This document shows, piece after piece, positions 1 to 64,000 of a DNA stretch of 64,000 bases. The stretch lies in the NCBI GenBank assembly GCA_035690485.1, contig DASSKL010000016.1, positions 1 through 64,000 on the forward strand, in the 5' to 3' direction. The notes beneath the pieces were generated by a model that did no database searches, was not told the origin of the DNA, and saw nothing but the letters and a program-made list of their open reading frames with translations. Position numbers and translations under genes: made by a program. How positions within the stretch are numbered: the stretch's first letter is position 1; every line of letters begins with the position of its first letter. Origin of the DNA: Mycobacteriales bacterium (lineage in GTDB: Bacteria > Actinomycetota > Actinomycetes > JAFAQI01 > DASSKL01).

Positions 1-1350
1 CGCATCTTCGGGCTGGAGAACGAGTACGGCGTCACGTGCACGTTCCGGGGCCAGCGCCGCCTGAGCCCCGACGAGGTCGCCCGCTACCTCTTCCGACGCG
101 TCGTGTCCTGGGGCCGGTCGAGCAACGTCTTCCTGAAGAACGGCGCGCGGCTCTACCTCGACGTCGGCAGCCACCCGGAGTACGCCACCCCGGAGTGCGA
201 CACCGTCGTCGACCTCGTCACGCACGACAAGGCGGGGGAGCGGATCCTCGAAGGTCTGCTCATGGACGCCGAGCGGCGGTTGCGCGAGGAGGGCATCGCC
301 GGCGATATCTACCTGTTCAAGAACAACACCGACTCCGCCGGCAACTCCTACGGGTGCCACGAGAACTACCTGGTCGGCCGGCACGGGGAGTTCAGCCGGC
401 TGGCCGACGTACTCATCCCGTTCCTCGTCAGCCGGCAGATCATCTGCGGCGCCGGGAAGGTGCTGCAGACCCCGCGCGGCGCCGTCTACTGCGTGAGCCA
501 GCGGGCGGAGCACATCTGGGAGGGCGTGAGCAGCGCCACCACGCGCAGCCGCCCGATCATCAACACCCGCGACGAGCCGCACGCCGACGCCGAGAGGTTC
601 CGCCGCCTGCACGTGATCGTCGGCGACTCCAACATGAGTGAGACCACGAACCTGCTGAAGATCGGCACCACCGACCTCGTGCTGCGGATGCTCGAGGCGG
701 GCGTGGTCATGCGCGACCTGACCCTCGACAACGCGATCCGGGCGATTCGCGAGATCAGCCACGACATGACCGGTCGGCGGCGGGTCAAGCTCGCCAACGG
801 TCGCGAGGCCAGCGCGCTGGAGATCCAGCTCGAGTACTACGCCAAGGCCAACGACTTCGTGCAGCGCCGGGGCGGCGACGCGACGGCGGAGCGGGTGCTC
901 GACCTCTGGGGCCGCACCCTCACCGCGATCGAGTCCGGTGACCTGGACCCGGTCGCCCGCGAGATCGACTGGATCACCAAGTACCAGCTGATCGAGCGCT
1001 ACCGGGCCAAGCACAACCTGCCGCTGTCGAGCCCCCGCGTCGCGCAGCTCGACCTCGCCTACCACGACGTCAACCGCGACCGCGGCCTCTACTACCTGCT
1101 CGAGCGCAAGGGCGCGGTCGCGCGGGTCAGCACCGACCTCGCGGTCTTCGAGGCGAAGTCGGTACCGCCGCAGACGACGCGGGCCCGCCTGCGCGGCGAC
1201 TTCATCAAGCGGGCGCAGGACAAGCGCCGCGACTTCACCGTCGACTGGGTGCACCTCAAGCTCAACGACCAGGCCCAACGCACCGTGCTGTGCAAGGACC
1301 CGTTCCGCGCGGTCGACGAACGCGTCGACAAGCTCATCGCGTCGATGTGA
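1..1350 (+). CDS. pafA: Pup--protein ligase PafA (5' partial)
   Basis: PafA conjugates the C-terminal glutamate of the ubiquitin-like protein Pup to lysines of target proteins, marking them for the actinobacterial proteasome. The reading frame is open from base 1 and begins at [11 protein letters not shown], a motif that normally sits about 3 residues after the initiator Met, so only the start codon and a few residues lie outside the window. 449 residues are visible, near full length. The carboxylate-amine ligase core is clear: FGLENEYG, then [14 protein letters not shown], which carries the Asp that acts as catalytic base in this family. The stop overlaps the 3' end of the convergent DUF3866 gene by 17 bp. 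Pup and the proteasome genes normally lie upstream and are not in view. Confidence 0.96.
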
Positions 1351-2410
1351 GCAGCGCGGCGGCGTGCCGCCCGGCCGCCGCCTGCGCGAGGAAGTACGAC
1401 GGATCGGCGTCGAGCCCGCGGCCCATGGTCGACAACGGGACGGGAGTCCCGCGCAGCGCGTCGTACAAACCGTCGACGGCGACCTCGACGAGCCGGTGCC
1501 GCTCGCCCAACGCGACCACCTGCTCTCGCACCCGGGCGCCGAGGTCGCCGTCCAGCAACGGGACGGCGACGTCCGCCGGAACGAGAGCGACCCGGCCGTA
1601 GGCCGTGAGCGAGTGGTGTGACACCCCACGGTGCCGCTCCCGGGTGTCGGCCTCGCTGACCCGTAGGGCGGCGATCGGGCGCCCGCCGAGCACCGCCGCC
1701 GCGTTGACCGCCTCACCCGCGGTGACGCCGGAGAAACCCCAGCGCGTGCCGGTGCCGAGGTTGCCCGGCCCCTGGGCCACGACCGCGACGTCCGCGCCGA
1801 GCACCAGGCGGGCGGCCAGCAGACCGGTATGCACGGTCACGGCCTCGACGTCGCCGCCGTAGGCCTGTCCGACCGTGACCGCGCCGGCGAGCCAGCCCGC
1901 GTCACGCAGTGCGGCCACCGTGCGCGAGAACCAGAGCGGCAGCGCCCCGCCGTCGGTCATGACGTAGACGACGCGGGCGTCCGGCCGGCGATCGCGCAGA
2001 CCCGCGACCACGGCGGGGAGAGCCGAGTGCAGGTCGGCGACGACGACCGGCATCGCGGCGATGTCGTCGCCGTCCGCGAGAAGCGGGTGGTGCGGCGAGT
2101 CCTGCTCGTCGACGCCGAGCACCACCGTCTGCATCGGCGTGTAGCGCGCCTTGACCAGGTGCCCGGGCTCGTCCGTGTCGGATGGCAACCGCTCGGGCAG
2201 CGCGACGACCAGGGCGTAGCCGCCCGTGCCCAGACCCAGGTCGAGAGCGGTCGTGTTCAGCAGGACCGTGTCCCCCACGCCCGGATGCCCGACGAGCGAG
2301 GGGTAGGCCAGCGCTCGCATCACCCCGTCGTCGACCTCGACGTCCAGCTCGACGGCACCAGGCCAGGAACGGGCGATGGCGCGCACCTGCCCCGCTCGCC
2401 ACCGGATCAC
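1334..2410 (-). CDS. DUF3866 family protein
   Basis: Protein of 358 aa of the actinobacterial DUF3866 family, often found beside pafA; its function is unknown. The sequence is Gly/Ala/Val rich with no signal peptide. It has a conserved core around residues 150-230 ([16 protein letters not shown], then [19 protein letters not shown]) that suggests a nucleotide- or sugar-phosphate-like fold, but this is only an impression. I chose the GTG giving VIRWRAG because a TAGCCT box lies 7 bp upstream and family members begin with a similar sequence. A TTG 45 bp further upstream would collide with that promoter. It is convergent with pafA and divergent from pafB. Confidence 0.85.
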
Positions 2411-2417
2411 GCGTCGG

Positions 2418-2449
2418 AGGCTAGCGATCCGGCCGGCCCGCGCTAGCGT
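2418..2449. promoter_or_regulatory. Divergent leaderless promoters for the DUF3866 gene and pafB
   Basis: Two -10-like boxes face away from each other in a 47-bp intergenic space. TAGCCT on the minus strand (2423-2418) is 7 bp before the GTG of the DUF3866 gene. TAGCGT on the plus strand (2444-2449) is 8 bp before the GTG of pafB. Neither gene has a Shine-Dalgarno sequence, so both are probably translated from leaderless mRNAs. The -35 regions are not obvious. Confidence 0.6.
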
Positions 2450-2457
2450 GGCCAACC

Positions 2458-3414
2458 GTGTCCGCCCGCAAGACCGAGCGGCTGCTCAACCTCGTGATCT
2501 GCCTGCTCGCCACCCGCCGGCACCTCACGGCCGAGCAGATCCGCCGCGCCGTCCCGCAGTACGACGACTGCGCGAGCGACGAGGCGTTCCGGCGGATGTT
2601 CGAGCGCGACAAGGAGGAGCTGCGCGACCTCGGCATCCCGCTGGAGACCGGCTCCGACAGCGTCTGGGACGACGAGCCGGGCTACCGGATCGCGCGGGGC
2701 GACTACGAGCTGCAGGACATCGCGCTGGAGGCCGACGAGGCCGCCGCGATCGGGCTGGCCGCCCGGTTGTGGCAGACGGCGGTGCTGTCAGAGCCGGCGT
2801 CGCGGGCGGTGCTGAAGCTGCAGGCCGCCGGGATCGAGACCGACGGGCGGGTCAGCGGCGCGCTCGAGCCGCGGGTAGAGGCGACCGAGGATGCGTTCGC
2901 GCCGCTGCTCGCCGCGGTGCGGGCCGGTCAGGCCGTCCGGTTCCCGTACCGCCCGGTGGGCGCGGCCGCCGCGGCCGAGCGCCACGTCGAGCCGTGGGGC
3001 ATCGTCAGCTGGCGCGGTCGCTGGTACGCCGTCGGCCACGATCGCGACCGCGGGGCGACCCGGGTGTTCCGCCTCAGCCGGGTCACCGGGGACGTGCGAC
3101 CGGTCGGCGCGGAGGGGGCCGTCGTGCCTCCCGCCGACGTCGACCTGGTCCGCGAGGTCGCCGGCATCGCGCACGAGGAACCCGCGGCAACCGCACGCCT
3201 GCGGGTCCGCGCCGGCCGCGCCGCCGACCTGCGTCGCAACGCGCAGCAGGAGAGCAGCGCGGAAGGCTGGGACGTCGTGACCCACGACTACGCCGATGCC
3301 GACCGCTTCGCGGAGTGGATCGCCGGCTACGGCGCCGACGTCGTGGTCCTCGAGCCGGCGGAGGTACGCGACGCCGTCATCCGGCGCCTGCGGGCAGCCG
3401 CAGGTGCGGTCTGA
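2458..3414 (+). CDS. pafB: WYL-domain transcriptional regulator PafB
   Basis: PafB and PafC form the PafBC activator, which in mycobacteria drives the LexA/RecA-independent DNA-damage response. This 318-aa protein has an N-terminal winged-helix region (residues 1-75, TERLLNLVICLLATRRHLT then an EAFRRMFERDKEELRDLG recognition segment) and a C-terminal WYL domain around residues 140-230 (WG, GRWYAVGHD, RVFRLSRV). WYL domains are thought to sense single-stranded nucleic acid. The GTG start follows a TAGCGT box by 8 bp, so a leaderless transcript is likely. The stop codon shares one base with the pafC start (TGATG), so the pair is translationally coupled. Confidence 0.95.
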   Translation: MSARKTERLLNLVICLLATRRHLTAEQIRRAVPQYDDCASDEAFRRMFERDKEELRDLGIPLETGSDSVWDDEPGYRIARGDYELQDIALEADEAAAIGLAARLWQTAVLSEPASRAVLKLQAAGIETDGRVSGALEPRVEATEDAFAPLLAAVRAGQAVRFPYRPVGAAAAAERHVEPWGIVSWRGRWYAVGHDRDRGATRVFRLSRVTGDVRPVGAEGAVVPPADVDLVREVAGIAHEEPAATARLRVRAGRAADLRRNAQQESSAEGWDVVTHDYADADRFAEWIAGYGADVVVLEPAEVRDAVIRRLRAAAGAV

Positions 3415-4367
3415 TGGCCGCCGCCGGCGACCAGCTGCCGCGCCTGCTCGCGCTGGTGCCATGGCTGCTCGCGCACCCGGGGGAGCGGGTCACCGACGTC
3501 GCCGCCGAGTTCGGGGTCACGCCCACCCGGCTCGAGGCCGACCTGAACCTGCTCTTCGTGTGCGGCCTCCCCGGGCACGGGCCGGGTGACCTGATCGACG
3601 TCGTCTACGAGGGTGACCGGGTCTCCGTGCACAACGCCGACGCCATCAGCCGGCCGTTGCGCCTCACCGCCGACGAGGCGCTCGCGCTGGTCGTGGCGCT
3701 GCGGACGCTGGCGGAGGTGCCCGGGGTCGACGCGAGTGACGCGGTCCGCCGCGCCCTGGCGAAGGTCGAGTCCGCCGTGGGGGGAGAGGCGGGTCCGGCC
3801 GGCCGCGTCGCGGTGGCGGTCGAGAGCGAGGCCGACGTCGTCTCCGTCGCTACCCGCGGCCTCGAGGAGCGGCGGCGGATACATCTCACCTACTACGTCC
3901 CCGGCCGCGACGAGACCACCGAGCGCGACGTCGACCCGATGCGGCTGGTCCTGGCCGGCGGCCGCACCTACCTCGAGGCGTGGTGCCGGAGGGTCGAGGA
4001 CGTACGCCTCTTCCGGCTCGACCGCGTGCTCGACCTGACGCTGCTCGACGTCCCCGCCGAGGTGCCCGCGGAGGCACGGCCGCACGACTTCAGTGCCGGC
4101 GTGTTCACCGCTGCGCCCGACGACCTGCTCGTCACCCTGGAGCTCGCCGCAGCCGCCCGGTGGGTCGCCGACTACTACCCGTGCGAGTCGGTCGAGGAGC
4201 TGCCCGACGGCGGGCTGCGGGTAGCCCTGCGCACTCCCGACACCGGCTGGGTCCGCCGGCTGCTGCTGCGGCTCGGCGCGCACGGCCGTGTCGCCGCCCC
4301 CGACGAGCTCGCCGCACAGGTGCGCGCCGACGCCGCGGACGCCCTTGCGGCGTACGACGGGGGCTGA
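3414..4367 (+). CDS. pafC: WYL-domain transcriptional regulator PafC
   Basis: Second subunit of the PafBC DNA-damage activator, 317 aa. The N-terminal helix-turn-helix (PRLLALVPWLLAHPGERVTDVAAEFGVTPTRLEADLNLL) is followed by a linker with LTADEALALVVALRTL and a WYL domain from about residue 145 (LTYYVPGRDE, RTYLEAWCRRVEDVRLFRLDRV). A C-terminal WCX-like segment (VADYYPCESVEELPDGGLRVAL) completes the usual PafC layout. The ATG overlaps the pafB stop by one base. No terminator is evident after the gene. Confidence 0.95.
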   Translation: MAAAGDQLPRLLALVPWLLAHPGERVTDVAAEFGVTPTRLEADLNLLFVCGLPGHGPGDLIDVVYEGDRVSVHNADAISRPLRLTADEALALVVALRTLAEVPGVDASDAVRRALAKVESAVGGEAGPAGRVAVAVESEADVVSVATRGLEERRRIHLTYYVPGRDETTERDVDPMRLVLAGGRTYLEAWCRRVEDVRLFRLDRVLDLTLLDVPAEVPAEARPHDFSAGVFTAAPDDLLVTLELAAAARWVADYYPCESVEELPDGGLRVALRTPDTGWVRRLLLRLGAHGRVAAPDELAAQVRADAADALAAYDGG

Positions 4368-4382
4368 GCCGAGCCGCTACGC

Positions 4383-4402
4383 CCGGGTTGGTCCGGGTTG
4401 GT
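4383..4402 (+). repeat. Perfect tandem repeat, 2 x 10 bp
   Basis: The unit CCGGGTTGGT occurs twice with no gap (4383-4392 and 4393-4402), just after pafC and upstream of the zinc-ribbon gene. It could be a regulator binding site or a slippage repeat. It lies 4 bp from the palindrome at 4406. Confidence 0.6.
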
Positions 4403-4405
4403 CCT

Positions 4406-4419
4406 CGTGACTAGTCACG
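4406..4419. promoter_or_regulatory. 14-bp perfect palindrome, possible operator
   Basis: CGTGACTAGTCACG is a perfect palindrome about 100 bp upstream of the zinc-ribbon gene. It has no loop, which fits a dimeric regulator site better than a terminator. No -10 box could be placed next to it with confidence. Confidence 0.4.
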
Positions 4420-4442
4420 TTGCGCCGACCGGCACTCAAGGA

Positions 4443-4505
4443 CTTTCGCACCACCGCCGATGCAGTCATCGAACTCACCCATCAGGGTGACAGCGAGTGC
4501 GAAAG
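4443..4505 (+). promoter_or_regulatory. Structured 5' leader, predicted three-way junction masking the RBS
   Basis: Three nested inverted repeats are visible. A closing 9-bp stem pairs CTTTCGCAC (4443-4451) with GTGCGAAAG (4497-4505). Inside it are two hairpins: CGATG-CAGT-CATCG (4458-4471) and TCACCC-ATCA-GGGTGA (4475-4490). The 3' strand of the closing stem contains most of the GAAAGGA ribosome binding site (4501-4507) of the gene starting at 4515, so folding would block translation. I know no riboswitch class with these loops. The pairing is read from the sequence; the regulatory role is inferred. Confidence 0.5.
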
Positions 4506-4514
4506 GACACCGCC

Positions 4515-4847
4515 GTGACCACGATCAAGGCGTCCTGCCCGGGCTGCGGGGAAGTCGAGCTGACCAGCGCCGACATCACGTTGCAGGTCTGCAACCACGC
4601 GCCGCTGTCCTACTACTCGTTCGTCTGCCCGACGTGCCGCGACGAGGTCCGCAAGCCGGCCGACGACCACGTCGTCTCGCTGCTCATGTCCGGCGGGGTG
4701 CGCGCCCAGGTCTTCGAGATCCCGGCCGAGGCGCTCGAGCCCAAGGCGGGCCCGACGATCTCCTACGACGACCTGCTCGACTTCGTGCTCCAGCTCTCGC
4801 GGCACGACCGCCTCGCGGCACTCGCCACCGCGGGCGCCCGTTCGTAA
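4515..4847 (+). CDS. Small zinc-ribbon protein, unknown function
   Basis: Protein of 110 aa with two cysteine pairs, CPGC near residue 8 and CPTC near residue 40, forming a likely zinc ribbon, followed by an acidic helical C-terminal half. No signal peptide or membrane segment. Similar small proteins occur between pafC and tatA in other actinobacteria; the function is unknown. The GTG is preceded by GAAAGGA with 7 bp spacing. An in-frame ATG 18 bp upstream would place the RBS inside the gene. The leader can form a three-way junction covering that RBS, so translation may be regulated. A strong hairpin follows the stop. Confidence 0.8.
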
Positions 4848-4869
4848 GTCCGACACACCCCCTCGAGAG

Positions 4870-4897
4870 GTCCCCCGCGGAAGATTCCGCGGGGGAC
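4870..4897 (+). terminator. Rho-independent terminator after the zinc-ribbon gene
   Basis: A perfect 11-bp stem, GTCCCCCGCGG with CCGCGGGGGAC, encloses a 6-nt loop (AAGATT) and is followed by a short TTCT. It separates the zinc-ribbon transcript from tatA. Confidence 0.8.
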
Positions 4898-4932
4898 TTC
4901 TGCGTCGAGGCCCTGTCGCGCACTTTGCGTCG

Positions 4933-4938
4933 TACGAT
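4933..4938 (+). promoter_or_regulatory. Probable -10 box of the tatA promoter
   Basis: TACGAT lies 34 bp before the tatA start and just after the upstream terminator, so tatA-tatC probably have their own promoter. The leader would be about 28 nt and contains the RBS. No clear -35 box. Confidence 0.4.
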
Positions 4939-4972
4939 CAGGGCGTCGGTTCCCCGCCGGAAGGATGGTCCA

Positions 4973-5278
4973 ATGGGCGAGTTCAGCCCGTGGCACCTGC
5001 TCATCGTCGCCGTTGTCTTCGTCGTGCTGTTCGGCGCGAAGAAGCTGCCCGATGCGGCCAGGTCCATCGGCCGCTCGATGCGGATCTTGAAGGCCGAGGT
5101 CAAGACCCTCCACGAGGACGAGACCCCGACCGCTATGCCGCCGGCTCCGGTCGCGACATCGGCACCCGTTGCCCCGCCGCCGGCGATCGAGGCAACGGCG
5201 CAGCCGGTCGCCGCACCCGCGGCCCCGGCAGCACCCGCCGCGCAGCCGGCCGCGTCGCAGCACTCCGAGAGCGTCTGA
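4973..5278 (+). CDS. tatA: Sec-independent protein translocase TatA
   Basis: TatA oligomerises to form the conduit that passes folded proteins with twin-arginine signals across the membrane. This 101-aa protein has an N-terminal transmembrane helix (residues 8-22, [19 protein letters not shown]), with the FGAKKLP hinge and the amphipathic helix [19 protein letters not shown]. The tail is long and rich in Ala, Pro and Gln (residues 50-100), as is common in actinobacterial TatA. No TatB is adjacent. The ATG follows an AAGGATGG sequence. tatC starts 12 bp downstream, giving a tatAC unit. Confidence 0.96.
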
Positions 5279-5290
5279 CCGGCCGCCGTC

Positions 5291-6142
5291 GTGGCCATGC
5301 CTCGACGGCGCACGGCGCGGCCCGCACCGGACGGGCGCATGACGCTCGTCGAGCACCTCGGCGAGCTGCGCTCCCGGCTCTTCAAGTCCTGCGTCGCGGT
5401 CGTCATCACCTCAGTTGGTGCGTTCGCCGTCCACGAACGCATCCTGCTGTTCCTCACCAAGCCCTACTGCAAGCTGCCGGAGGCGCACCGCCTGACCGGC
5501 GGGCACGACTGCTCGCTGATCGTCACCGGCGTGCTCGAGGGCTTCCAGGTGAGCCTGAAGGTGTCGCTGTACGCCGGCATCCTGGTCGCCGCACCGATCT
5601 GGCTCTACCAGCTGTGGCGCTTCATCACGCCGGGGCTGCTCTCCAACGAGCGCAAGTACGCGTTGACGTTCGTCGGCGCGTCGACCGCGCTGTTCGCCGG
5701 CGGCGTGGCGATGGCCTACCTGATGCTGGGTTACGGCCTGGAGTTCCTGCTCGGGTTCGCGTCGGGCAACCTGACGCCCGCACTGAAGATCGACAGCTAC
5801 CTGTCGTTCATGACGACCTTTGCGATGGCCTTCGGCCTGGCGTTCGAGTTCCCGCTGACGCTCGTCCTGCTCAACCTGGCCGGCGTGCTGTCCTATGCGC
5901 GCATGCGCAGCTGGTGGCGCGGAATCGTGTTCGGCATCTTCGCGTTCTCCGCCGTCGCCACGCCGACCGGCGACCCGTTCACGATGTCGGGCATGGCGCT
6001 GCCCATGTGCCTGCTGTTCGGTGTCGCGCTGCTGATCGCCCGCTCGCACGACGCCCGCAAGGCACGCCAGGAGGCGGAGGCGCCCTACGCCAACGTGCCC
6101 GACGACGAGGCGACGCCGCTGGAGATGGAGCCCTCGCAGTAG
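5291..6142 (+). CDS. tatC: Sec-independent protein translocase TatC
   Basis: TatC is the polytopic receptor for twin-arginine signal peptides. The 283-aa sequence has the hallmark N-terminal MTLVEHLGELRSRL, six predicted membrane segments, and the conserved LYQLWRFITPGLLSNERKYAL and FAFEFPL-like motifs. The C-terminal tail (KARQEAEAPYANVPDDEATP) is cytoplasmic. I kept the GTG at 5291; an ATG two codons later would serve equally well. A Tat-dependent lipoprotein is encoded at 34.4 kb in this window and is a plausible client. Confidence 0.97.
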   Translation: MAMPRRRTARPAPDGRMTLVEHLGELRSRLFKSCVAVVITSVGAFAVHERILLFLTKPYCKLPEAHRLTGGHDCSLIVTGVLEGFQVSLKVSLYAGILVAAPIWLYQLWRFITPGLLSNERKYALTFVGASTALFAGGVAMAYLMLGYGLEFLLGFASGNLTPALKIDSYLSFMTTFAMAFGLAFEFPLTLVLLNLAGVLSYARMRSWWRGIVFGIFAFSAVATPTGDPFTMSGMALPMCLLFGVALLIARSHDARKARQEAEAPYANVPDDEATPLEMEPSQ

Positions 6143-6177
6143 GGGCTTCGGCTCCCGGCCGGCGCCTGCCTGCTGGG

Positions 6178-6183
6178 TAGCCT
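6178..6183 (+). promoter_or_regulatory. Leaderless promoter -10 of helY
   Basis: TAGCCT is 6 bp before the helY GTG, and no Shine-Dalgarno sequence is present. This indicates transcription starting at or next to the start codon. Confidence 0.6.
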
Positions 6184-6189
6184 TCGAGC

Positions 6190-8901
6190 GTGGCTTCCCC
6201 CGCCGAGCGTTACTCCGCCGCTCGGCGGCGCGGCCAGTCGCCGGTGCTGGCCGACTTCCTCGCCCGCTACTCCTTCGGCCTCGACCCGTTCCAGGACGAG
6301 GCCTGCCGCGCCCTGGAGGCGGGCCGCGGCGTGCTCGTCGCCGCCCCGACCGGCGCCGGCAAGACGGTGGTCGGTGAGTTCGCGGCCCACCTGGCGCTGC
6401 AGACCGGACGCAAGTGCTTCTACACGACGCCGATCAAGGCCTTGTCGAACCAGAAGTACGCCGACCTGTCGGCCTGGCACGGGCCTGATGACGTGGGCCT
6501 GCTGACCGGGGACAACTCGATCAACGGCGACGCCTCGGTGGTCGTCATGACGACCGAGGTGCTGCGCAACATGCTCTACGCCGGGTCGGACACGCTGCGC
6601 GGACTCGGCTATGTCGTCATGGACGAGGTGCACTACCTGGCCGACCGGTTCCGGGGCGCGGTCTGGGAAGAGGTGATCATCCACCTGCCGGACGACGTAC
6701 GCCTGGTCTCGCTGTCGGCCACGGTGAGCAACGCCGAGGAGTTCGGCGAGTGGCTCGGTGAGGTGCGGGGCGACACGGCCGTGATCGTGGAGGAGCACCG
6801 GCCGGTGCCGCTGTGGCAGTCGATGCTGGTCGGCCGCCGGCTCTACGACCTCTACGCCGACGACGCGCACAGCGACGTCAACCCCGAGCTGCTGCGGGTG
6901 GCCCGCGAGGACGACCGGTTCGGCCGGCCCGGTGGGTCGCGGCGCAGCCGGCCCGGCGACCGGCCACGGCCCCGGCGAGGCCCGTGGGTACCGGCCCGGC
7001 CCGACGTGGTCGAGGAGCTCGACCGCGCGGGCATGCTGCCCGCGATCACCTTCATCTTCAGCCGGCAGGGCTGTGACCAGGCGGTGGCGCAGTGCCTGCG
7101 CGCCGGGTTGCGGCTCAACTCGGCCGCCGAGGCCCGCGACGTCCGCCACCACGTCGAGCAGCGGACCCGGGACCTACCCGACGAGGACCTCGGCGTCCTG
7201 GGCTACCACGAGTGGCTCGACGGGCTCGAGCGCGGGCTCGCCGCCCACCACGCCGGCATGCTGCCGACGTTCAAGGAAGTGGTCGAGGAGCTGTTCGTCC
7301 GGGGGCTGGTCAAGGCGGTCTTCGCCACCGAGACCCTGGCACTCGGCATCAACATGCCCGCGCGCACGGTCGTGCTCGAGCGCCTGTCGAAGTGGAACGG
7401 CGAGGCCCACGTCGACATCACGCCGGGGGAGTACACCCAGCTCACCGGTCGCGCCGGCCGGCGCGGGATCGACGTCGAAGGGCACGCCGTCGTGCTCTAC
7501 ACGCCGGGCGTCGACCCCAAGCACGTCGCCGGCCTCGCCTCCACCCGCACCTATCCGCTGCGCTCCAGCTTCCGCCCGTCGTACAACATGGCCGTCAACC
7601 TCGTCGGCAAGGTCGGCCGGCACACCGCGCGCGAGCTGCTGGAGTCGTCGTTCGCGCAGTTCCAGGCCGACCGCTCGGTCGTCGGCCTGGCCCGCCAGGT
7701 GCGCCGCAACGAAGAGGCGCTCGAGGGCTACCGCGAGGCGATGACCTGCGACCTGGGCGACTTCGCGGACTACGCGGGACTGCGGCGTCGCCTCACCGAC
7801 CGCGAGGCCGAGCTGGCCCGGCGGGGCGCCGCGTCACGGCGGGCCGAGGCAGCGAACGCGCTGGAGCGGCTGCGGACCGGCGACGTGATCCGGATCCCCG
7901 CCGGCCGACGGGCGGGGCTCGCGGTCGTCCTCGACCCCGGCCTGGCCGAGGGGCTCGAGGGTCCGCGCCCGACCGTGCTCACGGCGGACCGGCAGGTGAA
8001 GAAGCTGACCGTGCACGACTTCCCGGTGCCGGTCGAACCGCTCGCGCGGGTCAAGGTGCCGAAGAGCTTCAACTCCCGCAACCCGAAGAGCCGGCGGGAC
8101 CTGGTCTCGAGCATGCGCAACACCGGAGTCGAGGAGGGCACCGGCCGGCCCCGGCGGCAGGCGTCGGGCGCGGCCGACGACCCGGAGATCGCCCGGTTGC
8201 GTGCCGAGCTGCGCGCCCACCCGTGCCACCGGTGCCCCGAGCGCGAGGACCACGCCCGCTGGGCCGAACGTTTCCACCGGCTGCGCCGGGAGACCGATGC
8301 GCTCGAACGTCGCGTCGAGGGCCGCACCAACACCATCGCCCGCACCTTCGACCGCGTGTGCCGGCTGCTCCAGGACGGTGGTTACCTCGACGGCGACACG
8401 GTGACTCCGGCCGGCGCGCAGCTCGCGCGCATCTACAACGACGCCGACCTGCTCGTCGCCGAGTGCATTCGCCGGCGGCTCTGGGACGGGCTGTCCGCGC
8501 CGGAGCTGGCCGCCGTCGTGTCCTCGGTGGCCTACGAGGCCCGCCGCGAGGAAGCCGGGCCGCCGAGGCTGCCCGGTGGCCGGGTGCGCCCCACCCTCAC
8601 CGAGATGCAGCGGCTGTGGGTGCGGCTCAAGGACGCCGAGAGCGACCACCGGCTCAACTTCCTGCGCGAGCCCGACGCGGGTTTCGCCTGGGCGGCGCAC
8701 CGCTGGGCGAGCGGCCACCCGCTCGACACCGTGCTCACGGAGACCGACCTGCCGGCGGGCGACTTCGTGCGCTGGGTCAAGCAGCTGCTCGACCTGCTCG
8801 GTCAGATCGAGGACGTCGCCGAGGAACCGTTACGTGCGACCGCCCGCGCGGCGATCCGGGCCCTGGACCGCGGTGTGGTGGCCTACTCCTCGGTCGGCTG
8901 A
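6190..8901 (+). CDS. helY: Ski2/Mtr4-like DEAD/DEAH-box helicase HelY
   Basis: Large superfamily-2 RNA helicase of 903 aa, a length typical of actinobacterial HelY. Motif I is AAPTGAGKTVV (about residue 53), motif II is MDEVHYLADRFRG (about 145), motif III is SLSATVSN, and motif VI is QLTGRAGRRGID (about 420). The C-terminal part (EIARLRAELRAHPCHRCPEREDHARWAERFHRL and a DSHCT-like end) matches the Ski2 accessory domain. It probably acts in RNA turnover, but its substrate in bacteria is not established. The start is a leaderless GTG. It follows tatC as in M. tuberculosis. Long open frames on the other strand and frames here are codon-bias shadows. Confidence 0.95.
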   Translation: MASPAERYSAARRRGQSPVLADFLARYSFGLDPFQDEACRALEAGRGVLVAAPTGAGKTVVGEFAAHLALQTGRKCFYTTPIKALSNQKYADLSAWHGPDDVGLLTGDNSINGDASVVVMTTEVLRNMLYAGSDTLRGLGYVVMDEVHYLADRFRGAVWEEVIIHLPDDVRLVSLSATVSNAEEFGEWLGEVRGDTAVIVEEHRPVPLWQSMLVGRRLYDLYADDAHSDVNPELLRVAREDDRFGRPGGSRRSRPGDRPRPRRGPWVPARPDVVEELDRAGMLPAITFIFSRQGCDQAVAQCLRAGLRLNSAAEARDVRHHVEQRTRDLPDEDLGVLGYHEWLDGLERGLAAHHAGMLPTFKEVVEELFVRGLVKAVFATETLALGINMPARTVVLERLSKWNGEAHVDITPGEYTQLTGRAGRRGIDVEGHAVVLYTPGVDPKHVAGLASTRTYPLRSSFRPSYNMAVNLVGKVGRHTARELLESSFAQFQADRSVVGLARQVRRNEEALEGYREAMTCDLGDFADYAGLRRRLTDREAELARRGAASRRAEAANALERLRTGDVIRIPAGRRAGLAVVLDPGLAEGLEGPRPTVLTADRQVKKLTVHDFPVPVEPLARVKVPKSFNSRNPKSRRDLVSSMRNTGVEEGTGRPRRQASGAADDPEIARLRAELRAHPCHRCPEREDHARWAERFHRLRRETDALERRVEGRTNTIARTFDRVCRLLQDGGYLDGDTVTPAGAQLARIYNDADLLVAECIRRRLWDGLSAPELAAVVSSVAYEARREEAGPPRLPGGRVRPTLTEMQRLWVRLKDAESDHRLNFLREPDAGFAWAAHRWASGHPLDTVLTETDLPAGDFVRWVKQLLDLLGQIEDVAEEPLRATARAAIRALDRGVVAYSSVG

Positions 8902-8904
8902 CGG

Positions 8905-8922
8905 CGCGGCTTTCAGGCCGCG
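8905..8922. terminator. Short hairpin between convergent helY and glpD
   Basis: CGCGGC and GCCGCG flank a TTTCAG loop that contains the glpD stop codon. It is symmetric and could end transcription from both sides; there is no U-tract. Confidence 0.45.
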
Positions 8923-10592
8923 GAGGGCGTCGGCAGGCCGACGACGCCACGCTCGGTGCGTACGGCGTCGACGTAGGCGTCGAGCTGCCCCGCCACCCAC
9001 CGCTCGTCGTAACCGAACTCCTCGGCGAGCAGCCGCGCGGCCCGGCCGGCCGACGGCAGGGCCGCGTCGCGATCGCGCAACGACAACCGCGTGCGGCGGC
9101 TGAACACGTCGTCGAGCGTCGCCGCACCCTCGGCGCGGGCCGCGTAGACGACCTCGGCCGCGATGTGGTCGGCGGCGGGAGACAGGGGCTCGCCGAGCGA
9201 CGGGTCGGCCGCCACGAGCGAGAGCACGTCGGGCGCGTGGTCGCCGTGCTGGCGCACCAGGAGCTTGGCCACCTGCTCGGAAAGGCCGAGCTGGTCGGCG
9301 ACCACCGTGACCTCCCGGATGAAGTCGGCCAGCCGGTGGTGCATCCCCAGGTTGATCTCGTCGGTGCGGCAGCGGGCCTTCTTGTCGTCGCGTTCCACGA
9401 TGCGGTCGACGACGTCCTTGGCCATCCGGCGGAAGGTGGTGAGCTTGCCGCCGGTGATCGTCAGCAGGCCGTTGTCGTCGTCGAAGAGCACGTGGCGCCG
9501 GGAGACGTCGCTCATCGACTCGGGGTCGTCGCCCGAACGCAGCAGCGGCCGCACGCCCGCCCAGGCGCCCACGACGTCGTCGGCGGTCAGCCCGCGGTCG
9601 AAGACGGCGTTGCCGGCGGCGAGCACGTAGTCGAGGTCGTCCTGCGTCACCGACACCTCGTCGAGGGCGCCGTCGTACGGCGTGTCGGTGGTGCCGAGGA
9701 TCGTCTGGCGGCCCCAGGGGATCGCGAACATCGACCGCTGGTCGCCCTGCTTGCTCGGCAGCAGCACGCTCGCGTCGTCGAGCGGCAACCGTGCGTGGGG
9801 TACGACGAGGTGCACGCCCTTGCTCGGCTGCACGAGGTCGCCGCGACCCGGGTTGGCCATCCCGAGCAGGCGGTCGACCCACACGCCCGTGGCGTTGACG
9901 ACGTGCCGCGCGCGGATCTCGTAGGAGTCACCGCTCAGCCGGTCGGTCACGGTCGCCCCGCACACCGAGCCGTCGCCGTCGAAGAGCAGGCCGGTCGCCT
10001 CGGTGTAGGTCAGCACGCTCGCCCCGAAGCTACGGGCCGCCCGCACGACGGCGAGCACCAGCCGGGCGTCGTCGGTGGCGGAGTCGCCGTAGACGTAGGC
10101 GTAGGCGCAACCCGAACCGTCGAGGGCCGGCGCGAGCGCGATCGCCTCCTCGGCGGTGATGCGGTCATGCCGGCGGACGTTGCGCATGCCCGCGAAGACG
10201 TCGTAGGTCGTCATGCCGAGGCCGAGCAGGCGCCGCTTCGCGGTGTCGGGCCAGACCGGGTAGACGAAGTCCATCGCCCGCACGAGGTGGGGCGCGAGGC
10301 GCATCAGCAGCTGGCGCTCCGTGACGCCCTCGAGCACGAGGCCGAACTCGTAGTGCTCCAGGTAGCGCAGGCCGCCGTGGATGAGCTTGCTCGACTTGCT
10401 GCTGGTGCCGCTGGCGAGGTCGCCCATCTCCACGGCGGCGAGCCGCAGACCGCGGCTGGCCGCGTCGAGCGCGACGCCGGCGCCGGTGGCGCCCAACCCC
10501 ACGACGAGGACGTCGAGCACCCCGTCGGTCGCGGACGCGATCGCGTCCTGGCGGTTGCGCAGCGTGAACGGACCGTCAGCCATTTCCTCCAT
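8913..10592 (-). CDS. glpD: Aerobic glycerol-3-phosphate dehydrogenase
   Basis: FAD enzyme of the inner membrane face that oxidises glycerol-3-phosphate to dihydroxyacetone phosphate and passes electrons to quinone. The N-terminal dinucleotide fold reads VVGLGATGAGVALDAASRG, followed by GTSSKSSKLIHGGLRYLE and, in the middle, VNATGVWVD and IPWGRQTILGTTDTPYDG, all typical of GlpD. The C-terminal helical domain follows (ITGGKLTTFRRMAKDVVD). The start is uncertain. ATG 10592 gives 559 aa. An ATG 9 bp later lies only 2 nt after GGAGG, too close to be ideal. Both overlap the 3' end of the upstream exonuclease gene, so the two are coupled. Confidence 0.94.
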   Translation of the reverse strand: MEEMADGPFTLRNRQDAIASATDGVLDVLVVGLGATGAGVALDAASRGLRLAAVEMGDLASGTSSKSSKLIHGGLRYLEHYEFGLVLEGVTERQLLMRLAPHLVRAMDFVYPVWPDTAKRRLLGLGMTTYDVFAGMRNVRRHDRITAEEAIALAPALDGSGCAYAYVYGDSATDDARLVLAVVRAARSFGASVLTYTEATGLLFDGDGSVCGATVTDRLSGDSYEIRARHVVNATGVWVDRLLGMANPGRGDLVQPSKGVHLVVPHARLPLDDASVLLPSKQGDQRSMFAIPWGRQTILGTTDTPYDGALDEVSVTQDDLDYVLAAGNAVFDRGLTADDVVGAWAGVRPLLRSGDDPESMSDVSRRHVLFDDDNGLLTITGGKLTTFRRMAKDVVDRIVERDDKKARCRTDEINLGMHHRLADFIREVTVVADQLGLSEQVAKLLVRQHGDHAPDVLSLVAADPSLGEPLSPAADHIAAEVVYAARAEGAATLDDVFSRRTRLSLRDRDAALPSAGRAARLLAEEFGYDERWVAGQLDAYVDAVRTERGVVGLPTPSAA

Positions 10593-11466
10593 GCTGCCAC
10601 GCAAGGGCGGCCCCGAGCCGGTTCAACGCGCTGTCCAGACCCCAGCGGTCGCACAGCGCGACCAGCCCCTCGGGATCGGCCGGGGCGGTCGGCAGCAGGT
10701 CGTCGTAGACCGGCAGCGGCACGTCGGTCACCACGCGCACGACCACCTCCGCAGCCGCCACGTAGTCGGCGTGCCGGGCCACCTTCGGCTCGTGCTGCGC
10801 CGCCTCCGCGGCCGTGCCGTACTTCGTGACCAGTGCCGCGGCCGTCTTCTCGCCGACCCCCGGAACCCCGGGCAGGCCGTCCGACGGGTCGCCGCGCAAC
10901 ATCGCGAACTCGCCGTAGGACCGGCCGGGCACGCCGTACTTCTCGGTGATCGCCGCCTCGTCGACCACGTCGAGCCGGGCAACGCCACGCGCGGTGTAGA
11001 GCACCCGCACCGGCTTGTCGTCGCGCACCAGCTGGAAGAGGTCACGGTCGCCGGTGACGACGTCGACCGGTCCGCCGTGGGCCTCGGCCAGAGTGCCGAT
11101 GACGTCGTCGGCCTCGAAGCCCGCAACGCCCACGCACGGGATGCCGACTGCGGCGAGCACCTGCTCGATGATCGGCACCTGCACGTTGAGCGCCTCCGGC
11201 GCCTGGTCGCCGCCACCCGGACCGACGCGGTGAGCCTTGTACGCCGGGAGCGCGGCCACCCGGAACGCCGGCCGCCAGTCGGCGTCCATGCACGCCACCA
11301 GCCGCTGCGGTCGGTACTTCCGGACCAGCTGCGCGGTCATGTCAACGAGCCCTCGGACCGCGTTGATCGGGGTGCCGTCGGGCGCGGTCACCGACTCCGG
11401 TACGCCGAAAAACGCACGAAAGTAAAGGGAAGGTGCGTCGAGCACCATCAGGCGGTCGGCGGTCAC
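10576..11466 (-). CDS. 5'-3' exonuclease (PolA/FEN-like, Rv2090-type)
   Basis: Stand-alone homologue of the 5' nuclease domain of DNA polymerase I, 296 aa. Metal-binding acidic motifs are intact: LMVLDAPSLYFRAFFG, CMDADWRPAFR, GFEADDVIGTLAE and VTGDRDLFQLV. The helix-3-turn-helix DNA-binding motif SDGLPGVPGVGEKTAAALV follows at about residue 195. It would remove flaps or RNA primers; the division of labour with PolA is unknown. The GTG start lies 6 bp after a CATGCT box, so it may be leaderless. The stop overlaps the glpD start. Equivalent to M. tuberculosis Rv2090 by position and sequence. Confidence 0.9.
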   Translation of the reverse strand: MTADRLMVLDAPSLYFRAFFGVPESVTAPDGTPINAVRGLVDMTAQLVRKYRPQRLVACMDADWRPAFRVAALPAYKAHRVGPGGGDQAPEALNVQVPIIEQVLAAVGIPCVGVAGFEADDVIGTLAEAHGGPVDVVTGDRDLFQLVRDDKPVRVLYTARGVARLDVVDEAAITEKYGVPGRSYGEFAMLRGDPSDGLPGVPGVGEKTAAALVTKYGTAAEAAQHEPKVARHADYVAAAEVVVRVVTDVPLPVYDDLLPTAPADPEGLVALCDRWGLDSALNRLGAALAWQHGGNG

Positions 11467-11522
11467 CCGGCCAGCATGGCGCAGCGGGGCGACCCGCGAT
11501 CAACCTGACGACGGTGTCGGGC

Positions 11523-11528
11523 TACATT
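11523..11528 (+). promoter_or_regulatory. Leaderless promoter -10 of the SDR gene
   Basis: TACATT lies 7 bp before the ATG at 11536, with no RBS. The divergent exonuclease gene has CATGCT at 11478-11473 on the other strand, 6 bp before its GTG. Confidence 0.55.
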
Positions 11529-11535
11529 CCCCCGC

Positions 11536-12300
11536 ATGGATATCAACGGTGCAGGAGCCATCATCTCGGGTGGCGCGTCCGGTCTCGGTGAGGCGACGGC
11601 ACGCGTCCTCGCGTCGGCGGGTGTCAAGGTCACCATCGCCGACCTCAACGCCGACAAGGGCAAGGCCCTCGCCGACGAGCTGGGCGGCGTCTTCGTCTCG
11701 ACCGACGTGACCGACGAGGGCCAGGTCCAGAACGCCGTCGACCAGGCGGTCGCCACCGGCGCGCCGCTGCGGATCGGCGTGGCCTGCGCCGGCATCGGCT
11801 GGGCGTCCCGCATCGTCGGCCGCGACGGCACCCCCCACGACCTCGGTGCCTACAAGAAGATCGTCGAGGTCAACCTGATCGGGACGTTCAACTTCTGGCG
11901 CATCGCCGGCTCGGCGATCAGCCAGACCGAGGCGCTGGAGAGCGGCTCGCGCGGCGTCCTCGTCGGCACCGCCTCGGTCGCCGCCTTCGACGGCCAGATC
12001 GGGCAGATCTCCTACTCGGCGTCCAAGGGCGGCATCGTCGGCATGACGCTGCCGGCCGCGCGTGACCTCGCGCCGGTGGGCGTCCGGGTCTGCACCATCG
12101 CCCCCGGGCTGTTCGACACGCCGCTGCTCGGCATGCTCCCCGACGAGCAGAAGGCCGCGCTGGCCAAGGACGTCGTGTTCCCGAAGCGACTCGGCCGCCC
12201 GGAGGAGTACGGCAAGCTGGTGCGCGCCATCGCCGAGATCGACTACCTCAACGGCGAGACGTTCCGGCTCGACGGCGCCCTGCGGATGCCGCCGAAGTAG
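11536..12300 (+). CDS. SDR-family 3-hydroxyacyl-CoA dehydrogenase (HSD10-like)
   Basis: Short-chain dehydrogenase of 254 aa. The NAD-binding motif is [10 protein letters not shown] near the N terminus, and the catalytic Tyr and Lys are in [14 protein letters not shown] (about residue 160). The stretch [14 protein letters not shown] and the C-terminal [11 protein letters not shown] and [16 protein letters not shown] closely resemble the type-II 3-hydroxyacyl-CoA dehydrogenase (17-beta-HSD10) group, so beta-oxidation of acyl-CoA is the likely role. The usual NNAG is ACAG here. An acyl-CoA dehydrogenase gene two genes downstream supports a fatty-acid context. The start is a leaderless ATG. Confidence 0.9.
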
Positions 12301-12327
12301 CCTCGGCGATCCTGCTCCCGCTCGACC

Positions 12328-12369
12328 AGGGTCACTCCTGCGTGGTTCGTGCACGCCGGGAGTGGCCCT
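12328..12369 (+). terminator. Hairpin terminator between the SDR gene and pepE
   Basis: AGGGTCACTCC (12328-12338) pairs with GGAGTGGCCCT (12359-12369) with one G-T wobble. An inner CGTG/CACG stem extends the hairpin. No U-tract follows. The pepE promoter begins 12 bp downstream. Confidence 0.6.
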
Positions 12370-12380
12370 GATCGTGCGCC

Positions 12381-12386
12381 TAGGCT
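12381..12386 (+). promoter_or_regulatory. Leaderless promoter -10 of pepE
   Basis: TAGGCT is 6 bp before the GTG at 12393 and only 3 bp before the GTG at 12390, which favours 12393 as the start. Confidence 0.5.
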
Positions 12387-12392
12387 GACGTG

Positions 12393-13517
12393 GTGGACTC
12401 CGACGGGCTCTACCCCCGCGACCGCCTCGACCGGGCCCGGCAGGCGGCCGCGACGGCCGGCATCGACGTCCTGCTGCTCACCCCCGGCGCCGACCTGCGC
12501 TACCTCACCGGCTACGCCGCCCTGCCGCTGGAGCGGCTGACCTGCCTCGCCGTCCCGGCCTCCGGCGAGCCCGTCCTGGTCGTGCCCGAGCTCGAACGCC
12601 CTGCCGCGCTGGCCAGCCCTGCCGCCCGCCTCGGCATCGACATCGTCGGTGTGGGCGAGACCGGCGACGCCTATGCGACCGTCGCCGACCGGGTGCGGGC
12701 CGCCCTGGGTCGCGAACCCGCGCGGGTCGCCGTGGCCGACCGGATGTGGGCCGAGCAGGAGATGCGCTTTCGCCGCGCGCTGCCGGCCGCCGAGCACCAG
12801 CTCGCCGGGGAGGTGATGCGCCGCCTGCGGATCCGCAAGACGGTCGCGGAGGTGGCGGCCCTGCGCCGCGCCGGCGAGGCGATCGACCGGGTGCACGAAC
12901 GGATCGGGGAGTGGTTGCGCCCGGGTCGCACCGAGCGCGAGGTCGGCCGCGACATCGCCCAGGCGATCCTCGACGAGGGGCACGCGGCGGTGAACTTCGT
13001 GATCGTCGGTTCGGGACCCAACGGGGCGAGCCCGCACCACGACACCGGCTCCCGCACGATCGAAGCCGGCGACCCGGTCGTCGTCGACATCGGCGGGACC
13101 ACCGCCGACGGTTACTGCTCCGACGAGACCCGCACCTACGTCGTCGGCACGCCGCCGCGCGACTTCGCCGACTACTACGCCGTGCTCCAGGAGGCGCAGG
13201 AGGCGGCCTGCGCGGCCGTCCGCCCCGGGGTGAGTGCCGCCTCGATAGACCGGGCCGCGCGGCAGGTCATCGACGCCGCCGGTTACGGCGCCTACTTCGT
13301 GCACCGCACCGGCCACGGCATCGGCCTCGAGGAGCACGAGGACCCCTACGTCGTCGACGGCAACGAGGAGCTGCTCGCGCCGGGGATGTGCTTCTCGATC
13401 GAGCCGGGGATCTACCTGCCCGGCCGGCACGGCGCCCGCATCGAGGACATCGTCGCCGTCACCGACGACGGGGTCGACCGGCTCAACGTCGTACGCCGCG
13501 ACCTCGTGACCCTCTGA
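12393..13517 (+). CDS. pepE: M24 aminopeptidase P / Xaa-Pro dipeptidase
   Basis: Metallopeptidase of 374 aa that cleaves N-terminal residues next to proline. An N-terminal creatinase-like domain (YLTGYAALPLERLTCLAV) precedes the pita-bread domain. The five metal ligands are all visible: two Asp in DIGGTTADGYCSDETRTY, the His in HRTGHGIGLEEHE, and the Glu residues in SIEPGIY and ARIEDIV. No signal peptide, so it is cytoplasmic. GTG 12393 is preferred over GTG 12390 because of its spacing to TAGGCT. The stop is one base from the acyl-CoA dehydrogenase ATG, so the two form an operon. Positional match to Rv2089c. Confidence 0.92.
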   Translation: MDSDGLYPRDRLDRARQAAATAGIDVLLLTPGADLRYLTGYAALPLERLTCLAVPASGEPVLVVPELERPAALASPAARLGIDIVGVGETGDAYATVADRVRAALGREPARVAVADRMWAEQEMRFRRALPAAEHQLAGEVMRRLRIRKTVAEVAALRRAGEAIDRVHERIGEWLRPGRTEREVGRDIAQAILDEGHAAVNFVIVGSGPNGASPHHDTGSRTIEAGDPVVVDIGGTTADGYCSDETRTYVVGTPPRDFADYYAVLQEAQEAACAAVRPGVSAASIDRAARQVIDAAGYGAYFVHRTGHGIGLEEHEDPYVVDGNEELLAPGMCFSIEPGIYLPGRHGARIEDIVAVTDDGVDRLNVVRRDLVTL

Positions 13518-13518
13518 C

Positions 13519-14664
13519 ATGCCGGTCGACCGCGAGCTCCCGAGCGACGAGGCCCGTGCCATCGTCGGCCTGGCCCGCGACCTCGCCGAGCGCGAGCTCA
13601 AGCCGCGCGCGGCGGAGCACGAGGAGCGGGGCGAGTTCCCGCGCGAGGTGTTCCGGCTGCTCGGCGAGGCGGGGCTGCTGGGCCTCACCTATCCCGTCGG
13701 CTACGGCGGCGGCGCCCAGCCCTACACGGTCTACCTGCAGGTGCTGGAAGAGCTGGCGGCCGGTTGGGCCGCGGTAGCCCTCGGCGTCTCGGTGCAGAGC
13801 CTCGCGGCGTACCCCGTCGCGGAGTTCGGCACCGAGGAGCAGCGCCGCGACCTGCTGCCGGCGATGCTCGACGGGTCGTCGGTGGGCGCCTACTGCCTGT
13901 CCGAGACGCAGTCGGGAAGTGACGCGGCGGGACTGCAGACCCGCGCGGTCCGCGACGGGGACGACTACGTGCTCGACGGCACCAAGGCGTGGGTGACCCA
14001 CGGCGGGGTCGCGGACTTCTACAACGTCTTCTGCCGCACCGGCGAGCACCGCACCCGGGGCATCTCGACGCTGCTCGTACCGGCCGACACGCCGGGCCTG
14101 GTGCCCCAGCCGCCGGAGCGCAAGATGGGGCTGCGCGCCAGCCCCACCGCGCAGGTCGTGCTCGACCGGGCACGGGTCCCGGCCGGGCGGCTCGTCGGCG
14201 CCGAGGGGGATGGCTTCCGCATCGCGCTGTCGGCCCTCGACGGCGGGCGCCTCGGCATCGCCGCCATCGCCACCGGGGTGGCGCAGGCGGCCCTCGACGA
14301 AGCGGTCGCCTACGCGCGGCAGCGGCGGCAGTTCGGCCAGCCGATCGCCGACTTCCAGGGCGTGGCGTTCCTGCTCGCCGACATGGCGACGGGGGTGGAG
14401 GCGGCCCGCTCGCTCTACCTCACGGCCGCCCGGCGCCGGGACGCCGGCAAGCCCTACTCGGCCCAGGCGTCCATGGCCAAGCTCCTCGCCACCGACACCG
14501 CCATGCGGGTGGCGACCGACGCGGTGCAGGTGCTCGGCGGCGCGGGGTACACGGCCGACTTCCCGGTCGAGCGCTACATGCGCGAGGTGAAGGTCATGCA
14601 GATCTTCGAGGGAACGAACCAGATCCAGCGGATGGTCATCGGCCGCCATCTCACCCAGCCCTAG
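13519..14664 (+). CDS. Acyl-CoA dehydrogenase
   Basis: FAD-dependent acyl-CoA dehydrogenase of 381 aa, catalysing alpha,beta-dehydrogenation of an acyl-CoA. The signature segments are AYCLSETQSGSDAAG (flavin/substrate loop, about residue 130), DGTKAWVTHG, and RRQFGQPIADFQGVAF. The catalytic base Glu is in QIFEGTNQIQR near residue 365. Chain-length preference cannot be told. It starts 1 bp after the pepE stop, so it is co-transcribed with it. The gene ends 13 bp from the convergent sortase gene with no clear terminator. Confidence 0.93.
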   Translation: MPVDRELPSDEARAIVGLARDLAERELKPRAAEHEERGEFPREVFRLLGEAGLLGLTYPVGYGGGAQPYTVYLQVLEELAAGWAAVALGVSVQSLAAYPVAEFGTEEQRRDLLPAMLDGSSVGAYCLSETQSGSDAAGLQTRAVRDGDDYVLDGTKAWVTHGGVADFYNVFCRTGEHRTRGISTLLVPADTPGLVPQPPERKMGLRASPTAQVVLDRARVPAGRLVGAEGDGFRIALSALDGGRLGIAAIATGVAQAALDEAVAYARQRRQFGQPIADFQGVAFLLADMATGVEAARSLYLTAARRRDAGKPYSAQASMAKLLATDTAMRVATDAVQVLGGAGYTADFPVERYMREVKVMQIFEGTNQIQRMVIGRHLTQP

Positions 14665-14677
14665 CGGGAGACTCCGG

Positions 14678-16045
14678 TCAGGGTGTGCCCGTCGCCGTGG
14701 GAGTGGGTGACTCGCTCGGCGGGACGCTGGGCGGTGGGCTCGGCGGGGGAGTGGTCGGCTTGGGCGACGGCTTGGGAGAGGTCGCCGTCGGCGTGGGGCT
14801 CGTGGGCTTGGGCGCGGGCTTGGTGGTCGAAGTCGCGGGCGCGGGTGCCTTCGTCGGCGTCGCGCTGGCCGAAGGCGTCGGCGTGGGGGAGTAGGGGTCG
14901 GCCGACAGCAGCGTCATCGACCAGTTGGCGACCCGGAGCTTGCCCTCCGTGACGACCTGGCGCGTGGTGATCCGGTAGGAGCCCTGGCCGAGGAGATGGA
15001 CGGCGGAGGTGGTGCGCACCGCGCGCACGACCTGACCGACCACTTCCGCCTGGATGTCGAGCTGCTGGAGGTGCTCGCCGATGCTCGACCTGCCGGGGTG
15101 CGCGAGCGCGGGTCGCGGCTGGTGCGGGTCGACGTGCCGCCAGATGCTGTCGTTCTCCTCGGTGAGCGCGACCAGGCCGGCCCGGTAGTTGGAGATGGCG
15201 GCGTGCGCGAGCAGCAGCGGCTGGTTGGACTGCCGCCAGCCGTCGTCGGCGGTCCCGGTGATCTGCAGGGTGCCGTGCGGCACCGAGGGGCTGCCCTGCG
15301 CCACCCGCTCCACGGTGTCGTCGACGAACGGGTCGCCCTCCGGCGGCAGCTGGTCCTGGGCCACCCCGAGCGCGACCTTCGTGTCGACGAGGTCGCTGAA
15401 GACGAGGTAGCGGTCGTTGGTCCAGTAGAGCGCGGTCGTCGGCCAGCAGGTCTCGAGGACGACCTGTGGCGTGGCAGCGTGGTAGAGCGGTGAGCCCTTC
15501 TTCACGACCTTGTGCTCGCTGACGCGGTAGGTGTCGACGGCGCAGCCGTGCTGCAGGGTGAACTCGTCACCGGGGCGCAGGTGGTCGATGCGGCTGAACC
15601 ACGTGACGTCGTGCGCCGCCAGGACGCTGGTGCCCTTGCTGCCCGGCCAGGCGCTCGTCGACAGGTGCCCGACGGCGATCGACAGCTGACCCTCCTCGAC
15701 GCCCTCGACGACCGGTGCGGTCAGCTTCAGGGCCGGGATCTTCAGCACACCGACGAGGTCGCCGGGGTGGACCTTCTTCGGGTCAGGCGGCCGGGCGCAC
15801 CCCGGCGTCGGGCTGGCGAGCACCCGGTCGATGTTGCGGGTTGCGCGCTCGACCAGGGCATGCCCGGCCGAGCTGCTGTGGTCGCGGTAGAGGATGACGT
15901 GCGCGATCAGGTAGCCGCCGAGCAGCACGCAGACGACGGCGACCGCGGTGAGCCACGGGAGCCGGCGGCGCCTACGGTGCCGACCGGTCGAACCGTCCGT
16001 GGTGGAGATGACCTTCACTCCGTCCTGCCTTGCGTCCCGTCTCAT
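14678..16045 (-). CDS. Sortase-family transpeptidase with long C-terminal extension
   Basis: Membrane-anchored protein of 455 aa. Residues 20-52 hold an Arg-rich segment and one transmembrane helix (LPWLTAVAVVCVLLGGYLIAHVI). The sortase domain follows at about 85-235, with the His in LAAHDVTWFSRI, the Cys in VVLETCWPT and the Arg in WTNDRYLVFSD. About 145 further residues of a second, unrecognised domain come next. The last 75 residues are a Pro/Thr/Ser-rich tail of wall-spanning type. The natural substrate is unknown; no LPXTG-like protein is nearby. A GTG at 16018 is an alternative start. It is divergent from a 34-codon membrane ORF. Confidence 0.82.
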   Translation of the reverse strand: MRRDARQDGVKVISTTDGSTGRHRRRRRLPWLTAVAVVCVLLGGYLIAHVILYRDHSSSAGHALVERATRNIDRVLASPTPGCARPPDPKKVHPGDLVGVLKIPALKLTAPVVEGVEEGQLSIAVGHLSTSAWPGSKGTSVLAAHDVTWFSRIDHLRPGDEFTLQHGCAVDTYRVSEHKVVKKGSPLYHAATPQVVLETCWPTTALYWTNDRYLVFSDLVDTKVALGVAQDQLPPEGDPFVDDTVERVAQGSPSVPHGTLQITGTADDGWRQSNQPLLLAHAAISNYRAGLVALTEENDSIWRHVDPHQPRPALAHPGRSSIGEHLQQLDIQAEVVGQVVRAVRTTSAVHLLGQGSYRITTRQVVTEGKLRVANWSMTLLSADPYSPTPTPSASATPTKAPAPATSTTKPAPKPTSPTPTATSPKPSPKPTTPPPSPPPSVPPSESPTPTATGTP

Positions 16046-16083
16046 CTTGCATGATCGCGGGCGGATCGTGGCAGGAATCTGCC

Positions 16084-16188
16084 GTGGCCAACGACAAGTC
16101 CGAACGGCAGATGCGCATCGTCCTGCTGGTCATGCTCGTCTTCGCGGTGGCCGGCATCGTCATCACCGGCGTGCTGGCCAGCCCCTGA
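16084..16188 (+). CDS. Putative 34-aa single-pass membrane peptide
   Basis: Short ORF divergent from the sortase gene. It starts with GTG, preceded by AGGAA with a 6-bp gap. The product has a charged N terminus (ANDKSERQMR), then about 20 hydrophobic residues (IVLLVMLVFAVAGIVITGVL) and ends ASP, so it is a small membrane protein with the N terminus probably inside. No family was recognised. The good RBS and clean topology argue that it is real; its size keeps confidence moderate. Confidence 0.55.
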   Translation: MANDKSERQMRIVLLVMLVFAVAGIVITGVLASP

Positions 16189-16547
16189 CCGTCTCGGCCC
16201 TCGATCGACCCCTTCGGCGGCTCAAGTCCACGGGGGGATCGGCCGACGTTGCTCTCGTTCCCGGCGCCGCCGGGGACGGACGGGACACGGAGATCCGAAC
16301 GGCGTGTCGGGGCGAGAGCCCCGGCGAATACGGTCGCCTGAGTCGTTCGGGGAGTGAGTGGCGAGACCGGCTCGTCCCGAGTGTCGGACCCTCGGGCCCG
16401 GCGGGGACGGGAGCACTCATGGACACGGTCCTGTACCGAACGGCAGGGGTCGGTCGCGTTCATCGCTGCTAACGCGGTGATGGTGGGCAGCGCGGCCACC
16501 CTGCCGTTCGGATCCCTCCAGGCTCGCCGACGTACGCCGCCACCGGC
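16189..16547. other. 359-bp gap with a sigma-28-like promoter
   Basis: No convincing protein gene was found. On the plus strand, CTCA (16221-16224) and GCCGAC (16242-16247) with a 17-bp spacer resemble the FliA (sigma-28) consensus reported for motile actinobacteria. Downstream is a 17-codon ORF (16419-16472) with GGAG 6 bp before its ATG, then a hairpin (GGCAG 16486-16490 with CTGCC 16501-16505). It may encode a short RNA or peptide. The GH13 gene ends at 16548 on the other strand. Confidence 0.35.
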
Positions 16548-18146
16548 TCAGCCGGCCACCCACACCGCCGTGTCGGTGGGCAGCCGCCCGTCGAGCAGGT
16601 CGCCGCTGCTGATCAGGACGTCGCCTGCAGGCACGTCGACCGGCTCGGCGCCGAGGTTGACCGCGCAGACGATCGCCCGCCCGCCGGCGGGTGCGGGCCG
16701 CGCGAACACCAGCACGTCCGGCGGGGCGTCCAACCACCGCAGCGCGCCGTCGCCGAGGGCCGGTTCGCTGCGGCGCAGGCCGAGAGCGGTGCGGTAGAGC
16801 GTCAACGTCGAGCCCGCGTCGCCGTCCTGCGCCGCCGCCGTGCGCTGCGACCAGTTGGCCGGCTGGGGCAGCCAGGTGCCGACGGGGCCCGGCGAGAAAC
16901 CGTAGGGCGGGGCGTCACCCGACCACGGCATCGGCACCCGGCATCCGTCGCGGCCGCGGATGGTGTGGCCGGAGCGCTCCCACACCGGATCCTGCAGGAC
17001 CTCGTCGGGCAGGTCCGCGTCGGGCAGCCCCAGCTCTTCGCCGGCGAAGAGGTACGCCGGGCCGGGCAGGGCGAGCAGCAGCAGGGCGGCCGCGCGGGCG
17101 CGCCGCAGCCCGAGTGCGCCGTCGGTCTCGCCGGCGCCGTAGCGGGAGACCGCGCGCGGGACGTCGTGGTTCGCCAGCACCCACGTGGTCGGGGCGCCCA
17201 CGGTGCCGAGCTCGGCGAGGGACCGATCGATCGCCGTGCGCAGCCGGCCGGCGGACCAGGGCGCGAACAGCAGCCGGAAGTTGAAGGCGAGCTGGAGCTC
17301 GTCGGGACGGACGTACCTCGCCACCTCGTGGGCGTCGCCGAGCCAGACCTCGCCGACGGCCATCCGGTCTCCGGCGTACGAGTCCAGAACCCGCCGCCAG
17401 GCGCGGTAGACGTCGTGCACCTCGGGCTGGTTGCAGATCGGGGTGGGGTCGAGCCGGTCCGCCATGAGGTTCGGCGTGCCGGTCGGGTCGTCGGGCAGCC
17501 CGGCGGCCTTGAAGAGCATGTGCGCCACGTCGATCCGGAAGCCGTCGACCCCGCGGTCGAGCCAGAACCGCAACGTGCGCTCGTAGTCGGCGGGCACGTC
17601 CGGGTGCCGCCAGTCGAGGTCGGGCTGCTCGGGGGCGAACAGGTGCAGGTACCACTGGCCGTCCGGCAGCCGCGTCCACGCGGGCCCGCCGAACATCGAC
17701 CGCCAGTTGTTGGGCGGCTCGCTTCCGTCGGGACCGCGGCCGTCGCGGAACAGGTAGCGGGCCCGGGCCGCACCGGACAGCCCGTCGCGCAGCGCCGCCT
17801 GGAACCACGGGTGCGCGGTGCTGCTGTGGTTGGGCACCACGTCGACGGTGACGCGCAGGCCGGCGGCGTGGGCGTCGGCGACCAGGGCGTCGAAGTCGTC
17901 CAGCGTCCCGAACAGCGGGTCGACCGCGCGCGGGTCGGCCACGTCGTAGCCGTGGTCGGCCTGCGGGGAGCGGTAGAACGGCGTGAGCCACAGCGCGTCC
18001 ACACCGAGGTCGCGCAGGTACGGCAGCCGCGACCGGATGCCGGCCAGGTCACCGACCCCGTCGCCGTCGGCGTCGGCGAAGCTGCGGATGTAGATCTCGT
18101 AGAAGACGGCGTCGCGCCACCACGGCGCGCCGGTGGGCGACGTCAC
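16548..18146 (-). CDS. GH13 alpha-glucosidase / oligo-1,6-glucosidase-like enzyme
   Basis: Cytoplasmic glycoside hydrolase family 13 enzyme of 532 aa that hydrolyses alpha-glucosidic bonds of maltodextrins or isomaltose/trehalose-like sugars. The four GH13 regions are present: DVVPNHSS (about 105), GFRIDVAHML with the nucleophile Asp (about 200), GEVWLG with the acid/base Glu (about 268), and ANHDVPR (about 330). The N terminus WWRDAVFYEIYIRSFAD is typical of the oligo-1,6-glucosidase subgroup. No signal peptide. No transporter or regulator is adjacent, so the substrate is uncertain. The start is a leaderless GTG, 8 bp from a TAGCCT box. Confidence 0.9.
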   Translation of the reverse strand: MTSPTGAPWWRDAVFYEIYIRSFADADGDGVGDLAGIRSRLPYLRDLGVDALWLTPFYRSPQADHGYDVADPRAVDPLFGTLDDFDALVADAHAAGLRVTVDVVPNHSSTAHPWFQAALRDGLSGAARARYLFRDGRGPDGSEPPNNWRSMFGGPAWTRLPDGQWYLHLFAPEQPDLDWRHPDVPADYERTLRFWLDRGVDGFRIDVAHMLFKAAGLPDDPTGTPNLMADRLDPTPICNQPEVHDVYRAWRRVLDSYAGDRMAVGEVWLGDAHEVARYVRPDELQLAFNFRLLFAPWSAGRLRTAIDRSLAELGTVGAPTTWVLANHDVPRAVSRYGAGETDGALGLRRARAAALLLLALPGPAYLFAGEELGLPDADLPDEVLQDPVWERSGHTIRGRDGCRVPMPWSGDAPPYGFSPGPVGTWLPQPANWSQRTAAAQDGDAGSTLTLYRTALGLRRSEPALGDGALRWLDAPPDVLVFARPAPAGGRAIVCAVNLGAEPVDVPAGDVLISSGDLLDGRLPTDTAVWVAG

Positions 18147-18154
18147 GGGGCCGA

Positions 18155-18160
18155 AGGCTA
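18155..18160 (-). promoter_or_regulatory. Leaderless promoter -10 of the GH13 gene
   Basis: TAGCCT on the minus strand lies 8 bp before the GTG at 18146; no RBS is present. Confidence 0.55.
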
Positions 18161-18572
18161 GCGAGAGCGAGCCACGGGCTTCGGCCGGACATCCTCCTTA
18201 CGGCTGATTTTGCCGGTATCAGGAGCGCAGAACGCCGCTCTGACCTGCAACGACGCGCGTTTGCGCAGGTCAGGACACCGGTTGACAGGAAAGGGGCCCG
18301 AGTCTGTACGGTGCCCCGGTCCAGTAGGACACCGCACGTACGGGGACGGCCTCCGCCCGGAGGCTCCGGCGAGGTCAGCGCGGCGCGCAAGCGTCGTGTG
18401 GTGCCAGGCTTCGCCGGAAACAGCGCTGCGCCCCCGGAGTGCGGGCGCGCAGGCAGGGGAGGGTCCGGGCGGCCAGTAGACAACAGTGTCCGTCCCCACA
18501 GCCGGTGGGAAGACATTGGTCCGAAGGCCGCCTGGGCCCTGCACCCGTCACGTCCGCGCCGCGCCCTGCCGG
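18161..18572 (+). other. Long intergenic region, candidate structured RNA upstream of lnt
   Basis: No protein gene is supported here. A plus-strand promoter-like pair is visible: TTGACA at 18282-18287 and TGTACG at 18305-18310 (17-bp spacer). It points away from the leaderless lnt promoter 270 bp downstream and so would make a separate RNA. After it come several stable hairpins: GTCC-AGTA-GGAC (18319-18330), GCCTCC-GCCC-GGAGGC (18349-18364), CTGCGCCC with GGGCG-CGCAG (18426-18452), and CCCAC-AGCCG-GTGGG (18495-18509). I could not match it to RNase P RNA, tmRNA, SRP RNA or a cobalamin riboswitch. Confidence 0.35.
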
Positions 18573-18578
18573 TAGCCT
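18573..18578 (+). promoter_or_regulatory. Leaderless promoter -10 of lnt
   Basis: TAGCCT is 7 bp before the GTG at 18586; there is no RBS. This fixes the lnt start well inside a longer open frame that begins at 18439. Confidence 0.6.
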
Positions 18579-18585
18579 CGACGGG

Positions 18586-20199
18586 GTGACCGGCACGCTG
18601 ACCGCGCTGCAACCGGAAGCCGTGCGCGGCCGGCACCGTCGCCCCTCGCGCACCCGCGTCCTGCGCTGGTCGGTTCCCGCTCGGGTCGCCACCGGCGCCG
18701 TCGGGGGACTGGCAGTCTGGACCTCGTTCCCGCCGCTGGACCTGTGGCCGCTCGCGCTCGCCGGGGTCGCGCTGCTCTGGCTGGCCTGCTACGGCGCCCG
18801 GGCCCGGGTCGCGGCCCTCGTCGGGCTGGTGGCCGGGCTGGTGCAATTCGTCTGCCTGCTGACCTGGCTGCGCGTCATCGGGATCGACGCCTGGCTGGTC
18901 CTCGCGCTCACCCAGGCGATCTGGCTCGCCGCGCTCGGCGCCGGCCTGGCCGCCGTCGGGCGGCTGCCGGCCTGGTCGCTGTGGGGCGCCGCGTTGTGGG
19001 TGGCCGAGGAGTTCGGGCGCAGCCGGGTGCCGTTCGGCGGTTTCAGCTGGGGGCGCCTGGGCTTCGGGCAGGACGGCGGCCCGCTGCTCCGCTACGCCGC
19101 CGTCGCCGGCGCTCCGCTGGTGACGTTCGCCGTCGCTCTGGGCGGTGGCCTGCTCGCGTGGCTCGTGCTGTCCGGCGTACGCCGCCGCGTCGACGTCCGA
19201 CTGGTCCTGCCGGCACTCGCCGGCCTCGCCGCCGTGGTCCTCGCCGGGCTTGCCGTGCCCGTGGGCACCGGGGGAGCGCGCCACCTCCGGGTCGCGATCG
19301 TCCAGGGCAACGTGCCGCGGCTGGGCCTCGACGAGTTCGCGCAGGCCCGCGCCGTGGTGCGCAACCACGCGGCGGTCACCGAGCGGCTCGCCGCCGAGGT
19401 GCAGGCCGGCCGCCGTCCGGCGCCGCAGGTAGTCGTGTGGCCCGAGAACTCCTCGGACTTCGACCCGTTCGTCGACGCGCAGACCCGCGCGCTCATCGAG
19501 GGGGCGGTCCGGTCGATCGGCGTGCCGACCCTGGTGGGCGCGGTGCTCAACGGCCCGGGCCCGCGGCACGTCCGCAACACCGGCATCGTGTGGGACCCCG
19601 TCAAGGGTGCGACCCAGATCTACGTCAAGCAGCACCTCGTGCCGTTCGGCGAGTACGTGCCGTTCCGCGCCGAGCTCGGCGGACTCATCGGCCGGCTGTC
19701 GCTGGTGCCCAACGACTTCGTCCCCGGCCACCGGCCCGGCGTCCTCACCCTCGGGCCCGCCACCATCGCCGACGTCATCTGCTTCGAGGTGGCCGACGAC
19801 GGCGTGGTCCGCGAGGCGGTCAACGGCGGCGGCCGGCTGCTGGTCGTGCAGACCAACGACGCCACCTACGAGCACCGCACCGACGACGGCTACGGCGGCG
19901 AACCGGCGCAGCAGCTGGCGATCACCCGGCTGCGCGCGGTCGAGCACGGTCGCGCCGCAGTCGTCGCCGCCACGAGCGGCGTCAGTGCGGTCGTCGCTCC
20001 CGACGGCACCGTGCTGCAGCGCACCGGGGTCTTCCGGCCGGCGATGCTCTCCGCCGACGTGCCGCTGCGCAGCGAACGCACCCTTGCCGACCGGATGGGC
20101 GCCTGGCCCGAGCGGGGGATCGCGTTGACGGGTGTGGTCGTCCTGGCCGTCGCCGTCGCCCTCCGCCGCCGTCAGCAGACAGGGGAGCAGCACGGGTGA
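18586..20199 (+). CDS. lnt: Apolipoprotein N-acyltransferase
   Basis: Lnt attaches a fatty acid to the N-terminal cysteine of lipoproteins at the membrane outer face. The 537-aa protein has about six membrane segments in the first 230 residues, then a nitrilase-fold domain with the Glu-Lys-Cys triad in [28 protein letters not shown] and [11 protein letters not shown] last transmembrane helix and RRRQQTGEQ close the protein. In M. tuberculosis this domain is fused to Dpm1 as Ppm1; here the two are separate genes that overlap by GTGA. The start is a leaderless GTG. Confidence 0.94.
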
Positions 20200-20990
20200 A
20201 CGACCACATCGACCGGGTGCTGGTCGCGATGCCCACCTACAACGAGCGTGACAACCTGCCGCACACGCTTGCCCGGCTGCGCGCCGCCGTGCCCTCGGCC
20301 GACGTCCTCGTCGTCGACGACGGCAGCCCCGACGGCACCGGCGACCTGGCCGACGAGCTGGCCGCGGGCGACCCGCAGGTCCACGTCATGCACCGCAGTG
20401 AGAAGGCCGGCCTCGGTGCGGCGTACATCGCGGCGTTCCGGTGGGCGCTGGAACGCGGCTACGACGCGGTCGTGGAGATGGACGCCGACGGCTCGCACGC
20501 GCCCGAGGAGCTGCCACGGCTTCTCGAGGCGCTGGCCGACGCCGACCTGGTGCTCGGCTCGCGGTGGGTCAGCGGTGGCGAGGTGCGGCAGTGGCCGGCG
20601 GCCCGCATGCTGCTGTCACGGGGCGGCAACGTCTACACCCGGGTCATGCTCGGGCTGCCGTTGAAGGACGCCACCGGCGGATACCGCGCCTACCGCAGGC
20701 GGGTGCTCGAGTCGCTGCCGCTCGACCGGGTCGCCTCGCAGGGCTACTGCTTCCAGATCGACCTGGCCTGGCGGGCCTGGCAGGCGGGCTTCCGGGTGCG
20801 CGAGGTGCCGATCACGTTCGTCGAGCGGACCGCCGGAGCGAGCAAGATGAGCCGCACGATCGTCGCGGAGGCGCTGTGGCGGGTGACGGCCTGGGGGATC
20901 ACCGGCCGCCGCTCGACACCACGCCGCACCCACGTCGAGGGCGGACATGAAAGAGCCAGGTCACGCATTCGGGGGGGGTCGAACACGTGA
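20196..20990 (+). CDS. dpm1: Polyprenol-phosphate mannosyltransferase (Dpm1/Ppm1 catalytic unit)
   Basis: GT2 glycosyltransferase of 264 aa that transfers mannose from GDP-mannose to polyprenyl phosphate, providing the donor for protein and lipoglycan mannosylation. Motifs: [45 protein letters not shown] and LGSRWVSGG. It lacks a membrane domain, so the overlapping upstream lnt product may anchor it, as in the fused mycobacterial Ppm1. The GTG start overlaps the lnt stop. The last codons run into a terminator hairpin shared with rbpA. The GDP-mannose-related gene at 31.2 kb could be linked to its substrate. Confidence 0.93.
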
Positions 20991-20996
20991 CCTGGC
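20955..20996. terminator. Bidirectional terminator between dpm1 and rbpA
   Basis: A perfect 11-bp inverted repeat, GCCAGGTCACG (20955-20965) and CGTGACCTGGC (20986-20996), surrounds a 20-nt loop with a run of eight G. The dpm1 stop codon is inside the right arm. It serves two converging genes. Confidence 0.7.
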
Positions 20997-21029
20997 GGTC
21001 CTAGGTGCCGGCGGTGGGCCGGCAGTCGA

Positions 21030-21374
21030 TCAGGCCGACTTGCGGTCGTGACCCCGCAGAACTGCCAGGCGCTCGGCGAGGACCTCCTCGAGGTCCTCGG
21101 TGGTACGCCGCTCCATGAGCATGTCCCAGTGCGTGCGCGGCGGCTTCGCGGGCTTCTCCTCGGGCAGGCTGCCGTCGACGAGGATCGCGATGGCCCCGCA
21201 CGCCTTGCACTCCCAGGTGGCCGGGATGTCGGCGTCGGCGGCGAGAGGCACGGTGAACTTGTGACCGCGTGGGCAGTCGAACGCCACGTCGCGACGCGGT
21301 GCCAGCTCGGTGTGCCGGTCGGTCTCGTAACTAATCGCACCGAGGCGGGTGCCTCGGAGAACTCGCTCGCCCAT
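21030..21374 (-). CDS. rbpA: RNA polymerase-binding protein RbpA
   Basis: Essential actinobacterial transcription factor that binds RNA polymerase and group 1/2 sigma factors and stabilises open complexes. The 114-aa sequence matches family length and landmarks: ERVLRGTRLGAISYETDR at the N terminus, a core domain, the basic linker KPPRTHWDMLMERR, and the sigma-interaction domain TTEDLEEVLAERLAVLRG. The core has CPRGH and CKAC, the zinc-binding set reported for the Streptomyces form and absent from the mycobacterial form. The ATG follows GGGAGG by 9 bp. A SigR-type promoter lies upstream. Confidence 0.96.
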   Translation of the reverse strand: MGERVLRGTRLGAISYETDRHTELAPRRDVAFDCPRGHKFTVPLAADADIPATWECKACGAIAILVDGSLPEEKPAKPPRTHWDMLMERRTTEDLEEVLAERLAVLRGHDRKSA

Positions 21375-21413
21375 GTTTGCTTGCCTCCCGGGCGTTGGAT
21401 GTCTCTTATCGGG

Positions 21414-21440
21414 AACGAGCCAACGCAGCAAAGGATTCCC
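21414..21440 (-). promoter_or_regulatory. SigR/SigH-type promoter of rbpA
   Basis: On the minus strand GGGAAT (21440-21435) is followed after exactly 18 bp by GTT (21416-21414), matching the thiol-stress sigma consensus GGAAT-N18-GTT. The transcript would begin near 21407, giving a leader of about 33 nt with an RBS. Streptomyces rbpA is known to be SigR dependent. Confidence 0.7.
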
Positions 21441-21511
21441 GTCATCGACCACGAGAACCCGCCTGCCGCAATGTCGGCTCGCGCCAACCGCAGTCTTGAG
21501 GAGGCCCATAG

Positions 21512-21982
21512 ATGAGCGCCCGCGGGTGGAAACAGGCTACCGCACCTGCCGTCGGAGTCGCGGACGCGGTGCGCGTCGCGGCGCGGCGTCGCGACCGGTC
21601 CGACGGGTTGGGCCGGCTCTCGTTGCAGGCGATCAGTGCGGTCCGGGCCGGGCTCGGCGGCGGGATGCTGCTGTTGCCGGAGCTGTCGGCGCAGCTGCTG
21701 GGTGCCGACGTCGACACCGCGCGCTCCGCGAACTGGCTGACCCGCATGGTCGGTGCCCGGGAGCTGGCACTCGGGGTCGTGGCCCTTGCCGGGGCCTACG
21801 GCGGCGGCGGCGGTGCTCGCGGCGCGTTCCTGGCACAGGTGGCCGCGGACTCCGGCGATGCGGCGACGTTGGCGCACGCCGCGGTGACCGGCCGGTTGCC
21901 GGCGCGCCCCGCAACGCTGATCGCCGCGTTCGCCGCGGCATCGGTGGCCGCCGAGCTGTATCTCGCGGCGCGGCACGCATGA
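21512..21982 (+). CDS. Small membrane protein, unknown function
   Basis: Hydrophobic protein of 156 aa with perhaps three or four membrane segments (for example LGGGMLLLPELSAQLL, ELALGVVALAGAYGGG and TLIAAFAAASVAAELYLA). It has a basic N terminus and an internal WLTRMVGARELALG motif resembling DUF4267-type proteins; I am not sure of the family. The ATG has GAGGAGG 7 bp upstream. It is divergent from rbpA and is the last gene before the dif-like site. Confidence 0.7.
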   Translation: MSARGWKQATAPAVGVADAVRVAARRRDRSDGLGRLSLQAISAVRAGLGGGMLLLPELSAQLLGADVDTARSANWLTRMVGARELALGVVALAGAYGGGGGARGAFLAQVAADSGDAATLAHAAVTGRLPARPATLIAAFAAASVAAELYLAARHA

Positions 21983-22039
21983 GATCGCGTACGCCGGCAG
22001 CGGTAGCCCCTCCCGAGCCCCTTTCGTCCTCACCCGCCG

Positions 22040-22067
22040 TGTGCCGATAATGGACATTATGTCAAGT
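22040..22067. other. dif: Putative dif chromosome dimer resolution site
   Basis: A 28-bp site of canonical XerCD layout: left arm TGTGCCGATAA (22040-22050), 6-bp core TGGACA, and right arm TTATGTCAAGT (22057-22067). Against the E. coli dif arms (GGTGCGCATAA and TTATGTTAAAT), 8 of 11 and 9 of 11 positions match. It lies in the intergenic space between two plus-strand genes, where gene orientation changes across the window. A XerD gene is at 47.6-48.5 kb. Dimer resolution and terminus location are inferred from this. Confidence 0.85.
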
Positions 22068-22078
22068 CGAGTTCGGCG

Positions 22079-22084
22079 TACCCT
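22079..22084 (+). promoter_or_regulatory. Leaderless promoter -10 of the HAD gene
   Basis: TACCCT is 6 bp before the GTG at 22091. The matching -35 position (about 22055-22061) falls within the core and right arm of the dif-like site. Confidence 0.5.
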
Positions 22085-22090
22085 CCCCGC

Positions 22091-22585
22091 GTGACCGAAC
22101 GCCCGCTGGCGATCGTCGACATCGACGGGGTGGTCGCGGACGTGCGGCACCGGCTGCACCACGTCCGGGGCCGGCCGAAGGACTGGGATGCGTTCTTCGC
22201 CGCCATCCCGGACGACCCGCCGCTGGCCGACGGCATCGCGCTGGCGCGCGAGCTGGCGGCGGTCTACGACCTGGTCTACGTCACGGGTCGGCCCGAGCAG
22301 ACGCGCGGCGACACGCAGCGGTGGCTCGACCGGCACGGCCTTCCGCCCGGGCGGCTGGTGATGCGCCGCGCCCGCGATCGGCGCCCGGCGCGGCTGGCGA
22401 AGCCGGAGCTGGTCCGTGCGCTGGCGAAGGGGCGCCAGGTCGCCCTGGTCGTCGACGACGACGCCGAGGTCTGCGCCGCGATGCGCGGGGCGGGCTGGCC
22501 GGTCCGCCACGCCGACTGGATGGCGGAGGACGCGGCGAGTGGTGTGACCTTGCGAGCGGCCCAGGAAGGTCAAGGCCGGACGTAG
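22091..22585 (+). CDS. HAD-superfamily phosphatase, polynucleotide kinase-phosphatase type
   Basis: Protein of 164 aa with HAD motifs. Motif I is VDIDGVVADVRHRL (residues 9-22), motif II is YVTGRP (about 61), and motif IV is LVVDDDAEVC (about 118). The DIDG..AD.RHRL form resembles the 3'-phosphatase domain of T4 polynucleotide kinase-like proteins, so an end-healing nucleic-acid phosphatase is possible; the substrate is not established. The start is a leaderless GTG whose promoter overlaps the dif-like site. The stop codon lies in the first copy of a 13-bp tandem repeat. Confidence 0.8.
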   Translation: MTERPLAIVDIDGVVADVRHRLHHVRGRPKDWDAFFAAIPDDPPLADGIALARELAAVYDLVYVTGRPEQTRGDTQRWLDRHGLPPGRLVMRRARDRRPARLAKPELVRALAKGRQVALVVDDDAEVCAAMRGAGWPVRHADWMAEDAASGVTLRAAQEGQGRT

Positions 22586-22599
22586 GGGCCGGACGTAGG
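22574..22599 (+). repeat. Perfect tandem repeat, 2 x 13 bp
   Basis: GGCCGGACGTAGG occurs twice with no gap (22574-22586 and 22587-22599), spanning the stop codon of the HAD gene. It probably arose by slippage or a small duplication. Confidence 0.6.
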
Positions 22600-22763
22600 A
22601 GCCCGCTACGCCGTTCGTCCACAGTCACTAGCCCAAACGCATCGTTCGACCCGGAATGGTCCACAAAAGTGGTCGCCGTGCTATTCGGTGGACCAGTAGA
22701 TCTGCCGACATGGACATCAACCGCTTCGCCTGCCGGAGCGACCAAGAAGTGCGACCGGGCGAC

Positions 22764-22779
22764 CCTCGGCCGCCCGAGG
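22764..22779 (+). other. Leader hairpin before the DUF5999 gene
   Basis: CCTCGG-CCGC-CCGAGG is a perfect 6-bp hairpin ending 9 bp upstream of the GGAGG ribosome site of the next gene. It does not cover the RBS. The other 180 bases between 22586 and 22798 show no gene and no clear promoter. Confidence 0.35.
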
Positions 22780-22798
22780 ACCAGCACCGGAGGCACAC

Positions 22799-23014
22799 AT
22801 GTGCCCACACGAGCCGCAGTGCCCAGCCGCCGACGCGGCCGACCGCGATGCCGCACGCGTCGTCTCGAGCCACCCCGAGCAAGGCTGGAGCCTGCTCTGC
22901 AACGGCGTCGTCTCCTTCGACGACACCGGTGACCTGCTGCCCGACGGGCGCGTCGTCGCCCCTCGCCGCCCGCTCGAGAGCCAGCCGGAGAGCCACCCGG
23001 TCAACGCCGCCTGA
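22799..23014 (+). CDS. DUF5999 family protein
   Basis: Small protein of 71 aa beginning MCPHEPQCPAADAADRDAARVVSSHPEQG, then WSLLCNGVVSFDDTGDLLPDGRVVAPRRPL. This is the full conserved signature of the DUF5999 family widespread in Streptomyces and relatives; the function is unknown. Three Cys and one His lie within the first 35 residues. The ATG is preceded by GGAGG with a 5-bp gap. It ends 3 bp before the stop of the convergent gcvP. Confidence 0.85.
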   Translation: MCPHEPQCPAADAADRDAARVVSSHPEQGWSLLCNGVVSFDDTGDLLPDGRVVAPRRPLESQPESHPVNAA

Positions 23015-23017
23015 CGC

Positions 23018-25885
<2,868 letters not shown>

Positions 25886-25894
25886 AGCACCATC

Positions 25895-25900
25895 ACGCTA
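25895..25900 (-). promoter_or_regulatory. Promoter -10 of gcvP
   Basis: TAGCGT on the minus strand lies 9 bp before the gcvP GTG, with no RBS in between. The mRNA is leaderless or nearly so. Confidence 0.5.
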
Positions 25901-25922
25901 GCAGCGGCCCCGCGCGAACCGC

Positions 25923-26537
25923 CTACGCGCTGGTGCGGCGGCGGCGGCGGTGGGCGAGCTCGTCGGCTCCCTCAGTCACGGGCACGGTCTGGCCGGAGTC
26001 GTCGGCCCGCTCGGCCGGCAGCGCGGCGAGCGAGCCCTCGACCTCGCGGACCACGCGACCGACGGCGATGCCGAACACGGCCTGACCGCCCTGCAGGAGG
26101 TCGACGACCTCGTCGGGTGAGCTCAGCTCGTAGATGGTCGTGCCGTCGCTCATCAGCGTGATCTGCGCGAGGTCCTGCGCACCGCGTCGGCGCAGGTGCT
26201 CGACGGCGGTGCGGATGTTGTGCAGCGAGACGCCCGAGTCGAGCAGCTTCTTGATGACCTTCAGGACCAGGATGTCGCGGAAGGAGTAGAGCCGCTGCGT
26301 GCCGGACCCCTGGGCCGGCCTGACGCTGGGCTCGAGCAGGCCGGTGCGCGCCCAGTAGTCGAGCTGCCGGTAGGTGATGCCTGCGGCCGAGCAGGCGGTC
26401 GGGCCGCGGTAGCCGACGTTGTCGGTCGCGCCGCCGTGCGGATCGTCGAGCTCGAAAAGCTCTTGCTGCTCCCCCGTCGGCTGGGCACCGGTCGTTGCGC
26501 TCGGGTCGCCGACGCGTCCGGTCGTCCTGCTCTCCAC
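25923..26537 (-). CDS. MerR-family regulator (Rv1830 / ResR-McdR type)
   Basis: Regulator of 204 aa. A disordered N terminus precedes the winged helix (GPTACSAAGITYRQLDYWARTGLLEPS, then GSGTQRLYSFRDILVLKVIKKLLDSGVSLHNIRTAVEHL). The C-terminal part carries DGTTIYELSSPDEVVDLLQGGQAVFGIAVG, a conserved effector or dimer region. In mycobacteria the orthologue by position, Rv1830 (ResR/McdR), affects growth and division genes. The GTG at 26537 has GGAGG 6 bp upstream; an ATG 21 bp further upstream lacks an RBS. An inverted repeat near its transcription start suggests autoregulation. Confidence 0.9.
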   Translation of the reverse strand: MESRTTGRVGDPSATTGAQPTGEQQELFELDDPHGGATDNVGYRGPTACSAAGITYRQLDYWARTGLLEPSVRPAQGSGTQRLYSFRDILVLKVIKKLLDSGVSLHNIRTAVEHLRRRGAQDLAQITLMSDGTTIYELSSPDEVVDLLQGGQAVFGIAVGRVVREVEGSLAALPAERADDSGQTVPVTEGADELAHRRRRRTSA

Positions 26538-26622
26538 GGGGAACCTCCGCTCGTGCATCGGACGACTGACGGTATGGAGGCCGTCGTACGCCGTCAACGT
26601 CCTCCGACGGCGCGTCAAAACT

Positions 26623-26652
26623 CTCAACCTCAGGTCGAGCCTTAGATATATC
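26623..26652 (-). promoter_or_regulatory. AT-rich -10 and inverted-repeat operator of the merR gene
   Basis: GATATATC (26645-26652) is unusually AT-rich for this genome and can serve as a -10 region on the minus strand. Directly downstream is a 17-bp inverted repeat, CTCGACCT-G-AGGTTGAG (26639-26623 on the minus strand), with one mismatch between arms. It would overlap the transcription start, a good place for autorepression. Confidence 0.5.
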
Positions 26653-26658
26653 GGCGGA

Positions 26659-27129
26659 TCAGGAGCCGGTCTGAAAGTCCTCGGGCGAGATCGAGTCGAG
26701 GAACTCACGGAACTTCTCGACCTCGGTCTCCTGCTCGTCGGGGATCGCGAGGCCGCCCTCGTCGAGCACCTCCTCCGCGGCGAAGATCGGCGTGCCGCCT
26801 CGGATCGCCAGCGCGATCGCGTCGGAGGGGCGGGCGGAGACGGTGACGTCGTCGGGGAAGTGCAGCTCGGCGTAGTAGACGCCGTCGCGCAGCTCGGTGA
26901 TGTGCACCGCCTGAAGCGGGGTCTCCAGCGCTTCGAGGACGTCCTTGAACAGGTCGTGGGTGAGCGGACGGGCCGGCACGACCCCCTGCTGGGCGAACGC
27001 GATGGCGGTGGCCTCGACCGCGCCGATCCAGATCGGCAGGTAGCGATCTCCCGAGGTCTCCTTGAGCAGCACGATGGGCTGGTTGCTGGGCAGCTCGACG
27101 CGGACGCCGACCACGCTGACCTCGTTCAC
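26659..27129 (-). CDS. Bifunctional nuclease family protein (DUF151)
   Basis: Protein of 156 aa of the DUF151 family, whose plant and bacterial members have RNase and DNase activity. The conserved core reads LKETSGDRYLPIWIGAVEATAIAFAQQG, then RPLTHDLFKDVLEAL and DGVYYAELHF, and ends VSARPSDAIALAIRGGTPIFAAEEVLDE. The biological role in actinobacteria is unclear. The GTG start is leaderless, with TACCGT 6 bp upstream. It sits between two MerR genes, as Rv1829 does in M. tuberculosis. Confidence 0.92.
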   Translation of the reverse strand: MNEVSVVGVRVELPSNQPIVLLKETSGDRYLPIWIGAVEATAIAFAQQGVVPARPLTHDLFKDVLEALETPLQAVHITELRDGVYYAELHFPDDVTVSARPSDAIALAIRGGTPIFAAEEVLDEGGLAIPDEQETEVEKFREFLDSISPEDFQTGS

Positions 27130-27135
27130 GCTGCC

Positions 27136-27141
27136 ACGGTA
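27136..27141 (-). promoter_or_regulatory. Leaderless promoter -10 of the DUF151 gene
   Basis: TACCGT on the minus strand lies 6 bp before the GTG at 27129; no RBS is present. Confidence 0.55.
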
Positions 27142-27184
27142 CCCCGTTGCCCGGGCCGCCGACAGCGGCCGCGAGAGCCCTCGG

Positions 27185-27955
27185 TCAACGTCCGAGCCCC
27201 GGCCGCAGCCCGGCCTTGACCAGCGTCGCGTGCAGCGTGACCGACAGGGCGGCGATCTCCCGGGCGACCTCCTCGGCGCGGGCCCGACCCTCGGGGTGGC
27301 GCTGCCGGACCATCGGGGTGACGACCTGCTCGATGAGCCCGACCTCCCGGTCGGCGGCCGCGCGGAACGACCGCAGGTGGCGTGGCTCGATGCCGAACCG
27401 CGCGAGCTCCGCGGCGCTCTTGGCGATCAGCAGCGCATCGCCGTCGTAGTGGCTGGAGCCGGGCCGGGTGGAGACGAGCCCGGCGTCCTCGAGCTTGCCG
27501 AGCCCTGCCTCGTCGAGACCGGCGGCGTCCATCAGCTCGCTCCGGGACAGGCGCAGCTCGGTCGGCTCACGGCGGAACGTATCGGGGCCGGGCAGCCCCT
27601 CGGCCGCGACCAGCGCGCGCGGCACCCGCGGCCCGCCACCGGTCAGTGCCGGGGGCTCGAGACCGCGGTCGATCGCGTCGAGGTGCTCCTTGATCACCCG
27701 CAGCGGCAGGTAGTGGTCGCGCTGGGCGGTCAGCACGTAGCGAAGCCGCCCGACGTCGTCGCGCGAGAACTTGCGGTAGCCCGACGGCGTGCGCTGGGGC
27801 CGCACCAGGCCCTCGGCCTCGAGGAAGCGGATCTTCGAGATCGTGACGTCGGGGAAGTCTCCGCGCAGCTGGGCGAGGACCTCGCCGATGCTCAGGAACG
27901 GCCGGCCTCTCGGCGTGGCCGGCTGCCGGTGGGCGGGCTGGGGGCTCGCCGTCAT
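27185..27955 (-). CDS. ftsR: MerR-family regulator FtsR (Rv1828 type)
   Basis: DNA-binding protein of 256 aa. Its winged-helix MerR domain is at residues 20-90 (LSIGEVLAQLRGDFPDVTISKIRFLEAEGLVRPQRTPSGYRKF), followed by a linker and a C-terminal domain (LSRSELMDAAGLDEAGLGKLEDAGLV, then RHLRSFRAAADREVGLIEQVVTPM). The Corynebacterium orthologue, FtsR, activates ftsZ. The ATG overlaps the garA stop (ATGA), so the two proteins are made from one mRNA. No effector-binding Cys cluster is evident. Confidence 0.92.
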   Translation of the reverse strand: MTASPQPAHRQPATPRGRPFLSIGEVLAQLRGDFPDVTISKIRFLEAEGLVRPQRTPSGYRKFSRDDVGRLRYVLTAQRDHYLPLRVIKEHLDAIDRGLEPPALTGGGPRVPRALVAAEGLPGPDTFRREPTELRLSRSELMDAAGLDEAGLGKLEDAGLVSTRPGSSHYDGDALLIAKSAAELARFGIEPRHLRSFRAAADREVGLIEQVVTPMVRQRHPEGRARAEEVAREIAALSVTLHATLVKAGLRPGLGR

Positions 27956-28491
27956 GCGTCACTCCCGGCATGCTCGCCGGTGCCGGTCGCACCGGTCAGG
28001 AAGATGAGCCGGAACTTGCCGACCTGCACCTCGTCGCCGCTGGTCAGCGAGGCCTCGTCGATCCGCTCGCGGTTGAGGTAGGTGCCGTTGAGGCTGCCGA
28101 CGTCGCGGACGCCGAAGCCGTCGCCGGCCCGGGTGAACTCCGCGTGCCGGCGCGAGACCGTGACGTCGTCGAGGAAGATGTCGCTCTCCGGGTGCCGGCC
28201 GACCGTGGTGACGTCTTTGTCGAGCAGGAACCGGCTGCCGGCGTTGGGCCCGCGCTTGACCACGAGCAACGCCGCGCCGTGCGGCATGTCGGCGACGACG
28301 TCGCCCGGCAACGCCTCGTCGTCGACGTCCGCGTGCTCGAGGCTCTCGAGGCTGCCGAGGGAGATCGTCGACGTCTGCTCGGCCGACCGCTCCCCTCCCC
28401 CGGGGTGCGCCAGTGGAGACCCGCACCGGGCGCAGAAGCGGCTGTCCCCGGGATTCTGCTGGCCGCACTGGGTGCAGAACACCATCGCCAT
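27952..28491 (-). CDS. garA: FHA-domain regulator GarA/OdhI with N-terminal zinc ribbon
   Basis: GarA binds and inhibits 2-oxoglutarate dehydrogenase and activates glutamate synthase, controlled by Ser/Thr kinase phosphorylation. In this 179-aa protein residues 4-24 form a zinc ribbon (CTQC and CARC). A Thr/Ser-rich segment (AEQTSTISLGSLESLE) occupies the place of the phosphorylated ETT motif. The FHA domain follows (VGRHPESDIFLDDVTVSRRHAEF, DVGSLNGTYLN). The ATG at 28491 is 10 bp after GGGAGG; a second ATG two codons on is possible. It is co-transcribed with ftsR. Confidence 0.92.
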   Translation of the reverse strand: MAMVFCTQCGQQNPGDSRFCARCGSPLAHPGGGERSAEQTSTISLGSLESLEHADVDDEALPGDVVADMPHGAALLVVKRGPNAGSRFLLDKDVTTVGRHPESDIFLDDVTVSRRHAEFTRAGDGFGVRDVGSLNGTYLNRERIDEASLTSGDEVQVGKFRLIFLTGATGTGEHAGSDA

Positions 28492-28560
28492 CGCGGCGCT
28501 GCCTCCCGGAGTCTGGACCGGCACTGAAGGTTGACGGTGAGCCCCGAGGGGCGCGAGCCG

Positions 28561-28590
28561 AACCTAGACGGCAGGTCGAGGCACGGTCAA
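28561..28590 (-). promoter_or_regulatory. Promoter of the garA-ftsR operon
   Basis: On the minus strand TTGACC (28590-28585) is followed after 18 bp by TAGGTT (28566-28561), a normal housekeeping-type promoter. The leader would be about 63 nt and carries the GGGAGG ribosome site. Confidence 0.5.
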
Positions 28591-28616
28591 CCGGATCGAA
28601 TCGGTTGCCGGGACCC

Positions 28617-28636
28617 GTCCGCGTGTCGGCGCGGAC
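28617..28636 (-). terminator. Hairpin after gcvH
   Basis: GTCCGCG and CGCGGAC, a perfect 7-bp stem with a 6-nt loop, lies about 55 bp past the gcvH stop. There is no U-tract, so it is a weak candidate. Confidence 0.4.
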
Positions 28637-28689
28637 GCGCCGGGTAACCGCTCGCCGGCATCAACGTCAGGTGGAGAGTGACGCGGAAT

Positions 28690-29085
28690 TCACGCCGTGT
28701 CGACCGTGGTCCGGTAGGCATCGGCGTCCATGAGCCCGGCCAGCGCGCCGTCGACGGCGGCGGCGTCTGCAAGTCGGATCTCCACCATCCAGCCGTCGCC
28801 GTAGGGATCGGCATTGACGAGCTCCGGCTGTGCGCTCAGCGTCTCGTTGCGCTCGGCGATGGTGCCGGCGAGCGGCGCGTAGATCTCGGAGACGCTCTTG
28901 GTCGACTCGACCTCGCCGAGCGACTGGCCCGCCGCCACGTCGGTGCCCGCGGTCGGCAGCGACACGAAGACGATGTCGCCGAGCTGGTCCTGGGCATAGG
29001 CGGTGATGCCGACGCGAACGGTGTCATCGCCGACTCGGCGGACCCACTCGTGCTCGGCCGTGTAACGCAGATCGTCGGGAAACAC
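28690..29085 (-). CDS. gcvH: Glycine cleavage system H protein
   Basis: Lipoylated carrier that shuttles the aminomethyl group between the P and T proteins. The sequence is 131 aa. The lipoyl-lysine is in GEVESTKSVSEIYAP (about residue 63), and the start FPDDLRYTAEHEWVR is typical of the family. The GTG follows GTGAGG. The DUF881 gene upstream is 58 bp away. It lies beside garA, as Rv1826 lies beside Rv1827; gcvP is 5 kb further on the same strand. Confidence 0.96.
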   Translation of the reverse strand: MFPDDLRYTAEHEWVRRVGDDTVRVGITAYAQDQLGDIVFVSLPTAGTDVAAGQSLGEVESTKSVSEIYAPLAGTIAERNETLSAQPELVNADPYGDGWMVEIRLADAAAVDGALAGLMDADAYRTTVDTA

Positions 29086-29143
29086 TGCACCTCACCCGGG
29101 ACTCGTGACCGTCGACGTGCCCGGCAAGCCGAGCCGGGCGAGC

Positions 29144-29908
29144 CTAACGAGCCCGCTGTGGGGGTCGCAAGGCGCTCACCACCAGGTGGTTGGACGAGGC
29201 CACCGCCGCCTTCGCGCCGCCGCCGGCCGCGGCGACGGTGTCGATCACACCACCGGGGATCGTCATCGCGGCCGCGAGCGTGCGGGGGTCCCCGATGACG
29301 ATGAAGCGGTAGGGCGCTTGCAGGGGCTGGCCGTCGGCCGCCATGCCGTCCGCACCCTGGGTGAAGTAGGTGGAGGCGACGACCCGCACGGAGCCGACCT
29401 GCATGGTCTCGGCGCCCGCGTCGCGCAGCTCCTCCATGGCGTCGAGCAGCACGTCGGACCCGACGGTGCGTTTCGGGTCGTCGATCGTCAGCACGATGCC
29501 CGGCCCCTGGGCGGCGATGGTGCCGGCGACGATGCCGAGGGTCTGCGCCCGCCGCTGCGCCTCCTCGAGCGCCGCCTGGCGCTGGTCGGAGCCGGAGAGC
29601 AGGCGCGCCCGGCTGGTCTCGAGCCCGTCGATCTCGGTGCGCAGCCGGTCTTCGCGGGCGCTCAGGTCGTTGAGGATCCCGATCAGGTCCTCCTGGCGGG
29701 CAGCGGCGAGGCCGCCGGACGACTCATGGGTGTGCACCTGGGTCACCAGTGCGAAGCCGAGCAGCCCGCACAGCAGCGCGACGATGGCCTGGGCACGCGT
29801 CGCACGCAGCCGCACGAGTGCACGCCACGGCGAGCCGGGCGCGGGCGACACCTCCGGCGCGGTGTCGGAGTCCGCCGCCGACGTCGTACGAGGCTTCGTG
29901 TCAGGCAC
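29144..29908 (-). CDS. DUF881 family membrane protein (first copy, Rv1825-like)
   Basis: Protein of 254 aa with a cytoplasmic N terminus, one transmembrane helix at about 40-58 (AIVALLCGLLGFALVTQV), a coiled-coil stretch (DLSAREDRLRTEIDGLETSRARLLSG), and the extracytoplasmic DUF881 domain (GPGIVLTIDDPKR, ELRDAGAETMQVGSVRVVAST). DUF881 proteins occur in pairs in actinobacteria and have been linked to divisome-like complexes; their role is not known. The GTG overlaps the stop of the small basic protein by 8 bp, so the three-gene set is coupled. Confidence 0.9.
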   Translation of the reverse strand: MPDTKPRTTSAADSDTAPEVSPAPGSPWRALVRLRATRAQAIVALLCGLLGFALVTQVHTHESSGGLAAARQEDLIGILNDLSAREDRLRTEIDGLETSRARLLSGSDQRQAALEEAQRRAQTLGIVAGTIAAQGPGIVLTIDDPKRTVGSDVLLDAMEELRDAGAETMQVGSVRVVASTYFTQGADGMAADGQPLQAPYRFIVIGDPRTLAAAMTIPGGVIDTVAAAGGGAKAAVASSNHLVVSALRPPQRAR

Positions 29909-30233
29909 GGAACAGATGCCTCCGGATGGCGGCGGCGTTGGAGAAGATGCGGATGCCGAAGACGACGACGACGCCGGTCGACAGCTGACCGCCGACCCCG
30001 ATCTGGTCGCCGAGGAAGACGATCAGCGCGGCGACGAGGACGTTGGCGATGAACGAGACGACGAAGACCTTGTCGTCGAAGATGCCCTCAAGCTGGGCGC
30101 GGACCGCCCCGAACAGCGCGTCGAGCGCGGCGACGACGGCGATCGGCAGGTAGGGCTGCAGGCCGAGCGGCACCGTGGGCTCGACGTAGAGACCGACGCC
30201 GATGCCGACCGCGAGGGCGAGAAGGATGATCAC
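29901..30233 (-). CDS. sbp: Small basic protein (SBP family, Rv1824-like)
   Basis: Membrane protein of 110 aa with three or four hydrophobic segments (VIILLALAVGIGVGLYV, LPIAVVAALDALFGAVRA, FVVSFIANVLVAALIVFLGDQIGVG). The pattern PYLPIAVVAALDALFGAVRAQLEG is the SBP-family signature. It is always flanked by DUF881 genes in actinobacteria, as here. The GTG overlaps the upstream DUF881 stop (GTGA), and its own stop overlaps the next start. Function unknown. Confidence 0.9.
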   Translation of the reverse strand: MIILLALAVGIGVGLYVEPTVPLGLQPYLPIAVVAALDALFGAVRAQLEGIFDDKVFVVSFIANVLVAALIVFLGDQIGVGGQLSTGVVVVFGIRIFSNAAAIRRHLFRA

Positions 30234-31114
30234 GGTTGGCTCCCGGATGCGGGGGCGGCGTAGCGCAAGGACAGCGCCGACGCGGCGGGCAGGGTGACCC
30301 CCCGCACGCGAACATAGGTGAACCGCAGGCCGTAGAGGTCGTGGTAGGCGCGGAACCGGTCGGCGGTCGCGCTCGTCCCGAAGCGGGTCTCGAGCCCGAC
30401 CGGGTCCCCGACGGCGGTGATGTCGTAGGGCGGCGAGAGCGGCCGGTAGGCGACGAGGATCGCCGAGCCGGCCGACCGGATCGCCGTCTGCGCGGTCAAC
30501 CTCTCGCCGTTGATGGCGATGCCCCGCGCTCCGGCCGCCCAGAGCGCATTGACCACCTGCTGCAGGTCGCGGTCGAGCACCCGGCTGACGGCATCGCCCG
30601 TGCCGGCGCGCGGGTCGGTGCCGCCGAGCGGGTTGCTGTTGTCGGCGGCGGGGGCGTCGTCGAGGCGCACGCGCAGGCCGTCGCCGTGCAGGGGCACGGT
30701 GCCGGCGGCCGCCTCGAGCGAGTTGACCTCGTCGTCGAGCGCCGCGCCGGCGCCGGAGGTTGCGAGCAGCCGGGCGCGGTCGTTGCTGGTCTGCGTGCGC
30801 AACCGGTCGAGCTGTTGCTGCAACGTCTCGGTGGTGTGCGTGCGCGCCTGCACCGCGTCGACCAGCCGGGCGCGGGTGCGCGCGGCGTCCGGCGCGCGGT
30901 CGTGGGTCTGCACGGCGCCGATCGCCAGCACCAGGCCGACCGCGACCGCGGCCACCCCGACCACGGCCCACGGCCGGCGCGAGGCGGCGGGGGCGGCATC
31001 GCGGCGCTTCGCCGCCTCGGCGTAGGCGGGATCCAGGCTGGCGGCCATCGTGTCGACGAGCAGCGACATCGTGAAGTCGACGCGCCGCCCGACTGTGGTC
31101 TCAGCCCGGCTCAC
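30230..31114 (-). CDS. DUF881 family membrane protein (second copy, Rv1823-like)
   Basis: Protein of 294 aa and the first gene of the DUF881-SBP-DUF881 unit. One transmembrane helix at about residues 49-66 (AVVGVAAVAVGLVLAIGAV) is followed by a coiled coil (HTTETLQQQLDRLRTQTSNDRARLL) and the DUF881 domain (GDGLRVRLDDAP, LDRDLQQVVNALWAAGARGIAINGERL, ITAVGDPVGLETRFG). The GTG at 31114 is used; an ATG 45 bp downstream at MSLLVDTM is possible. No clear promoter. Confidence 0.88.
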   Translation of the reverse strand: MSRAETTVGRRVDFTMSLLVDTMAASLDPAYAEAAKRRDAAPAASRRPWAVVGVAAVAVGLVLAIGAVQTHDRAPDAARTRARLVDAVQARTHTTETLQQQLDRLRTQTSNDRARLLATSGAGAALDDEVNSLEAAAGTVPLHGDGLRVRLDDAPAADNSNPLGGTDPRAGTGDAVSRVLDRDLQQVVNALWAAGARGIAINGERLTAQTAIRSAGSAILVAYRPLSPPYDITAVGDPVGLETRFGTSATADRFRAYHDLYGLRFTYVRVRGVTLPAASALSLRYAAPASGSQP

Positions 31115-31206
31115 CGGTCCATTGTGTGATGGCTCGCAGCGGTTGGGGTGTTGCCGGCGGGCGTGTCAACCAGGCGTAGCGGACACGGGGACCGTCCGGC
31201 CGAGGC

Positions 31207-33705
31207 TCAGGTGCCGGCCCGCGCGACGACCTGCGCCCAGTCCTCGAGCAGCGTGGTGGCGCCGGCCGTGTCGGCTCCTTCGGCCCACAGGTGCGTGACG
31301 GCCTCCGCGGGGTCGGGAAGCACGAGCGCCCAGCGACCGTCGGGCTCGACGATCCGGACGCCGTCGGTGGTGTCGATCTCGCGGCTGCCCGCGGCCTCGA
31401 CCACCAGGCGCATGACCGTGCCCTTGGCCGCCCACGGGGTCGGCACGGAGCGGCGTACGACGTGGGCCTGCGGGATGCGTGCGTCGATCTCGCTCAACGT
31501 CAGCTTCGTCCGTGCCACCAGCCCGAGCAGCCGCACGAACGCCGCGATCCCGTCCACGTGCGGGGAGAACTCCGGGACGATGAAGCCGCCGCGCCCGTCG
31601 CCCGCGAAGATCACCTCGGGTTCGGAGGCCGCGCTCGACAGGTCGTCGGCGGACATCGTCGACCAGCGCACGCCGCAGCCGTGGTAGGCCGCCACCTGCT
31701 CCGCGACGCGAGTGGTCGTGACCGGCAGGGCGACCGCGCCGGCCCGGCGTTCGGCGGCGACGAGGTCCATGACGACGAGGAGGGCGCGTTCGTCGTGGAC
31801 CAGCTCGCCGCGTTCGTCGATGAGCGCGAGCCGCTCCCCCACCGGGTCGAAACGCACGCCGAAGGCGGCACGGGACGACGACACCAGCTCGCCCAGCCGC
31901 TCGAGGCCACGCATGTGCTCGACGATCGTCTCGGTCGGCGCGATTTCGTCGAGGCGGCCGTTCACGGTCAAGGCGTCGACACCGAGGCGGCCGAGGAGCG
32001 TCGGGAGCACAAGGGTGGCGGCGCCCCCCGCGGTGTCGATGACCACGCGCAGGTCCGCGTCGCGGATCTCGTCGACGCTGACGCAGGCGAGCAGCTCCTG
32101 GCTGTAGTTGTCGAGGAACCGGCCGGGGAAGGTGAGCTCGGCGATCTCGCCCGGGAAGGCGCGCCGGAACTCCTGGCGGCCGAAGACCCGCTCCAGCCGC
32201 CGCTGCGCCGCCTGGGAGAGGTCGGCGCCCTGGGGATCGAGGAAGACGATGTCGACGCCCTGGGCGTCGCCCGGGGTCGTGCGCAGCATCACGCCGCCGA
32301 CCGCGTCGCTGTGCTGGGTCTCGAAGCGCGTCACCGGCGTCGGCGACAGCTCCAGGTCACGGACGTCGATCGCGCTGGCCGTCAATGCACTGACCACCGC
32401 CCGCTTGAGGGCCACGGCGGCCCGGGAGGCGTCGCGGGCGGCCACGACCGTGCTGCCCTTGCGCAGGGTGGTGGCGTAGGCGCTGGCCAGCCGCACCGCC
32501 AGCTCGGGCGTGATCTCGACGTTGACCAGACCGGACACGCCCCGCGGCCCGAAGAGGTTGCGCTGACCGCGCGACTCCCAGATGACGCTGGTGTTGACGA
32601 CCGCGCCGGCCTCGATCGTCTTGAACGGGTAGACCTTCACCCCGACGGTGAGGAAGGCCTCCTCCTCGACGACGCAGTCGTCGCCGACGACCGCGCCCTC
32701 CTCGATGCGGGCGCCCCGCATGATGTCGGTGTTCTTGCCCACGACGCAGCCGCGCAGGTTCGCGTGCGAGGCGACGAACACGTTGTCGTGCAGGACGGCG
32801 CGGTGCAGGAAGGCGCCGCTCTTCACGACCACGTTGCTGCCGAGCACCGTGTACTCCCGCAGCTCGACGCCGGCCTCCACCTTGGCGTAGCCGCCGATCA
32901 GGATCGGCCCCTTCAGCACCGCGTCGGGATCGACCTCGGCCCCTTCGCAGACCCACACCCCGGGAGCCAGCTCGAAGCCGTCGATGTCGACGTCGACCTG
33001 GCGGTTGAGCACGTCGGCGTGCGCCTTGAGGTAGCTCTCGTGGGTGCCGACGTCCTCCCAGTAGCCGTCGGCGACGTAGCCGTAGATCGGGGCGCCGGCC
33101 TTGAGCAGCGCAGGGAACACGTCGGCGGACCAGTCGACGGGCACGCCGTCGGCCACGTGGTCGAGGATCTCCGGCTCCATGACGTAGATGCCGGTGTTGA
33201 CGGTGTCGGAGAACACCTGGCCCCACGTGGGTTTCTCGAGAAAGCGCTCGATCCGGCCGTCGGCGTCGGTGATGACGATGCCGAACTCCAGCGGGTTGGG
33301 CACCGACTTCAGCGCGACGGTCACCAGCGCCCCGCGCTCGCGGTGCAGGCGCACCATCTCGGTCAGGTCGATGTCGGTGAGCGCGTCGCCCGAGATGACC
33401 AGGAACGGCTCGCCGCGCAGCGCGTCCTCGGCGTTCTTGACGCTGCCGGCGGTGCCGAGCGGCAGCTCCTCGGTCGCGTAGCGCAGCGCCATGTCGAGCT
33501 CGTCGCCATCGCCGAAGTAGTTGCGGATCAGCGAGGCGAGGAACTGCACGGTCACGACGGTCTCGTCGTAGCCGTGGCGACGGAGCAGGCGCAGGACGTG
33601 CTCCATGATCGGCCGGTTGGCCACGGGCAGCAACGGCTTGGGGAGGTTGGCTGTCATGGGGCGCAACCGGCTGCCTTCACCGCCGGCCATCACGACCGCC
33701 CTCAC
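31207..33705 (-). CDS. Mannose-1-phosphate guanylyltransferase-like / phosphomannomutase-like fusion
   Basis: Protein of 832 aa, the usual length of this actinobacterial fusion. Residues 1-230 are a nucleotidyltransferase with an intact GGEGSRLRPMTANLPKPLLP loop. Residues 245-365 form a left-handed beta-helix (hexapeptide repeats). The rest is a phosphomannomutase-like fold, but the phosphoserine loop (TASHNP in active enzymes) is replaced by MLRTTPGD, and the metal loop DPDADR by DPVGER. That half is probably inactive or regulatory. It likely makes GDP-mannose or a similar NDP-sugar. GTG 33705 has GAGGAG 6 bp upstream. pgsA is 10 bp upstream. Confidence 0.88.
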   Translation of the reverse strand: MRAVVMAGGEGSRLRPMTANLPKPLLPVANRPIMEHVLRLLRRHGYDETVVTVQFLASLIRNYFGDGDELDMALRYATEELPLGTAGSVKNAEDALRGEPFLVISGDALTDIDLTEMVRLHRERGALVTVALKSVPNPLEFGIVITDADGRIERFLEKPTWGQVFSDTVNTGIYVMEPEILDHVADGVPVDWSADVFPALLKAGAPIYGYVADGYWEDVGTHESYLKAHADVLNRQVDVDIDGFELAPGVWVCEGAEVDPDAVLKGPILIGGYAKVEAGVELREYTVLGSNVVVKSGAFLHRAVLHDNVFVASHANLRGCVVGKNTDIMRGARIEEGAVVGDDCVVEEEAFLTVGVKVYPFKTIEAGAVVNTSVIWESRGQRNLFGPRGVSGLVNVEITPELAVRLASAYATTLRKGSTVVAARDASRAAVALKRAVVSALTASAIDVRDLELSPTPVTRFETQHSDAVGGVMLRTTPGDAQGVDIVFLDPQGADLSQAAQRRLERVFGRQEFRRAFPGEIAELTFPGRFLDNYSQELLACVSVDEIRDADLRVVIDTAGGAATLVLPTLLGRLGVDALTVNGRLDEIAPTETIVEHMRGLERLGELVSSSRAAFGVRFDPVGERLALIDERGELVHDERALLVVMDLVAAERRAGAVALPVTTTRVAEQVAAYHGCGVRWSTMSADDLSSAASEPEVIFAGDGRGGFIVPEFSPHVDGIAAFVRLLGLVARTKLTLSEIDARIPQAHVVRRSVPTPWAAKGTVMRLVVEAAGSREIDTTDGVRIVEPDGRWALVLPDPAEAVTHLWAEGADTAGATTLLEDWAQVVARAGT

Positions 33706-33715
33706 GACACGCTCC

Positions 33716-34333
33716 TCATGACCCCGGCTCACCTCGCGCGATCAGCACCGTCTGCCACAGGTAGAGCACGCCCGCCCACACGTAGAGTGCGGTCCCCCAC
33801 CCGACGAGCCCCCATGCAATCGGGCGCACCCAGTCGACGTCCAGCGCGTGCGGGTCGCCGACGAGGAGCAGCGGGAACGCGTAGAGCAGGTTGAACGTCG
33901 CGGCCTTCCCGATGAAGTGCACGGGAAGGGCGAGCAGCCCGTGACGTCGTAGCACCGGCACGGTGCACAGGATGACGAGTTCGCGGCCGACCAGCACCAC
34001 GACCAGCCACCACGGGATCACGTCGCGGACGAGGAAGGCCGCCAGCGTCGAGGCGATGTAGAGGCGGTCGGCGGCAGGGTCGAGCAGCTCGCCGAGCCGG
34101 CTGACGAGGTTGAAACGCCGGGCGATCTTGCCGTCGAGGTAGTCGGTGATGCCGCTGAGCGCGAGCACCGCGATGGCGGCGCCGTCGGCGTGCGGTCCCA
34201 GCAGCAGCCAGAGGAACAGCGGTACGCCGAGGAGCCGAAGAACGCTCAGCGCGTTGGGGACGGTGAGCACGCGCGAGGTGTCGGGCACCGGCTCGACCAC
34301 GGCGGTCGACGCGGACTGCTGCGACACGGACAC
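33716..34333 (-). CDS. pgsA: CDP-alcohol phosphatidyltransferase (PgsA family)
   Basis: Integral membrane enzyme of 205 aa that transfers a phosphatidyl group from CDP-diacylglycerol to an alcohol, probably glycerol-3-phosphate. The CDP-alcohol motif D-x2-DG-x2-AR-x8-G-x3-D-x3-D is complete: DYLDGKIARRFNLVSRLGELLDPAAD, at about residues 70-95. About six membrane helices. Equivalent to Rv1822 by position. The GTG follows a TATAGG box by 7 bp, so it is leaderless. The mannose-related gene follows in the same direction. A phosphatidylinositol-type substrate cannot be excluded. Confidence 0.85.
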   Translation of the reverse strand: MSVSQQSASTAVVEPVPDTSRVLTVPNALSVLRLLGVPLFLWLLLGPHADGAAIAVLALSGITDYLDGKIARRFNLVSRLGELLDPAADRLYIASTLAAFLVRDVIPWWLVVVLVGRELVILCTVPVLRRHGLLALPVHFIGKAATFNLLYAFPLLLVGDPHALDVDWVRPIAWGLVGWGTALYVWAGVLYLWQTVLIARGEPGS

Positions 34334-34338
34334 ATCCA

Positions 34339-34348
34339 ACCCTATAGT
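34339..34348. promoter_or_regulatory. Overlapping divergent -10 boxes of pgsA and the SBP gene
   Basis: The same TATA core serves both directions. On the plus strand TATAGT (34343-34348) leads to the solute-binding protein gene. On the minus strand TATAGG (34346-34341) lies 7 bp before the pgsA GTG. The plus transcript would have a leader of about 27 nt with an RBS; the minus transcript would be leaderless. Confidence 0.55.
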
Positions 34349-34381
34349 CCGCGCCAACACCCCAACGGGAAGGTGAGCATC

Positions 34382-36076
34382 GTGGCGCAGCCGCTGGACC
34401 GTCGCGCTTTCCTCGTCGGCAGCGGCCGCGCCGCCGTCGCGGCCGCCGGCGTGGCGGGCAGCGGAGCGTTGCTCGCCGCCTGCAGCAGCAGCGGCGGGAA
34501 GACGGGCGGCGGGCAGCAGACGCCGGCAGCCAACGCCGGCGTCTCGACGGCTCAGCCGAAGCGCGGCGGCAAGCTGCGCGTCGGGGTCGGCTCGGAGATC
34601 GACGGCTTCGATCCCGCGAGCAACCACTGGGACCAGACCGGCCACACGTATGCCGTGTGCATCTACGACTCGCTGGCGAACTACGGCGCCGATCTCAAGG
34701 TCAAGCCGTACCTGGCGAAGTCGATCGAACACAACGCCGACTACACCGAGTGGACGATCGTCACGAGGGCGGGCATCAAGTTCCACGACGGCGAGCAGCT
34801 CGACGCGGCGGCGGTGAAGACGAACCTCGACCGGTCGATCGCCTCGCCGCTGACCGGGTCGGCACTCGCCAACGTCGCCGCCGTCCAGGTAACGGCACCG
34901 GACACCGTCGTGGTCAAGATGAAGTCGCCGTGGGTGCCGTTCGACACCTACCTGGTGCCCGGCAGCCAGCTCGGTTACATGGTGTCGCCCAAGGCGATCG
35001 AGGGCGGCAAGGTCTCGACCGCACCCGTCGGCACCGGGCCGTTCGTCTTCCAGGAGTGGAAGGTCGGCGACCACTTCACGGCGACCCGCAACCAGTCGTA
35101 CTGGCGCAGCGGCCTGCCCTACCTCGACACGGTGACGTTCCGACCGATCCCCGACTCGCAGGCGCGCGGCAACAGCCTGCGCGCCGGCGACATCGACGTG
35201 ATGTACGGCAGCACCGCCCAGAACATCGTCGACTTCCGCAACGACAAGAACGTCACGTACGTCGACGACATGAACTCCACGCTCGGCGAGCCGACGCTGG
35301 TCTTCTTCATGGTCAACACCGCGGTGCCGCCCGTCGACGACATCCGCGTGCGGCAGGCCATGGCCTACGCGACGGACCAGGAGAAGCTGGTCAAGGTCGC
35401 AGGTCTCGGCGTCGGTCTGCAGTTCCTGCCGATCACCGGGCCGTTCGACAAGGGCTCGCCCTACTACGCCCGCACGAGCTACCCGGCGAAGCCCGACCTC
35501 GCGAAGGCCAAGTCGCTGGTGCAGGACTACGTGAAGGACAAGGGCAGCGCGCCGAAGTTCAAGCTCGGCACGACCAACGACCCGACGAACGTGCAGAACA
35601 CCCAGCTGGTGCAGGCGATGTGGCGCGCGGCCGGCCTCGACGTCGACATCGACGTGGTGGAGCAGGCGTCGTACATCACCAACGCCCTCGTGGGCAGCTA
35701 CCAGGTCTACGGCTGGATCCAGTTCGGTGCCTCGGACCCGGACCAGAACTTCGTCTGGTGGAGCCAGGACACCGTCGCGCCCGTCGGCAGCCTGTCGCTG
35801 AACTTCGCGCGCAACAAGGACCCGCAGATCCAGGCGGCTCTGGAGAAGGGCCGGGCCAGCAGCAAGTCGAGCGACCGCGCCGCGGCCTACCAGACGGTGA
35901 TGTCCCGACTGGCCGACGACCTGCCCTTCATCTGGGCGAGCCGCTCGGTCGGCTCGGCGATGGCCCGGCCCAACGTCATGAACTTCGTCAACCCGACGCT
36001 GCCGGACAGCGACAGCGGCCCGGCGCTGACCGGGTACCACGGACTCGTCTACCCGGCGTCGACCTGGCTGGCGTAG
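34382..36076 (+). CDS. ABC transporter solute-binding lipoprotein, family 5, Tat-exported
   Basis: Peptide/nickel-type substrate-binding protein of 564 aa. The N terminus combines a twin-arginine motif (DRRAFLVG) with a lipobox (LLAAC), so it is exported folded by Tat and then lipidated. A Ser/Gly/Gln linker follows, then the SBP_bac_5 fold (YDSLANYGADLKVKPYLAKSIE, STAPVGTGPFVFQEWKVGDHF, RNQSYWRSGLPYLDTVTFRPIPD). No permease or ATPase gene is adjacent, so it is an orphan component and its ligand is unknown. GTG 34382 is preferred over GTG 34373 because AAGGTGAG is well placed. It is convergent with the oxidoreductase gene, 3 bp apart. Confidence 0.9.
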   Translation: MAQPLDRRAFLVGSGRAAVAAAGVAGSGALLAACSSSGGKTGGGQQTPAANAGVSTAQPKRGGKLRVGVGSEIDGFDPASNHWDQTGHTYAVCIYDSLANYGADLKVKPYLAKSIEHNADYTEWTIVTRAGIKFHDGEQLDAAAVKTNLDRSIASPLTGSALANVAAVQVTAPDTVVVKMKSPWVPFDTYLVPGSQLGYMVSPKAIEGGKVSTAPVGTGPFVFQEWKVGDHFTATRNQSYWRSGLPYLDTVTFRPIPDSQARGNSLRAGDIDVMYGSTAQNIVDFRNDKNVTYVDDMNSTLGEPTLVFFMVNTAVPPVDDIRVRQAMAYATDQEKLVKVAGLGVGLQFLPITGPFDKGSPYYARTSYPAKPDLAKAKSLVQDYVKDKGSAPKFKLGTTNDPTNVQNTQLVQAMWRAAGLDVDIDVVEQASYITNALVGSYQVYGWIQFGASDPDQNFVWWSQDTVAPVGSLSLNFARNKDPQIQAALEKGRASSKSSDRAAAYQTVMSRLADDLPFIWASRSVGSAMARPNVMNFVNPTLPDSDSGPALTGYHGLVYPASTWLA

Positions 36077-36079
36077 TGC

Positions 36080-37072
36080 CTAGCCCTGCCGGGCGTTGTC
36101 GGTGACGACGACGACCTTGCCCTTGGCCTTGCGATCGGCGATGTCACGCAGTGCCTGCACGGCCTGCTCGAGCGGGTAGGTGGCGCCGACGTGCGGCCGG
36201 ATCCGGCCGTCGGTCCACCACCGCCGCAGCTGTTCGACGTTGGCCCGGTTGCGGGCCGGCTCCCGTCCGGCGAACGACCCCCAGAAGACGCCGACGATCT
36301 CGCAACCCTTGAGCAGGGGCAGGTTGAGCGGGATGCGCGGGATCTCGCCGTTGGCGAAGCCGATGACGAGAAAGCGACCTTCCCAGGCGGTCGACCGCAG
36401 GGCGGGTTCGCTGAACGGCCCGCCGACCGGGTCGTAGACGACGTCGACGCCGCGGCCGCCGGTGATCTCCTTGAGCCGGCCGCGCAGGTCCACGGTCGAG
36501 TAGTTGATGGTCTCGGTGGCTCCGTACTCGCGGCAGAGCTCGAGCTTGTCGTCGCTGGACGCCGCCGCGATCACCTGCGCGCCGAGCACGCGACCGATGT
36601 CGACGGCGGCGAGCCCCACGCCGCCCGCGGCGCCGAGGACGAGCAGCGACTCCCCCGGCTGGAGCTTCGCCCGGTCGACGAGTGCGTGGTAGGACGTGCC
36701 GTAGGCGTAGAGGAATGCCGCCGCGTGCACGAGGTCGATCCCGTCGGGCACCGGTTGCACGGCCTGCGCGGCGAGCGCGACCTTCTCCGCGCAGCCGCCC
36801 CAGGTAGCCGAGGCGAGCACCCGGTCGCCGACCCGGACCGTGTCGACCCCGTCGCCGACCGCCGCGATCACGCCGCCGACCTCGCTGCCGGGTGAGAACG
36901 GCATCGGCGGCTTGAACTGGTACTTGTCCTCGATCATCAGCAGGTCGGGGAACGTCATCCCGCACGCGTGGACGTCGACGACGACCTGCCCGGGCCCTGC
37001 GACCGGGTCCGGCACCTCCTCGACGACGAGCGACTCGGGCGGACCGAACTCCTTGCACAGCAGCGCCTTCAT
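36080..37072 (-). CDS. NADPH:quinone oxidoreductase, zinc-free MDR family
   Basis: Medium-chain dehydrogenase/reductase of 330 aa, zeta-crystallin type. The N-terminal GroES-like fold (VVEEVPDPVAGPGQVVVDVHACGMTFPDLLMI) has no catalytic zinc ligands. The NADPH fold follows (LVLGAAGGVGLAAVDIGRVLGAQVIAAASSDDKL). It probably reduces quinones or enones by one-step hydride transfer; the substrate is unknown. Start is ATG. It lies 38 bp after the esterase gene on the same strand; no shared function is evident. Confidence 0.9.
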   Translation of the reverse strand: MKALLCKEFGPPESLVVEEVPDPVAGPGQVVVDVHACGMTFPDLLMIEDKYQFKPPMPFSPGSEVGGVIAAVGDGVDTVRVGDRVLASATWGGCAEKVALAAQAVQPVPDGIDLVHAAAFLYAYGTSYHALVDRAKLQPGESLLVLGAAGGVGLAAVDIGRVLGAQVIAAASSDDKLELCREYGATETINYSTVDLRGRLKEITGGRGVDVVYDPVGGPFSEPALRSTAWEGRFLVIGFANGEIPRIPLNLPLLKGCEIVGVFWGSFAGREPARNRANVEQLRRWWTDGRIRPHVGATYPLEQAVQALRDIADRKAKGKVVVVTDNARQG

Positions 37073-37110
37073 CCGGCGCACGATACGGCGTCGGGATGTC
37101 GCGGCTCGGG

Positions 37111-38541
37111 TCAGCCGCCCGGCGCGGGCGCGGGCGTGCCGCTGATCGTCACCGTCACGGTGCCCATGGGCGGTGTGTCCGGTGGGACGGGCACGCCCAC
37201 GACGGCCGCGCTGCCCGGGTCGGCCGTGGCGCCCAGCGGGACCGTGAGGTGCAGGTGGCCGCCCTGATCGGCGATCAGGTGCTGGGTGGCGCCGGTCGAC
37301 AGCGTCGCCGTGGCCGGCGAGTTGGGCCGGTAGAAGGCCGGCGTGACGACGGTCGCCGTACCGACCCCGCTCAACGTGAAGCCGCGCGCGTCGGCGCCGC
37401 TCAGCCCGCTCCACTGCTGGGCCGACGGCCGGTGCAGGTCGACGTCCCACCCCCACTGGGTCCAGTGCTTGTCGATCGACTGGTAGCTGACGGTCCGGGG
37501 CTCCGCCGGGGGGTGGGCGAAGAGGTGCATCAGCGGCGGAAGGTACTGCTCCAGGTCGCGCGCCCAGTAGGGGAAGCTGTGCGTCCCGAGGACGTAGTCG
37601 TCGAGATGGCTCGTGATGCCGAGCGTCTGCAGCCGTTCCCAGAAGCTCATCGTCGACCCGTGCGTGGCCGCCTCGATGCCCATGGCGGCAGGGCTCGGTG
37701 GCACCGGGTCGAGCGGGCCGGGCGCACCGGTGGCGGTGAACAGCCACATGTCGGTCCAGCGCAGGTTCTCGGCCAGGTCCGCGGGGTCGTGACCCTGCCA
37801 GTTGATCTCGTTCGTTGCCCGCGGGCCGAACATCGCGTCGGGCTCGACCCCGTCCAGACCGACGGCGGTGGCCGAGATGACGGCGTTGGCGCCGATCGCC
37901 ACGAGCGGGTCGTAGTCGATGTCCGGGGCACCCGAGAAGGAGCCGAACGACAGGAACGTGTCGGGGTGGCGGGCGGCGTACGACGACGCGCAGAAGCCGC
38001 CTTGCGACAACCCGGCGATCGCCCGGCCGTCTCGATCCGCGACCGTGTCGAGGTTGGCATCGATCCACGGGACGAGCTGCGTCACGTGGAAGGTCTCCCA
38101 CTGCGCCGGTCCCTTGGCCGTCTTCGCGTCGTACCAGTTGGTGCACCATCCGCCGCCGTCGCCGTCGAAGCCGGCGTCGGGCATGACCACGATGAGGGGC
38201 AGGCCGGCCGTGGCCTGCTCGGCGTTGCCGGAGTTCACCCAGTCCGAGGCCCGGCCGCTGGTGCCGTGGAAGAGGTAGAGCACCGGGTAGCGGGCGGTCG
38301 GCCGGGTGCCGTAGTCGGCGGGGACCAGGATGCGGACGTCCACCGTGCGGCCGAGGGCGGCCGTGCTCACGGTCACGTCGTACTGCCGGTCGTCGATGCG
38401 TTGCGGGGACACGACGTGGATGCCGTCGGCGTCGGTGAAGGCAGGGGTCGTGACCGGTGACCCGGCGAGCGCGGGAACGGCAAGTGCACCGACGAGCGAA
38501 ACCAGGGCAGCGACGAGCGCGGGAAGGCGACGCCGGGACAT
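37111..38541 (-). CDS. Secreted alpha/beta-hydrolase esterase (antigen 85-like, PF00756)
   Basis: Exported protein of 476 aa with an Arg-rich Sec signal peptide (SRRRLPALVAALVSLVGALAVPALA). The hydrolase domain at about 60-355 has the nucleophile elbow GLSQGGFCA, an oxyanion-type LYLFHGTSGRASDWV, and the His in LGTHSFPYW. This is the putative-esterase fold shared by tannase/feruloyl esterases and mycolyltransferases. About 110 C-terminal residues form a beta-rich module ending in TVTVTISGTPAPAPGG. The substrate is unknown. The ATG is divergent from the methyltransferase gene. Confidence 0.87.
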   Translation of the reverse strand: MSRRRLPALVAALVSLVGALAVPALAGSPVTTPAFTDADGIHVVSPQRIDDRQYDVTVSTAALGRTVDVRILVPADYGTRPTARYPVLYLFHGTSGRASDWVNSGNAEQATAGLPLIVVMPDAGFDGDGGGWCTNWYDAKTAKGPAQWETFHVTQLVPWIDANLDTVADRDGRAIAGLSQGGFCASSYAARHPDTFLSFGSFSGAPDIDYDPLVAIGANAVISATAVGLDGVEPDAMFGPRATNEINWQGHDPADLAENLRWTDMWLFTATGAPGPLDPVPPSPAAMGIEAATHGSTMSFWERLQTLGITSHLDDYVLGTHSFPYWARDLEQYLPPLMHLFAHPPAEPRTVSYQSIDKHWTQWGWDVDLHRPSAQQWSGLSGADARGFTLSGVGTATVVTPAFYRPNSPATATLSTGATQHLIADQGGHLHLTVPLGATADPGSAAVVGVPVPPDTPPMGTVTVTISGTPAPAPGG

Positions 38542-38639
38542 GGCGCCAACTGTCGTGCGACGAGCCGCGAGGATCAACGGAGGTAGGAGGGTCCCGCCGT
38601 GCGCTCGCCGGTGGTGGCCGAGGCCGATACTGCGCTTCC

Positions 38640-39290
38640 ATGAGGCTCTCGTTGCCGGAGATTCCCAAGACCTTGCGCTGGGACCACAACGCGCACTACC
38701 ACGACTTCCTGTTGCAGCGGCTCCCTCGTCACATGGACCGGGCACTCGACGTCGGCTGCGGCGACGGGCGGTTCGCCCGGCTGGTGGCGGAGCGGGCCGC
38801 GCACGTCGATGCCATCGACGCCTCCGCGGACATGATCGCCGCGGCACGGGCGCAGCCGGACGCCGTCAACGTCGCCTGGCTGCTGGGGGACGTGATGCAG
38901 CACGAGCTCGAGCCCGCGTCGTACGACGCGGTGACCGCGATCGCGAGCCTGCACCACCTGCCGCTCGCGCCGGCGCTCGACCGGCTGTCGCAGCTCGTCC
39001 GCCCCGGCGGGGTCCTCGCCGTGCTGGGTCTCGCGCGCGAGGACTCGGCCGCCGGCTACGCGCTGGCGGCTGCCGCGGTGCCGGCCAACATCGCGATCGG
39101 CGTGTGGCGCAACATCCGCGGCACGATCGGTCACGCGCCGCCTGGCATGCCGGTGCGAGACCCGGACGAGACGTACGGTCACGTGCGCGCGGCCGTCCGT
39201 CAGCAGCTTCCAGCGGCGGACATCAGGCGTCACCTGTTCTTCCGCTACAGCCTCGTCTGGCACCGCCCGACGGCGAGCACCCCGGGGTGA
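38640..39290 (+). CDS. Class I SAM-dependent methyltransferase
   Basis: Protein of 216 aa with the SAM-binding motif LDVGCGDGRFARLVA at about residue 40, the acidic end of strand 2 in VDAIDASADMI, and post-I motifs ASLHHLPLAPALDRLSQLVRPGGVLAVLGL. Methyltransf_11/25 fold; the acceptor is unknown. A GATACT sequence 8 bp before the ATG may be a leaderless -10 box. One of only two plus-strand genes in the right-hand 41 kb. It ends 39 bp before the convergent tRNA. Confidence 0.87.
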   Translation: MRLSLPEIPKTLRWDHNAHYHDFLLQRLPRHMDRALDVGCGDGRFARLVAERAAHVDAIDASADMIAAARAQPDAVNVAWLLGDVMQHELEPASYDAVTAIASLHHLPLAPALDRLSQLVRPGGVLAVLGLAREDSAAGYALAAAAVPANIAIGVWRNIRGTIGHAPPGMPVRDPDETYGHVRAAVRQQLPAADIRRHLFFRYSLVWHRPTASTPG

Positions 39291-39328
39291 GGCGGCCACC
39301 GGGCCGAGACGATACCAAGATCAAAAAG

Positions 39329-39402
<74 letters not shown>

Positions 39403-39449
39403 CGACCGGCGCCACGGGCGCCGAACGTCGACCAATCTATCTCAGGCCG

Positions 39450-40778
39450 TCACGACCTGCGCTTCTCGCGGACGCGGACGCTGATCTCCACGGGCGTGCC
39501 CTCGAAGCCGAAGCGTTCCCGCAGCCGGCGCTCCAGGAAGCGCCGGTAGCCGGCCTCCAGGAACCCGCTGGTGAAGACGACGAAACGGGGCGGTCGGGTC
39601 GCGGCCTGGGTGGCGAAGAGGACCTTGGGCTGCTTGCCGCCGCGCACGGGCGGCGGGGTCGCCGCGACCACCTCGCCCAGCCAGGCGTTGAGCTGGGCGG
39701 TGGGCACCCGCTGGGCCCACCCGTCCAGCGCCGTGTGCAGGGCGGGGACGAGCTTGTCGACGGCCCGCCCGGTCCGGGCCGACACGTTGACCCGGGGGGC
39801 CCAGGCGACCCGGGCCAGATCGCGCCGGATCTCCTTCTCCAGGCGCAGCCGCCGGTCCTCGTCGACCAGGTCCCACTTGTTCAGCACGACGACCAGCGCC
39901 CGGCCGGCCTCGACCGCGGTCCCGATCACCCGCTGGTCCTGCTCGGTGATCGGCTCGGAGGCGTCCAGCAGCACGACGGCCACCTCGGCCTTGTCGATGG
40001 CCGCCTCCGTGCGCAGGTGGGCGTAGTACTCCGCGCCCGACGCCTCCCGCACCCGCCGCCTGATGCCCGCCGTGTCGACGAACCGCCAGACCTCGCCGCC
40101 CAGCTCGACGAGGGAGTCGACCGGATCCCTGGTGGTGCCGGCCTCGGCGTCGACGACGGCGCGCTCCTCCCCCGCCAGCCGGTTGAGCAGCGAGGACTTG
40201 CCGACGTTCGGCCGTCCCACCAAGGCGACCCGGTGCGGCCCGGCATCGTCATCGCGGTCCGCCGGCGCGTCGGGAAGCGCCGCGAGGATGGCGTCGAGCA
40301 GGTCACCGCTGCCGCGACCGTGGATCGCGCTCACCGGGTGCGGTTCACCGAGCCCGAGCGACCACAGGCCCTGCGCGTCCGCCTCCGTGCGCTCGTCGTC
40401 GACCTTGTTGGCGGCGAGTACGACGGGCTTGCCGGCGCGACGCAGCACCCGGGCGACCGCGTCGTCGGTGTCCGTGGCCCCGACCGTGGCGTCGACGACC
40501 AGGAGCACCGCGTCGGCCGCGTCGACCGCGACCTCGGCCTGGGCAGCGACGCGTGCGGCCAGGCCGCGGGCGTCGGGCTCCCAGCCGCCGGTGTCGACCA
40601 CGATGAATGCCCGGCCGTTCCAGATCGCGTCGTAGGCCACCCGGTCGCGGGTTATGCCGGGCACGTCCTCGACCACCGCCTCCCGGCGCCCCAGGATGCG
40701 GTTGACCAGGGTCGACTTGCCGACGTTGGGCCGCCCCACCACGGCAAGGACGGGCAGCGCGTCACCGGAGTCCCTCAT
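39450..40778 (-). CDS. der: Ribosome-associated GTPase Der (EngA)
   Basis: Essential GTPase for 50S subunit assembly, 442 aa, with two tandem GTPase domains and a KH-like C-terminal domain. First G domain: [25 protein letters not shown]. Second: [27 protein letters not shown]. The C terminus ([40 protein letters not shown]) is diagnostic. ATG 40778 is 7 bp after the acyltransferase stop; a GTG-type extension upstream would overlap that gene. Confidence 0.97.
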
Positions 40779-40785
40779 GGCCGGC

Positions 40786-41508
40786 TCACGCGCTGCGGCG
40801 TACGCCGGTGGAGCCACGCCCCGTCAACGTCGTCGCGTTCGCAAGGTGCTCGAGCAGCGCGACGCGGATCTGCTCCGCCGCGTCGGCCATCGCCCGCCGC
40901 GACGCCGTCGGGGTCGCCGGCAGGTCAAGGTGCACCGCGGGGCCGAAGACGACGTCGATCGAGGTGCCGAACTTGGGCAGCCGCGAACCGGTGGGCATCG
41001 CCTCTCCGGTGCCGAAGCAGGCGACCGGCACGACCGGGCAGCGGGCCTTGAGGGCGAGGTAGCCGATCCCGTGCTGGATGTTCTCCAGGTTGCCGCTCCC
41101 GCGCGTGCCCTCGGGAAACATGCCCAGCACGCCCCCGTCGGCGAGCACCGTGAGGCCGCGGCGCAGTGCCGTGCGGTCAGGCACCCCGCGGTGCACCGGG
41201 ATCTGCCGGATCAGGTCGAGGAAGGGCTTCAGCGGCCCGACGTACATCTCGTGCTTGATGAGAAACGCCGACGGGCGCGGCAGCACGATGAAGACGCACG
41301 GGCCGTCGAGGAAGCTCGTGTGGTTGCCGGCGAGGATCACCGGGCCGGTCGCCGGGAGGTGCTCCAGGCCGTGCACCCGCAGCCGGAACGCGGCGCGCAG
41401 CAGCCCCGACGCGCCGCGCCTCGCCGCCCGCAGCGTGCGCGGCTCGTCCGCCCCGCTGCGCACGATGTGCCCGCCGAGGCGAGGGTCCGGCATCCGGCGG
41501 GGGCTCAT
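40786..41508 (-). CDS. plsC: 1-acyl-sn-glycerol-3-phosphate acyltransferase-like protein
   Basis: Membrane-associated acyltransferase of 240 aa for phospholipid synthesis. The HX4D catalytic motif is NHTSFLD (about 68), and the substrate-binding motif is [10 protein letters not shown] (about 137). [15 protein letters not shown] is the intermediate block. The exact acceptor is not certain because several PlsC-like paralogues occur in actinobacteria. The ATG overlaps the cmk stop (ATGA). The cmk-plsC-der order is also seen in Streptomyces. Confidence 0.9.
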
Positions 41509-42170
41509 GACGCGCTCCGCGCGGGCAGCCGGGCGAGCACGGCGTCGACCACCTCGTCGACCGTCATGTCGGTCGAGTCGATGACCACCGCATCGGCGGC
41601 CTGCGCCAGCGGCGAGCTCGCCCGCCCTGAGTCGAGGCGGTCCCGGCGCTCGAGGTCGCTGCGCGTGGCGGCGACGTCGGTGTCTCCGACCTGGTGCGTA
41701 CGCCGGCTGGCCCGGGCCTGCGGGCTCGCGGTCAGGAACACTTTGAGGTCGGCGTCCGGGGCGACGGTCGTCCCGATGTCGCGGCCCTCCACCACGATGC
41801 CGCCGGCACCGATGATCGCCCGCTGCCGCGCGACCATGAGGGTCCGGACCTGCGGCACGGCGCTGACGGCGCTGACCGCCGTCGTGACCGCGGGTCCCCG
41901 GATGGCGGCGCTCACGTCGTCGGGCCCGACGTGCACCACCGCGGGCGCGGGGTCGGTGCTGATCTGCAGGTCGACGGTGCGCGCGAGGTCGGCGACCGCT
42001 GCCGCGTCGGAGGGGTCCACGTGCCTGTCGAGAACGGCCCAGGTGACCGCGCGGTACATCGCCCCCGTGTCGAGGTAGCGCAGGCCGCGCCGGGCGGCCA
42101 CGGCTCGGGCGACGGTGGACTTGCCGGAGCCGGACGGCCCGTCGACCGCGATCACGATCCCGACGTCCAC
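41505..42170 (-). CDS. cmk: Cytidylate kinase
   Basis: Phosphorylates CMP and dCMP with ATP. 221 aa. P-loop GPSGSGKSTVARAVA at residue 10, LDTGAMYRAVTW for the nucleoside site, GRDIGTTVAPDADLKVFLTAS for CMP phosphate binding, and RSDLERRDRLDSGRASSPL for the lid. All conserved residues are present. The GTG start is leaderless with TAGATT 6 bp upstream, marking a new transcription unit (cmk-plsC-der). Confidence 0.96.
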   Translation of the reverse strand: MDVGIVIAVDGPSGSGKSTVARAVAARRGLRYLDTGAMYRAVTWAVLDRHVDPSDAAAVADLARTVDLQISTDPAPAVVHVGPDDVSAAIRGPAVTTAVSAVSAVPQVRTLMVARQRAIIGAGGIVVEGRDIGTTVAPDADLKVFLTASPQARASRRTHQVGDTDVAATRSDLERRDRLDSGRASSPLAQAADAVVIDSTDMTVDEVVDAVLARLPARSAS

Positions 42171-42176
42171 CCGACC

Positions 42177-42182
42177 AATCTA
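42177..42182 (-). promoter_or_regulatory. Leaderless promoter -10 of cmk
   Basis: TAGATT on the minus strand lies 6 bp before the cmk GTG, with no RBS. Confidence 0.6.
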
Positions 42183-42222
42183 TCGGCGCGGGCGGCGGCC
42201 GCACCCGCGCGCGGCCGACCAC

Positions 42223-42253
42223 TTGCCCGCCGTCGCTGGAAGCGGGCGGGCAA
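42223..42253 (-). terminator. Hairpin terminator after tyrA
   Basis: TTGCCCGCC and GGCGGGCAA, a perfect 9-bp stem around a 13-nt loop, 32 bp past the tyrA stop and before the cmk promoter. No U-tract. Confidence 0.6.
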
Positions 42254-42284
42254 CCCCACGACGGCCGGACGAGTCGCAGCCGAA

Positions 42285-43355
42285 TCAGTGGGCCGACCAG
42301 CCTCGCTCCCGCAGCGCGGTGCGCAAAGTGTCGGCCACGCCGGGCTCGACGAACAGCTCGATCACACCGGTGGGCCGCCCCGGCGTGTGCTCGACCCGGA
42401 GGTCCTCGACGTTGACCCCGCAGTCCCCCGCATCGACGAGCAGCCGCGCCAGCTGCCCGGGCTGGTCGCTGACGACGACCGCGACGGTCGCGAAGTCGCG
42501 GGAGGCGCCACCGTGCTTGCCCGGCAGTCGCGCCTGGCCCTCGTTGCCGGCGATCAGCAGGCGACGCACCGCTTCCTGGACCGTGGCCGGGTCGCCGGCG
42601 GCCAGCCGCTGCTGCACCTGCGCGAGCCGGTCGATCAGGCCCTGCAGGCCCGCCGCCAGGGGATCGGCGTTCGCGGCCGCGATGTCGGCCCACAGCTCAG
42701 GGTCGGACGCGGCGATCCGCACCATGTCGCGCAGCCCCTGCCCGGCGATCGGCACGGCCTGCGGGTCGGCGTCGAGCAGGCCGGCGGCCAGTGCCGAGGC
42801 GACGAGCTGGGGCAGGTGCGACACCGTCGCCAGCGCCCGGTCGTGCTCCTCCACACTCATCACGACGGGCGACGCACCGCACGCGACCACCAGCGCACGC
42901 ACCACCGCCACGTCGTCCGCGCGCTGGTCCGGCAGCGGCGTGAGCACCCAGGGGCGCCCGGTGAACAGGTCGTGGCTCGCCCCCGCCGGCCCGGTGCGTT
43001 CGCGCCCGGCGACCGGGTGCCCGCCGACGTAGCGCGTGATGTCGCCCCCGAGCTCCCGCAGGTCGGTCAGCACCTGCTCCTTGACCGACGCGACGTCGGT
43101 GTAGGTGCCCGCGAGTCCGCCGCCGATCGCCTGCGCCAGCGCGGCGGCCGTGTGCCGCGGCGGGGCGGCGACGAGGGCTACGTCGACCGGCGAGTCCGGG
43201 ATGCCGGCGGCCCCGGCGCCCATGTCGGCGGCCAGCGCGGCGCGAGCGGGGTCGACGTCGACGAGGTGGACGGTCCAGCCGGCCGCGCGCAGGGCCAGCC
43301 CGACCGACGTGCCGATCAGCCCGGTCCCGACCACCAGCGCGGACGTCACCGTCAC
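42285..43355 (-). CDS. tyrA: Prephenate dehydrogenase with C-terminal ACT domain
   Basis: Oxidative decarboxylation of prephenate to 4-hydroxyphenylpyruvate in tyrosine synthesis. 356 aa. The NAD fold is VVGTGLIGTSVGLALRAAGW, and the catalytic region is YVGGHPVAGRERTGPAGA with VEEHDRALATVSHLPQLVASAL. Residues 285-350 form an ACT domain (ATVAVVVSDQPGQLARLLVDAG), which implies feedback by tyrosine or phenylalanine. The GTG overlaps the aroH stop (GTGA); the two are consecutive pathway steps and clearly coupled. Confidence 0.95.
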   Translation of the reverse strand: MTVTSALVVGTGLIGTSVGLALRAAGWTVHLVDVDPARAALAADMGAGAAGIPDSPVDVALVAAPPRHTAAALAQAIGGGLAGTYTDVASVKEQVLTDLRELGGDITRYVGGHPVAGRERTGPAGASHDLFTGRPWVLTPLPDQRADDVAVVRALVVACGASPVVMSVEEHDRALATVSHLPQLVASALAAGLLDADPQAVPIAGQGLRDMVRIAASDPELWADIAAANADPLAAGLQGLIDRLAQVQQRLAAGDPATVQEAVRRLLIAGNEGQARLPGKHGGASRDFATVAVVVSDQPGQLARLLVDAGDCGVNVEDLRVEHTPGRPTGVIELFVEPGVADTLRTALRERGWSAH

Positions 43356-43714
43356 TGCGGCAGGTCGGTGCGCAGGGCGGCCGCACCGCGCAGGTAGACG
43401 TGGCGCAGCTGGGTCCGCTCCAGGTCGGTTTCCACGTGGGCGAGCAGCCGCAGCACCCGCGGCATGGCGCCCGGCACGTCGATCTCGGTCGCGCAGAGGA
43501 AGGGCACGTCGGTGATGCCGAGCTGCCGGGCGGCGTAGGCGGGGAACTCCGCCTTCAGGTCCGGCGTGGCCGTGAACACCACGCTGATCAGGTCGTCGGG
43601 CGACAGCTGGTTGCGCTCGAGCAGGACGGTGACCAGCTCGCGGATCCCGTCGAGGATCAGCTCCCGGTCATCGGCGTCGACCTGGGTCGCACCGCGCACC
43701 GCGCGCACCGCCAC
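43352..43714 (-). CDS. aroH: Monofunctional chorismate mutase, AroH type
   Basis: Converts chorismate to prephenate. 120 aa with the AroH trimer fold of B. subtilis. Active-site residues can be seen: Arg in VRAVRGATQV near the start, Cys and Glu in CATEIDVPGAMPR (about residue 75), and Arg just after. The GTG has GGAGG 7 bp upstream, which excludes a longer frame. It is coupled to tyrA downstream. Confidence 0.94.
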   Translation of the reverse strand: MAVRAVRGATQVDADDRELILDGIRELVTVLLERNQLSPDDLISVVFTATPDLKAEFPAYAARQLGITDVPFLCATEIDVPGAMPRVLRLLAHVETDLERTQLRHVYLRGAAALRTDLPQ

Positions 43715-43758
43715 TCCGCACCTCCCTGTCCGCCGAGCGACCCTACCGGCCGCAGGAG

Positions 43759-44514
43759 TCACAGGCCGACGGCGCGGTAGAGCGCTCCGACCTCCGCGGT
43801 GTTCAACGGCCGGGTGCGCCCCGGTCGCATATCGCCCAGCAGCACCGGTCCGATGCGGGTGCGCACCAGCCTCTGCACCGGGTGACCGACGGCCTCCAGC
43901 AGTCGGCGTACGACGTGCTTGCGGCCCTCGTGGACGACCACCTCGACCAGCATGCGGGGCCCGGTCGCGTCGACCACCTTGAACGAGTCGACCGCCACCG
44001 GGCCGTCGTCGAGCTCGACTCCGGCGCGCAGCCGGCGACCCACGTCACGGGCCACGGGTCCGGCGACCTCGGCGAGGTACGTCTTCGGCACGGCGTAGGA
44101 CGGATGCATCAGGCGGTGCGCGAGGTCTCCGTCGTTGACGAGCAGGATCAGCCCCTCGGAGTCGGCGTCGAGCCGGCCGACGTGATAGAGCCGCTCGCGC
44201 CGGCCGGCGACGAGGTCACCGATGCAGGGCCGGCCGCGGTCGTCGCTCATCGTCGAAAGCATCCCGCGCGGCTTGTTCAGCGCGACGTAGGTGCGGGCCG
44301 CCGCCGTCGGGATGCGGCCGCCGTCGACGCGAACGACGTCGCGTTCCGGGTCGACCCGCACCCCCTGCTCACGGATGACGCGGCCGTTGACCTCGACCCG
44401 GCCCTCGTCGATCAGCTGCTCGCACGCGCGCCGGCTGCCGAGCCCGGCCTGCGCGAGCACCTTCTGCAGCCGGATCCCGGGCGGCGCGGCGTCAGTCGGT
44501 GAGGCTGAGCTCAT
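43759..44514 (-). CDS. rluB: 23S rRNA pseudouridine synthase RluB family
   Basis: Pseudouridine synthase of 251 aa with an N-terminal S4 RNA-binding domain (RLQKVLAQAGLGSRRACEQLIDEGRVEVNG). The catalytic Asp is in GRLDADSEGLILLVNDG (about residue 118). KTYLAEV and the C-terminal EGRKHVVRRLLEAVGHPVQRLVRTRIGPVLLG confirm the RsuA/RluB/RluE/RluF group. The scpA-scpB-rluB order is standard for RluB. The ATG lies inside the end of scpB (23-bp overlap). Confidence 0.94.
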   Translation of the reverse strand: MSSASPTDAAPPGIRLQKVLAQAGLGSRRACEQLIDEGRVEVNGRVIREQGVRVDPERDVVRVDGGRIPTAAARTYVALNKPRGMLSTMSDDRGRPCIGDLVAGRRERLYHVGRLDADSEGLILLVNDGDLAHRLMHPSYAVPKTYLAEVAGPVARDVGRRLRAGVELDDGPVAVDSFKVVDATGPRMLVEVVVHEGRKHVVRRLLEAVGHPVQRLVRTRIGPVLLGDMRPGRTRPLNTAEVGALYRAVGL

Positions 44515-45061
44515 CGAGCACAAGGTCGTGCGGCTCCGGCAGGTGCGGAGCGAGCGGCGGCAGCTGGTCGAGGTCGTCGAGCCCGAGCCGCTCGAGGAAG
44601 TACTGCGTCGTGCGGTAGAGCGTCGCGCCGGTGTCGCTCTGGGTGCCGGCCTCCTCGACCAGACCCCGGTTGATCAGCGTGCGCATCACGCCGTCGACGT
44701 TGACGCCGCGGACCCCGGACACCCGGGCGCGGCTCACCGGCTGCTGGTAGGCGACCACCGCGAGCGTCTCCAACGCGGCCTGGGTGAGCCGCGCCTGCTG
44801 CCCGTCGACGACGAACCGCTCGACGTAGGGCGCGCACTCGGGCCGCGTGTAGAGGCGCCACCCGCCCGCCACGTGGCGCAGGTCGAAGCCGCGGCCCTGT
44901 GCGGTGTATTCGTCGGCGAGCGCGGCGAGGGTCTCGGCGACGAGCTCACGCGGCTGCTCGACCACCTGCGCGAGGACCACGTCGGGCACCGGCTCGTCGA
45001 CCACCATCAGCACGGCCTCGAGCGCCGCGCGCAGGCTCGGCTCAGGCGTCGGGTCGGTCAT
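44492..45061 (-). CDS. scpB: Segregation and condensation protein B
   Basis: Winged-helix subunit of the SMC-ScpAB condensin complex. 189 aa. Typical blocks: LRAALEAVLMVVDEPV at the start, GWRLYTRPECAPYVERF, ARLTQAALETLAVVAYQQPVSRARVSGVRGVNVDGVMRTLINRGLV, and a final TTQYFLERLGL. ATG 45061 lies 20 bp inside the end of scpA, so translation is coupled. A longer frame upstream lacks a good start. Confidence 0.95.
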   Translation of the reverse strand: MTDPTPEPSLRAALEAVLMVVDEPVPDVVLAQVVEQPRELVAETLAALADEYTAQGRGFDLRHVAGGWRLYTRPECAPYVERFVVDGQQARLTQAALETLAVVAYQQPVSRARVSGVRGVNVDGVMRTLINRGLVEEAGTQSDTGATLYRTTQYFLERLGLDDLDQLPPLAPHLPEPHDLVLDELSLTD

Positions 45062-45884
45062 GGGCCGGTCCTTCCCCGTCGTACGACTCGTCGGTGCTCC
45101 AGCGGTCGGGCTCCACCACGGTGTCACCGCCGGTCCAGCGCACGGTCAGCTCGCCGAGCGCGGTCACCTGCTCGAAGCCGACGACGCCCTCGCGGTAGAG
45201 CTCGAGCAGGGCGAGGAACCGCCCCACGACCAGTGGCGTGCTGTCGCAGTCAGCGATCAGCGAGCGGAACGTCGCCTGCCCGGCGCTGCGCAGCCGCTCC
45301 GCCAGCACGCCCGCCTGCTCGCGCACGCTGACCTGCGGCGCGTGCAGGTGGTCGACGGCGACGACCGGCGCCGGCTTCGGCGTCATCGCCCGCGCGGCCA
45401 GCGCGGCGAACTGCTCGGCCCCCAGTCCGAGCAACACCTCGGGCAGCACGGCAGCGAACTGCGGCTCGAGCCCGACCGCGCGCGGGTAGCGGCGCCCGTG
45501 GTCGGCCATCCGCGCCTCGAGCAGCGCGGCGACCTCCTTGTAGGCGCGGTACTGCAGCAGCCGGGCGAACAGCAGGTCGCGGGCTTCGAGCAGGGCGAGG
45601 TCGTCCTCGTCCTCCACGTCGGCGGCGGGCAGGAGCCGGGCGGCCTTGAGGTCGAGGAGGGTGGCGGCCACGACGAGGAACTCGCTGGCCTGTCCGAGGT
45701 CCCAGCCGTCGCCCTGCCCGCGGATGTAGGCGATGAACTCGTCGGTGACCTGCGAAAGCGCGACGAGCGTGACGTCGAGGCGGTGCTTGGCGATCAGTGA
45801 GAGGAGCAGATCGAACGGCCCCTCGAAGTTGTCGAGGCGGACCGAGAACCCGGAGCGGCCGGGCGCCTCCTCGACGATCGTCAC
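45042..45884 (-). CDS. scpA: Segregation and condensation protein A (kleisin)
   Basis: Kleisin subunit that bridges SMC heads and binds ScpB. 280 aa. The N-terminal FSVRLDNFEGPFDLLLSLIAKHRLDVTLVALSQVTDEFIAYI and the segment ASEFLVVAATLLDLKAARLLP are the ScpA signature. The C-terminal winged helix (TFRSLIADCDSTPLVVGRFLALLELYREGVVGFEQ) is present. GTG 45884 is leaderless, with TACCGT 6 bp upstream, so scpAB-rluB can be transcribed apart from the M50-parA genes upstream. Confidence 0.96.
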   Translation of the reverse strand: MTIVEEAPGRSGFSVRLDNFEGPFDLLLSLIAKHRLDVTLVALSQVTDEFIAYIRGQGDGWDLGQASEFLVVAATLLDLKAARLLPAADVEDEDDLALLEARDLLFARLLQYRAYKEVAALLEARMADHGRRYPRAVGLEPQFAAVLPEVLLGLGAEQFAALAARAMTPKPAPVVAVDHLHAPQVSVREQAGVLAERLRSAGQATFRSLIADCDSTPLVVGRFLALLELYREGVVGFEQVTALGELTVRWTGGDTVVEPDRWSTDESYDGEGPAHDRPDA

Positions 45885-45890
45885 CGGTCG

Positions 45891-45896
45891 ACGGTA
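45891..45896 (-). promoter_or_regulatory. Leaderless promoter -10 of scpA
   Basis: TACCGT on the minus strand lies 6 bp before the scpA GTG; no RBS is present. Confidence 0.55.
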
Positions 45897-45915
45897 ACCC
45901 GGCGGCCGGCCCGCA

Positions 45916-46596
45916 TCACGTGACCGCGCCGAGCAACGGCCGGATGATGGCGTCGAGCAGCACGATGAGCAGCGGGCCGCGCGACGAGAACGGCACGACG
46001 AGGAGCACGAGCAGGATGCCGACGCCCCAGTTCTGCTCGACCAGGCGGTACTCCGCCTTCTGCCAGCCGGTCGTCCGCGGTGCGTAGCCGAACATCAGCG
46101 CCGAGCCTTCGAGCGGCGGCAGCGGGATGAACGACAGGAACCCCATGGCCATGTTCTCCATCGCGAACAGCAGTGGGGTGAGCTGGTCGGCGGGGAAGAC
46201 GTAGTCGCCGTGCACCGCGTTGGACAGGTTCAGCTCGCCGAGCACCCGCGAGTCGCCGCCCGCGGCGACGAACCCGGCGAAGCCGATCGCCGCGAGGGCG
46301 AAGTTGCCGAGCGGGCCGGCGATCGAGACGAGGATCAGCCGGCGGCCTCGCCACATTCGCCGCCGGTCGGCGCCGGCGTGGCTGCCCCAGCCGACGCCGC
46401 CGATCGCCGCGGCGACGGCCCCGAACGGGTCGACGTGCCGGCGAAGGTCGGGCTTGCCACGCCCGAACGCGACCGGTGCGCGGTCACCGAGCCACTTCGC
46501 GGCGTAGGCCTGCGCCATCCCGTGGACGACCACGCCGGCGAGGAAGCCCACGACGAGGCCGACCAGCGCGGTCGGGTGGGCGACGGCGTACAGCAA
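45916..46596 (-). CDS. Site-2-protease-like (M50) membrane protein lacking the zinc motif
   Basis: Polytopic membrane protein of 226 aa with the outline of an M50 intramembrane protease. The usual HEXXH of the first helix is HGMAQ here (VVVHGMAQAYAAKWLGD), and the downstream NPxPPLDG is PLPPLEG. The Glu and second His needed for zinc catalysis are gone, so proteolysis is unlikely; a scaffold or binding role is more plausible. It starts with TTG 3 bp after the parA stop. It lies between parA and scpA, two chromosome-segregation genes. Confidence 0.8.
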   Translation of the reverse strand: MLYAVAHPTALVGLVVGFLAGVVVHGMAQAYAAKWLGDRAPVAFGRGKPDLRRHVDPFGAVAAAIGGVGWGSHAGADRRRMWRGRRLILVSIAGPLGNFALAAIGFAGFVAAGGDSRVLGELNLSNAVHGDYVFPADQLTPLLFAMENMAMGFLSFIPLPPLEGSALMFGYAPRTTGWQKAEYRLVEQNWGVGILLVLLVVPFSSRGPLLIVLLDAIIRPLLGAVT

Positions 46597-46599
46597 GGG

Positions 46600-47472
46600 T
46601 CAGCGCCCGCCGACCCGCGTGCGCATCAGCACTTCCTTGGCCAGCTCGCGGTAGGCGACGGCTCCGGGTGAGGTCGGGGCGTAGGACGTGATCGGCTCGC
46701 CGGCCACCGTGGTCTCCGGAAAGCGGACCGTGCGGTTGATGACGGTGTGGAAGACCTTGTCGCCGAACGCCTCCACGACGCGGGCGAGCACCTCGCGGCC
46801 GTGCAGCGTGCGCGAGTCGTACATCGTCGCGAGGATGCCCATCAGCTCCAGGTCGGGGTTGAGCCGCTCACGGACCTTCTCGATCGTCTGGATCAGCAAC
46901 GCCACCCCGCGCAGGGCGAAGAACTCGCACTCCAGCGGGACGATCACGGCGTCGGAGGCCGTGAGCGCGTTGACCGTCAGCAGGCCGAGCGAGGGCTGGC
47001 AGTCGACGAGGATCACGTCGTACGCCGGCATCGCGCGCCGCAGCGCGCGCTGCAACGCCTGCTCGCGGGCCACCTCCCCCACCAGCTGCACCTCGGCGGC
47101 CGACAGGTCGATGTTGCTGGGCAGCAGGTCCATGCCCGGCACGCCGGTCTCCAGCAGCACGTCGTCGATCGTGACGTCGCGCTCCATCAGCAGGTTGTAG
47201 ACGGTGCGCTCGAGCTCCATCGGGTTGACCCCGAGCCCGACCGACAGCGCGCCCTGCGGGTCGAAGTCGACGAGCAGCACCCGCCGGCCGTAGTCGGCGA
47301 GCGCGGCCCCCAGGTTGATCGCGGTCGTGGTCTTGCCGACGCCGCCCTTCTGGTTGCACATGGCGATGACGCGGGCCGGCCCGTGCTCGCGGAGCGGGCG
47401 GGGCTCTGGCAGCCGCGGCCGGGGACGCCCGGTGGGGCCGATCTCGCCGGCGACCGGGCTCTGTGTCGACAT
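46600..47472 (-). CDS. parA: ParA/Soj-family ATPase (Rv1708 type)
   Basis: ATPase of 290 aa. A disordered Pro/Arg-rich N terminus (about 35 residues) precedes the deviant Walker box NQKGGVGKTTTAINLGAAL. Switch motifs are VDFDPQGALSVGLG and ILVDCQPSLGLLTVNAL, typical of chromosome-type ParA. It is the orphan copy found next to scpAB, not the parAB pair near the origin; no parB or parS is visible here. A likely promoter (TAGGCT, 47518-47513) gives a 34-nt leader. Confidence 0.92.
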   Translation of the reverse strand: MSTQSPVAGEIGPTGRPRPRLPEPRPLREHGPARVIAMCNQKGGVGKTTTAINLGAALADYGRRVLLVDFDPQGALSVGLGVNPMELERTVYNLLMERDVTIDDVLLETGVPGMDLLPSNIDLSAAEVQLVGEVAREQALQRALRRAMPAYDVILVDCQPSLGLLTVNALTASDAVIVPLECEFFALRGVALLIQTIEKVRERLNPDLELMGILATMYDSRTLHGREVLARVVEAFGDKVFHTVINRTVRFPETTVAGEPITSYAPTSPGAVAYRELAKEVLMRTRVGGR

Positions 47473-47512
47473 CGTCACTGGAGGCTTCGTTTCTGGGAGT
47501 GGGGCGGCGCCG

Positions 47513-47518
47513 AGCCTA
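47513..47518 (-). promoter_or_regulatory. Probable promoter -10 of parA
   Basis: TAGGCT on the minus strand lies 40 bp before the parA ATG, in the 92-bp gap after xerD. No clear -35 box. Confidence 0.35.
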
Positions 47519-47564
47519 CTAGGGGGTGGGCGGCCGGGGCGGCCGTGCGCCCGATCTGTCGGGT

Positions 47565-48494
47565 TCACCCCAGCGCGCGCGGATGCGCCGCCGCGTAGAC
47601 CTCGCGCAACCGGTCGACGGTGACGAGCGTATAGACCTGCGTCGTCGTCACCGACGCGTGGCCGAGCAGCTCCTGCACGACGCGTACGTCCGCCCCGCCG
47701 TCGAGCAGGTGCGTGGCGAAGGAATGGCGCAGCATGTGCGGAGAGACCTCGGCGCGTACGCCGGCGCGCTGGGCCGCCGCGCGCAGCACGGTCCACGCGC
47801 TCTGCCGGGTCAGCCGACCGCCGCGGGCGTTGAGGAACAGCGCGCTGGTGCCCCGCCCCGCGGCGGCGAGCGCCGGGCGCCCCCGGACGAGGTAGCTGTC
47901 GACGGCCTTCCGGGCGTAGCTGCCGACGGGCACCATCCGGTCCTTACCGCCCTTGCCGTGCAGGACGACCGCCCCGGAGACCTGGTCGAGGTCGTCGACG
48001 GCCAGCCCGACCGCCTCGCTGATCCGCGCACCGGTGCCGTAGAGCAACTCGAGCAGCGCCCGGTCGCGCAACGCGCGTGGCGTCCCGTCGGCTCCCGCGG
48101 CGGCGAGGAGGGCCTCGACCTCGGTGACCGACAGCGCCTTGGGCAGCCGCCGCGGGGGCGGCGGCGGCTTGACCGCCACGGACACGTCGACCGGCACCAG
48201 GCCCTCGCGCAGGGCGAAGCGGTGCAGGCCGCGGACCGCGACGACGGCCCGTGCGGCCGAGCTCGGCCGCAAGGCGGTCCGGCCGTCGGTGCCGGAGCGC
48301 AGGGCGCCGAGGAACGCTGCCACGTCGTCCTCGCCGACGGCATCGAGCATCGTGATGCCCCGGGACTCGAGCACCTCGAGGTAGCGGCGCAGGTCCCGGC
48401 GGTAGGACGTGAGCGTGTTGGCAGCGAGGCCGCGCTCGACGGCGAGGTGGTCGAGATAGGCGGAGACGGCACGCTCGAGGGACGGGCCGGTCAG
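47565..48494 (-). CDS. xerD: Tyrosine recombinase XerD
   Basis: Site-specific recombinase that, with XerC, resolves chromosome dimers at dif. 309 aa. The N-terminal SAM-like DNA-binding domain ([34 protein letters not shown]) precedes the catalytic domain with Arg in [12 protein letters not shown], Lys in [40 protein letters not shown] and Tyr in TTTQVYT. No ATG, GTG or TTG can include the whole N-terminal domain. The best start is CTG 48494, which overlaps the ald stop as CTGA and has GAGG 7 bp upstream. A dif-like site is at 22.0 kb. Confidence 0.94.
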
Positions 48495-49606
48495 CGCAGC
48501 ACCTCGTCGAGTGCGACCACCGGCAGGCCGTGCGCCTCGGCCACGGGCGCGATCGTGAGTGTCCCGTCGACCGCGTTGACCCCGTTGGCGAGCGCCGGAT
48601 CGGCGCGCGCGGCGTCTCGCCAGCCCAGGGCCGCGATCCGCTCGGCGTAGGGCAGCGTGACGTTGGTCAGCGCGAACGTCGACGTGTTCGGCACGGCACC
48701 GGGCATGTTCGCGACGCAGTAGTAGACGCAGCCGTTGCGGACGAACGTCGGGTTGGAGTGCGTGGTCGGTCGCGACCCCTCGATGCAACCGCCCTGGTCG
48801 ACCGCGATGTCGACGAGGACGGCGCCGGGCTTCATCCGGGCCACGATGTCGTCGGTGACGAGCTTCGGTGCGCGGGCCCCGGGCACCAGCACGGCTCCGA
48901 TCACCAGGTCGGCGTCGAGGCAGGCCTTCTCGATCTCGTAGCGGTTGGACGCCACCGTCTGCACGTGGCCCTGGTAGATGCGGTCGGCCTCCCGCAGGCG
49001 GCCGATGTCCCGGTCGAGCAGCAGCACCTCGGCCTGCATGCCGACCGCGATGGCGGCGGCGTTCATGCCGGCGACACCCGCCCCGACGACGACAACCTTC
49101 GCGGCGTAGACGCCGGAAACACCACCCATGAGTACGCCGCGACCGCCGGCCTCGCGTTCGAGGCAGTGTGCGCCGACCTGCGGCGCCATCCGGCCGGCCA
49201 CCTCGGACATCGGCGCGAGCAGTGGCAGGGCGCCGTCGGCGACCTGCACGGTCTCGTAGGCGATGGCCGTGACCCCCGCGTCGAGCACGGCCTTCGTGCA
49301 CTCGGCCGAGGCGGCCAGGTGCAGGTAGGTGAAGAGCACCTGGCCGCGGCGCATGCGGTGGTACTCCGCCGGCACCGGCTCCTTGACCTTGAGCACGAGC
49401 TCGGCGTCGGCCCAGAGGTCGTCCGCCGACGCGACGACCCGTGCGCCGGCTGCGGCGAAGTCGCCGTCGGGCAGCGCGGACCCGGCACCGGCACCGGCCT
49501 CGACGGCCACTTCGTGGCCGGCGCGCGCCAGCTCGTGGACCCCGGCGGGGGTGATGGCGACGCGGTACTCGCTGTCCTTGACCTCCCGCGGCACGCCGAT
49601 CTTCAC
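48491..49606 (-). CDS. ald: Alanine dehydrogenase
   Basis: NAD-dependent interconversion of L-alanine and pyruvate plus ammonia. The GTG giving [22 protein letters not shown] yields 371 aa, the standard Ald length, and lies 7 bp after a TATGCT box, so a leaderless mRNA is likely; an ATG 12 bp upstream falls inside that box. Active-site residues: Lys in LVLKVKEP, His in TYLHLAAS. The NAD fold is [28 protein letters not shown]. The stop overlaps the xerD start. Confidence 0.95.
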
Positions 49607-49613
49607 GAGGCCG

Positions 49614-49619
49614 AGCATA
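49614..49619 (-). promoter_or_regulatory. Leaderless promoter -10 of ald
   Basis: TATGCT on the minus strand lies 7 bp before the GTG at 49606. It implies that ald and xerD share one transcript. Confidence 0.55.
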
Positions 49620-49648
49620 GAGACAGCCGCGACCTCCGGCGGCGGCTC

Positions 49649-49673
49649 AGACCTTGCCGGTCACACCAGGTCT
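49649..49673 (-). terminator. Hairpin at the end of the nudix gene
   Basis: AGACCT and AGGTCT with a 13-nt loop overlap the nudix stop codon and precede the ald promoter. A 6-bp stem without a U-tract is weak evidence. Confidence 0.35.
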
Positions 49674-50309
49674 AGCCCGCGCTGCCGGTGAAATCGCTGA
49701 TCTCGGGCCAGGGCGCGTCGGCCTGCCGCAGCCGGGCGAACCCGTCGTCGCGGGCCCGCGCGCAGGCCAGCACGCCCATGACGCCGAGCGGGTTGTGCAT
49801 CCGGCCGTCGAGGGCGGCGGCGACGAGCTCGTCGAGCGGCACCCAGGCGACCGGCATGTCGGCCTCCTCGTGCTCACCGGTCCAGCGCTCGTCGTCGGCG
49901 ACCTCGGTCAGGCCTCGGGCCAGGTAGATGCGCACCGCCTCGTCGCTCATCCCGGGTGAGGTGAACGCGTCGAGGAGGACGGCCCAGTCGCGGGCCCGGT
50001 GGTGCGCCTCCTCGTAGAGCTCGCGCTTCGCGGCCTCGAGCGGCGGCTCGCCGGGCTCGTCGAGCAGACCGGCGGGTGGTTCCCAGAGCTTGCGGCGTAC
50101 GGGGTGGCGGTACTGCTGCACGAGCAGCACCTGCCCGTCGTCGTCGAGGGCGATGACGCCGACCGCGCCGGGGTGGACGACGACGTCGCGGGTGGCGGTG
50201 TCGCCGTCGGGCATCCGGACGACGTCGGAGCGCACGTCGATGACGCGGCCCGAGGAGTAGACGACCTGCGAGCGTTCGACGGGGTAGGAGGCGGGCTCGT
50301 CGGTGAGCT

Positions 50310-50313
<4 letters not shown>
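49672..50313 (-). CDS. NUDIX hydrolase, ADP-ribose pyrophosphatase type
   Basis: Protein of 213 aa with a nudix box [22 protein letters not shown] (GX5EX7REXXEE pattern, residues 80-102) and the ADPRase-type lead-in [19 protein letters not shown]. It probably hydrolyses ADP-ribose or a related nucleoside diphosphate linked compound to AMP and a sugar phosphate. The GTG overlaps the pyrG stop (GTGA). The same pair occurs in M. tuberculosis (Rv1699-Rv1700). Confidence 0.9.
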
Positions 50314-51977
<1,664 letters not shown>

Positions 51978-52009
51978 AGGGGGCTCCCCGTGATCGGAAA
52001 ACGAGCGGC

Positions 52010-54187
52010 TCAGACGCCGCCCTCACGGGACTTCAGGGTAACACCGGCAGCGGGCGGCGCGGCTGCCTCGACGCGCCGGTCCGGCGGGTCGAGGCGCACT
52101 GTCTCGACCGCCGCCATGACTGCGACCGGCACCGCGACCGCCAGCGCCATCGCCGGGATCGCGATGCCCGAGTCGTTGACGGCGAAGCCGATGACGGCCA
52201 TGACCGCGGTGGCGACCAGGCCGCCGCGCAGCTGCGGCCGGTTCTCGAGCGCCTGCCCCAGCCCGCCCCACGGCCGGCCGGCGAGCACGGCGATCGCCAG
52301 CGCGGCGAGCGGCACCGCGCCGGCGAGGACGCTGGTGCGCAGGACCCGCAGGTTCGCCTGCCCCTTGCGGACGATGACGGTGCCGGCGTGCCCGTCGAGC
52401 AGGTCCTGCACGAACCGGCCGAGGTGGGTGCGGTCGGCCGCCGGACGCAGGTAGTCGGCGAACGCGAAGGCTGCGACCACCGCGACCGCGGCGAGCAGCG
52501 CAACGGCCAGCCGCTTCCAGGAGATCCGGCCGCGGGTCATGAGCATGCCGAGGACGGCGAAGGCGGGGACCAGAGCGAGGACGCCGCCGAAGTCGTCTCC
52601 CCACATCGGGGCGCCGTCGATCACGGTGGCGACCACGCCGATCACGGTCACGATGACCAGCCGTTGCCGCGGCGTACGGCCGCTGCACGCGAAGGCGGCG
52701 GTCAGCAGGGCCGCGGCGGCGAACACCGCGAACGCCAGGTTGCCCACCCCGGCGAACCGTCCCGCCACAAGCGGCGAGTAGCCGGCCAGGCTGTCGACCT
52801 GCAGCCGGGCACCACTGACGAGGTCCGCGGCGAGGACGACGAACGTGACGCCCGCGACGACGGCCGAGGGACCGAGCAGGCGGCGCCGCCACGGCCCGGC
52901 GAGGGCCAGCGCGGTGATCGCGAGGGTGAACAGGAGGAGGGCGCCGAGCAGGGCGGGCAGCGGGTGACCGGCCCGCGCCCAAGGCAGCAGGTTCGCCAGG
53001 TAGGTGGCGACGACGCCGGCACCCGCGGCCGCGGCGACGATCCGGGTGCCGATGAGCAGCCGGTTGCGGTGCCGGCCGGCCGCGCCGAAGCGGAGCACCA
53101 GCGCGGTGGCGCCGTAGACCAGGGCCTGGATGGCCACCAGGATCGCGAAGAACGGCGGCACCAGATCGCTCTGCAGCAGCGCCGCCCGCTCCAGGCGCAC
53201 GAACCGTTCCACCTGCTCGGCGACCGGCGCGGCCGCTGCACCCGCACGGATGGGCTGGCCGACCATCGCGTCGGGTCGCGGGACCCCCAGCGCCGCGAGC
53301 ACGGTCGGCGCGATGTCGATGAGCTGTACGTAGGGCGCTCGCCGGGTCGAGGGGCTGTCGAGCAGCCGGTGGCCGAGGCCGGGGCCGTCGACGGCGAGGA
53401 CGTGCAGGTGCGCGGCGGTCCGGCCGGTCTCGGAGATGCCGGCGACGATGAGCAACGAGCCGGCGGGCCGGGCGGCGAGGATGCGCGCGAGAGCGTCGTC
53501 GGCGCTGCGTACGGCGGCGCGCCGGGCGTTCGCATCCGCGGCTGCCCCGTCCTCGGGAGAGGCCGGCGGGCGCACCGCGATCGCGTCGATGCCGACGACG
53601 GTCAGCGGGCAGGTGGTGTAGGTGGCCGGGTCGCCGGGACCGCCCGGGTGCCGCACGCGACCAGCGGCGTCGGCCGCGGCGAGAGAGGCGCCCGCCCCCA
53701 CGGCCGCGGTGCACATCCCCCGGGCGTGCATCGCGTTGCCCAGCGCACCGATCTGGGTGCCGAAGAGCAGCCCGTCGTTGACGTCGTGGAGCACCTGCTG
53801 GGCGGCACCGGTCGGTGCCTGCTCGAGGAGCGGCACGGAGCCCGGGCAACCCGGGCCCGGGTTTGCGGGACCGCGGGCGCGGTTGCCGGCGCCGAGCGTG
53901 GCCCAGCCGTCGACAGGGCAGGTGACGGACTTCGCGGCGCGCACCGACAGCGCACCGACCGAGGCGTGCTCCACGAGGGACCAGAGGGCGGGGGTGTCAG
54001 CCGCGGTGACGTCCTCCCACCGCAGGCCCGGGACACCGACGACGACGACGTGCTGCACGCTCGTCAGCGGTGACGCCGCCGGCGGCGGTGCGGCGTTCGC
54101 GACGCCTGCGAGCAGGGTGGTCACGAGGCCGGCGAGGATCGCCACACAGCCGGCGACGGCGGCGACCGACCGGGCGCGCGTGCTCAC
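52010..54187 (-). CDS. Large polytopic membrane protein with alkaline-phosphatase-like ectodomain
   Basis: Protein of 725 aa. A signal peptide or first helix ([25 protein letters not shown]) is followed by about 300 extracytoplasmic residues resembling the alkaline phosphatase/sulfatase fold ([35 protein letters not shown], then [15 protein letters not shown]). About ten membrane helices follow to the C terminus. I cannot confirm the catalytic metal ligands. The GTG overlaps the GT4 stop by GTGA, which ties it to the glycan genes upstream. A role in modifying a cell-surface glycan or lipid is inferred from context only. Confidence 0.75.
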
Positions 54188-55275
54188 GCCGGCCCCAGCA
54201 GCTCGCGGTAGAGCGCCAGCGTCTGCGCGGCCACCTCGTCGGCACTCGGCCAGCCTGCCGCGACCTTGCGCGCGCGCGCTCCGAGCGCAGCCCGCTCACC
54301 CGCATCGTCGAGGAGGGCCGACACGCCGCCCACGAGTGCTGCGACGTCGCCCGCCGGCACGAGCAGGGCGGCGTCCTGAACCAGATCGGGGGTCCCACCC
54401 GTGGCGGCCGCGACGATCGCGGTGCCGGCGCGCATCGCTTCCTGCACGAGCAACGAGCGTCCCTCCCACCGGCTCGGCACGACCAGGACGTCGGCCGCGG
54501 CAAGGAGGTCGGCCACGTCGTCGCGATGGCCGAGCAGCCGCACCGGGGCGTCGAGCCGCCGGACCAGCCCGGCCAGCTCGTCGCGCAGCGGTCCGTCACC
54601 GGCCAGCACGACCACCGGTGGAGATTGTCTCGTCGTCCAGGCGCAGGACGCACGGATCAGCGTGTCGAACCCCTTCTGCGGGTGCAGCCGTCCGGCGGCG
54701 AGCACCAGCGGGCGATCGGTGGCCCCCATCTCACCGCGGGTCTCGGCCCGGTCGCGGGTGGCACCGCGCCCCGGCAGCGCGGCGACCGGCGTGGGGCGCA
54801 CGTCGCGCCCGCCCAGGCGGCGTACGCGGTCGGTGAGGTCCGGCGAGACGGTGAGGGTGACCGTCGCGCGGCGGGCCACGACGCGCTCGAGCAGCGCATA
54901 GACGCTGCGGGCGGGGGCGCTCCCGAGCACCAGGTTGTGCCAGGTGACCACGACGGGCCGGGGGCCGCCGACCAGCACGGCGAGCAGCCCGGCCCGCAGG
55001 CCGTGGGCGTGCACGACGGTGGCGTCGCCGAGCCCGTGCCGCAGCGCCGCAGCGGCACGCAGGTCGGCGAGCGGGCGGGTGCCCGCGGCGATCGGCACGT
55101 CGACGAACTCCGCGCCGGCAGCGCTTAAGCCGAAGCGTGCGTCGGTGTCGGCCGGAGCAAGGACGCGTACGCCGACCCCGCGGGCCACGTAGCCGTCGAC
55201 GAGCGAACGCACGTGCCGGCCGACGCCGCCGGTGCTGGTGGCGAGCACGAGCGCCACCGTCGTCGGATCAGGCAC
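54184..55275 (-). CDS. GT-B glycosyltransferase, family 4
   Basis: Glycosyltransferase of 363 aa with the GT4 fold. The N-terminal acceptor domain has STGGVGRHVRSLVDGYVARG, and the C-terminal donor domain has LVLAAGRLHPQKGFDTLI, LAGDGPLRDEL and the E-x7-E motif in PSRWEGRSLLVQEAMRAGTAIVAAATGG. The donor is a nucleotide sugar of unknown type. No membrane helix. GTG 55275 overlaps the murJ-like stop by 8 bp. It belongs to the MraY-like/MurJ-like cluster. Confidence 0.88.
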   Translation of the reverse strand: MPDPTTVALVLATSTGGVGRHVRSLVDGYVARGVGVRVLAPADTDARFGLSAAGAEFVDVPIAAGTRPLADLRAAAALRHGLGDATVVHAHGLRAGLLAVLVGGPRPVVVTWHNLVLGSAPARSVYALLERVVARRATVTLTVSPDLTDRVRRLGGRDVRPTPVAALPGRGATRDRAETRGEMGATDRPLVLAAGRLHPQKGFDTLIRASCAWTTRQSPPVVVLAGDGPLRDELAGLVRRLDAPVRLLGHRDDVADLLAAADVLVVPSRWEGRSLLVQEAMRAGTAIVAAATGGTPDLVQDAALLVPAGDVAALVGGVSALLDDAGERAALGARARKVAAGWPSADEVAAQTLALYRELLGPA

Positions 55276-56905
55276 GCGATACCCGCCGGGCGAGGGCCAG
55301 GACGTCGGGCCGGTCGAGCAGCAGCGCCACGACGGCGAACACGGCGGCCACCACGACGGCGACCAGCGCGCACTGCCCGACGCTCGCCAGCGCCCCCACC
55401 GACCCCGCGGCCGCAGCGACCGCGACCCCCGCCGCACCGGCCACAACCCCTCCGACCAGGCCCGCCCCCGCCGCCCTGGGCAGGCCGAGCATGCCCGCGC
55501 CACCCGTCGCGCGCGCCAGCGCGGCGAGCAGCACCAGGCCGGCGACCGTCATGCCGATCGAGTTGCCGATGCCGAGCCCGGCGACGGACCACTGCCGGGG
55601 CAGCGCGGCGACCAGGGCGATGTCGGCGACGATGACGCTCGCCCACCCGGCGATCGCGGCAAGCGCGGGTCCGCGCGCATCACCCCGCGCGTAGAGCGCA
55701 CGGCTGAGGTGCGCGAGCAGCCCGTAGCCGAGCAGGCCGGGGGCGAACGCGACGATCGCGCGCGCCAGCTCGACCGGGTCGACCCCGCCCCTGGTGCCGA
55801 GCACCAGCACCCGTGCCGCCGGTCCGGCCGACGCAGCGAGGATCGCGGCAGCGGCCGCCGTGACGATGACCACGATCCGGGTGGTGCGGGCCACCAGGTC
55901 GGCGTATCCCGCTTCGTCGCCGTCGCTGTGCCGGGCGGTCAGCGTCGGGAACGCGCTGGTCGCGATGGGCACGGCGAGCACGGCCCACGGCACGAGAAAC
56001 AGGGTCCAGGCCAGCCCGTAGACCACGACGGCACCCGACGACCCACCGGCGTTGGCCAGGCGCAGCACGACCGCCGTGGCGACCTGCTGCCCGGCGAGGA
56101 CGGCCGCTCCCGATACCGCCAGCCGGCGGACCTGTCTCGCCACTCCGGGCGGGAACGACAGCGTGGGGCGCAGGCGCACCGGCGTACGCCGGAGCGGCAG
56201 GAACAACGGCAACGACAGCGCCACCACGCCGACGGTCGTGCCGACCGACAGCAGGAGCTCCTGGCTGAGCGGCAGGTGACGCAGGTCGTGGCTCTGGCCG
56301 GACGACACCACGCCGTAGGCGACGTAGGCGGCGATCACCACGAGGCTGGACAGCAACGGCGCCAGCGCCGGACCGAGGAAGCGGCGGTGCGCCTGCAGCA
56401 CGCCGGTGAGCACGATGCCGATGCCGTAGAGCACCACCTGGGGCATGAAGACGACCAGCATGCGCGCGCCGACGTCGACGGCCGCGTCGCGATCGCAGCC
56501 GGGGTGCCCGCCCCCCACGAGCAACGACATCAGCGGGTGGGCGAGCAGAGCTCCGACCACCGCCAGCGGCGCCAGCCCGACGACGGCCCAGGTGAGCAAG
56601 GCCGACGACGTACGCCGCGCCGCCTCCTCGTCGCCGCGATCGACGGCACCCGCCAGCACGGGCACGACCAGGCTCGCGAGCGCGCCGCCGGCGACGATGT
56701 CGAAGACGATGTTCGGGATCGTGTTGGCGGTGTAGTAGGTGTCGCCCAGGCACGTCGGGCCGACGGTGCGGGCGAAGACGAGGACCCGGCCGAAGCCCAC
56801 GGCTCGCGCGATGACCGCGACTGCCGTGATCATCAGCGCCGCGCGAGCGAGGCCGGCGCCGGGCCGCGCGACCGGGGCCGTGTCACGCACGACCGGTTCC
56901 GTCAT
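55268..56905 (-). CDS. murJ: MurJ/MviN-family lipid-linked precursor flippase
   Basis: Protein of 545 aa with about 14 membrane helices of the MOP exporter superfamily, MurJ branch: ITAVAVIARAVGFGRVLVFARTVGPTCLGDTYYTANTIPNIVFDIVAGGALASLVVPVLAG is the diagnostic N-terminal region. It would flip a polyprenyl-linked glycan, as MurJ does for lipid II. The major MurJ of actinobacteria often carries an extra cytoplasmic domain and lies elsewhere, so this may be a second copy for another glycan. The ATG overlaps the MraY-like stop (ATGA). Confidence 0.85.
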   Translation of the reverse strand: MTEPVVRDTAPVARPGAGLARAALMITAVAVIARAVGFGRVLVFARTVGPTCLGDTYYTANTIPNIVFDIVAGGALASLVVPVLAGAVDRGDEEAARRTSSALLTWAVVGLAPLAVVGALLAHPLMSLLVGGGHPGCDRDAAVDVGARMLVVFMPQVVLYGIGIVLTGVLQAHRRFLGPALAPLLSSLVVIAAYVAYGVVSSGQSHDLRHLPLSQELLLSVGTTVGVVALSLPLFLPLRRTPVRLRPTLSFPPGVARQVRRLAVSGAAVLAGQQVATAVVLRLANAGGSSGAVVVYGLAWTLFLVPWAVLAVPIATSAFPTLTARHSDGDEAGYADLVARTTRIVVIVTAAAAAILAASAGPAARVLVLGTRGGVDPVELARAIVAFAPGLLGYGLLAHLSRALYARGDARGPALAAIAGWASVIVADIALVAALPRQWSVAGLGIGNSIGMTVAGLVLLAALARATGGAGMLGLPRAAGAGLVGGVVAGAAGVAVAAAAGSVGALASVGQCALVAVVVAAVFAVVALLLDRPDVLALARRVSRA

Positions 56906-57726
56906 GGCTGCCCGTCCCGACGGCGGCCGAGCCGGTCGATCGTCCGCAGGACAGGGGTGGCGTCGATGACCGCGGTGAAGCTGACGCGCTCGCTGGCGGC
57001 GGTGAGGGCGACGACCCCGAGCAGCAGGGTGCGCCGGGCGCCGGGCCGGGCAGCGGCGGCGAGCGCCGTGCCCAAGGCCGCCCCGGCCGCGTTGGCCCCG
57101 GTGTCGCCGAGCATCGCTCGCTCCCCCAGGTCCTCCGGCAGGAGCGCCGCAGCCGCACCGGCGACTGCGGCGGCCGGCGCCGCGCCGGTGCCCACGAGGG
57201 TGGGCACCGCGACCACGAGCACCGCCTTGAGCGCCCTGCCGGGACGCAGGTCGAGCAGGTTGACGAGGTTGGCCGTCCCCGCGACGAGCGCGCCGGTGAC
57301 GGCGGCGTCCCGCGGCCGCGGCTCGATCACCAGGCCGGCGACCAGGCCGGTAGCCCCGATGCCGACGAGCTTCACCAACCCCGAGGTCACCTCGCCGCGG
57401 CCGAGCGCGCGCAGGTGCCCGCGAAAGCCGCGGGCGTGGGTGCCGCCGTGCAGGTCGTCGAGGAGGCCGAAGGCCGCGGCCCCGCCGACGCCGATCGCCG
57501 TCGCGCACCCCGATCGCCCGCCCGCGACCGCGCTGCCGGCGACCAGGCCGGCAGCGAGAGCGGGGCCGGCCAGGAGGCTGACCTCGGTGCCGCGGAAGTT
57601 GCGCCGCGACCACCGCTGCGCGCCGCCGGGCGGGTGGCGCAGCAACAGCCGGTAGCTGGCGGCAGCGACGGATGCGCCGGCCAGCCCGGCGAGGATCGGC
57701 GCCGCGCCGACCCGCGAACGGCTCAC
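56902..57726 (-). CDS. MraY/WecA-like polyprenyl-phosphate sugar-phosphate transferase
   Basis: Membrane protein of 274 aa, shorter than MraY (about 360 aa). The catalytic acidic pair is in AFGLLDDLHGG. The second motif is NLVNLLDLRPGRALKA and the third is ERAMLGDTGANAAG, all typical of the PNPT family. The C-terminal His-rich loop (HHxxE) of MraY is absent: the region reads ATPVLRTIDRLGRR. It probably starts a lipid-linked glycan with a different sugar. The GTG overlaps the mctB stop (GTGA). Confidence 0.82.
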   Translation of the reverse strand: MSRSRVGAAPILAGLAGASVAAASYRLLLRHPPGGAQRWSRRNFRGTEVSLLAGPALAAGLVAGSAVAGGRSGCATAIGVGGAAAFGLLDDLHGGTHARGFRGHLRALGRGEVTSGLVKLVGIGATGLVAGLVIEPRPRDAAVTGALVAGTANLVNLLDLRPGRALKAVLVVAVPTLVGTGAAPAAAVAGAAAALLPEDLGERAMLGDTGANAAGAALGTALAAAARPGARRTLLLGVVALTAASERVSFTAVIDATPVLRTIDRLGRRRDGQP

Positions 57727-58661
57727 GGGGTGGGCGACGGGGACGGCGCGGCGTTGACCGCGTCGGCAGGGGTGGAGAAGGTCGCGGCGTGTCCGGCGAG
57801 CTGCTGCTGCAGCGCGAACACCAGCGCGATGCGCCCCGACGGCTGGTCGGCCTGCGGCACCGACGACGCGTGGTCGCCGAACCCGGCGTCGTGCGCCGCG
57901 CGGGTCAGTGCCCCGTCGGCGCCCGCCGCGGCCGCGGTCCCCGCCAGCACCGCTCCCTTCCCGTGGGCGTCCAGCGACGTGGTGAGCGTCAGCAGCGCGT
58001 CGGCGACCGCTCGCGCCTGAGTGGCGTTGCCCGGGGCGTTGTCGGCGAGCACGACCGCGACCCCGGCCGGCCGCGGCGAGCTGCCGTGCACGGTGACCAG
58101 CTGGGCCTGGCTGTAGGCGTCGAGGCTGGTGCGCAGCGCGCCGATCGGGTTGGCCTCCGCGCCGGGAGCGGTGAGCAGCACGGAGGCGAGCTGGGTGGTC
58201 GCCTGCTGGATGCCGGAGCCGGCCGGCAGCCCTGCGTCACCGGCGAGCTTGCCCGCGAGGGCACCCAACGTGGCGTCCTGGTCCGGGTCGGCGAACGCCG
58301 GGCGCAGCTGCACGTCGGCGTTGACGGTGGCGCCGGCCGCGCGCAGCGCCGCAGTCACGTCGCGCCGCAGGTCGCTGCCGACGCCCGGTCCGCTGACCAG
58401 CGCGACGGTCTGCCCGGCGAGCCTGCCCTGCACGGCGTACGGCAGCAGGGCGGTGTCGAAGGCGCGGCCCGCGCTCACCTGGTCGGTCAGGTCGTCGATG
58501 CGGCCCTGCAGGGAGGTGTTGTTCTTGGCCAGGTTGGTCGTCTTGCCCTGCAAGTCGTCGAGGATCGGGCCGTTGAGGGTCGTCGTGCCGACGATGATGC
58601 CGATCCCGAGCGCGAGGAAGACCGCCACGATCGAGACCACGTGGTATCGGAAGTCGACCAT
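57723..58661 (-). CDS. mctB: Copper transporter / SteB family protein (MctB)
   Basis: Protein of 312 aa with one N-terminal transmembrane helix (FRYHVVSIVAVFLALGIGIIVGTT), then a coiled-coil stretch (LAKNNTSLQGRIDDLTDQVSAG) and a periplasmic domain. M. tuberculosis MctB is reported to limit cytoplasmic copper. The C. glutamicum orthologue SteB partners SteA in cell-envelope linkage at division. Its ATG immediately follows the steA stop, which favours the SteAB interpretation. The C terminus ends in a PSPSPTP tail. Confidence 0.9.
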   Translation of the reverse strand: MVDFRYHVVSIVAVFLALGIGIIVGTTTLNGPILDDLQGKTTNLAKNNTSLQGRIDDLTDQVSAGRAFDTALLPYAVQGRLAGQTVALVSGPGVGSDLRRDVTAALRAAGATVNADVQLRPAFADPDQDATLGALAGKLAGDAGLPAGSGIQQATTQLASVLLTAPGAEANPIGALRTSLDAYSQAQLVTVHGSSPRPAGVAVVLADNAPGNATQARAVADALLTLTTSLDAHGKGAVLAGTAAAAGADGALTRAAHDAGFGDHASSVPQADQPSGRIALVFALQQQLAGHAATFSTPADAVNAAPSPSPTP

Positions 58662-59846
58662 CTAGACGAGCCCGGTCAGCCAGTGCACGAAGTGGTGCCA
58701 GTGGACCTGCAGCAGCGTGCCGTAGAGGCTACCTGCGGGTGAGATCGCGGCGGCCACGGCGAGGGTGAAGAACGCCGCGATGGCGAGCAGCACGAGGGTG
58801 GCCGTGCTGATGCGGGCGCGGTAGAGCCGGCTGACGCCCTTCGCGTCAACGAGCTTGCTGCCGACCCGCAGCCGGGTGAGGAACGTGCTCGACATGCCGG
58901 AACGGCCCTTGTCGAGGAACTCCACGAGCGTCGCGTGCGTGCCGACGGCCACAATCAGCGAGGCACCCTTGTCGTCGGCGAGGAGCATCGCGACATCCTC
59001 GCTGGTGCCGGTGGCCGGGAAGACGACGGCCTCGACACCGAGCTCCTGCACCCGGGTGAGGCCCGGCGCGCGGCCGTCGCGGTAGGCGTGCACCACGACC
59101 TCGGCGCCGCAGCGCAGGGCCTCGGTGGACACGGAGTCCATGTCTCCGACGATGAGGTCGGGCCGGTAGCCCGCCTCGAGCAGCGCGTCGGCGCCGCCGT
59201 CGACGCCGATCATGACCGGGCGGTACTCCCGGATGTAGGGCCGCAGCGTCGCGATGTCCTCCTTGTAGTGGTAGCCGCGTACGACGATCAGCGCGTGCCG
59301 GCCCTCGATGCCGGTGCGGATCTCGGGCACCCCGATGCCGTCGAGCAGCAGGTCGCGCTCCCGGCGGAGGTACTCCATGGTGTTGCTGGCGAAGGCCTCC
59401 AGCTGCACCGCAAGACCGGCCCGTGCCTCGGCCATCGCCGCCGCCACCGTCTCGACCGTCTGCTGCACCCCTTTGGCGACGACGCGGTCGTCGATGCCGT
59501 AGACGGTGTCGCCGTGAACGCGCACCGGGTCGCCCTCGCGCAGCACGCCGAAGGCATCGGCCCCCACGCCGTCGATCAGAGGTACGCCGGCCGTGACGAG
59601 GATCTCCGGACCGAGATTCGGGTAACGGCCGCTGATGCTCGGGGCGATGTTGACGACCGCCGCGACGCCGGTGGCGACCAGCGCCTCGGCACTGACCCGG
59701 TCGATGTCGACGTGGTCGATGACCGCGACATCACCCGGCCGCAGCCGTTTGGTGAGGTTCTTCGTGCGCCGGTCGAGCCGCGCGATGCCGTAGACACCGG
59801 GCAGCCGGTCGTCGGACCGGTTGCGGCGCAGCGTCGGTAACCTCAT
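58662..59846 (-). CDS. steA: Cell-division protein SteA
   Basis: Protein of 394 aa, orthologue of Rv1697 and C. glutamicum SteA. A thiamin-pyrophosphokinase-like cytoplasmic domain carries GVDGGADALLEAGYRPDLIVGDMDSVSTEAL and FPATGTSEDVAMLLADDKGA. A C-terminal transmembrane helix follows (TLVLLAIAAFFTLAVAAAI). SteA is thought to link division and wall separation. The ATG has GGGAG just upstream; the stop TAG abuts the mctB ATG. It is 64 bp after recN. Confidence 0.92.
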   Translation of the reverse strand: MRLPTLRRNRSDDRLPGVYGIARLDRRTKNLTKRLRPGDVAVIDHVDIDRVSAEALVATGVAAVVNIAPSISGRYPNLGPEILVTAGVPLIDGVGADAFGVLREGDPVRVHGDTVYGIDDRVVAKGVQQTVETVAAAMAEARAGLAVQLEAFASNTMEYLRRERDLLLDGIGVPEIRTGIEGRHALIVVRGYHYKEDIATLRPYIREYRPVMIGVDGGADALLEAGYRPDLIVGDMDSVSTEALRCGAEVVVHAYRDGRAPGLTRVQELGVEAVVFPATGTSEDVAMLLADDKGASLIVAVGTHATLVEFLDKGRSGMSSTFLTRLRVGSKLVDAKGVSRLYRARISTATLVLLAIAAFFTLAVAAAISPAGSLYGTLLQVHWHHFVHWLTGLV

Positions 59847-59910
59847 CGCTCCCAGTTTGCCAGCCGAATCGGGCACCGCGGACCGGACGCGCCGGCCCCG
59901 GCCGCGGCCG

Positions 59911-61650
59911 CTACGACGGGGCGCGGCCGGACTTCGCGGCCGTGGCGGCGGCGAGCAGCTCCTCGGCGTGACCGATCGCGAGCTCCGACTCCTCGAGGCC
60001 GGCGAGCATTCTCGACAGCTCCCGCAGCCTTTCCTCGCCGTCGACCTGCCGCACGCCGCTGCGGGTGACCGTGCCGTCGTCGGACTTGACCACGACCAGG
60101 TGCCGGTCGGCGAACGCCGCGACCTGTGGCAGGTGGGTGACGACGACCACCTGGGCGTGGCGGGCCAGCATCGCCAGCCGGCGGCCGACCTCGACCGCCG
60201 CCTTGCCACCGACACCGGCGTCGACCTCGTCGAAGACGAACGTCGGCACCGGGTCGCTGCCGGCCAACGTCACCTCGACCGCGAGCATCACCCGCGACAG
60301 CTCACCGCCTGACGCTCCGCGGGCCAGCGGGCGCAGCGGTGCGCCCGCGTGCGGACGCAGCAGCAACTCCACCTCGTCGACACCGTGGAGGCCGAACCCG
60401 ACGCGTCGCTCGCCGACCTGCAGGCCGTCGGCGTCGTCGACCTGGGTGATCGACGTGGCCACCTCGGCGTGTGGCATGGCGAGCGCGGAGAGCTCGGCAG
60501 TGACCGCGCCGGCGAGGCGCTCCCCCGCCGCTGCGCGCGCCGCCGAGATCGTGGCGGCGAGGGTGGCGATCTCGGTGCGCAGGGTCGTGCGCTGCCCGGT
60601 GAGCGCGTCGATGCGCTCGTCGGCCCCATCGAGGTCGGCCAGCCGCGTCTCGGCCTGCTCTGCCCAGGCGAGCACGGCATCGCTGCCCTCGCCGTACTTG
60701 CGATGCAGCGCCGCGAGGGCCGCCTGCCGTTCCTGCGCCTGTGCCAGTCGCGCGGGGTCGGACTCGACGGACGCGGCGTAGGACGCGAGGTCCGCCGCGG
60801 CGTCCGCGAGCAGGTAGCTGATCTCGGCGACCCGGGTCGCGAGCGCGTCGAGCGCCTCGTCGTGGTCGCGCTGCCCGTCGAGCCGCCGGCGGGCCTCGGA
60901 GACGAGGCCGAGCGCGGGCAGCGCGCCGTCGTCGGCCGACAGCAGCTCGTGGGCCTCGTGCGCGGCGGCCCGCAGCGCCTCCGCGTGCGCCAGCCGCCCG
61001 ACCTCGGCGGCCAGCTCCGCATCCTCGCCGGGCTGCGGCGCGACGCGGGCGATCTCCGCGAGCCCGTGGCGGAGCAGGTCGACCTCCTGCGCTCGCTCCC
61101 GCGCGCGGCCGGTCAGCTCGGTGAGCAGCTCGTCGACGTCCTGCAGCTGCCGGTAGGCGTCCCGGTAGCGCCCGAGCGGCTCGAGCACGGGCGGGCCGGC
61201 GTAGCGGTCGAGCAGGGCCCGCTGCAGCGCCGGCCGCAGCAGCCGCTGCTGGTCGGACTGACCGTGCACGGCGATGAGGTCGTCGGCCAGCTCGCCGAGC
61301 ACCCCGACCGGCACGGAGCGACCTCCGACGACGGCCCGCGAGCGGCCCTCTGCCGACACGGTGCGCGCGAGGAGCAGCAGGCCGTCGTCGAGCTCGGCGC
61401 CGGCATCGACCGCACGGGTGGCGGCGGGCCCGTCGACGTCGACCACCACGGCACCTTCGACGGCCGCGCGCGCGGCCCCCGCACGGACCAGGGCGGGGTC
61501 CGCCCGTCCACCGAACAGCAAGTGCAGGGCGGTGACGACCATCGTCTTCCCGGCGCCGGTCTCGCCGGTGACCGCGGTGAAGCCGGGCGCGAGCGGCACG
61601 ACCGCGTCCTCGATGACGCCGAGGTCGCGCAGCCGGATCTCCTCGAGCAC
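59911..61650 (-). CDS. recN: DNA repair protein RecN
   Basis: SMC-like ATPase in double-strand-break repair. 579 aa from GTG 61650, giving LEEIRLRDLGVIEDAVVPLAPGFTAVTGETGAGKTMVV with the Walker A. A long coiled coil fills residues 160-360. The C-terminal signature GASGGELSRVMLAVE and Walker B VPTFVFDEVDAGVGG are intact. The GTG lies 6 bp after TATCGT, so it may be leaderless. An ATG 27 bp upstream, overlapping the nadK stop, is the alternative. PafBC, encoded at 2.5-4.4 kb, is the DNA-damage activator of this group. Confidence 0.95.
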   Translation of the reverse strand: MLEEIRLRDLGVIEDAVVPLAPGFTAVTGETGAGKTMVVTALHLLFGGRADPALVRAGAARAAVEGAVVVDVDGPAATRAVDAGAELDDGLLLLARTVSAEGRSRAVVGGRSVPVGVLGELADDLIAVHGQSDQQRLLRPALQRALLDRYAGPPVLEPLGRYRDAYRQLQDVDELLTELTGRARERAQEVDLLRHGLAEIARVAPQPGEDAELAAEVGRLAHAEALRAAAHEAHELLSADDGALPALGLVSEARRRLDGQRDHDEALDALATRVAEISYLLADAAADLASYAASVESDPARLAQAQERQAALAALHRKYGEGSDAVLAWAEQAETRLADLDGADERIDALTGQRTTLRTEIATLAATISAARAAAGERLAGAVTAELSALAMPHAEVATSITQVDDADGLQVGERRVGFGLHGVDEVELLLRPHAGAPLRPLARGASGGELSRVMLAVEVTLAGSDPVPTFVFDEVDAGVGGKAAVEVGRRLAMLARHAQVVVVTHLPQVAAFADRHLVVVKSDDGTVTRSGVRQVDGEERLRELSRMLAGLEESELAIGHAEELLAAATAAKSGRAPS

Positions 61651-61656
61651 GCCCCG

Positions 61657-61662
61657 ACGATA
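61657..61662 (-). promoter_or_regulatory. Possible leaderless promoter -10 of recN
   Basis: TATCGT on the minus strand is 6 bp before the GTG at 61650. It would allow recN to be transcribed apart from tlyA-nadK. Confidence 0.4.
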
Positions 61663-61673
61663 GGGCGCGCCGG

Positions 61674-62561
61674 TCATCCGAGGACGGAGCCGCGCCAGCC
61701 CTGCACCGGCAAGCCGAACTTCGCGACCAACCGGTCGGTGAACGGGGAGCGGGCCAAGCGCGCCAGCCGGACCGGCCGCTTGCCCCGGCGTACCTCGATC
61801 CGGGCTCCCGGGGTGAGCTCCGTCGTACGCCGGCCGTCGCACCACATCACCCCGCCGGCGGTGTGCGCGAGCAGCTCGATGGCGACGACCGAGTCGGGCG
61901 CGACGACCAGCGGCTTCGAGAACAGCGCGTGGGCGCTGATCGGCACACACAGCAGCGCCTCGACCTGAGGCCAGACGACCGGTCCGCCCGCGGAGAACGC
62001 GTAGGCCGTCGAGCCGGTGGGGGTCGCGCACACCACCCCGTCGCCGGCCCAGCGCGACAGCGGCCGGCCGTCGACCTCGACAACGAGATCGAGCATCCGC
62101 TCCCGGGCGTGCTTCTCGACCGAGACGTCGTTGAGCGCCCAGTCACGGGTCTCCACCCCGTCGTCGGGACGCGCGACCACGTCGAGGGTCATCCGCTCCT
62201 CGACGAGGTAGTCACGGCGCAGCACGTGATCGATCGTCGCGGCGAGGTCGGCCCGCTCGGCCTCGGCGAGGAAGCCGACCCGGCCGAGGTTGACGCCGAG
62301 CAGGGGAACGTCGGCACCCCGGGCGTAGTCCGCGGCCCGCAGCAGGGTGCCGTCACCACCCAGCGCGAGGACCAGCTCCGCACCCTCGGCCGCCTGCTGG
62401 TCCGCCGCGACGGGCTTGGCTTGGGGGCAGTTGAGCTCGGCGGCCTCGCGGTCGAGCACCCGCACCGCGAGGCCCTCGGCGGTCAGTCGTTCGACGACGT
62501 GGTGCGCTGCGGTCACGGCTTCGGGCCGGCCGGTGTGAGCGATCAGCAGCAGCTCGCGCAT
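61674..62561 (-). CDS. nadK: NAD kinase
   Basis: Phosphorylates NAD to NADP. 295 aa. The GGDGT motif is in VLALGGDGTLLRAADYA (about residue 68), followed by LGVNLGRVGFLAE. The conserved NE/D motif is LNDVSVEKHARERM, and ATPTGSTAYAFSAGGP is the NAD site. ATG 62561 shares its A with the tlyA stop (TGATG); a GTG one codon upstream is also possible. AAGGG is well placed for both. Confidence 0.96.
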   Translation of the reverse strand: MRELLLIAHTGRPEAVTAAHHVVERLTAEGLAVRVLDREAAELNCPQAKPVAADQQAAEGAELVLALGGDGTLLRAADYARGADVPLLGVNLGRVGFLAEAERADLAATIDHVLRRDYLVEERMTLDVVARPDDGVETRDWALNDVSVEKHARERMLDLVVEVDGRPLSRWAGDGVVCATPTGSTAYAFSAGGPVVWPQVEALLCVPISAHALFSKPLVVAPDSVVAIELLAHTAGGVMWCDGRRTTELTPGARIEVRRGKRPVRLARLARSPFTDRLVAKFGLPVQGWRGSVLG

Positions 62562-63358
62562 CACCCGGGCCCTTCCGCGATGGCTCGCTCGACGGCCGCT
62601 GCCTCGAGCGCGGGCGCGCCATGGCGCAGCCAGAGGAAGTACTCCACGTTGCCGGCGGGTCCGGGCAGCGGGCTGGCGACGACACCGGCGCTGCCGAGGC
62701 CGAGCTCGCCGGCGGCTCGTGCAACGGCGAGCACCGCGTCACGCCGCAGGTCGGGATCACGCACCACGCCGCCGGCGCCGACCTGCTCGCGGCCGACCTC
62801 GAACTGTGGCTTCACCATCAGCAGCAGGTCTCCCTCGGGTGAGGTGCAGCGGGCCAGCGCGGGGAGCACCAGCGTCAGCGAGATGAACGAGAGGTCCGCG
62901 ACGACCAGGTCGACCGGCCCGTCGATGTTTGCGGCTTCGAGATCGCGGACGTTGGTGCGGTCGCGTACGACGACCCGCTCGTCGACCCGCAGGCGCCAGG
63001 CCAGCTGCCCGTAGCCGACGTCGACGGCGACGACGACAGCCGCCCCGCGGCGCAGCAGGACGTCGGTGAAGCCGCCGGTCGACGCACCCGCGTCGAGACA
63101 GCGGCGCCCCTCGACCTCCAACCCGGGAAACGCGTCGAGTGCGCCGATCAGCTTGTGCGCGCCGCGCGACACGTAGTCGTCGCCGGCATCTTCGGCCACC
63201 AGCACCGGGGTGGCCGGTGCCACCGCGGTGGCCGGCTTGGTGGCGACCTGGCCGGCGACGAGCACCTTGCCCGCGGTCACGAGCTCGGCAGCCTGGGCGC
63301 GGGAACGGGCCAGCCCGCGGCGGACCAGCTCGGCGTCGAGCCGCGCACGACGGACCAC
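62561..63358 (-). CDS. tlyA: rRNA 2'-O-methyltransferase TlyA (hemolysin A family)
   Basis: Methylates the 2'-O of cytidines in 16S and 23S rRNA, which makes ribosomes sensitive to capreomycin. 265 aa. An S4 domain at the N terminus (RRARLDAELVRRGLARSRAQAAELVTAGKVLVAG) and a FtsJ-like methyltransferase domain with LDAGASTGGFTDVLLRRGA, VVADLSFISL and MVKPQFEVGR. GTG 63358. Followed by nadK, recN and steA, as in M. tuberculosis. Confidence 0.95.
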   Translation of the reverse strand: MVRRARLDAELVRRGLARSRAQAAELVTAGKVLVAGQVATKPATAVAPATPVLVAEDAGDDYVSRGAHKLIGALDAFPGLEVEGRRCLDAGASTGGFTDVLLRRGAAVVVAVDVGYGQLAWRLRVDERVVVRDRTNVRDLEAANIDGPVDLVVADLSFISLTLVLPALARCTSPEGDLLLMVKPQFEVGREQVGAGGVVRDPDLRRDAVLAVARAAGELGLGSAGVVASPLPGPAGNVEYFLWLRHGAPALEAAAVERAIAEGPG

Positions 63359-63369
63359 CGGCCCGCCGT

Positions 63370-63567
63370 TCAGCCCTCGTCGAGGGCGGTGAGCGCCTCG
63401 TGCAGCTGCCGGTGGACGTTCTCGAACACCTCGACGTGGGAGGTCACCGGCAGCTCGGCGAGCTCCTCGAGCCGGGCGAGGGCGGCGTCGACGCGCAGAT
63501 CGCCCGTCGACCCGGCCTCGCCGAAGGTTTCGTCGGTGTGCGAGCCGCCGGGTGTGGTGCCGATCAC
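63370..63567 (-). CDS. Small conserved protein, Rv1693-like
   Basis: Protein of 65 aa. The N-terminal half is Gly/Thr/Ser rich (IGTTPGGSHTDETFGEAGSTG); the C-terminal half is an amphipathic helix (LRVDAALARLEELAELPVTSHVEVFENVHRQLHEAL). Short proteins with this helix occur just upstream of tlyA in many actinobacteria; the function is unknown. The GTG overlaps the previous stop (GTGA). Confidence 0.8.
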   Translation of the reverse strand: MIGTTPGGSHTDETFGEAGSTGDLRVDAALARLEELAELPVTSHVEVFENVHRQLHEALTALDEG

Positions 63568-64000
63568 GTCCCTGCGCTCCCGGTCGAGTCCTTGGTGGCC
63601 TGGCCCTTCGGCGCGGCCTTCCCGGTCCGCTTGGCCGGACTCTTCGTCGTACGGCTGCTTGCCGACTTCTTCGCCGCGCCGACCTTGGCCGCGGGCTTAG
63701 CCGCGCTCTTGGCCGAACGCTTGGGCGAGGCCTTCGACGAGCCCTTGGTCGGACTCCGCCTGGCGCTCGTGGTCGAGCCCTCACTCCGCCCGTCGGACCT
63801 GCGCTGCTGCAGCGCCACGTCGTCCTGCAGATCACGCACCGTGGCTTCCAGCTCCCGGATCCGGTCGGTCAGCTGGCGAACCTCCTCGGCCGTCGCGAGC
63901 CCGACGCGCTCGAGCGCCCGATCGATCTCGAGTCCGGCGAGCGCGGTGAGCGATTCACGGTTCTGCCGGCTGGCCGCCAAGAGCTCCTCGGCGACCTCTT
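63564..64000 (-). CDS. Phasin-like helical protein with Lys/Ala/Ser-rich tail (5' partial)
   Basis: The frame is open to the right edge of the window, so the start is missing; at least 144 residues are encoded. The visible N-terminal part is a coiled coil (AEELLAASRQNRESLTALAG, then AEEVRQLTDRIRELEATVRDLQDDV) of the kind found in phasin or polyhydroxyalkanoate granule-associated proteins. The last 75 residues are a basic low-complexity tail rich in Lys, Ala, Ser and Pro, like histone H1-type DNA-binding tails. A TTG at 63980 is an alternative internal start. Function unknown. Confidence 0.7.
   Translation of the reverse strand, partial: EVAEELLAASRQNRESLTALAGLEIDRALERVGLATAEEVRQLTDRIRELEATVRDLQDDVALQQRRSDGRSEGSTTSARRSPTKGSSKASPKRSAKSAAKPAAKVGAAKKSASSRTTKSPAKRTGKAAPKGQATKDSTGSAGT

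Follow-up and report, generated by a model that had tools for sequence, protein, structure and literature searches.

A canonical, ordinary actinobacterial dif site was found at positions 22040..22067 on the + strand of the window, the 64,000-nucleotide stretch of DNA that was analysed. With a probability of about 96%, we regard it as the chromosomal dif, at which XerC and XerD with FtsK would resolve chromosome dimers and which would mark the terminus region. Such sites are already known throughout the phylum. The full 28-mer, TGTGCCGATAATGGACATTATGTCAAGT, was confirmed in the sequence and consists of a left arm TGTGCCGATAA (22040..22050, + strand), a 6-bp central region TGGACA (22051..22056, + strand) and a right arm TTATGTCAAGT (22057..22067, + strand). 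The 11-6-11 geometry of XerCD sites described in the initial annotation is therefore present. The left arm can be called the XerC side and the right arm the XerD side only by analogy with E. coli dif. A hand count against E. coli dif gave 8/11 and 9/11 identical arm bases, which agrees with the 17 of 22 originally claimed. The layout is common to both sites as well, and the differences are CCG for CGC-type letters in the left arm and another central hexamer. The 28-mer was the sole match with at most three mismatches in the window. As had been predicted, the same search across the draft genome (3,132,725 bases in 102 contigs, 96.7% complete) also returned this single match. The identity of the site as dif is established by its sequence, its uniqueness and its conservation.

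A survey of 66 single-chromosome Actinobacteria reports a predicted dif in every one of them (Kono et al. 2011, PMC3025954). The window site is identical at 24 of 28 positions to the dif of Frankia alni, CACGCCGATAATGCACATTATGTCAAGT, and has the same 11-6-11 layout (Kono et al. 2011, PMC3025954). The four substitutions are at left-arm positions 1-3 and at position 14 in the centre. Like the Frankia alni site, the one described here is single copy and intergenic, and XerC-like, XerD and FtsK proteins are encoded in the genome.

The site lies between genes, as first reported, 57 bases past the stop of its left neighbour, an ORF of 156 amino acids (21512-21982, + strand), and 23 bases ahead of a HAD-family gene (22091..22585, + strand; Pfam HAD_PNKP, 5.9e-12), relatives of which adjoin dif in loci L134/L141, L140, L171 and L173. 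The gene rbpA was found on the - strand further to the left (Pfam RbpA, 2.2e-43); its longest ORF spans 21030..21509, and the true start is probably near 21374. The change of strand falls between rbpA and the 156-aa ORF, some 0.5 kb left of dif, and the HAD-family gene meets gcvP, on the - strand, about 0.9 kb to the right. The statement that the site is located where gene orientation changes thus holds within about 0.5-0.9 kb, but not at the site itself, where both adjoining genes are on the + strand. The - strand carries 29 of the 35 genes called to the right of dif (34.4 of 41.1 kb), and the 16 called genes to the left are mixed, with 9 on the + and 7 on the - strand. This pattern has the direction expected for a terminus at the site, but it is weak evidence because genes were called with a simple composition score, by which some of them, rbpA included, were missed.

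The site is conserved well beyond this genome. Its exact 22-base centre, CCGATAATGNACATTATGTCAA, is present in at least 120 public genome stretches, once per listed stretch, and nearly all of these are labelled Actinomycetota among the matches listed. One record labelled Tissierella, a Firmicute (L096), carries an actinobacterial dif beside genes that resemble the window's FtsR and OdhI-like genes; this record is probably mislabelled or contaminated. Since the search pattern used for the aligned public dif sites fixes 21 bases, invariance of those columns arises by construction and is no evidence of conservation. An independent line of evidence is an alignment of eight sequences from the order, with relatives found at up to three mismatches, in which the site remains recognisable while both flanks diverge, and GCCGATAA in the left arm and TATGTCA in the right arm are invariant. 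Matches to a 24-base dif pattern were obtained in 9 of 13 genomes from the order and in 234 of the 297 genomes sampled from the class, nearly always as a single match, and the reversed pattern, used as a control on the order and class genomes, gave no match. No member listed of one family with large genomes (f19) had a match to the 24-base pattern. This absence is expected if its chromosomes are linear, and the family possibly represents the linear-chromosome streptomycetes. Two or three dif-like matches were seen in G281 (C9, C12 and C38), G266, G177, G086, G271 and G242, where the extra matches may lie on plasmids or in integrated elements, or may be chance hits at three mismatches.

These data also bear on whether the likeness to dif could be accidental, or whether the sequence could be a regulatory palindrome upstream of the HAD-family gene, whose start codon is only 23 bases beyond the site. 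We consider this the least probable explanation, and hardly credible, because the same 22-base centre is kept across the phylum beside differing genes, and because 100 dinucleotide shuffles of the window produced no match to the 28-mer at up to three mismatches. It is only slightly more probable, and still very improbable, that the sequence is not the chromosomal dif but a Xer site through which a plasmid or integrated phage exploits XerCD. Sites of this kind do exist, and matching ones were present in six viral contigs and one Arthrobacter plasmid. The six viral contigs (L195-L200) may be phages using XerCD or misbinned host DNA. The match on the 99-kb Arthrobacter plasmid (NC_010494.1:56088-56114; 26/27 positions) has no annotated feature and is possibly a plasmid dimer-resolution site. 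A phage or plasmid origin of the window site is unsupported, however: the site has a single copy in a 96.7%-complete genome, it is surrounded by core genes (rbpA, gcvP, ftsR, odhI-like and xerD), it shows synteny with the dif of relatives, and no match was found in 50,697 phage records.

The recombination machinery expected for a chromosomal dif is encoded in the draft genome. The gene for the partner recombinase XerD, reported earlier to be in the same window, was located at 47565..48551 (start approximate) on the - strand, with a score of 340.3 bits against the cut-off of 329.6 bits of the NCBIfam XerD equivalog model TIGR02225. The tyrosine recombinase residues R, HxxR, H and Y are readable in its translation. 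Between 45916 and 50313, 25 kb from dif, xerD stands in a run with genes for a ParA-type ATPase and alanine dehydrogenase and a Nudix gene. A XerC-like protein is encoded on contig C2; XerC is its best model, at 314.7 bits, just below the equivalog cut-off of 335.15, and by our own reading of the neighbourhood its gene adjoins DprA-like and sigma-factor-like ORFs. An FtsK gamma domain is encoded on contig C19 (FtsK_gamma, 1.2e-24). The draft thus holds XerD, FtsK-gamma and a XerC candidate that scores below its cut-off. By established knowledge of these families, XerC and XerD would bind the two arms of dif, and the arrival of FtsK at dif at the division septum would lead them to recombine the two dif copies, by which chromosome dimers would be resolved. 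As dif, the site would also mark the terminus region of the chromosome.

The arrangement of dif and rbpA is shared with relatives. All 47 loci in which rbpA was matched (this genome, one duplicate and 45 others) have rbpA near dif on the opposite strand, and dif is always upstream of rbpA; in this genome the two are 0.5 kb apart. They are likewise on opposite strands in each of the 33 single-contig genomes, even at separations of 50-270 kb, and in family f26, where rbpA flanks dif on the other side, the strand relation is still kept. The constant relation between dif and the nearest rbpA probably reflects shared ancestry. It could mean that the polarity of dif is under selection beyond mere inheritance, although we regard this as unlikely.

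The distance between dif and dnaA is not measurable in this genome, because the draft is in 102 contigs and dnaA is on another one (C6, with a second, weaker match on C68). Complete relatives were used to place the terminus. Among 33 single-contig relatives, which represent eight families but are not independent since twelve come from one family, 32 have dif at 0.42-0.50 of the chromosome from dnaA. The proposal that the terminus lies in the window is in this way supported by homology: the terminus region is very probably within the window, because the site is about opposite dnaA in nearly all of these relatives and rbpA accompanies it across the phylum. The cumulative GC skew of the window showed no maximum or switch at 22 kb; it reaches its minimum 8.5 kb left of the site and its maximum 37 kb right of it, and the contig end at 69,040 limits the search for a switch beyond the window. 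The skew extreme anticipated within a few kb of 22 kb is thus absent, yet four of five control relatives, whose dif is about opposite dnaA, likewise lack a terminus-type switch near dif. Over an 80-kb stretch, only one of the five had a local skew maximum within 4 kb of dif, and therefore the skew test does not discriminate at this scale. Counts of the KOPS-like octamer GGGNAGGG in the contig are too small for a polarity switch to show.

A further explanation accepts the site as a genuine dif, but one shifted by rearrangement away from the usual meeting point of the replication forks, which would then lie well outside the window. The missing local GC-skew switch would fit such a shift, as would the one exceptional relative (G068), in which dif and dnaA are separated by 0.28 of the chromosome. 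Nevertheless, since dif lies roughly opposite dnaA in 32 of the 33 relatives and its synteny with rbpA is kept here, we judge a displaced dif to be unlikely, and the reading as a chromosomal dif in the terminus region is preferred.

The sequence is a further example of a well-described site and leaves the understanding of dif unchanged. For this actinomycete, whose genome is known only as pieces, dif provides a fixed landmark of the terminus region that helps to order the contigs.
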